In this document: positions 1-38,094 of the stretch, piece by piece
Layout of the letters: the number at the start of each line of letters is the position of its first letter
Numbering within the stretch: the stretch's first letter is position 1
Assembly: GCA_937860145.1 (NCBI GenBank)
Contig: CALMBF010000017.1
Span: 1-38,094 of the forward strand
Source of the DNA: an uncultured Geobacter sp.
GTDB lineage: Bacteria; Desulfobacterota; Desulfuromonadia; Geobacterales; DSM-12255
DNA: 38,094 nucleotides
Direction: 5' to 3'
Program-made: the position numbers and the translations under genes
The notes under the pieces: model-generated
The model's database searches: none
What the model saw: the letters and a program-made list of their open reading frames with translations, nothing else
Told to the model about the DNA's origin: nothing

Positions 1-4
1 TATC

Positions 5-42
5 GCAAAAAGCCCCACCTCAGCCGAGGTGGGGCTTTTTGC
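5..42. terminator. Bidirectional intrinsic terminator
   Basis: Perfect inverted repeat: 17 bp stem (5-21 with 26-42) around a 4-base loop at 22-25. The core is GC-rich (GCCCCACCT/AGGTGGGGC), flanked by an A-run on the left and a T-run on the right, so it can terminate transcription on either strand. It probably ends a gene left of the window and isolates the radical SAM gene that starts at 79. Confidence 0.9.
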
Positions 43-78
43 TTTTGTTCCAGCCCTCGTTAGGTTATCTTTTTCCTT

Positions 79-1875
79 ATGCCATTTTTGCCGACCACTA
101 TTCAGGACGCCAAGCAGCGTGGTTGGGATGAACTCGATGTCGTCTTCGTTACGGGGGATGCGTATATCGATCACCCCGCCTTCGGCGTTCCACTACTGGC
201 TCGCCTGCTTGAAGAAGAAGGTTTGAGGGTCGGCATCATCGCCCAGCCTGACTGGCGTAACGTGGATGCCTTCCGGGCCTTGGGGCGACCACGACTATTC
301 TTCGCCGTATCTGCCGGTGCCATGGATTCCATGGTCGCCCACTATACGGCGGCTCGCAAACTCCGCCGCGACGATGCCTATACTCCGGGAAATCAGCACG
401 GCGCCCGCCCGAACCGGGCAACGATTGTCTATACCTCCTGCTGCAAGTCGGCCTACAAGGATGTACCCGTCGTCATCGGTGGCATCGAGGCAAGTCTGCG
501 CCGGTATGCCCATTACGATTACTGGGACGACAAGGTCCGTCGCTCGATTCTGCTGGACAGCAAGGCGGATCTGCTTGTTTTCGGCATGGGCGAGTCTCCT
601 CTGCTCGAACTGGTTCGCCGCCTGCGGGCCGGTGAACGGTTTTCCGAGATACAGGATGTCCGGGGGACCGCGGTCGTTGTGGGGAGGGAGAAGCTTGCGG
701 TCGATGCGCTAGTTGTCCCGTCTTTCGAAGATGTCACTAGTTCACCGGGGAAATACGCCGAGGCATTCAGGTTGGTCACCACCCGGCTGAATCCATTGGA
801 CGCTACAAGTGTTGCCCAGGGGCACGGCGAGCGGTTCGTCTGTTGCAATCCTCCGTCGCTGCCACTGCCGTCGGACATGCTGGACAGAATCTACGCCCTG
901 CCGTTTACCCGCCTTCCCCATCCGTCCTATACCCATAAAATCGTCGCCTGGGAACAGATCAAGACATCGGTCACCACCCACAGAGGGTGTTCCGGTGGCT
1001 GCTCCTTTTGCGCCATCACCCACCACCAGGGAAAGTTTATCCAGTCTCGCGGTGAAACATCAATCCTCAAAGAAGTTGCACGGATCGTGAGCCAGCCATG
1101 GGCCAATGGGATTATCAGCGACGTCGGCGGACCTACGGCCAATATGTACGGCTCACGCTGCGGTGCTCCGGATGAGGGTAAAGGCTGTCGTCGCGACAGC
1201 TGTCTCTATCCCCGGATATGCCGTCATTTTCATATTTCCGATGACCAGGGGGCCCAGCTGCTGGAGAAGGTAAGACGGGTCAGGGGGGTGCGGAGCAGTT
1301 CGGTGACGTCCGGTATCCGCTATGACATGCTCCTCAGGCAGCCGGCCTATTTCAGGGAGCTTGTCAGTCACCATGTCGGAGGGCTCTTGAAGGTCGCCCC
1401 GGAGCATCTGTCAGAGCATGTGACCAGGGTCATGCATAAGCCGGGAGCCCAATATTTCGTCAGGTTTCTCGAGATGTTCCGCCGCGAAAGCAGGGCGTTG
1501 GGCAAACGGCAGGCAGTCGTTCCGTATCTCATTGCCGGCCATCCCGGCTGCACGCTGAATGATATGGTGGACCTGGCCCTAAAACTGAAAGAGCTCGGTC
1601 TGCGTGTCGAGCAGGTGCAGGATTTCACCCCGACGCCGGGAACACTTTCAACATGTATTTACTACACAGGCTCTGACCCCTTCACGGGGGAGCGGGTCTA
1701 CGTCCCACGGGGCGAGAAGGAGAGGCGATTGCAGAAATCGCTTCTTTTGAGTCATCTCCCCGCGGAAAAAAAGAATATCCTTGAAGCGCTCCGGATCGTG
1801 CGTCGTGAGGAGCTTGCAGCGATGTTGCTCGGTACGGTGGGCGAGCGGCGACCATCGGTCGGTCGCAGCAGATGA
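79..1875 (+). CDS. ygiQ: YgiQ family radical SAM protein
   Basis: 598-residue member of the YgiQ (formerly UPF0313) radical SAM family, whose substrate is not established. The [4Fe-4S]/SAM motif CxxxCxxC is at C304, C308 and C311 ([10 protein letters not shown]). The N-terminal third carries the family signature [17 protein letters not shown] near residues 20-36 and GGIEASLRR near 134-142. E. coli YgiQ is longer (about 740 residues), but forms near 600 residues are, to my knowledge, common outside Enterobacteria. The start at 79 fits the usual family N-terminus, although the upstream Shine-Dalgarno sequence is weak (TTAGG at 60-64). It stands alone between the terminator at 5-42 and the tRNA promoter at 1920, so it looks monocistronic and functionally unrelated to the translation genes. 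Family assignment is firm; the biochemical role is unknown. Confidence 0.9.
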
Positions 1876-1919
1876 TTTTACGCGCGGGAAAGAAAATATA
1901 TGCCGTTGTTGAAAAATGC

Positions 1920-1949
1920 TTGACTGCTCTGCACGGATTGAAGTATAAA
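1920..1949 (+). promoter_or_regulatory. Sigma70-type promoter of the tRNA-tuf operon
   Basis: -35 TTGACT at 1920-1925 and -10 TATAAA at 1944-1949 with an 18 bp spacer. The expected start near 1955 lies just upstream of the first tRNA at 1960. It is the only convincing promoter before tuf1 and should drive the four tRNAs with tuf1, and perhaps the genes beyond. Confidence 0.75.
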
Positions 1950-1959
1950 GTTGATTCGC

Positions 1960-2035
1960 GCTGGCGTAGCTCAATTGGCAGAGCAGCTGACTTGTAATCA
2001 GCAGGTTGCGGGTTCGAGTCCCATCGCCAGCTCCA
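1960..2035 (+). tRNA. tRNA-Thr (anticodon TGT)
   Basis: 76-nt cloverleaf with acceptor GCTGGCG (1960-1966) pairing CGCCAGC (2025-2031), anticodon loop CTTGTAA with TGT at 1993-1995, T arm GGTTCGAGTCC, discriminator T and an encoded CCA (2033-2035). It is the first gene of a Thr-Tyr-Gly-Thr-tuf transcript matching the E. coli thrU-tyrU-glyT-thrT-tufB order. Confidence 0.96.
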
Positions 2036-2093
2036 CTAGTTACATCGGCAATGTCCAGCGAGAATGTTGTCGGCAGTATTTGGCATCTCCCAT

Positions 2094-2179
2094 GGAGGGA
2101 TTCCCGAGTGGCCAAAGGGAACAGACTGTAAATCTGTCGTCGGACGACTTCGGAGGTTCGAATCCTCCTCCCTCCACCA
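2094..2179 (+). tRNA. tRNA-Tyr (anticodon GTA)
   Basis: 86-nt class II tRNA with acceptor GGAGGGA (2094-2100) pairing TCCCTCC (2169-2175), anticodon loop CTGTAAA with GTA at 2128-2130, a long variable arm (about 2138-2152), discriminator A and encoded CCA. The long variable arm and GTA identify tyrosine. Confidence 0.96.
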
Positions 2180-2286
2180 TAAAACTCATATCGATGCGAT
2201 CGACGATGTCATGGTCCAGGAGACGCAAGTCGGAGGTACTGGCAGTGAATCGCAGGTGCGTGTCACAGAAACTGACAGTCACTTTG

Positions 2287-2363
2287 GCGGGAGTAGCTCA
2301 GTTGGCTAGAGCATCAGCCTTCCAAGCTGAGGGTCGCGGGTTCGAGTCCCGTTTCCCGCTCCA
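2287..2363 (+). tRNA. tRNA-Gly (anticodon TCC)
   Basis: 77-nt cloverleaf with acceptor GCGGGAG (2287-2293) pairing TTCCCGC (2353-2359), the last pair being G-T. Anticodon loop is CTTCCAA with TCC at 2321-2323. Discriminator T and encoded CCA (2361-2363) follow. It is third in the tRNA-tuf transcript. Confidence 0.96.
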
Positions 2364-2377
2364 AAATGTTTGATCAG

Positions 2378-2453
<76 letters not shown>

Positions 2454-2507
2454 TTCTTTTTCAGCAAAGACTTTATAGGTTAGCAAACAACAGAGGAGGT
2501 TATCTCA

Positions 2508-3698
2508 ATGGCTAAGGCTAAATTTGAAAGAACGAAGCCGCACGTAAACATAGGCACAATCGGTCACGTTGACCATGGGAAGACAACGCTGACCGCTGCA
2601 ATAACCAAGGTTCTCGCCGGCAAGGGCCAGGCAGAGTTCAAGGCTTTCGACCAGATCGATAACGCCCCGGAAGAGCGTGAGCGTGGTATCACCATCGCAA
2701 CCGCCCACGTCGAATACGAAACCGACAAGCGCCACTATGCCCATGTCGACTGCCCGGGCCACGCCGACTACGTAAAGAACATGATTACCGGTGCTGCCCA
2801 GATGGACGGCGCGATCCTCGTCGTCTCCGCAGCCGACGGTCCGATGCCCCAGACCCGCGAGCATATCCTTCTCGCCCGTCAGGTAGGCGTTCCCTACATC
2901 GTCGTGTTCCTCAACAAGGCCGACATGGTTGATGATGCCGAACTCCTCGAGCTCGTTGAGCTTGAGATCCGCGAGCTCCTCTCCAGCTACGACTTCCCGG
3001 GTGACGACATCCCCATCATCAAGGGTTCCGCACTTCAGGCACTCAACGGTGAGCAGGGCGAACTGGCTGAGCCGGCCATCATCGCTCTTATGGACGCAGT
3101 CGATGCCTACATCCCCGAGCCTGAGCGCGCAATCGACAAGCCGTTCCTTATGCCGGTAGAAGACGTATTCTCCATCTCCGGTCGTGGTACCGTCGCCACC
3201 GGCCGTGTAGAGCGTGGCATCATCAAGGTCGGCGAAGAGGTCGAGATCGTCGGGATCAAGGCAACCGCCAAGACCACCGTTACCGGTGTCGAGATGTTCC
3301 GCAAGCTGCTCGACGAGGGTCGTGCCGGCGACAACATCGGAGCGCTGCTCCGTGGTGTCAAGCGTGAAGACATCGAGCGTGGCCAAGTACTTGCCAAGCC
3401 GGGTTCGATCACTCCCCACACCAAGTTCAAGGCCGAAGCCTATATCCTCACCAAGGAAGAGGGTGGACGTCATACTCCGTTCTTCAACGGCTACCGTCCG
3501 CAGTTCTACTTCAGGACAACCGACGTAACCGGCGTGGCCGAACTTCCTGCCGGCACCGAGATGGTCATGCCCGGTGATAACATTGCAATCACCGTCAACC
3601 TGATCACCCCGATCGCCATGGACGAAGGTCTTCGCTTCGCAATCCGTGAAGGCGGCCGTACCGTTGGCGCAGGCGTAGTTAGCGCAATTATCGAATAA
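2508..3698 (+). CDS. tuf: Elongation factor Tu, copy 1 (tufB position)
   Basis: 396-residue translational GTPase that delivers aminoacyl-tRNA to the ribosomal A site. Visible GTPase motifs are GHVDHGKT (19-26), DCPGH (81-85) and NKAD (136-139), followed by domains 2 and 3 in full length. AGGAGG at 2494-2499 precedes the ATG. It is co-oriented with the four upstream tRNAs, as in E. coli tufB. The protein is identical to the second copy at 18750. At the DNA level the genes differ only at the wobble bases of codons 2 and 3 (GCT AAG here, GCA AAA there), and identity stops exactly at the stop codon, which suggests gene conversion. rpmG follows after 54 bp. Confidence 0.98.
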
Positions 3699-3752
3699 GT
3701 GCTGCTCAAGTTTTAGACCAGTTTACTGGATCGAAGTTAAAGGAATGTAACG

Positions 3753-3902
3753 ATGAGAGATATAATTACCCTCGCCTGCACTGAGTGCAAGCAGAGAAAT
3801 TACACAACCACGAAGAACAAGAAGACTACTCCGCAAAAGCTGGAATTCAAGAAGTACTGTCGCTTTTGCAGAACTCATACTCCTCACAAGGAAACTAAAT
3901 AG
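3753..3902 (+). CDS. rpmG: 50S ribosomal protein L33, zinc form
   Basis: 49-residue large-subunit protein starting [17 protein letters not shown]. The zinc ribbon is intact with cysteines C9, C12, C36 and C39, so this is the C+ form rather than the zinc-independent paralogue some bacteria make under zinc starvation. AAGGA at 3739-3743 serves as ribosome binding site. Placement between tuf and tRNA-Trp/secE is the standard arrangement in many Proteobacteria and Firmicutes. Confidence 0.95.
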
Positions 3903-3922
3903 GCTGATCAGATTTGAGTTGC

Positions 3923-3999
3923 AGGCCAGTAGCTCTAACGGCTAGAGCACCGGTCTCCAAAACCGGGTGTTGGGGGTTCGAATCCCTCCTGGCCTGCCA
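3923..3999 (+). tRNA. tRNA-Trp (anticodon CCA)
   Basis: 77-nt cloverleaf with acceptor AGGCCAG (3923-3929) pairing CTGGCCT (3989-3995), anticodon loop CTCCAAA with CCA at 3957-3959, discriminator G and encoded CCA (3997-3999). It lies 20 bp after rpmG and 30 bp before secE, so it must be processed out of a longer mRNA. Confidence 0.96.
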
Positions 4000-4029
4000 T
4001 TTTTATGATTAAGCTATGAGGTGTGTATC

Positions 4030-4215
4030 GTGATTGCAAAAACCAAGAATTTCCTTGAGGAAGTAAAGGTCGAGCTTGAGAAGGTAACGTGGCCTGTTCG
4101 TAAGGAAACTATCGCCACGACATGGGTCGTGGTTTTCATAGTTGTGCTGATCTCCTTTTATCTTGGTGCTTGTGATCTGGTGTTGGCCAAACTTCTCCGG
4201 TTTTTGCTGAATTGA
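4030..4215 (+). CDS. secE: Preprotein translocase subunit SecE
   Basis: 61-residue single-span membrane protein that clamps SecY in the Sec translocon. It has an amphipathic N-terminal helix with the conserved core EEVKVELEKVTWPVRKET and one transmembrane helix (about residues 30-52). I chose GTG at 4030 over the in-frame GTG at 4021: GAGG at 4018-4021 then has an 8-base spacer, whereas it overlaps the earlier GTG. The short single-span form is usual outside gammaproteobacteria. nusG follows after 13 bp, and its partner secY is encoded at 28953. Confidence 0.93.
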   Translation: MIAKTKNFLEEVKVELEKVTWPVRKETIATTWVVVFIVVLISFYLGACDLVLAKLLRFLLN

Positions 4216-4228
4216 AGGGATATATATC

Positions 4229-4756
4229 ATGGCATTGAAGTGGTATGGCGTACATACATACTCTGGCTTTGAAAATAAGGTGAAGCTGTCTCTGCAGGAG
4301 CGCATTAAAAACCAGGGGCTCGAGGAGTTTTTTGGTGAAATCCTGATCCCTTCGGAAACAGTGATGGAGTTGAAGAAGGGGGAGCGTAAGACGACCTCCC
4401 GTAAGTTTTTCCCCGGATATATACTGGTTAATATGGATCTCAATGATGAGACCTGGCATGTGGTCAAAGAGACCGCTAAAGTGACTGGTTTTGTCGGTGG
4501 AAACAATCCCGTAGCTATTCCGGACGAAGAGATATTCAAAATCACCCGCAGGGTGGAAGAGGGAGCTGAGAAGCCACGGCCCAAGGTTCAGTTTGAAGTT
4601 GGTGAGACTGTACGTGTTATTGATGGACCCTTCCTGAATTTTGCCGGGGTTGTCGAAGACGTCAAACCCGATAAGGCAAAGCTGCGTGTCATGGTCAGCA
4701 TTTTCGGTAGAGCAACGCCTGTAGAACTGGAATTCATGCAGGTCGAGAAACAGTAA
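4229..4756 (+). CDS. nusG: Transcription elongation/antitermination factor NusG
   Basis: 175 residues. The N-terminal NGN domain (about 1-110, starting [12 protein letters not shown]) binds the RNA polymerase clamp. The C-terminal KOW domain (about 122-170, with [16 protein letters not shown]) contacts Rho or ribosomal protein S10, linking transcription to translation. Length and order match the family. It lies 13 bp after secE, the near-universal secE-nusG-rplK arrangement. Confidence 0.98.
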
Positions 4757-4792
4757 CGTCACAAATCTATTCGAACTAGTTGCATCGAAAGC

Positions 4793-4807
4793 GATGACCT
4801 GGTCATC
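4793..4807 (+). promoter_or_regulatory. Inverted repeat in the rplK leader (possible L1 autoregulatory site)
   Basis: GATGAC (4793-4798) and GTCATC (4802-4807) form a compact 6 bp hairpin ending 19 bases before the rplK ATG. In E. coli, L1 represses rplKA by binding an RNA structure in this leader. Position suggests the same here, but I cannot show an L1-binding fold. Confidence 0.35.
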
Positions 4808-4826
4808 ATAGTTAAAGGAGTAGCAG

Positions 4827-5249
4827 ATGGCAAAAAAGATAACAGGATACATCAAACTGCAGGTACCGGCTGGTAAAGCTAATCCCTCCCCGCCGATCGG
4901 ACCGGCACTCGGTCAGCACGGCGTTAATATCATGGAGTTTTGCAAGGCGTTCAATGCAAAAACACAGGCCGATGAAGGCACCATTACTCCTGTCGTTATT
5001 ACGGTATATGCTGACAGATCCTTCACGTTCATTACCAAGACTCCCCCCGTTCCCGTGCTGATCAAGAAAGCACTCGGTCTCGCGAGCGGTTCCAGTACCC
5101 CCAATAAAGTCAAAGTTGGCAAGCTGACCAAGGATCAGGTCAGGGAGATTGCCCAGAAAAAAATGCCGGATCTCAACGCAGCAAGCCTTGAGGCTGCCAT
5201 GCGTACAGTTGAAGGCACAGCCCGCAGCATGGGCATAGATATCGTTTAG
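4827..5249 (+). CDS. rplK: 50S ribosomal protein L11
   Basis: 140 residues. L11 sits at the GTPase-associated centre of the large subunit and helps control GTP hydrolysis by elongation factors. The conserved [14 protein letters not shown] segment (from residue 22) marks the N-terminal domain; the C-terminal domain binds 23S rRNA. AAAGGAG at 4814-4820 precedes the ATG. rplA follows after a 24 bp gap that carries its ribosome binding site. Confidence 0.98.
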
Positions 5250-5273
5250 GAACTTGAGAGAGGTTTGCTGACA

Positions 5274-5975
5274 ATGTCCAAGATTGCAAAAAAAATGAAT
5301 GCTGCTGCTGCAAAGGTTGACAGGAGCAAAGCCTACTCCCTTCAGGAGGGGGTGGATCTTGTTAAAAGTGCAGCTTATGCAAAGTTTGACGAGACGGTCG
5401 ACGTGGCTGTTCGTCTCGGCGTAGACCCTCGCCATGCCGACCAGATGGTCCGCGGTGCTGTTGTCCTTCCGCACGGCCTTGGCAAGGAAGTAAGGGTTCT
5501 GGTATTCGCCAAGGGTGAAAAAGAGAAAGAGGCTAAAGAGGCGGGTGCCGATTATGTCGGTTCCGAGGACCTTGTCACCAAGATTCAGGAAGGCTGGTTT
5601 GATTTCGATACCGCCATCGCAACCCCTGACATGATGGGTGTTGTCGGCAAGATCGGTAAGCTTCTCGGTCCCCGAGGCCTCATGCCGAACCCCAAGGTCG
5701 GCACCGTGACCTTCGACGTGGGCCGTGCCGTCAAGGAGTCCAAGTCCGGTAAGGTTGAGTTTCGTGTCGAGAAAGCCGGGATTGTTCACGCCCCCGTGGG
5801 CAAGGCTTCTTTTTCCGCCGACCTTCTGAAGGAAAATCTTCTTGCGCTGGTGGATGCACTTGTGAAAGCTAAACCGTCTGCTGCCAAGGGGACCTATATA
5901 AAGAAGATATCCGTATCTTCCACCATGGGGCCTGGCGTACGTCTCGATATCGCGGACGTCACCGGCAAGCTTTAG
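5274..5975 (+). CDS. rplA: 50S ribosomal protein L1
   Basis: 233-residue L1-stalk protein and, in other bacteria, translational repressor of the rplKA mRNA. The characteristic stretch [17 protein letters not shown] is present mid-protein. The ATG at 5274 is preferred to the in-frame TTG at 5265 because AGAGAGG (5257-5263) lies 10 bases upstream of it and would almost touch the TTG; it also gives the usual family length. The 153 bp gap to rplJ holds the L10 leader. Confidence 0.96.
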
Positions 5976-5989
5976 TATCTAATTTAAGT

Positions 5990-6088
5990 CCAAAGTCAAA
6001 GACAGCAGGTGCCCGATGTCAGGGCTTAATCATCACCTGCCGAGACTGATGGTAGTTGAAGGAAATTTCCTCCAACTTCTGACTTTGG
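5990..6088 (+). promoter_or_regulatory. Ribosomal protein L10 leader
   Basis: The rplA-rplJ gap contains complementary segments CCAAAGTC (5990-5997) and GACTTTGG (6081-6088) that close a long branched structure. Inside are GCAGGTG (6006-6012) against CACCTGC (6035-6041) and a GGAAATTTCC helix (6060-6069). Position and a long closing stem match the L10(L12)4-binding leader by which L10 represses its own rplJL mRNA. The fold is from inspection, not computation. Confidence 0.7.
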
Positions 6089-6128
6089 CGGGGCTCGTCC
6101 CTTATACCAAAAGAAAGGAGGATGGCGC

Positions 6129-6653
6129 TTGAATAAACAGAACAAACAGCAAGTTGTAACGGAAATGCATGAGAAGCTGTCGAAGGCCAAGGCGGTATTC
6201 CTTGCCGATTTCCGTGGCATGAGTGTGGAAAAGGCGACAACGCTCAGAAACGATCTGCGTAATGCTGAAGTAGAGTACAAAGTCGTAAAAAATACTCTGC
6301 TGGAACTCGCCTCTGCAGACACCGATGCGGCGGCACTTGCTCCGCATTTAAAAGGTCCCACAGCAGTTGCCATGACGTACTCTGATCCAGTGGCCGCAGC
6401 CAAGGTACTGGCCAAGTATGCTAAGGATCAGCAGGCAGCGTTCAAGCTGAAGGCAGGTGTTCTTTCCGGCAAGGTAATATCTGTCGCTGAAATTCAGGCA
6501 CTTTCGGAGCTTCCGAGTCGCGAGGTACTCATTGCCAAGATGCTCGGTTCAATGAATGCTCCCGCAACCAACTTCGTTGGCGTGCTGGCAGCCGTGCCCG
6601 GCAGTTTCGTCAGGGCGCTCAATGCCATCAGGCTGCAAAAAGAAGCTAACTAA
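6129..6653 (+). CDS. rplJ: 50S ribosomal protein L10
   Basis: 174 residues. L10 forms the base of the L7/L12 stalk. The N-terminal domain (from [17 protein letters not shown]) binds 23S rRNA, and the C-terminal helix binds L7/L12 dimers. The start is TTG at 6129, 7 bases after a strong AAAGGAGG (6114-6121). An ATG at 6122 is out of frame and too close to the Shine-Dalgarno sequence to be the start. It is preceded by the putative autoregulatory leader, and rplL follows after 27 bp. Confidence 0.96.
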
Positions 6654-6680
6654 ATCACAACATTATATGTGGAGGATGCA

Positions 6681-7064
6681 ATGGCTGTAACTAAAGAAGA
6701 AGTAATCAAGTTTATCGAAAGCATGACTGTTCTCGAACTCGCCGAAATGGTCAAGGAACTCGAAGAGAAGTTCGGTGTATCTGCTGCCGCTCCTGTTGCC
6801 GTGGCTGCCGCTCCGGCCGCTGGAGGTGCTGCTGCCGAGGCTGCCGAAGAGCAGACCGAGTTCGACGTCATTCTCAAGTCTGCCGGCGCCAACAAGATCA
6901 ACGTCATCAAGGTTGTCCGTGCGCTCACCAGCCTTGGCCTCAAGGAAGCAAAGGATCTCGTCGATGGCGCACCGCAGCCTCTCAAGACCGGTGTTTCCAA
7001 GCAGGAAGCAGAAGATGCAAAGAAACAGCTTGTCGAAGCTGGCGCAGAAGTAGATATCAAGTAA
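6681..7064 (+). CDS. rplL: 50S ribosomal protein L7/L12
   Basis: 127-residue acidic stalk protein, present in several copies per ribosome, that recruits translational GTPases. An N-terminal dimerisation domain (1-32), an Ala/Pro hinge (about 34-56, very Ala-rich) and a C-terminal factor-binding domain (from [15 protein letters not shown]) are all visible. ATG 6681 is preferred over the GTG at 6669 because GGAGG (6671-6675) lies just ahead of it. A hairpin after the gene probably lowers read-through into rpoBC. Confidence 0.98.
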
Positions 7065-7087
7065 TTTTTGCCCAATTTCGCGTTATG

Positions 7088-7115
7088 AGCCAAGGTCGTC
7101 CAGTACGGCCTTGGC
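7088..7115 (+). terminator. Attenuator-like hairpin between rplL and rpoB
   Basis: 12 bp stem (7088-7099 with 7104-7115, one G-T pair) with loop CCAG, followed by an interrupted U-rich tract (GTTCTATTTTGTT). It sits in a 171 bp gap with no other gene. In E. coli a partial terminator in the same gap sets the ratio of L12 to RNA polymerase, and the imperfect T-tract here fits partial read-through. Confidence 0.7.
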
Positions 7116-7235
7116 TGTTCTATTTTGTTGGCGGGCTTGTGCTTCGTGACGCCAACTACTTGAAATAACAGTATTCAGGTAGTCAGCCAAAAGCGCCTGC
7201 GTCTTTTGAGTCTTGCAACAAAGGAGACAGATTTA

Positions 7236-10200
7236 ATGGCTTATTCAATCGCGAATAACCCCCTTCTGCGTAAAAACTTCGCCAAGATCAAGAAAATCAT
7301 CGATATCCCCAACCTGATCGATATCCAGAAAAATTCCTATAAAAGATTTCTACAGCTTGATGTGCCGGCCGAGACACGGAAGAATAGCGGTCTTGAAGCC
7401 GTGTTCAAAAGCGTATTCCCCATAAAGGATTTCAGCGAAATCTCTTCTCTGGAGTATGTTTCCTATTCCCTTGGAACCCCCAAATATGATGTCGAAGAGT
7501 GCCATCAGCGGGGCATGACATTTGCTGCACCGATGAAGGTAAAGGTGCGGCTGGTCGTCTGGGATGTCAACAAGGATTCCGATGTCCGTTCCATCAAGGA
7601 CATCAAGGAGCAGGAAGTTTACTTCGGCGAAATCCCCCTGATGACGGAAAACGGCACGTTCATCATCAACGGTACCGAGCGGGTTATCGTCAGCCAGTTG
7701 CACCGCTCACCGGGCGTTTTCTACGATCACGACAAGGGGAAAACCCATTCCAGTGGCAAGGTACTCTATTCGGCCAGAGTCATTCCGTACCGCGGTTCCT
7801 GGCTTGATTTCGAGTTCGATCATAAAGACATCCTCTATGTCCGCATCGACAGGCGGCGCAAGATGCCGGCCACGGTGCTGCTCAAGGCGCTTGGCTATTC
7901 CATGGAGGAGTTGCTCAATTACTACTATAAAAGCGAAGAGATTCTCATCGACGGAGAGTCAATTTCGAAAGTGGCCGATCCCGAACTGCTTGCTAATCAG
8001 AAGGCTACCGTTGACATCGTGAACCCGCAAACCGGTGAAGTGTTGGTGAAGGCGAACCGTAAATTCACCAAAGCTGCCATCCGTAAGATGGAAGAGCATG
8101 GCATCAAGACTATCCAGATTACCGAGGACGATGTTGTCGGTAAATACTGCTGTCACGATGTCGTTGATCCTACTACAGGCGAAATCGTCGTCGAGTGCAA
8201 CGAGGAGGTCACGGCCGCCAAGTTTCTCGAGGTAAAGACACGGGGAATCAAGTCGCTCAAGCTTCTCTACATCGACAATCTCTACTCTACCGCTTCATTC
8301 CGCGAGACGCTCCTTGTCGACAAAATGGCATCAACAGAAGACGCGCTTATCGAAATCTACCGGAGGCTGCGCCCCGGTGATCCTCCGACAATAAAAAGCG
8401 CTGTGGCCATGTTCGGCAATCTTTTCTTCAACCCCGAGCGCTATGACCTGTCCGCGGTCGGCCGTCTCAAGCTGAACTACAAGCTGTCCCTTTCCACGCC
8501 ACTTGACTGTCAGATACTGACCAAAGAGGATATCCTCGAAGTTGTCCGCTATCTCATCGACCTGAAGAACGGTAAAGGGAACATTGACGACATCGATCAC
8601 CTGGGGAACAGAAGGGTCCGTGCTGTCGGTGAGCTCCTCGAGAACCAGTACCGGATCGGTCTTGTCCGCATGGAGCGGGCGATCAAGGAGCGGATGAGTC
8701 TTCAGGAAGTGGAAAACCTGATGCCCCACGACCTGATCAACTCAAAACCGGTCTCGGCGGTCGTGAAGGAGTTCTTCGGCTCCTCCCAGCTATCCCAGTT
8801 CATGGACCAGACGAACCCCCTTTCGGAGGTTACCCACAAGCGGCGCCTTTCCGCCCTTGGTCCCGGTGGTCTTACCCGGGAGCGCGCCGGTTTCGAAGTC
8901 CGCGACGTTCACCCGACCCACTACGGTCGCGTCTGCCCCATCGAGACCCCTGAAGGCCCGAATATCGGTCTTATTGCCTCTCTTTCGACCTATGCCCGTA
9001 TTAACGAACATGGCTTTGTCGAAACACCCTACCGCATCGTCAGGGATGCCAAGGTTACCAACGAAGTCAAGTTCTTCTCCGCTCTCGAAGAGGAGGGGCT
9101 TGCCATCGCCCAGGCGAACGCGGAGGTCGACAAGGACGGCATGTTTGTCAATGATTACGTCTCGGCTAGGAAGTCGGGCGAATTCGTCCTGGTCGGCCGC
9201 GACGAGATAGAGCTGATGGACGTTTCGCCGATGCAGCTGGTCTCCGTTGCCGCATCGCTCATCCCCTTCCTCGAGAATGACGACGCCAACCGTGCACTCA
9301 TGGGTTCTAACATGCAGCGCCAGGCAGTGCCGCTCCTCAGGGCCGACTCACCGCTCATCGGAACCGGCATGGAGAGGGTTGTTGCCCGGGATTCGGGCGT
9401 TTCGGTCGTCGCCCGGCACAACGGGGTGGTCGAGTCCGTCGATGCCTCGCGGATCGTCGTCAAGATCGACGAGAACGAGTACGATGAAAGTGGGACGGGC
9501 GTCGATATCTACAATCTGATCAAGTTTGCCCGTTCAAACCAGAACACCTGCATGAACCAGCGGCCGGTGGTGAAAACCGGTGACAAGGTCAAGCGCGGCG
9601 ACGTCATTGCCGACGGACCGTCCACCGACATGGGCGAACTGGCCCTCGGACAGAACGTCCTGGTTGCCTTCATGCCCTGGGGCGGTTGCAACTTTGAGGA
9701 CTCCATCCTCATCTCTGAGCGCCTGGTCAAGGATGACCGCTATACCTCCATCCACATCGAGGAGTTTGAGTGCGTCGCCCGGGATACCAAGCTCGGCAAG
9801 GAGGAGATCACCTCCGATATCCCGAACCTTGGTGAGGAGACCCTCAAGGATCTGGACGAATCCGGTATCATCCGTATCGGTGCCGAGGTAAAACCCGGCG
9901 ACATCCTTGTCGGCAAGATTACACCGAAGGGTGAGACCCAGCTCTCTCCCGAAGAGAAACTTCTCCGCGCCATTTTCGGCGAAAAGGCCGGCGATGTCCG
10001 CGATACCTCCCTGCGCGTTCCTCCTGGGGTCGAGGGGACGGTCATCGGTGCGAAAATCTTCTCCCGCAAGGGAGCGGACAAGGATAGCCGTACCGAGGCC
10101 ATCGAGCGTGCCGAAGAGGAGAAGCTGCGCAAGGACGAGCAGGACGAGATCCGTATCATACGCAATTCAGCAACGGACAAACTGAAGAGACTCCTTGCCG

Positions 10201-11348
10201 GAAAGGTCTCCTCAGTCAAGGTTGAAGGGAAAGACGGCAAAGTCCTCATAGCCAAGGGTAAAGTCATTACCGACGAGGCGCTCGCCTCCATTCCCCTGGA
10301 CAAATGGGACCAGATTTCGGTCGCCGACGACGAGACAGTCGAAGAACGTGTCGCTGAAATTCTTGCCAAACTCCACCAGCAGATCGACTTCATCAAGTAT
10401 GTATTTGATGACAAAGTCCAGAAGTTGAAGCGCGGAGACGACCTCCCTCCGGGTGTTATCAAGATGGTTAAGGTCTACATTGCCATCAAGCGCAAGTTGC
10501 AGGTCGGTGACAAGATGGCCGGCCGTCACGGGAACAAGGGTGTTGTATCCCGAATCCTGCCGGAAGAGGATATGCCCTACATGGAGGATGGCCGTCCGGT
10601 GGAGATCGTGTTGAATCCTCTCGGTGTCCCTTCCCGTATGAACGTCGGCCAGATTCTCGAGACGCATCTGGGGTGGGCAGCAAAAGGGATAGGGTGGAAA
10701 ATCGAGGAGATGCTGGAAAAGACCTCCTCCGAAACCGCCCTGCGCAAGTACCTCAAGGATGTGTACGGTGACAAGGAGATGAACAAGTTCATCGACGGGA
10801 TGGATGACGATGAACTCCGTCTCACTGCCAAACGCCTGCAGCGCGGCGTTCCGGTCGCGTCACCGGTATTCGAAGGGGCGTCCGAGGAGCAGATCCAGAA
10901 GATGCTCAAGCATGCCGGTTTCGACAGTTCGGCCCAGGTTACCCTGTACGACGGCCGTTCAGGCGATCCGTTCAAGCACAAGGTCACCGTTGGTGTCATG
11001 TACGTCCTCAAGCTGCATCACCTCGTCGATGACAAGATCCATGCCCGTTCGATCGGACCCTACAGCCTCGTTACCCAGCAGCCTCTGGGTGGTAAGGCTC
11101 AGTTCGGTGGCCAGCGTCTCGGTGAGATGGAGGTCTGGGCAATGGAGGCATACGGCGCAGCCTATGCCCTGCAGGAGTTTCTCACGGTGAAATCGGATGA
11201 TGTCGCCGGCAGAACGCGCATGTACGAGGCGATTGTCAAAGGGAAGCATACCCTGGAGCCTGGACTGCCCGAGTCGTTCAACGTACTGATCAAGGAGTTG
11301 CAGTCACTCTGTCTGGACGTTGAACTGCTCGAAACCGACGAGGAGTAG
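7236..11348 (+). CDS. rpoB: DNA-directed RNA polymerase beta subunit
   Basis: 1370-residue catalytic subunit of RNA polymerase. The rifampicin-pocket segment [16 protein letters not shown] starts at residue 516. D524, H534, R537 and S539 (E. coli D516, H526, R529, S531) all carry the sensitive-type residue. The C-terminal region includes [12 protein letters not shown] and the beta-prime contact [16 protein letters not shown]. The start ATG at 7236 follows AAAGGAG (7220-7226); an in-frame TTG at 7206 lacks such a site. rpoC follows after 82 bp with the usual co-transcription. Confidence 0.98.
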
Positions 11349-11430
11349 CCGACGGCTCTTGAACCGCCGGGGGGCATCCCGCGGCCTGAACCTAATTACA
11401 GAGACTCCTAACGACAAGGAGGAATATACT

Positions 11431-15621
<4,191 letters not shown>

Positions 15622-15630
<9 letters not shown>

Positions 15631-15650
15631 CCCTGCTACCCGGTTTTCTT
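15622..15650 (+). terminator. rpoC terminator overlapping the stop codon
   Basis: 9 bp stem ACCGGGTAG (15622-15630) with CTACCCGGT (15636-15644), loop CCCTG, then TTTCTT. The rpoC stop TAG (15628-15630) forms the top of the stem. It separates the rif cluster from the str promoter just downstream. Confidence 0.8.
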
Positions 15651-15662
15651 GTGAAAAATATC

Positions 15663-15691
15663 TTGACAGCTGCATGTTCAGTTGTTATTTT
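15663..15691 (+). promoter_or_regulatory. Sigma70-type promoter of the str-S10-spc-alpha cluster
   Basis: -35 TTGACA (15663-15668), 17 bp spacer, -10 TATTTT (15686-15691). It lies just after the rpoC terminator and about 54 bp before rpsL, the only long gap here. No comparably good promoter is seen until after rplQ, so it may drive some 19 kb of genes. Confidence 0.82.
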
Positions 15692-15744
15692 CAGCGCTTC
15701 GCACAAGAGGCGTGTTGTGAGTACGCAGCAGGAGAAAAAAGTTA

Positions 15745-16116
15745 ATGCCAACAATTAATCAGCTTATACGTCAGGGTAGGGAGAATAAGCGCGCGAAGTC
15801 AACTGCGCCTGCTCTCAAGTGTTGTCCCCAGAAGCGCGGTGTGTGTACCAGGGTGTATACAACCACGCCGAAAAAGCCTAACTCCGCACTCCGTAAGGTT
15901 GCTCGTGTCAGGTTGACCAACGGGATAGAGGTGACTTCGTACATCCCTGGGGTGGGTCACAATCTTCAGGAGCACTCGGTTGTCCTGATTCGTGGTGGTA
16001 GGGTAAAGGACCTTCCGGGTGTCCGTTATCATATCGTTCGTGGGACTCTTGATTCCGTCGGTGTGAAGGGGCGGATGAAGAGCCGTTCTAAATATGGAGC
16101 CAAGCGGCCCAAGTAA
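15745..16116 (+). CDS. rpsL: 30S ribosomal protein S12
   Basis: 123-residue decoding-centre protein that monitors codon-anticodon pairing. The streptomycin-relevant segments TTPKKPNSA (K43) and [10 protein letters not shown] (K88) are of the sensitive type. D89 is the residue methylthiolated by RimO in other bacteria. AGGAG at 15730-15734 precedes the ATG. It is the first gene after the str promoter, and rpsG follows after 25 bp. Confidence 0.98.
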
Positions 16117-16141
16117 TAGTAGATCGTGAGGGTGCAAAGGT

Positions 16142-16612
16142 ATGCCGAGAAGACGTGAAGTTGCAAAGCGGGTGATACTGCCTGATCCAAAGTTTGGTGA
16201 TCGTACGGTTGCGAAACTGGTCAACATATTAATGCTTGACGGCAAGAAGAGTACGGCCGAGAGGGCCCTTTATGATGCTCTCGATGTCGTATCCGGTCGC
16301 CTCAATGACGAGCCGGTCAAGATCCTGAAAAAGGCGCTGGATAATATTAAGCCTATGCTTGAGGTTAAGTCCCGTCGTGTCGGTGGTTCCACCTATCAGG
16401 TGCCTATCGAGGTCAGGGCTGATCGTCGCGTCTCCCTGGCGATGCGCTGGTTGGTTCGGTATGCAAATCTGCGTTCCGAGAAAACAATGACCGACAAGCT
16501 GGCCGGTGAAATTTCCGACGCATATAACAATCGCGGTGCGGCTGTCAAGAAGCGCGAAGACACCCACAAAATGGCGGAGGCCAACAGGGCTTTCGCTCAC
16601 TATCGCTGGTAG
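16142..16612 (+). CDS. rpsG: 30S ribosomal protein S7
   Basis: 156-residue primary binder that starts assembly of the 30S head. It opens with [20 protein letters not shown] and contains [14 protein letters not shown], both family hallmarks. AAAGG at 16136-16140 is very close to the ATG. In E. coli S7 is the translational repressor of the str operon through the rpsL-rpsG gap, but here that gap is only 25 bp, too short for the E. coli-type structure. Confidence 0.98.
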
Positions 16613-16647
16613 AATTACAGAGCCGTTAATAGACTGGGAGTAAGATT

Positions 16648-18723
16648 GTGGCACGTCAGGTATCATTAGATAAAACTCGTAATATTGGCATCATGGCGCA
16701 TATCGATGCTGGTAAGACTACAACTACAGAGCGTATTCTTTACTATACGGGTGTTTCCCATAAGATAGGCGAGGTCCATGAGGGCACGGCTACTATGGAT
16801 TGGATGGAGCAGGAGCAGGAGCGTGGCATCACGATCACCTCTGCTGCAACCACCTGTAATTGGAATGATAATCGAATCAATATCATCGACACGCCGGGTC
16901 ACGTGGACTTTACCATTGAGGTCGAGCGCTCTCTGCGTGTTCTTGATGGTGCAGTAGCTGTATTCTGCTCTGTCGGTGGTGTCGAGCCTCAATCTGAAAC
17001 CGTATGGCGCCAGGCTGACAAGTACCGTGTCCCGAGAATTGCGTTCATCAATAAGATGGACCGTATTGGCGCGGACTTTTTCCGCGGCGTCGGGATGATC
17101 CGGGATCGCCTCAAGGCTAACCCTGTGCCTATTCAGTTGCCGGTAGGCTCTGAGGATCAGTACCGGGGTGTTATCGATCTCGTCGAGATGAAAGAGATTA
17201 TCTGGCGTGACGAGTCTCTCGGGGCTAAGTTCGATGTTCTTGACATCGCGCCGGAGCGTCTTGATGAAGCTCTTGAATATCGTGAGAAAATGGTTGAGGA
17301 AATTGCCAGCCACGATGACGATCTGATGGAAAAATACCTTGGCGGTGAAGAGCTTACCAAGGATGAGCTGAAAGCTGCAATCCGCAAGGCAACCATCGAT
17401 ATCAAAATCTGCCCGGTTATCTGCGGTTCCTCATTCAAAAACAAAGGGGTGCAAAATCTCCTCGATGCGGTAATCGATTATCTGCCGTCCCCGATTGATA
17501 TCCCTGCGATCAAGGGCGTTGATGATCGCGGTAATGAAATTGAGCGCAAAGCTTCCGATGACGAGCCGTTTTCGGCTCTTGCGTTCAAAATCATGACCGA
17601 TCCGTTTGTCGGTCAGCTCTGCTTCTTCAGGGTTTACTCCGGGGTTCTTAATTCCGGTTCATATGTCTACAACTCGACCAAGGAAAAGAAGGAGCGCATC
17701 GGTCGTATCCTCAAGATGCACGCCAACAAGCGTGAAGAGATCAAAGAGGTTTATGCCGGTGATATCGCTGCAGCAGTAGGACTAAAGTATACCACGACCG
17801 GTGACACGCTCTGTCTTGACGACAACCCGGTAATCCTTGAGTCGATCGAGTTCCCCGAGCCTGTTATCTCCATCGCTATCGAGCCTAAAACCAAGGCAGA
17901 TCAGGAGAAACTCGGCATCAGTCTTTCAAAGCTTGCCAGCGAAGACCCCTCATTCAGGGTTAAAACCGATGAGGAGACAGGTCAGACGATCATCTCCGGC
18001 ATGGGCGAGCTTCATCTCGAGATTATCGTTGATCGCCTCATGCGTGAATTCAAGGTTGAGGCGAATGTCGGTAAGCCCCAGGTCGCCTATCGTGAGACGA
18101 TAACTAAAAAGGTCAAGGTCGAGGGGAAGTTTGTTCGGCAGTCCGGTGGTCGCGGTCAGTACGGCCATGTGTGGCTCGAAGTCGAACCCCAGGAGCCAGG
18201 CAAGGGTTATGAATTCGTTGATGCAATCAAAGGTGGCGTTGTACCTCGCGAATATATTCCTGCTGTCGACAAGGGTATTCAGGAAGCGATGGATACCGGT
18301 GTGCTGGCAGGTTTCCCGGTTGTTGATTTCAAGGTGACACTGATCGACGGATCTTATCATGAGGTCGATTCCTCCGAGATGGCTTTCAAGATTGCCGGTT
18401 CTATGGGCTTCAAGGAAGGGTGTTCCAAGGCGACGCCGGTTCTTCTCGAGCCGATCATGTCAGTTGAAGTTGTCGTGCCGGAGGAGTACATGGGTGATGT
18501 AATCGGTGATCTCAATTCCCGTCGTGGCAGGATCATGGGGATGGAGGGTCGTGCCGGTGCCCAGGTTGTTTCAGCAATGGTTCCCCTTGCACAGATGTTC
18601 GGGTATGCAACTGATGTCAGGTCAGCAACCCAGGGGCGCGCCACTTATACGATGACCTTTGATCATTACGAGCAGGTTCCCAAGTCGGTCGCTGAAGAAA
18701 TTATTGCAAAAGTTAAAGGCTAA
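16648..18723 (+). CDS. fusA: Elongation factor G
   Basis: 691-residue GTPase that drives translocation and, with RRF, ribosome recycling. GTPase motifs are AHIDAGKT (17-24), DTPGH (81-85) and NKMD (135-138). Domains II-V follow in full length, including [11 protein letters not shown] and the domain IV segment RGQYGHV. The start is GTG at 16648, preceded by TGGGAG (16635-16640). It lies 35 bp after rpsG and 26 bp before tuf2, the classic str order. This is the only EF-G gene in the window. Confidence 0.98.
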
Positions 18724-18749
18724 ACATTTTGCGTTAGGAGGTTGTTACA

Positions 18750-19940
18750 ATGGCAAAAGCTAAATTTGAAAGAACGAAGCCGCACGTAAACATAGGCACA
18801 ATCGGTCACGTTGACCATGGGAAGACAACGCTGACCGCTGCAATAACCAAGGTTCTCGCCGGCAAGGGCCAGGCAGAGTTCAAGGCTTTCGACCAGATCG
18901 ATAACGCCCCGGAAGAGCGTGAGCGTGGTATCACCATCGCAACCGCCCACGTCGAATACGAAACCGACAAGCGCCACTATGCCCATGTCGACTGCCCGGG
19001 CCACGCCGACTACGTAAAGAACATGATTACCGGTGCTGCCCAGATGGACGGCGCGATCCTCGTCGTCTCCGCAGCCGACGGTCCGATGCCCCAGACCCGC
19101 GAGCATATCCTTCTCGCCCGTCAGGTAGGCGTTCCCTACATCGTCGTGTTCCTCAACAAGGCCGACATGGTTGATGATGCCGAACTCCTCGAGCTCGTTG
19201 AGCTTGAGATCCGCGAGCTCCTCTCCAGCTACGACTTCCCGGGTGACGACATCCCCATCATCAAGGGTTCCGCACTTCAGGCACTCAACGGTGAGCAGGG
19301 CGAACTGGCTGAGCCGGCCATCATCGCTCTTATGGACGCAGTCGATGCCTACATCCCCGAGCCTGAGCGCGCAATCGACAAGCCGTTCCTTATGCCGGTA
19401 GAAGACGTATTCTCCATCTCCGGTCGTGGTACCGTCGCCACCGGCCGTGTAGAGCGTGGCATCATCAAGGTCGGCGAAGAGGTCGAGATCGTCGGGATCA
19501 AGGCAACCGCCAAGACCACCGTTACCGGTGTCGAGATGTTCCGCAAGCTGCTCGACGAGGGTCGTGCCGGCGACAACATCGGAGCGCTGCTCCGTGGTGT
19601 CAAGCGTGAAGACATCGAGCGTGGCCAAGTACTTGCCAAGCCGGGTTCGATCACTCCCCACACCAAGTTCAAGGCCGAAGCCTATATCCTCACCAAGGAA
19701 GAGGGTGGACGTCATACTCCGTTCTTCAACGGCTACCGTCCGCAGTTCTACTTCAGGACAACCGACGTAACCGGCGTGGCCGAACTTCCTGCCGGCACCG
19801 AGATGGTCATGCCCGGTGATAACATTGCAATCACCGTCAACCTGATCACCCCGATCGCCATGGACGAAGGTCTTCGCTTCGCAATCCGTGAAGGCGGCCG
19901 TACCGTTGGCGCAGGCGTAGTTAGCGCAATTATCGAATAA
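18750..19940 (+). CDS. tuf: Elongation factor Tu, copy 2 (tufA position, str operon)
   Basis: 396 residues, the same protein as the copy at 2508. From codon 4 to the stop codon I found no base difference in the stretches compared; only the third bases of codons 2 and 3 differ, and the flanks are unrelated. TAGGAGG (18735-18741) precedes the ATG. Synteny with fusA and rpsJ marks it as the tufA equivalent. The copies are direct repeats 16242 bp apart and enclose rpmG through fusA, so a crossover between them would remove essential genes while conversion would keep them identical. Confidence 0.98.
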
Positions 19941-19962
19941 TTGATTGAATAAGAGGAAGTCA

Positions 19963-20271
19963 ATGCAAGCACAGAAGATAAGAATACGTCTCAAAGCCTA
20001 TGATCACAGGCTCCTCGACCAGTCAGTCACTGAGATTGTTGACACGGCTAAAAGAACCGGTGCACGAATCGCGGGTCCGATTCCCCTGCCGACAGTGATC
20101 AACAAGTACTGTGTGCTCCGCGGGCCGCACGTTGATAAAAAATCTCGCGAGCAGTTCGAGATTCGTACGCATAAGCGTCTGATAGATATCTTGGATCCGA
20201 CGCAGCAGACGGTTGACGCTCTCATGAAACTGGATCTCTCTGCGGGCGTAGACGTCGAAATCAAGCTTTAA
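19963..20271 (+). CDS. rpsJ: 30S ribosomal protein S10
   Basis: 102 residues, starting [22 protein letters not shown]10 (NusE) acts in the 30S head and, through the NusG C-terminal domain, couples ribosomes to RNA polymerase. GAGGA at 19953-19957 precedes ATG 19963; an earlier in-frame TTG at 19945 would overlap this site. Only 22 bp separate it from tuf2, leaving no room for the long S10 leader of E. coli, so L4-mediated attenuation of that type is unlikely here. Confidence 0.97.
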
Positions 20272-20304
20272 TTGAAGAACTCACAAGGATAGGACTTATT
20301 GACC

Positions 20305-20940
20305 ATGAAGAAGGGACTTATAGGCAAAAAAGTAGGAATGACGCAAATCTTCGCAGAAGATGGTCGTCGCATTCCTGTTACGGTTGTTGAAGCTGGCCCT
20401 TGCGTCGTGCTGCAGAAAAAGACCGTCGAGAAGGATGGCTATAATGCCGTTCAGGTAGGTTTTATGTCTGTAGAGTCAGCGAAGGCTGGAAGGCCGGCAA
20501 TCGGTCACGCGAAAGCGGCAGGCAAAGGTACCTTTCGTTATCTGAAAGAGTTCAGGCTTGATAACTGCGACGAATATTCAATTGGTGACGTCATCAATGC
20601 TGATGTTTTCGCGCCTGGTGATATCATCGATGTTACCGGTGTAAGCATTGGTAAAGGTTTCCAGGGTGTCATCAAACGGTGGGGTTTCAAAGGCGGACGC
20701 TCAAGCCACGGCTCCACATTCCACCGCGCACCGGGCTCAATCGGTTGCTCAGCAACTCCTTCACGTGTTTTCAAGAACAAAAAGATGCCGGGCCAACTCG
20801 GTAACGAGAAAGTGACGGTACAGAAGTTGACGGTTGTCCGTGTAGATGCTGCAGATAACCTGATACTCGTGAAGGGTGCCGTTCCGGGTGCCAAGAACGG
20901 CCTTGTTGTTCTCAAGGATAGCGTAAAGATAAAGGGTTAA
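20305..20940 (+). CDS. rplC: 50S ribosomal protein L3
   Basis: 211-residue early assembly protein reaching towards the peptidyl transferase centre. It starts [20 protein letters not shown] in the standard way and has the loop segment [15 protein letters not shown] 20305 matches the family N-terminus, but the ribosome binding site (AGGA, 20290-20293) is nearer to an in-frame TTG at 20299, so a two-residue longer form is possible. rplD follows after 24 bp. Confidence 0.96.
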
Positions 20941-20964
20941 ACGACTCCCTAATTGGAGATGAAG

Positions 20965-21588
20965 ATGGCAACAATTGATGTATTTGATCTGAATAAGACC
21001 AAGGTCAGTGTTATGGACATCAGTGACGATGTTTTTAACACTGAAGTCCGCGAATATCTGATTCATGAAGCAGTCAAGATTCAACTTGCCAACAGGCGGG
21101 CGGGAACTGTCGCTGTAAAGAATAGGGCTGTTGTCTCCGGTGGTGGTAAAAAGCCGTTTCGTCAGAAAGGCACAGGCCAGGCACGTCAGGGATGTATCAG
21201 GGCCCCTCACTACCCAGGTGGTGGTGTTGCCTTTGGTCCGCAGCCCAAGGTGTATAACCTTTCCATGAATAAAAAGGCCAGGAAAGTAGCTATCAGATCC
21301 GCTCTGTCCCTTCTCTTTAAAGGTGACAGGATAACAGTTGTTAACAACTTCGATCTTGAAAAAATTTCCACAAAGTCATTTGCAAATGTGCTGAATAAAT
21401 TCGAGTTGGCAAAAACGCTTTTGATTATTGAGTCTGAAAATAAAAATCTTGAGCTGTCTGCTCGCAATATCAAGAATGTCAAGGTTCTCAAAGCTGATGC
21501 TCTGAACATTTTTGATGTGATGAAATTTCAGCACATCATGATGACTCAGGATGCGGTTAAGAAAGTCGAAGGAGCGTTGACTGTATGA
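20965..21588 (+). CDS. rplD: 50S ribosomal protein L4
   Basis: 207-residue exit-tunnel protein. The rRNA-binding extended loop is visible ([17 protein letters not shown] ... GGVAFGPQP). ATG 20965 is chosen because GGAG (20955-20958) lies 6 bases upstream; earlier in-frame starts at 20953 and 20959 overlap it. In E. coli, L4 represses the S10 operon. Base composition drops to more AT-rich from here on. The stop overlaps the rplW start (ATGA). Confidence 0.96.
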
Positions 21589-21869
21589 ACATCTATGACG
21601 TAATCAAAAAACCGATAATCACCGAGAAGTCTACACTTATCAAAGATGCTGGCAATGTCGTCACTGTTGCCGTGAATACTGCTGCAAACAAAATTCAGAT
21701 CAAAGAAGCAGCAGAGAAACTTTTCAATGTAGAAGTGAAAGCAGTTAGGACCGTAAATGTAGCTGGTAAAGTAAAACGATCTGGCAGAAATATCGGTAAA
21801 AGGTCCAATTGGAAAAAGGCCTACATTTCACTCAATGAAGGCAGCAACATAGACTTTTTTGAACTGTAA
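21585..21869 (+). CDS. rplW: 50S ribosomal protein L23
   Basis: 94-residue protein at the tunnel exit, where trigger factor and SRP dock. It starts [19 protein letters not shown], the family signature. It shares a 4-base ATGA overlap with rplD, implying translational coupling of L4 and L23. rplB follows after 23 bp. Confidence 0.97.
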
Positions 21870-21892
21870 ACAAACCACTGGAGTAATTCGTT

Positions 21893-22717
21893 ATGGCAAT
21901 CAAGACTTATAAGCCCACTTCTGCCGGTCGCAGACATCAAACATGTTCAACATTTGATGAAATAACTGCGTCTAAACCACAAAGGGCACTACTTGTCTCT
22001 TTAAAGAAGACCGGTGGACGTAATAGTTTCGGCCGTGTAACCTCGCGTCATATTGGTGGTGGTCACAAGCAGAAATACCGTATCATTGACTTTAAGCGTG
22101 ACAAAGTCGATATCCCCGGTAAGGTTGCATCCATTGAATACGACCCCTACCGTTCCGCTCGAATTGCTCTTATTAACTACGTGGATGGTGAAAAGCGTTA
22201 CATCCTCGCTCCTTCAGAACTGACCGTCGGCAGCACTGTTATGTCTGGTGTCAACGCTGATATCAAACCGGGTAACGCTATGCCTCTCAAGGCGATTCCT
22301 CTCGGTACGATTATTCATAATATTGAGATGAAAATCGGCAAAGGTGCACAGCTCGTAAGAAGTGCCGGTGTGTTCGCACAGCTCATGGCTAAGGATGGCA
22401 AGTACGTTCAGGTTAAACTTCCATCTGGTGAAGTAAGAATGATCCTGCAGGACTGTATGGCAACGATTGGCCAGGTTGGTAATCTCGACCATGAAAAAGT
22501 TTCCATTGGTAAGGCTGGTAGGTCCCGCTGGCTCGGACGTAGGCCAAAGGTTCGTGGTGTTGCTATGAACCCGGTTGACCACCCCCATGGTGGTGGCGAA
22601 GGTAGAACTTCGGGTGGCCGCCATCCCGTAACTCCTTGGGGTATCCCGACCAAAGGCTACAAGACGCGGAAAAACAAGGTTTCTACTCGCTTTATTGTTA
22701 AGCCACGTTCAAAATAA
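21893..22717 (+). CDS. rplB: 50S ribosomal protein L2
   Basis: 274-residue protein needed for subunit association and peptidyl transferase activity. The C-terminal segment [14 protein letters not shown] carries the conserved histidine region near the peptidyl transferase centre, and an RNA-binding SH3-like/OB core precedes it. TGGAG (21879-21883) precedes the ATG. Length is typical. Confidence 0.98.
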
Positions 22718-22736
22718 AAGATAAGAGGTTTAATAA

Positions 22737-23015
22737 ATGTCACGGTCAGTAAAAAAAGGTCCTTTCGTCGACGGACATCTTCAGAAAAAGGTCACCGACG
22801 CTTCTGCATCAAAAGGTCTTATCAAAACCTGGTCCCGCAGATCGACTATAACGCCAGACTTCATCGGCCTTTCTTTTGCAGTACATAATGGCAAGAAATT
22901 CATTCCTGTTTTCGTAACAGAAAACATGGTTGGTCATAAACTCGGTGAATTTTCCCCTACCAGGACATTTCACGGACATGCTGCTGACAAGAAAAGTAAG
23001 TTAAAAAAGAAGTAG
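22737..23015 (+). CDS. rpsS: 30S ribosomal protein S19
   Basis: 92-residue protein of the 30S head that contacts S13 and the A-site region. It starts [15 protein letters not shown] and contains [15 protein letters not shown] and [13 protein letters not shown], all family-specific. AAGAGG (22723-22728) precedes the ATG. It lies 19 bp after rplB and 19 bp before rplV. Confidence 0.98.
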
Positions 23016-23034
23016 GGCTGAAAGGAGCAGATAA

Positions 23035-23367
23035 ATGGAAGCTCAAGCAAAATTAAAATCTGTGAGACTGTCACCGAGAAAAACACGTCTCATTGTAGAT
23101 ATGGTACGTGGCTTGAATATTCAGAAAGCGTTGAACATATTGAACTTCTCTCCCAAGCCATCTGCAAAAATTGTCGCAAATCTGCTCAAGTCGGCGGTGG
23201 CAAATGCAGAACAAAAGGGTTTGTCCGACGTGGATCGCCTTTTTGTCAAGACGATTTACGTTGATGGTGGTGCTGTTCTAAAACGTTTCGTCCCGCGTGC
23301 GCAAGGCAGGGCAAGTAAGATTCGCAAACCTACAAGTCACATTACCGTAGTGCTTGCAGATAAATGA
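23035..23367 (+). CDS. rplV: 50S ribosomal protein L22
   Basis: 110-residue protein lining the exit tunnel; its beta-hairpin loop, with L4, shapes the macrolide-relevant constriction. It contains SVRLSPRKTRLIVDMVRG and the hairpin region KRFVPRAQGRASKIRKPTSH, without any visible macrolide-type deletion. AAAGGAG (23021-23027) precedes the ATG. Confidence 0.98.
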   Translation: MEAQAKLKSVRLSPRKTRLIVDMVRGLNIQKALNILNFSPKPSAKIVANLLKSAVANAEQKGLSDVDRLFVKTIYVDGGAVLKRFVPRAQGRASKIRKPTSHITVVLADK

Positions 23368-23397
23368 TAATAAATTACCGCAAGTTGGAGGTGTAGT

Positions 23398-24030
23398 TTG
23401 GGTCAGAAAGTAAATCCGGTCAGTTTCAGACTCGGAGTAATTAAAACCTGGGATTCGAAATGGTATGCTAAGGCAGGTTATTCGGCCCTTCTTCATGAAG
23501 ATCTTAAATTGCGCGAGTTCTTGAAAAAGCGTTTACATCATTCCGGTGTATCGAAAATCGAGATTGAGCGTGCTGCCAATAAAGCAAAGATCAATATCTT
23601 CACGGCACGTCCTGGTCTGATTATCGGTAAAAAGGGCTCCGAAGTCGAGACATTGAAAAAGGATCTCGCCAAACTCACCGACAAAGAGATCTTTTTAAAT
23701 ATACAGGAAGTCAGAAAGCCGGAACTTGATGCACAACTCGTTGCTGAAAGTGTAGCGCTTCAGCTTGAGAGGCGGATAGCTTTCCGTCGCGCAATGAAAA
23801 AGAGTGTGACCTCTGCGCTCAAGTTTGGTGCCAAGGGCATTAGAATTACCTGCTCCGGACGTCTGGGTGGTGCTGAAATGTCGAGAACTGAATGGTACAG
23901 GGAAGGCCGGGTACCTCTGCACACTCTGAGAGCTGACATTGATTACGGTTTCGCCGAGGCAAAAACCACGTATGGGATAATTGGAGTCAAGGTACTGATA
24001 TTTAAGGGTGAAGTCCTCCCCGGGCAATAG
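23398..24030 (+). CDS. rpsC: 30S ribosomal protein S3
   Basis: 210-residue protein at the mRNA entry site with helicase-like function. It starts [20 protein letters not shown] and has a KH domain with [15 protein letters not shown]. The start is TTG at 23398 after GGAGGTG (23387-23393). The C-terminal domain contains [14 protein letters not shown]. rplP follows after 18 bp. Confidence 0.97.
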
Positions 24031-24048
24031 TTACAGGAGCTTTTCATT

Positions 24049-24471
24049 ATGTTGATGCCGAAACGAGTAAAACACAGAAAACAGATGAAGGGGCGGATGA
24101 CAGGATCACCGGATCGTGGTGTAAGTCTCTCCTTCGGCCAGTTTGGCCTGCAGGCGACTGAATGTGCATGGCTTGATTCACGTCAGATCGAGGCAGCCCG
24201 TATTGCAATGACCAGATACATCAAAAGAGGTGGAAAAATCTGGATTCGCGTATTCCCGGACAAGCCCCTTACCGCAAAGCCGGCAGAAACTCGTATGGGT
24301 AAAGGTAAAGGTTCACCCGATTCATGGGTGTGCGTTATCAAACCAGGACGTGTTCTTTACGAAATGGAAGGTGTAACCGAGGAAATCGCTCGCGAAGCTT
24401 TCCGTCTGGCAGCGCATAAACTCCCTATGGGGACAAAATTTGTGATGAGGGCTGAATCCAATGAAGGCTAG
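24049..24471 (+). CDS. rplP: 50S ribosomal protein L16
   Basis: 140-residue late-assembly protein near the A-site tRNA elbow. It starts [20 protein letters not shown] 24049 is spaced 9 bases from AGGAG (24035-24039), better than the in-frame ATG at 24055. It contains [20 protein letters not shown], including the arginine region hydroxylated in some bacteria. It overlaps rpmC by 11 bases. Confidence 0.97.
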
Positions 24472-24649
24472 TGAACTTCGTAAGCTTACTAATGAAGAGT
24501 TAAGTAAAAAAACGGTTGAACTGGAAAAGGAGCTCTTTAATCTGAAGTTTCAGCTCCATACAGGTCGCCTGGAAAATACGGCAAAAGTGAATGCCATTCG
24601 TAAACAGATATCGCAAGTAAAAACAATTTTATCAGAAAAACAGGCTTAA
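24461..24649 (+). CDS. rpmC: 50S ribosomal protein L29
   Basis: 62-residue two-helix protein next to L23 at the tunnel exit. It starts [20 protein letters not shown] and contains [16 protein letters not shown], the family core. Its start lies within the end of rplP, with GAGGG (24447-24451) upstream, so translation is likely coupled. Confidence 0.97.
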
Positions 24650-24660
24650 AGGGGTAACTG

Positions 24661-24906
24661 ATGCGTGAGCGTGGTCATAGAAAAACTCAGATAGGTGTGG
24701 TTGTAAGCGACAAGATGGATAAGACAGTCGTGGTGAAAGTCGACCGCATCATCAAGCATCCTGTTTATAATAAATACATCAAGCGCTCTGCGAAATACAA
24801 AGCTCATGATGAAGAGAACAGATGTAAGACAGGCGATCGCGTCCAGATTATCGCCTCAAGACCTCTCAGTAAAGATAAGTGCTGGAAAGTAAACCAGATT
24901 CTCTAA
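24661..24906 (+). CDS. rpsQ: 30S ribosomal protein S17
   Basis: 81-residue OB-fold primary rRNA binder. It starts [20 protein letters not shown] and has [27 protein letters not shown] (24648-24654) precedes ATG 24661. Order L16-L29-S17-L14 is the standard S10-to-spc junction. Confidence 0.97.
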
Positions 24907-24932
24907 GCAAGTAAATAACGTAGGAGTATGCA

Positions 24933-25301
24933 ATGATACAGATGCAGACGCTGCTCGATGTAGCAGATAATTCCGGTGCCAAGAAGCTCTTCTGCATAAA
25001 AGTGCTTGGTGGTTCAAAGCGTAAATATGCAAGCATCGGTGATATTATTGTTGCCTCGGTAAAGGAAGCGTTACCTAACTCTAAGGTTAAAAAAGGTGAC
25101 GTTGTAAAGGCAGTCATCGTAAGAACTGCCAAGGAGATAGGTAGGGTAGACGGATCGTATATCCGTTTTGACGGAAATTCCGCCGTGGTTATCAACAATC
25201 AGCAGGAACCCGTCGGTACACGTATCTTTGGCCCAGTAGCCCGCGAGTTGAGAGCCAAGAAATTTATGAAGATTATTTCACTGGCTCCTGAAGTACTTTA
25301 A
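24933..25301 (+). CDS. rplN: 50S ribosomal protein L14
   Basis: 122-residue protein forming intersubunit bridges with 16S rRNA. It starts [20 protein letters not shown]; the segment [19 protein letters not shown] and the C-terminal [21 protein letters not shown] region are family-typical. TAGGAG (24922-24927) precedes the ATG. It is the first gene of the classical spc block; no promoter is evident in the 26 bp gap. Confidence 0.98.
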
Positions 25302-25317
25302 TCGGTAAGGGACTAAC

Positions 25318-25644
25318 ATGCAAACAAAGAAAACTCATGTCAAACGTGGTGATACTGTCTTTGTCACAACCGGTAAGGACAGGAATAAGACTGGCAAACT
25401 GTTAAAAGTGGATGCTGGTAAGAATGGTGTAATTGTTGAAGGTGTTAATGTTGTCAAAAGACATAACAGAGCTCGTGGAAATCAACCTGGTGGCATTGTT
25501 GAAAAAGAAGCTCTGATTCACCTTTCAAACGTGATGCTGTTCTGTGCAAAGTGTCAGAAACCAGTTCGCTCAAAGATATCCGTTCTTGAAGACGGCAAAA
25601 AAGTTCGTATTTGTAAAAAGTGCGGAGAATCTTTTGATAATTAA
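25318..25644 (+). CDS. rplX: 50S ribosomal protein L24 with two CxxC motifs
   Basis: 108-residue assembly initiator with an N-terminal KOW fold ([20 protein letters not shown]). The C-terminal part has C76-x2-C79 and C99-x2-C102, a zinc-ribbon-like arrangement found in many bacterial L24 proteins but absent from E. coli. GTAAGGG (25305-25311) precedes the ATG. rplE follows after 13 bp. Confidence 0.97.
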
Positions 25645-25657
25645 CAGGGAGGAATAG

Positions 25658-26197
25658 ATGGCCAGGCTTAAGGACATTTATATAAAAGAAATCGTTCCAA
25701 AACTCATGAAAGATTTTAACTATAAGTCTGTCATGGAAGTACCACGTATAGAAAAAGTTGTTGTGAACATGGGCCTTGGCGAAGCCATACAGAATGTCAA
25801 GATACTTGATTCTGCTGTAGAGGAACTTGGTCTTATATCTGGTCAGAAGGCGGTCATAACCAAAGCGAAGAAGTCCATTGCAACGTTCAAGCTCCGTCAA
25901 GGGATGCCAATTGGTGCAATGGTGACTCTGCGCAAGGATCGTATGTTCGAGTTTCTTGACAGACTCATGAATATTTCACTGCCTCGTGTACGCGACTTCA
26001 AAGGTGTTTCCGCGAAAGCCTTTGATGGAAAGGGCAATTTCTCACTTGGTGTCAAGGAACAACTGATATTCCCCGAGATCAATTACGACAAGATCGACAA
26101 GATCAAGGGGATGAACATAACGATTGTAACAACAGCTAAGACAGATGAAGAAGGACGCGCACTGCTCAAATACATGGGTATGCCATTTAGGAACTAA
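25658..26197 (+). CDS. rplE: 50S ribosomal protein L5
   Basis: 179-residue 5S rRNA-binding protein contacting P-site tRNA. It has [16 protein letters not shown] near the N-terminus and [20 protein letters not shown] with the C-terminal [19 protein letters not shown], all family hallmarks. AGGGAGGAA (25646-25654) precedes the ATG. Length equals that of E. coli L5. Confidence 0.98.
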
Positions 26198-26215
26198 AGG
26201 CTTTCGGAGGATTTC

Positions 26216-26401
26216 GTGGCAAAAACATCAATGATCATAAAGGCTCAGCGTGGCAATAAATTCAAGGTTCGCGAGTACAACCGTTGCCCTCTCTGTGGGC
26301 GTCCACGCGCATACTACCGCAAATTTGACATGTGTCGCATATGTCTGCGTAAATTAGCATCGGCTGGACAGCTTCCAGGCGTCATAAAATCCAGCTGGTA
26401 A
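26216..26401 (+). CDS. rpsN: 30S ribosomal protein S14, short zinc type
   Basis: 61-residue type Z S14 with a zinc site at C24, C27, C40 and C43 (CPLCGRPR ... CRIC), distinct from the longer zinc-free form of enterobacteria. The start is GTG at 26216 after CGGAGG (26205-26210). The C-terminus [15 protein letters not shown] is typical. It sits between rplE and rpsH, as expected. Confidence 0.97.
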
Positions 26402-26433
26402 CAATGACAAAGGTCTAGAGGAGTAAGAATAAA

Positions 26434-26832
26434 ATGAGTATGACAGATCCGATAGCAGACCTGCTTACAAGAATTAGAAACGGCGCTATGGCCAAGCTTC
26501 AGAAGGTCGATGTGCCGTCTTCAAACATGAAGGTAGGGATTGTCAACGTTCTTAAGAATGAAGGTTTTATAAAGAATTATAAGGTAATTTCTGACCAGAA
26601 GCAGGGCGTCTTACGTATATACCTCAAGTATATCAACGAAAATGACTCAGTCATTACAGAGATAAAACGAATCAGCAAACCGGGCGGCAGACGGTATGTT
26701 AAGAGTGATGAAATCCCAAAGGTTAAGCACGGACTTGGTGTCGCGATTCTCTCAACATCAAAGGGTTTATTAACTGACAAGGTTGCCAGGGAAGCTGGAG
26801 TTGGTGGCGAGCTTATCTGCACAGTTTGGTAA
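26434..26832 (+). CDS. rpsH: 30S ribosomal protein S8
   Basis: 132-residue central-domain rRNA binder; in E. coli it represses the spc operon by binding near the rplE start. It begins [17 protein letters not shown] and ends with the family motif [20 protein letters not shown] (26417-26423) is 10 bases before ATG 26434; the second ATG at 26440 is less well spaced. Confidence 0.98.
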
Positions 26833-26853
26833 CGTGCTTTAAGGAGAAGATGG

Positions 26854-27393
26854 ATGTCTAGGATTGGAAAGCAACCCATAGAAATTCCTACCGGTGTTAA
26901 GGTGACTGTAGATAATCTGCTGGTAACTGTCGCTGGACCTAAAGGTACACTGTCTCGTAATATCCTTGATGTTGTTACTCTGGATATTACTGATAAGTCC
27001 CTTTCCGTAAAGCGGGTTGACGATAGCATCAAGTCACGTGCTGCCCATGGCTTGACCAGGACACTGATTAACAATATGGTTACCGGTGTTACGAAAGGTT
27101 TTGAACGAGCACTTGAAATTAACGGCGTAGGTTACCGCGCAGAGATGAAAGGTGACGTTCTCGCACTTAGTCTCGGATATTCGCACCCCATTAACTTTCA
27201 GTTGCCTAAGGGAATTACTGTAGAAGTAGATAAAATGACAAAGCTTCTGGTTAAGGGTATAGATAAGGAACTCGTCGGTCAGACTGCAGCAAAAATCAGA
27301 GACTTCAGATCCCCTGAACCTTACAAAGGTAAGGGTGTTAAGTATGCTGATGAAGTTATTCTGCGCAAGGCCGGCAAAACCGGTAAAAAATAG
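26854..27393 (+). CDS. rplF: 50S ribosomal protein L6
   Basis: 179-residue protein with two similar alpha/beta domains near the sarcin-ricin loop. It starts [15 protein letters not shown] and contains [23 protein letters not shown] and the C-terminal [13 protein letters not shown] signature. AAGGAGA (26840-26846) precedes ATG 26854; an ATG 4 bases earlier runs straight into TAG. Confidence 0.98.
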
Positions 27394-27415
27394 GTAAATC
27401 CTAAGGAGAAGCACG

Positions 27416-27784
27416 GTGAGCAATAAACAATCAAAGAATGATGCCCGCCTGAAGAGACAAGTTAGAGTGCGCAAAAAGATCAGGGGCACTACCGAGCGCC
27501 CCAGGCTTAATGTGTTCAAAAGTTCAAGGCACATTCATGCACAAATCATCGATGATACAACAGGCACAACATTAGTGTCTGCATCCACGATATCCGCAGA
27601 TGTAAAAGGGGCCATAGAATACACAGGCAATATCGAAGCAGCAAAAAATGTAGGTGCTTCGATAGCCCAAAAGGCACTCGAACAAAATATTAAGACTGTT
27701 GTTTTTGACAGGAACGGGTTTTTGTATCACGGCAGGATTAAAGCTTTGGCGGAAGCCGCCCGTGAAAATGGCCTTTCGTTCTAA
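27416..27784 (+). CDS. rplR: 50S ribosomal protein L18
   Basis: 122-residue 5S rRNA-binding protein. It has a basic N-terminus ([20 protein letters not shown]), then [18 protein letters not shown], and the C-terminal [22 protein letters not shown]. The start is GTG at 27416, 7 bases after AAGGAG (27403-27408). rpsE follows closely, as usual. Confidence 0.98.
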
Positions 27785-27804
27785 AGGTATATAGGAGGTT
27801 GTCC

Positions 27805-28293
27805 TTGTTGAAGCTTAATTTGAACGAACTTAATCTGACTGATCGCGTTGTCCATATCAGCCGTGTCGCTAAAGTTGTAAAGGGTGGCCGCCGCTTCAGT
27901 TTCTCCGCACTCGTCGTCGTAGGTGACGGAAATGGTGTCGTTGGTTATGGTCTGGGAAAAGCCAACGAGGTGCCCGAAGCTATCCGCAAGGGTGTAGAAC
28001 AGGCTAAGAAAAGTCTTATCCGCGTGCCTATGGTTGAAGGTCAGACCATTCCCTACGATGTCGAAGGTCATTTCGGTGCAGGACGTGTACTCATGATGCC
28101 TGCTTCCGCAGGTACCGGTGTGATCGCCGGTGGTGCAGCTCGTGCGGTGTTTGAGTCGGCAGGTATCCAGAATATTCTCGCCAAATGCCTCGGTTCAAAT
28201 AATCCGCATAATGTAATCAAGGCGGCCTTTGACGGATTGAAGCAGCTCAAGAGTCCAGAGGAAATCATTGCCCGTCGTGGACTGGTCGAATAA
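27805..28293 (+). CDS. rpsE: 30S ribosomal protein S5
   Basis: About 162 residues. S5 acts in translational accuracy and mRNA unwinding at the entry channel. It contains [21 protein letters not shown] and [20 protein letters not shown]. The start is not certain: three in-frame TTG codons lie at 27799, 27805 and 27808. AGGAGG (27793-27798) abuts the first, is 6 bases from the second and 9 from the third, so 27805 or 27808 is likely. rpmD follows after 19 bp. Confidence 0.95.
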
Positions 28294-28312
28294 TAAAGTT
28301 GAGGAGCAGAAA

Positions 28313-28492
28313 ATGGCGGAAAAGCTGACCATCACGTTGATTAAAAGTCAAATCGGTAAACCTGAGAAACACAGACTTGTTCTTCAGGGCTTGGGTTTGA
28401 CCAAGTTGAATAAGAGCGTAGTCCTCGAAGATACGGCGCAGGTAAGAGGGATGATCAACAAGGTTTCTCATTTACTGAAGGTTTCGGAATAA
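28313..28492 (+). CDS. rpmD: 50S ribosomal protein L30
   Basis: 59-residue protein of the 50S subunit, starting [20 protein letters not shown] and containing [18 protein letters not shown], the family core. ATG 28313 follows GAGGAG (28301-28306); a longer in-frame reading would overlap the end of rpsE and has no support. rplO begins 18 bp later. Confidence 0.97.
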
Positions 28493-28510
28493 TTAACCGT
28501 GGAGAATGAT

Positions 28511-28951
28511 ATGCAACTTAATTCTATAAAGCCAGCCATTGGTGCTGCTAAGAATAGAAAAAGAATCGGTAGAGGGCCAGGTTCTGGCCACGGTAAGACT
28601 GCCACAAAAGGACACAAGGGTCAGAAAGCTCGTTCTGGTGGTAGCGTTAAGCCTGGTTTCGAAGGCGGTCAGATGCCCATGCAACGGCGCCTTCCTAAGC
28701 GTGGCTTTGAGCCCCTGACAAGGAAAGAATACGTTGTCATCAATATCTCTCAACTTGATATGTTCTCTGCCGGTTCGGTTATCGATCCTGCTGCAATAGT
28801 CGAGAATGGTTTGGTTAGTAATATTCGTGATGGAGTCAAGATTCTGGCTAAAGGTTCCATATCCAAACCCCTGACAGTTAAAGCACATAAATTCAGCGCA
28901 TCTGCCAAGAATCAAATTATTGCAGCAGGTGGCTCCGTAGAGGAGATATAA
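28511..28951 (+). CDS. rplO: 50S ribosomal protein L15
   Basis: 146-residue late-assembly protein. Its glycine-rich N-terminus ([20 protein letters not shown]) is characteristic, followed by [20 protein letters not shown] 28511 lies 6 bases after GGAG (28501-28504) and gives the standard N-terminus MQLNSIKP; the GTG at 28499 overlaps that site. secY starts 1 base after the stop. Confidence 0.97.
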
Positions 28952-28952
28952 C

Positions 28953-30260
28953 TTGTTTGAAGCTCTGCAAAACATCTTCAAGATCCCTGAATTAAAAAAG
29001 AGGGTTATGTTTTCACTCGGTATGCTCTTTGTCTATCGGGTCGGTTGTCATATCCCCACTCCTGGTATTGACGGTGTAGCACTCTCGCATTTCTTCAAGC
29101 AAGCACAAGGTACGTTACTTGGTATGTTTGACATGTTTTCCGGTGGGGCATTGGAAAAACTCACCGTGTTCGCTTTGGGAATCATGCCGTACATATCATC
29201 ATCAATTATTTTTCAACTTTTAACCGTTGTTGTGCCGGCTATTGAAAAACTCTCCAAAGAGGGTGAAACCGGTCGTAAAAAGATAATTCAGTATACCCGA
29301 TACGGGACTGTCGTCCTCAGTGTAGTTCAGGCACTCGGTATCAGTATCGGTCTCGAAGCGATGCGTGGTCCTGCCGGTGAACTGGTCGTCCCGAATCCGG
29401 GTTGGTCATTCAGGTTGTTGACTGTTATAACACTGACTGCCGGTACAGCTTTTATTATGTGGCTTGGGGAGCAGATGTCGGAAAGAGGTATCGGCAACGG
29501 CATATCGCTGATAATCTTTGCAGGCATCGTAGCGCGTATTCCTTCCGCGATTGGAAATACCTTCAAGTTGTTGAAGACAGGTCAACTCTCGCTATTTGTC
29601 CTCCTCTTCGTGTTTGCTATCATGTTTCTCGTAATAGCTGGCATCGTATTTGTTGAAAGAGGTCAGCGTCGTATTCCGATACACTATGCAAAGCGTGTTG
29701 TTGGCTTGCAGACAATGGCTGCGCAGTCATCACATTTGCCCCTTAAAGTTAATATGGCTGGTGTAATTCCTCCCATATTCGCTTCCTCAATCATCATGTT
29801 CCCAGCTACAATCGCCAACTTTATAGATGTCCCCTGGGTGAAGGCTGCGTCTAAGTACCTTATGCCTGGTAATTGGGTCTATAATATAATTTTTGTTGCG
29901 TTTATCGTCTTTTTCTGCTATTTCTACACGGCTGTCACTTTTAACCCGATAGATGTGGCAGAGAATATCAAGCGCCACGGCGGATATATCCCTGGGGTAC
30001 GCCCCGGGCAGGAAACGTCGGCATATCTTGATAATGTCTTAACTAAGCTAACTTTTGCCGGATCGATTTATATATCAGTAATCTGCGTGTTGCCGTCAAT
30101 CCTGATTGGTAAGTTCAATTTACCCTTTTACTTTGGCGGAACCGCATTGTTGATTGCTATAGGTGTCGGTATGGATACGGTTGCTCAGGTGGAATCGCAT
30201 TTGATAACAAGAAGCTATGAAGGGTTCATGAAGGGCGTAAAAATCAAAGGAAGATCTTAG
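28953..30260 (+). CDS. secY: Preprotein translocase subunit SecY
   Basis: 435-residue channel subunit of the Sec translocon with about ten transmembrane helices. It starts MFEALQNIFKIPELKKRVMF, and the plug/TM1 region GCHIPTPGIDG is recognisable. The cytosolic loop RGQRRIPIHYAKRVVG, a ribosome and SecA contact, is intact. The start is TTG at 28953, 7 bases after AGAGGAG (28939-28945). It partners SecE from 4030. Being within the ribosomal cluster links translocon and ribosome dosage. Confidence 0.97.
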   Translation: MFEALQNIFKIPELKKRVMFSLGMLFVYRVGCHIPTPGIDGVALSHFFKQAQGTLLGMFDMFSGGALEKLTVFALGIMPYISSSIIFQLLTVVVPAIEKLSKEGETGRKKIIQYTRYGTVVLSVVQALGISIGLEAMRGPAGELVVPNPGWSFRLLTVITLTAGTAFIMWLGEQMSERGIGNGISLIIFAGIVARIPSAIGNTFKLLKTGQLSLFVLLFVFAIMFLVIAGIVFVERGQRRIPIHYAKRVVGLQTMAAQSSHLPLKVNMAGVIPPIFASSIIMFPATIANFIDVPWVKAASKYLMPGNWVYNIIFVAFIVFFCYFYTAVTFNPIDVAENIKRHGGYIPGVRPGQETSAYLDNVLTKLTFAGSIYISVICVLPSILIGKFNLPFYFGGTALLIAIGVGMDTVAQVESHLITRSYEGFMKGVKIKGRS

Positions 30261-30273
30261 GCGGGTAACATCC

Positions 30274-30918
30274 TTGAATCTTATACTTTTGGGCCCTCCA
30301 GGTGCTGGTAAGGGTACGCAGGCAAAGTTCCTCGTAGATAAATATAAAATTCCGCAAATTTCCACGGGTGACATTCTGCGGCATGCGGTTAAGGAGCGCT
30401 CTGAGTTAGGTCTTAGGGCGCAAGCCTTTATGGATGCCGGGGCATTGGTGCCTGATGATCTTGTGGTCTCTATAATTAGAGATAGGCTGACGTGGCCGGA
30501 TGCCTCTGCGGGTTTTATACTGGATGGTTTTCCCCGCACCGTCGCCCAGGCTGATGCCTTGGCGGTGATGTTGACAGCGTCTGGAAAAGACATAGATCAT
30601 GTGCTCTCGATTGTTGTGGCTGAGGACGAACTTGTCGAGAGGGTGGTCGGGCGCCTTACCTGTAAGGGATGTGGGCGTGGCTACCATCGCAAATTTGATC
30701 CGCCCAAGAATGATGCGGTGTGTGATGCGTGTTCTGCTGAACTTTACCAGCGTGAAGATGACCGCGAGGAGACTATGAGGTCTCGCTTGCAGGCGTATGC
30801 GGCCCAAACTGCTCCGCTCGTAGAGTATTATGCTGCCAAGGGCCTGCTTCGCACGGTTAATGGTATCGGTTCCATTCAGAATATACAGGCATCCATTGTA
30901 TCTGTGTTGGAAGGCTGA
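30274..30918 (+). CDS. adk: Adenylate kinase, zinc-LID type
   Basis: 214-residue enzyme converting ATP and AMP into two ADP. The P-loop GPPGAGKGT is at 7-15, followed by ISTGDILR (29-36) and DGFPRT (84-89). The LID holds a four-cysteine zinc site (C130, C133, C150, C153), the long bacterial form with structural metal. The start is TTG at 30274; the upstream Shine-Dalgarno sequence is weak (GCGGG, 30261-30265), which may lower its yield relative to the ribosomal proteins. Confidence 0.97.
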   Translation: MNLILLGPPGAGKGTQAKFLVDKYKIPQISTGDILRHAVKERSELGLRAQAFMDAGALVPDDLVVSIIRDRLTWPDASAGFILDGFPRTVAQADALAVMLTASGKDIDHVLSIVVAEDELVERVVGRLTCKGCGRGYHRKFDPPKNDAVCDACSAELYQREDDREETMRSRLQAYAAQTAPLVEYYAAKGLLRTVNGIGSIQNIQASIVSVLEG

Positions 30919-30921
30919 TTT

Positions 30922-31668
30922 TTGATAGTCCTTAAGTCTCTTAAAGAGATACAGAGGATGAGGGTAGTATGCCGTATTGTTGCTGAGGTTTTGCTCTTGG
31001 TGTCAGCCAAGGCAAAGCCTGGAGTAACAACGATCGAGTTGAATCGCCTAGCCGAATCAGAGGTTGTCAAGCATAAGGCTAAACCTGCGTTCAAAGGGTA
31101 TAGCGGGTATCCCTATTCACTTTGTTGTTCATTGAATGATCAAGTTGTCCACGGCTTTCCAGTTGATCAACCGCTGCGGCCAGGCGACATATTGAGTCTG
31201 GATTTCGGTGCATACTACGATGGGTTCTACGGTGACGCGGCAGTTACAGTGCCAGTTGGAGATGTTACTGCTAATGCAGCTCGATTGATCAATGTGACTG
31301 AAGCATCACTGGGTGTGGCAATTGATCATGCGACCTGTAACGGTCGGTTGTCTGATATATCGAATGCCGTGCAGTGTTATGTCGAATCACACGGTTTCTC
31401 GGTGGTCAGAGATTTTGTCGGACACGGTATAGGCCGCAAGTTGCACGAGGCGCCACAGGTTCCCAACTACGGGGAGCCAGGTAAGGGTCCAAAGCTGAAA
31501 CCGGGAATGGTTTTAGCTATTGAGCCAATGGTAAATGAAAAGTCATACGAAGTTAAAGTGCTAGAAGATGGTTGGACGGCAGTGACAGTAGATGGTTCCC
31601 TGTCTGCTCATTTTGAGCACACAGTAGCTATTACGGATAACGGTCCAGAGATTTTAACACGCGTTTGA
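30922..31668 (+). CDS. map: Type I methionine aminopeptidase
   Basis: 248-residue metalloprotease removing the N-terminal methionine from nascent proteins. All metal ligands are visible: D94, D105, H168, E201 and E232, with substrate-side H78 and H175. The start is TTG at 30922, 3 bases after the adk stop, with GGAAGG (30909-30914) as ribosome binding site. Its place next to ribosomal protein genes is widespread. The gene usually found next, infA, is missing. Confidence 0.97.
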
Positions 31669-31691
31669 ATTACGACTGGAAGGGATATGCT

Positions 31692-31805
31692 ATGAAGGTA
31701 AGAGCATCTGTGAAAAAGATTTGTGACAAATGTAAAATTGTTAAAAGAAAAGGTGTTGTCCGGGTAATCTGTGACACTCCAAAGCATTCACAACGTCAGG
31801 GTTAA
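31692..31805 (+). CDS. rpmJ: 50S ribosomal protein L36, zinc form
   Basis: 37-residue protein, the smallest in the window: [20 protein letters not shown] and on to a C-terminal TPKHSQRQG. The zinc ligands C11, C14, C27 and H32 are all present, making it the C+ form. GGAAGGGA (31678-31685) precedes the ATG. It lies 23 bp after map and 25 bp before rpsM. Confidence 0.96.
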
Positions 31806-31830
31806 GAGAAAGAACTAGGAGGAGTCGACA

Positions 31831-32199
31831 TTGGCACGCATATCTGGCATAGATATACCGAAAAACAAGCATATAGAAATAGCACTGACTTACATATATG
31901 GAATTGGCAGGTCTACTGCACAGAAAATTCTTGTAGAGGCTAATGTTGATTTCAATACGAGAACGGAAAAGCTTACAGAGGCTGAAGTTGCACGTATCAG
32001 GGAAGTTATCGATAAGAACTATAAAGTTGAAGGTGATCTTCGTCGTGATGTATCGATGGATATCAAGCGTCTTATGGACTTAGGCTGCTATCGTGGACTC
32101 AGGCATCGTAAAGGGCTTCCCGTACGTGGACAAAGAACCAAGACGAATGCCCGCACCCGTAAAGGTCCTGCTAGAACAGTCGCAGGCAAGAAGAAATAG
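31831..32199 (+). CDS. rpsM: 30S ribosomal protein S13
   Basis: 122-residue protein of the 30S head bridging to the 50S subunit and tRNAs. It has [20 protein letters not shown] and the C-terminal [20 protein letters not shown]. The start is TTG at 31831 after AGGAGGAG (31817-31824). It opens the alpha block (S13-S11-S4-alpha-L17). Confidence 0.97.
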
Positions 32200-32223
32200 T
32201 CATAGTTAATTCCTGGAGGAAAG

Positions 32224-32619
32224 ATGGCGAGTCCTGCTAAGAAGGTTGTAAGGAAAAAGAAAGAGAAAAAGAATATACCTAATGGTGTTGCTCACATACA
32301 AGCAACGTTCAATAACACCATTATCACAATTACAGACCCGGTCGGGAATGTTGTTGCGTGGTCCAGTGCCGGCGCCAAAGGGTTTAAAGGCTCCAGGAAG
32401 AGCACCCCGTTTGCCGCCCAGATTGCCGCTGAAGACTGTGCAAGAAGAGCTCAGGAAAACGGCATGAGATCTCTTGAGGTTTTCGTAAAAGGCCCTGGTT
32501 CGGGTAGAGAGTCCGCATTACGTGCTCTGCAATCTGTCGGGTTGAACATCACGTTCATCCGCGACGTAACACCTATCCCACACAACGGGTGCCGTCCTCC
32601 CAAGCGGAGAAGAGTCTAA
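32224..32619 (+). CDS. rpsK: 30S ribosomal protein S11
   Basis: 131-residue platform protein near the E site. A basic N-terminal tail ([11 protein letters not shown]) is followed by [18 protein letters not shown], with the C-terminal [15 protein letters not shown]. An asparagine-glycine pair in this tail is the known isoaspartate site in other bacteria. TGGAGGA (32214-32220) precedes the ATG. Confidence 0.98.
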
Positions 32620-32650
32620 CCTCGATCAAATACATAGAAGGAGGCTGTAA

Positions 32651-33277
32651 TTGGCTAGATATACAGGTCCATCCTGCCGTTTGTGCAGAAGACAAAATAT
32701 GGAACTCTACCTCAAGGGTGAGCGTTGTTATACCGATAAGTGCGCTATCAAACGCAGGAATTATCCTCCCGGTCAGCATGGTCAGTTGCGTACCAAGCTG
32801 AGCGACTACGGTGTGCAACTTCGTGAAAAGCAGAAAGTACGGCGTATTTACGGGATTCTCGAAAAACAGTTCCGTGGATATTTCGAAGAAGCAGACCGTA
32901 TGCGCGGTGTTACCGGCGAGAATCTCCTCTCTCTTCTGGAGCGTAGGCTTGACAATGTCGTCTACAGGCTTGGCTTTGCTGCATCCAGAACGGAAGCTCG
33001 AATTCTTGTCCGTCACTGCCATTTCACATTGAATGGCAGGAAGGTTAACATCCCGTCAATACAGTGCAAAGTAGGCGACGTTATTGAGCTTCGCGAAAAA
33101 AGCAGGGGCATCGCCTGCATTAATGATTCCCTCGAAGCAGTTGTACGCCGTGGCCTTCCCCAATGGCTCGAACTTACTAAGGATGCCTGCAAAGGTGTTG
33201 TTAAAGCGCTCCCTCTGCGTGAAGACATTACGCTTCCGATCCAGGAGCAGCTCGTGGTCGAACTCTACTCCAAATAG
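32651..33277 (+). CDS. rpsD: 30S ribosomal protein S4, zinc form
   Basis: 208-residue primary 16S binder important for accuracy. The N-terminus has C9, C12, C26 and C31 (CRLC ... CYTDKC), the zinc-binding C+ form, followed by NYPPGQHG and an S4 RNA-binding domain ([19 protein letters not shown]). The start is TTG at 32651 after AGGAGG (32639-32644). In E. coli, S4 represses the alpha operon, but no long leader exists before rpsM here. Confidence 0.97.
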
Positions 33278-33307
33278 TAACAGTTAACCACCTTGCGGGA
33301 GGAATAC

Positions 33308-34330
33308 ATGTATAAAAACTGGCGCGATCTGATTAAGCCAAAGAAGGTTCAGGTAGAAACAGACTCGCTTACTAATAACTACGGAAAGTTTTACGCCGAG
33401 CCGTTTGAACGTGGTTTTGGTACTACTTTAGGGAATTCTCTGCGGAGGATTCTTCTTTCCTCACTCCAGGGGGCGGCAATTACGTCGGTCCGTATCAAAG
33501 GGGTTCTTCACGAATTTTCAGCAGTACCGGGTGTAACGGAAGACGTCACGGATATCATACTTAATCTCAAGGGTGTCCGTCTCAAGCTGCACGGCTCAGA
33601 ACCCCGCATGATTCGTATAATTCACAAGGGTGAGGGTGTGGTTACCGCAGGCATGATTCTGGCTGATGCGAATGTCGAGATCCTCAATCCCGACCATCAT
33701 ATTGCAACGTGCTCTAAAGATGCGAATCTTGAAATCGAGATGTCGGTGAAGCTCGGCAGAGGATATGTACCTGCCGACCGTAATCGTGACGAAAAGGCAC
33801 CTGTAGGGACTATCCCGATCGATGCTATCTTCTCGCCTATCCATAAGGTTAATTTTACCGTTACCCATGCGCGTGTTGGTCAGATAACAGATTATGACAA
33901 GCTTACCCTTGAGATCTGGACTGACGGAAGCGTGAAGCCTGATGATGCACTGGCATATGCGGCGAAAATTTTGAAAGAACAGCTTTCGATCTTCATAAAT
34001 TTTGACGAAGAGTCGGAAACATACGCAGAGGCTGAGTCAGAAGAAGAAGCTGAGAAGGTAAACGAGAACCTCTACCGAACCGTAGACGAGCTCGAACTTT
34101 CTGTCCGTTCTGCGAACTGCCTGAAAAATGCAGGAATCAAACTGATTGGTGAGCTGGTATCCAAGAGCGAATCCGAAATGCTTAAAACCCAGAATTTCGG
34201 TCGTAAATCTTTGAATGAAATCAAAGATATCCTTGGTGATATGGGGCTGACTCTCGGCATGAAGCTGGAAGGGTTTCCCGATCCTCAGATAATCGCTCGC
34301 CTGCGCGGTGACCGTAAAGAAGAAGATTAG
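33308..34330 (+). CDS. rpoA: DNA-directed RNA polymerase alpha subunit
   Basis: 340 residues. The N-terminal assembly domain (about 1-232) contains [19 protein letters not shown]. An acidic linker (about 233-254) leads to the C-terminal domain (about 255-325), where R267 matches the UP-element-binding R265 of E. coli. ATG 33308 follows GGGAGG (33297-33302), and the reading from 33293 would overlap it. With rpoB and rpoC in the same cluster, all large core subunits are encoded within 27 kb. Confidence 0.98.
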
Positions 34331-34356
34331 TTGCTTACGTAAGAAAGGATCGGAAA

Positions 34357-34851
34357 ATGCGTCATAATAAAGCTGGAAGAAGATTAGGAAGAACTACAAG
34401 CCACAGAGTTGCCATGTTTCGTAACATGGTGACATCTTTCTTGAACCATGAGCGTATCACAACCACCGATGCCAAGGCAAAAGAGCTGCGCTCCATAGCC
34501 GAAAAGATGATCACCCTCGGCAAGCGCGGTGATCTGCACTCCCAGAGACTCGCTGCATCATTTATCCGTGAGAAAAGTGTTGTCACCAAACTCTTCAGTG
34601 AAATAGCTCCTCGCTACGCTGACCGTCAGGGGGGATACACCCGCATCGTCAAGCTTGGACTACGTCCGGGTGATAATGCATCACTGTCGATGATCGAACT
34701 CGTCAGTGAGCCGTGCAATCCCAAGCCCGTGAAGGCAGCTGCACCTAAGGTCGTATCTCAGCCAGTGGCGGCTGCTGCTGAAGAGGTCGTCGAGGTTGCA
34801 CAGACCAAGGTCGTAGAGCCGGATGATGCCTGCGAGGCATCTGCAGACTAA
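34357..34851 (+). CDS. rplQ: 50S ribosomal protein L17 with C-terminal extension
   Basis: 164 residues versus 127 in E. coli. The conserved L17 fold runs to about residue 118 ([19 protein letters not shown] ... [10 protein letters not shown]). After it comes a tail of about 45 residues rich in Ala, Val and Pro and ending acidic ([13 protein letters not shown]). Low-complexity L17 tails are known in several phyla; no function is assigned. AAAGGA (34345-34350) precedes the ATG. It is the last gene before the cluster terminator. Confidence 0.97.
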
Positions 34852-34873
34852 CGATCTCGCTATAATACAAGTT

Positions 34874-34912
34874 AAGGGTATGGAATGTAAGTTGTTCCAT
34901 GCCCTTTTTTTT
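34874..34912 (+). terminator. Terminator of the ribosomal protein cluster
   Basis: 12 bp stem (34874-34885 with 34895-34906, one T-G pair), 9-base loop, then an uninterrupted T-run to 34912. It starts 22 bp after the rplQ stop and is the first strong terminator after the str promoter at 15663. Confidence 0.9.
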
Positions 34913-34942
34913 ATCCATGGCTGTCGTCCGATGGATGTTGTT

Positions 34943-35015
34943 CCTTCCGCAAGGACTTCGCGAGAAGGTAAGCCTCGGTGATGTGTCGCGAGGGAAGACA
35001 GCAGTGAAGTGCTGT
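34943..35015 (+). other. Intergenic stretch with several small hairpins
   Basis: No gene is evident between the rplQ terminator and the riboswitch. The stretch has four short stems in a row: CCTT/AAGG (34943-34954), CTTC-GCGA-GAAG (34956-34967), CCTCG/CGAGG (34973-34993) and ACAGCA/TGCTGT (34998-35015). They lie upstream of the putative promoter at 35022, so they would be transcribed only from further upstream. No known RNA family is recognised. Confidence 0.35.
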
Positions 35016-35021
35016 TTACGG

Positions 35022-35050
35022 TTGACGCCGGGAGTTAATTGGGGTAATAA
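35022..35050 (+). promoter_or_regulatory. Possible promoter upstream of the riboswitch
   Basis: TTGACG (35022-35027), 17 bp spacer, TAATAA (35045-35050). The -35 box is good and the -10 box is weak. The predicted start (about 35057) falls just before the aptamer at 35066, which supports it. Confidence 0.45.
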
Positions 35051-35065
35051 GCAGTTAAATCTGAA

Positions 35066-35186
35066 TATGTGGATAGACGACAATACTAAACCATCCGCGA
35101 GGATGGGGCGGAAAGCCCACGGGTCTCATGCAGACAGCCGGGTTGCCGAAATATCATGACGATATGTGGCGCCCGGCTTTTTTTTT
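35066..35186 (+). promoter_or_regulatory. GEMM-Ib riboswitch (3',3'-cGAMP type) with overlapping terminator
   Basis: The aptamer (about 35066-35156) has the GEMM-I architecture: AATACTAAACC (35082-35092), a CCATCC-GCGA-GGATGG hairpin (35091-35106) with a GNRA loop, GGCGGAAAGCC (35106-35116), a second hairpin from GGGTCT (35121-35126) and the 3' strand AGCCGGGTTGCCGAAATATC (35136-35155). The ligand-determining base aligned with G20 of the V. cholerae Vc2 aptamer is A35085, the hallmark of the cGAMP-sensing GEMM-Ib class of Geobacter. An alternative terminator stem pairs 35136-35142 with 35172-35178, 35145-35147 with 35168-35170 and 35151-35155 with 35161-35165, followed by nine Ts (35178-35186). 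It reuses the aptamer 3' strand, so ligand binding should prevent termination: an ON switch for the gene at 35276. Class assignment is strong; ligand preference is inferred from one base. Confidence 0.88.
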
Positions 35187-35275
35187 GCCTACTCAATGGG
35201 GCCGTGCGTCAAAACGGCTGGCGGGAGCAGGTTCCGCCGCCATGCCGCATTCTGTTGCAGCTGAAAGGAGCATGT

Positions 35276-35875
35276 ATGAAGCGTATCGCAGTAACAGTTG
35301 TCGGTATAGCCATGCTGGGATTGCCGCTGGCCCAATCGGCGTCTGCCGAGGTCAATGTCAATGTCAACGTCGGTGTGCCGGCGCCGCCATTGCCACCCCT
35401 GCCGGTCCCTCCCCCGCTCGTGCTGCCGGCTCCACCGGAGTTTATCCTCCCGCCCGCCCTTGGTGTGTACGTAGCCGTTGGGGTACCTCACGATCTGTTT
35501 TATATCGGGGGGACCTACTATCTCTACAAGGATGACCGCTGGTACAGGGGGCGGTATTACAACGGACCGTGGGACCGGGTGGAGCGCCGCCATATCCCGC
35601 CGGGATTGCGTAAACATAAATTTGAGCGCATCCGCTACTACCGCGACGAAGAGTACCGTCGCTACCGTGACGACCACGATCATTATCGAGGCAGACACTT
35701 CAAGCCCGAAAAGGAGTGGAAGGAGGAGCGCAAGGCTGAGCGCAAGGAAGAAAAGGAGCGGCGCAAGGCTGAGCGCAGGGAGGAGAAGGAGCGGCGCAAG
35801 GAGGAGCGGCGCTACGAAAAAGAGGAGCGCAAGTACGAGCGGGGCGAAGGCCATGGCCGTGGTCGTAACGACTAG
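35276..35875 (+). CDS. Exported protein with Pro-rich segment, WYRGRYYNGPW motif and charged helical tail
   Basis: 199 residues, no assigned function. A Sec signal peptide (1-24, cleavage probably after ASA) leads into alternating VNVNVNV (26-32) and a proline-rich stretch (35-61). A compact aromatic region follows: LFYIGGTYYLYKDDRWYRGR (74-93), then GPW and HIPPGLRKH. From about 145 to 190 the chain is almost only Glu, Lys and Arg in ERRKEE-like repeats, likely a long single alpha helix. The ATG at 35276 is 5 bases after AAAGGAG (35264-35270). I recall similar signal-VNV-PPP-WYR proteins from Geobacter. Control by the cGAMP-type riboswitch upstream suggests a role in surface or electron-transfer physiology; that is inference. 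Confidence 0.85.
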   Translation: MKRIAVTVVGIAMLGLPLAQSASAEVNVNVNVGVPAPPLPPLPVPPPLVLPAPPEFILPPALGVYVAVGVPHDLFYIGGTYYLYKDDRWYRGRYYNGPWDRVERRHIPPGLRKHKFERIRYYRDEEYRRYRDDHDHYRGRHFKPEKEWKEERKAERKEEKERRKAERREEKERRKEERRYEKEERKYERGEGHGRGRND

Positions 35876-35909
35876 TCGCTGTCGCTATTGCTTGGATATG
35901 AGGAACGGA

Positions 35910-35943
35910 AAAAGGGCTGCCTTCACCAGAAGGCAGCCCTTTT
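35910..35943. terminator. Bidirectional terminator between convergent genes
   Basis: Perfect 15 bp stem (35910-35924 with 35929-35943), loop ACCA, with A-run and T-run on either side. It lies between the exported protein gene (plus strand) and the methyltransferase (minus strand) and can serve both. Confidence 0.92.
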
Positions 35944-35978
35944 AAATTGCCGGCCAATACTTCCCGTCGGTGCGTGGT

Positions 35979-36710
35979 TCATTTCCTCCCCGTTGCAAGT
36001 ACCAGGAGCATGTCGTCCAGAATATCGTCGGAGGTGAACCGGATGTTGTGTATCCGTTTGAACTCTTCGTCTGCGGAGCGGTAAAGGTCGCGGATGGCAT
36101 CCATGTTCTCCCGGGGGATGGCGCCGTTGTCGATCCACTTGTTCACCGATTCCTCAGTGACATACTCTAGATCTGCCACGTTCTGGAACCCCTGGTTTTT
36201 CAGGGCGGTGGACATGTCCGACGGCATGAGGTAGTTGCGTCGCGCCGGGTTGCGCAGTTTCTGGATGGCGAAGGCCAGCTCACGGTCACTGGTACCGTAG
36301 GCGGTGAGGTGGCAGAGGACAACAGTCCCTCCGGGTTTCAGCACGCGGTAAATCTCCGGGATTGCCTTGTCCAACCTGGCAAACTGCAACCCCTGGCGGC
36401 AGACGACCGCATCGAAGCTGTCGTTCGGGAAGGGGAGTTCCTCCACCGGGGCAAAGACGATCTCATCCATGCACCCCTCGGCGTATTGTGCCATCTCCGG
36501 GCTGATGTCCAGGCCAACCACCTTTTTCACCTTGCCGAAGAATTCGCGGGCAATAAGGCCGGTCCCTGTGGCGATATCCAGGACAAGGGCGTCCGGACCG
36601 GCTCCGGAGAGCTCGTAGATGCGGCGGATCAGTGTCTGGTCCTCAACCCAGTTGGAAGAGTGGTTGTACTTAGCAGCCCGGTTCCTGAAATGAATGCTGG
36701 CATTTTCCAT
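35979..36710 (-). CDS. Class I SAM-dependent methyltransferase
   Basis: 243 residues of the Methyltransf_11/UbiE-like type. The SAM-binding motif I VLDIATGTG is at 43-51, the acidic end of beta 2 at GLDIS (66-70), and the later motifs PFPNDSFDAVVCRQGLQF (93-110) and RVLKPGGTVVL (122-132) follow in order. The substrate cannot be read from the sequence; quinone, lipid or small-molecule methylation are all possible. The start at 36710 is preceded by AAAGG on the minus strand. It lies 79 bp downstream of the radical SAM gene on the same strand, so the two may be co-transcribed. Confidence 0.9.
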   Translation of the reverse strand: MENASIHFRNRAAKYNHSSNWVEDQTLIRRIYELSGAGPDALVLDIATGTGLIAREFFGKVKKVVGLDISPEMAQYAEGCMDEIVFAPVEELPFPNDSFDAVVCRQGLQFARLDKAIPEIYRVLKPGGTVVLCHLTAYGTSDRELAFAIQKLRNPARRNYLMPSDMSTALKNQGFQNVADLEYVTEESVNKWIDNGAIPRENMDAIRDLYRSADEEFKRIHNIRFTSDDILDDMLLVLATGRK

Positions 36711-36789
36711 GGTATGGCCTTTCTGTCAATATCGCTGTCGGTCGAGGCGAGTGAATATATCCGTCACGACCCTGTCTGCACGTGCTTCC

Positions 36790-38091
36790 CTACATGGTGA
36801 ATCCCTTCAGCCGTTCCGCCCTGATCTCCAGAAGTTCGGCGAAGGCCGCCCGCAGCGTCGGCTCGGGGAGGTCGGTGAGGTTGATGATGGCGTCGTCAGG
36901 GTCATTGACCTTCCGTTCCGCCAGGGTCTCCAGGTAGGCGATGTGGTCGGTGATATACCCCTTCTCCACGGCCATGTCGTAGATCTTCGTCCCCGGGAAG
37001 GGGGTCAGGTATTTGATGGAGATGGGGATGACCTCGCTTTTCCTGCAGAAATCCATCATCTTCCGAAGCGATTCCTCGCTCTCCCCCGGCAGGCCGACGA
37101 TGAGGTTGGCGGCCACCTTGATCCCCGCCTTTACCGTCTCGGTCACGGCAAACTCGATCTCCTCCACCTTCGTCGCCTTGTCCGCCAGGTCAAGGACCGT
37201 CTGGTCCACTGACTCCACGCCGTACCAGATGTCCCGGCAGCCACACTTGTGCATGTAGGCAAGGAGCTCCGGCTGGATCTTCTCCACGCGGGTGGAGCAG
37301 GTCCAGGTGAGCTTGTATTTCGCGAGTACGTCGCAGATCTGGTAGGTCCGCTTCAGGTCGGAGGTAAAGGTGAGGTCGTTGACGTAGAAGTACTTTATGC
37401 GGTGTTTGGCCACCAGGTCTCCCACTTCCCGGTCGAAGCGCTCCGGGCTCTTGTAGGAGAGCTTGTGCATGTTGAGGAAGCAGAAGGAGCAGCGGCCGTA
37501 GCACCCCCGGGAGGTGGTTATCCCCAGTTCCGGGATTTCCGGGTCTTTCTGTACCGACGGGAAGAGGAAGAGGTCGGGGATGGGGAGCACGTCCAGGTCC
37601 ATCAGCTGAGGACGGCGGGGGGTAAATTTCACCGTGTCGTCCAGGACCAGGCCGAGGCCGGCAATTGCGGTGGCGCCGTCCGGGGTTCCCCCCTTCTCGA
37701 TGTGGTCCAGGAGCTCCAGCAGGGTTGCCTCTCCCTCTCCCAGAATCGTGTAGTCCGGCTTGAGACCGGTCATGATCGGCTCAGGGATGGAGGAGACCAG
37801 TGCTCCGCCGATGATCGTGATAATCCCCGGATTCAGTTCCCGTACCCTGTTCATCACCCGGAGATTGACCGGGTAGGAGTCGATGAAGGTCGGCATGGCC
37901 AGAACCCCGCCGCGTACCGCCGCATCGGCGCAGGCCTCCTCGAAGTCCTCCCCCATGCGGAGGTCGCGGATCTTGACCTGCCAGCCGGCGAGCTTTGCCA
38001 CGGTGGCGATGTGGCTCACCCCCTCCGTGGGGGTCTCCAGGAGGAACTCCCGGTTGGGCGTCGGCACCTGGGGGGAGGTGGGGAGGATCAT
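36790..38091 (-). CDS. B12-binding-type radical SAM protein, possibly 5' truncated
   Basis: At least 433 residues. The N-terminal part (about 1-135) looks like a cobalamin-binding Rossmann domain (GGVLAMPTFIDSYPVN, IITIIGGALVSSIPEP, DYTILGEGEATLLELL). The radical SAM motif CxxxCxxC is at C197, C201, C204 (TSRGCYGRCSFCF), and the core continues with WYGVES and ANLIVGLPGESEES. The first possible ATG is at 38091, three bases from the window edge, so the true start may be outside. No histidine of the canonical DxHxxG B12 motif is visible, so cobalamin binding is not certain. Families of this layout do methylations or ring rearrangements; the neighbouring methyltransferase may act in the same pathway. 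Confidence 0.85.
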   Translation of the reverse strand: MILPTSPQVPTPNREFLLETPTEGVSHIATVAKLAGWQVKIRDLRMGEDFEEACADAAVRGGVLAMPTFIDSYPVNLRVMNRVRELNPGIITIIGGALVSSIPEPIMTGLKPDYTILGEGEATLLELLDHIEKGGTPDGATAIAGLGLVLDDTVKFTPRRPQLMDLDVLPIPDLFLFPSVQKDPEIPELGITTSRGCYGRCSFCFLNMHKLSYKSPERFDREVGDLVAKHRIKYFYVNDLTFTSDLKRTYQICDVLAKYKLTWTCSTRVEKIQPELLAYMHKCGCRDIWYGVESVDQTVLDLADKATKVEEIEFAVTETVKAGIKVAANLIVGLPGESEESLRKMMDFCRKSEVIPISIKYLTPFPGTKIYDMAVEKGYITDHIAYLETLAERKVNDPDDAIINLTDLPEPTLRAAFAELLEIRAERLKGFTM

Positions 38092-38094
38092 GGT

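Follow-up and report, generated by a model that had tools for sequence, protein, structure and literature searches.

The window, by which we mean the whole stretch of 38,094 nucleotides analysed here from an uncultured Geobacter sp. (contig CALMBF010000017.1), carries on its forward strand the end of a ribosomal protein operon, a GEMM-I-type leader and a gene for a putative exported protein. The ribosomal ORF is presumed to be rplQ on the grounds of gene order and sequence. The features of the locus are listed below.

34357-34851, +: ORF presumed to be rplQ (ribosomal protein L17), end of the ribosomal protein operon; a neighbour, not part of the switch
34874-34906, +: intrinsic terminator after rplQ (14-pair stem, then a T run), separating rplQ from the switch
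35072-35155, +: aptamer including the P1 helix (covariance-model match, pair list, leader alignment)
35072-35075 with 35152-35155 (GATA with TATC) and 35078-35079 with 35147-35148 (CG with CG), +: P1 pairs
35085, +: ligand-discriminating A, equivalent to G20 of c-di-GMP-I aptamers (alignment)
35091-35106, +: P2 hairpin with a GCGA tetraloop at 35097-35100 (alignment of 29 sequences)
35114-35144, +: P3 helix (model alignment, pair list, 29-leader alignment)
35146, +: C presumed to form a Watson-Crick pair with the ligand (equivalence to pilM C75 drawn from position)
35137-35186, +: terminator, hairpin 35137-35177 plus nine Ts 35178-35186 (sequence, fold, pair list)
35264-35270, +: likely ribosome binding site AAAGGAG (read from the sequence)
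35276-35875, +: putatively regulated gene for the exported protein, 199 aa (ORF; predicted model)
35911-35943, +: terminator-like inverted repeat 3' of the exported-protein gene (by eye)

The next ORF (35979-36710) lies on the other strand, and the exported-protein gene appears to be monocistronic. A consensus scan of 34850-35300 found no sigma-70-type promoter on the + strand.

A GEMM-I aptamer with A at the discriminating position

The Rfam c-di-GMP-I covariance model (RF01051) matched positions 35075-35150 (+) with 51.4 bits against a gathering score of 35 (E 2.3e-7), and the alignment spans model positions 1-87 of 87, which places the RNA in the c-di-GMP-I fold and bears out the GEMM-I aptamer proposed by an earlier, sequence-only reading of this DNA. 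At more permissive search settings the c-di-GMP-I-GGC model (RF03167) aligned to 35076-35151 with 55.1 bits, less than its own gathering score of 59, and the RNA falls outside that family. RF01051 matched 0 of 14 control genomes. Counting the own genome, 56 of 58 genomes contain a GEMM-Ib sequence pattern, and the same pattern read backwards gave 0 matches in those 58, which together with the control genomes excludes a chance match.

In the model-aligned sequence the discriminating position is A35085, in the context AATACTAAACC, so that the base called by the sequence-only reading is the A20 expected of a GEMM-Ib aptamer. The numbering of G20 and C92 follows the Vc2 structure literature. Folded without the terminator, the aptamer is predicted to have a ground state other than the aptamer fold, with P1 and part of P3 paired otherwise (z -1.36). 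A non-aptamer ground state is common for ligand-stabilised pockets, yet it lends no support to the assignment.

The expression platform and conservation of the leader

The terminator is formed by arms at 35137-35155 and 35161-35177 with a hairpin energy of -24.2 kcal/mol, and the nine Ts at its end (35178-35186) are as first described. It takes up bases from 12 of the 24 pairs in the aptamer, namely the six P1 pairs and six P3 pairs, making the two sets of helices mutually exclusive, and inside it C35146 pairs with G35169, so that both the exclusivity and the capture of the ligand-pairing C characteristic of a pilM-type switch are present. The ground state predicted for the full leader contains the terminator. 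The sequence-only reading had given the strand shared with the aptamer as 35136-35155; the sharing is real, and the arm starts one base later. According to PMC9262584, the G. metallireducens pilM leader is a cGAMP ON switch: its aptamer and terminator cannot form together, the terminator captures the ligand-pairing C75 (C75/G102 logic), and the ligand turns transcription on. By analogy with that switch, the exclusive helices found here fit the earlier prediction of an ON switch.

An alignment was built from 29 of the 30 distinct leaders found upstream of homologous genes (L048, a near copy of L047, was excluded). The aptamer core columns are invariant across these leaders, and 98.9% of cells preserve the aptamer pairs (96.1 on average after shuffling). 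In P2, four of the six pairs show double-sided changes with 100% of cells paired among the 29 sequences; such changes fill 27 cells, where shuffles average 3.6 and 0 of 500 reached as high. Further pair types in the aptamer did not exceed the shuffles in the 29 leaders (9 versus 8.8). Complementarity of the terminator arms is kept in 93.5% of cells, versus 26.6-52.5% when the arms are slid; no double-sided change occurs there among the 29 leaders, the 5' arm being fixed by the aptamer.

Recurrence of the switch and gene in relatives

Homologues of the exported protein were found in 53 of 58 genomes, own included. Among the best 30 homologue loci of that search, 13 (own included) have an RF01051 match upstream, all with A in a TACT context, distributed by family as 5 of 8 loci in f1, 8 of 8 in f3, 0 of 13 in f4 and 0 of 1 in f2. 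All 13 f4 loci are without a match to the switch, yet the 13 f4 genomes hold GEMM-Ib patterns elsewhere, indicating that this family has the class but does not use it before this gene.

These 30 loci were combined with 60 named loci into a set of 90, in which the two collections share genomes and include duplicates. A custom covariance model found 47 aptamers in the 90 loci, every one of them (47/47) with A at the discriminating position. Of these, 38 directly precede the homologous gene, at 63-322 nt from the matched stretch where the locus is a named one; 8 stand some 2 kb upstream, in seven Geomonas and a Geobacter MAG; and 1 is on the opposite strand (L086). The other 43 loci gave no aptamer match at E up to 0.01, including L106, with almost no upstream DNA, and L093, with little. 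Eight of the 47 aptamers are copies, meaning that the first 150 bases, counted from where the aptamer begins, are identical to those of another locus, and all eight are among the 38 upstream ones, leaving the 30 distinct leaders. The recurrence of the pairing in 38 of 90 loci agrees with the sequence-only reading in pointing to the exported-protein gene as the target of the switch. In the loci with a GEMM-Ib switch about 2 kb upstream (L113-L118, L129 and L088, from Geomonas and a relative), a gene or operon may intervene.

The distribution of the switch was also mapped onto a protein tree. From 79 distinct proteins 66 were chosen for alignment, with short, long and distant ones among those left out; L093 was then dropped, and L086, with its aptamer on the other strand, was scored as lacking the switch. 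The resulting tree of 65 proteins requires 8 changes of the switch label, where shuffled labels require 21.3 on average, showing that the association is clustered and common to two families, some gains or losses being implied. Cultivated carriers of a homologous gene include Geotalea toluenoxydans (L080) and Geomobilimonas luticola (L092). Three Elusimicrobia MAGs (L098, L099, L111) also encode homologues, perhaps transferred or misbinned, that lack the switch.

The ribosomal cluster beside the switch

The sequence-only reading had also drawn attention to the neighbouring ribosomal protein cluster. The position is correct, and its functional weight did not hold up: within flanks of at most 1.5 or 2.5 kb, less where a contig ends, rplQ was found in 1 of the 90 homologue loci, the window's own. 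The one congener (G001) has it 4.4 kb upstream, within the same contig. Two single-contig genomes (G017, G022) have it 1.1 and 0.39 Mb away from the best homologue, and in drafts inspected by eye the two genes are on different contigs, which leaves their distance unfixed. The ribosomal cluster beside the switch is most likely an accident of place, and a functional link to the operon was rejected on the rplQ terminator that stands between them and on the 1 in 90 count. A candidate second conserved RNA in 34900-35066 was set aside as chance, since RT-19 scored 21.2 bits against a threshold of 78.3 and the segment had no DNA match in 27 relatives.

The exported protein

The downstream gene encodes a protein with what was judged, by eye only, to be a Sec-type signal peptide, followed by a Pro-rich N part, a small beta domain (about residues 55-142) and a long charged helix (144-190). 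In the predicted model (mean pLDDT 84.8, pTM 0.61) the N-terminal part is of low confidence and the helix runs for 47 residues, so that the long charged helix of the sequence-only reading reappears in the model. Its description as a signal-peptide protein of unassigned function likewise fits, with the signal peptide resting on inspection by eye.

The Pfam search returned no match for the protein at E up to 1, leaving it outside PF12779 (WXXGXW), a family that weakly matches 5 of 12 aligned homologues (best 6e-5). NCBIfam gave matches only with E above 0.03, a PDB sequence search found no relative (best E 1.3), and Foldseek against the PDB found no match to the model at E <= 0.001. These negatives do not imply a new fold, as the fold was predicted for the whole protein rather than for the beta domain by itself. 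In VIA-align comparisons the long helix reached no more than Z 4.4 (rmsd 2.8, 50 aligned) and the beta part Z 3.8 (rmsd 3.8, 71 aligned) against a divergent polo-box domain, a likeness discarded as within noise.

Other GEMM-I aptamers in the genome

RF01051 found 20 matches in the own genome, which divide by the discriminating position and its context. Ten have the TACT context (the window switch and L012-L020), five have A in an AGC context instead of ACT (L002, L003, L005, L006, L008), and five have G (L001, L004, L007, L009, L010). Reading the A as the mark of the cGAMP class therefore fits the window switch and is insufficient alone, because the five AGC-context aptamers also have it.

Several TACT aptamers precede genes with recognisable products. 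One (L016) stands before PilM, and a tandem pair about 210 nt apart (L018/L019, C135) before a YkuD L,D-transpeptidase with a SPOR domain. Secreted-looking proteins with CxxCH motifs follow L013, L017 and a second tandem pair, also about 210 nt apart (L014/L015, C202), while L020 precedes an fn3/Big_7 protein and L012 a protein without a Pfam match. These targets resemble the published G. sulfurreducens regulon of pilMNOP, transpeptidase lipoproteins, PgcA and other cytochromes.

In the AGC group, inspection by eye of L002, L003 and L006 (C32, C95) showed each aptamer to be followed by a terminator of its own, in which the aptamer 3' strand plays no part; the gene behind L006 encodes a GGDEF protein. 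The ligand and logic of the AGC-context aptamers may differ from those of the TACT group.

Candidate cGAMP synthases

PF00990 gave 23 matches in the own genome, two of which are pieces of one gene, for a total of 22 GGDEF genes. At the GHxxG(D/S) position 18 have Asp, 3 have Ser (L035, L036, L042) and 1 is degenerate (L039). Ser at this position is the mark of Hypr GGDEF enzymes. With 18 genes keeping the usual Asp, c-di-GMP is very likely made as well. We take the GHxxGS position to correspond to S347 of GacA, and the mutant names in passages of PMC6456294 agree.

One of the three Ser-containing proteins, L036, has an N-terminal receiver domain, the motifs GHLTGS and GGDEY, and 6d9m as its best PDB match (7.3e-69). 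By its name and by the construct list of PMC6456294, 6d9m is a Geobacter Hypr GGDEF fused to lysozyme. L035 (C164:47294-47764) combines a GAF-like domain with GHLVGS and GGDEF, and L042 (C148:29100-29411) combines GYIKGS with GGDDF, the variant motif that PMC8835794 reports for a second G. sulfurreducens cGAMP synthase. The own genome thus encodes a candidate cGAMP synthase, the GacA-like Hypr GGDEF L036.

Proposed mechanism and alternatives

Together, these results indicate that the leader is very probably a cGAMP-sensing GEMM-Ib riboswitch acting as a transcription-attenuation ON switch before the exported-protein gene. The assignment to the cGAMP class follows from the full TACT context, which is common with the pilM switch, and from the GacA-like synthase. 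Without ligand, the downstream sequence would capture the aptamer 3' strand (P1 and P3; 35137-35155) into the terminator ending in nine Ts, which would stop the mRNA before the exported-protein gene. When the GacA-type Hypr GGDEF synthase of the own genome raises 3',3'-cGAMP, its binding would stabilise P1/P3, the terminator could not form, and the exported protein would be made. Alongside the observed fold, A35085, exclusive helices, recurrence and synthase gene, the identity of the ligand and the direction of switching are what we infer.

An aptamer of the same fold and ON mechanism could be dual or prefer c-di-GMP, leaving the c-di-GMP pool in control of the gene. Passages of PMC6456294 report that the A20-containing omcST switch answers both cGAMP and c-di-GMP, showing that the GEMM-Ib class does not guarantee selectivity, and c-di-GMP is very likely made by a genome in which 18 of 22 GGDEF genes keep Asp. 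The same source describes how A20G at nucleotide 20 of the Gmet_0970 switch moved selectivity from cGAMP to c-di-GMP. However, the pocket context in the window is that of the own pilM switch, the G. metallireducens counterpart of which PMC9262584 describes as responding to cGAMP; all 47 aptamers in the homologue loci keep A; and a GacA-like synthase gene is present, making a dual or c-di-GMP-preferring aptamer unlikely.

Still less probable are two readings in which ligand control, or the target, is different. The predicted ground state of the full leader contains the terminator, which speaks for a leftover aptamer before a constitutive attenuator, or for an OFF switch; but the aptamer core is invariant in 29 leaders, the terminator arms have stayed complementary even though the 3' one is not part of the aptamer, and the helices are mutually exclusive as in the ON switch described in PMC9262584, so that both a terminator without ligand control and an OFF switch are very improbable. 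We give just as little credence to a switch that serves an unannotated small RNA or a ribosomal-operon read-through unit. Its place directly after the rplQ terminator would suit such a unit, whereas none of the other 89 loci showed rplQ, the switch accompanies the exported-protein gene in 38 of 90, and the segment upstream of it (34900-35066) has no match in 27 relatives.

For the ON switch before the exported-protein gene, the recurrent pairing without a visible common neighbourhood suggests that the exported protein is a selected cGAMP target. The protein probably serves in the cell envelope or at the surface, together with the regulon's pili, cytochromes and L,D-transpeptidase, and its tie to electron transfer is suggested by association with that regulon only. 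A bolder and rather doubtful proposal would give this protein, with its small aromatic-rich beta domain and long charged helix, an ancient and unrecognised core role in the cGAMP signalling of the order, as an effector at the surface or envelope. If so, the cGAMP-induced exported protein would belong to the response no less than pili and cytochromes do, and its removal would show in mineral- or surface-associated growth. Literature listings that were not aimed at this protein and did not cover supplementary tables contained no title on its family; we regard the gene as a candidate member of the cGAMP regulon and do not claim it as previously unreported.

Comparison with known systems

The RNA is an ordinary member of a well-studied cGAMP riboswitch class. 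What is of interest is a conserved, uncharacterised exported target that two or more families of the order have downstream of a cGAMP-type switch, which makes the protein a direct candidate for cGAMP's action at the cell surface beyond cytochromes and pili. With c-di-GMP-I aptamers (RF01051) the window switch shares the fold, scoring above the gathering threshold, whereas those RNAs have G at the discriminating position and the window aptamer has A. The raw score of the c-di-GMP-I-GGC model (RF03167), 55.1 bits, is higher than that of RF01051 and below its own gathering score, and the GGC of its consensus stands where the window RNA has ACT.

The closest likeness is to the Geobacter cGAMP switches of pilM/Gmet_0970 and pgcA/GSU1761, from which the window switch differs in having a downstream gene without an assigned family or fold. 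Those switches have A at position 20 in common with the window switch, their terminators likewise use the aptamer 3' strand and sequester the ligand-pairing C, and they too stand before envelope or surface genes.
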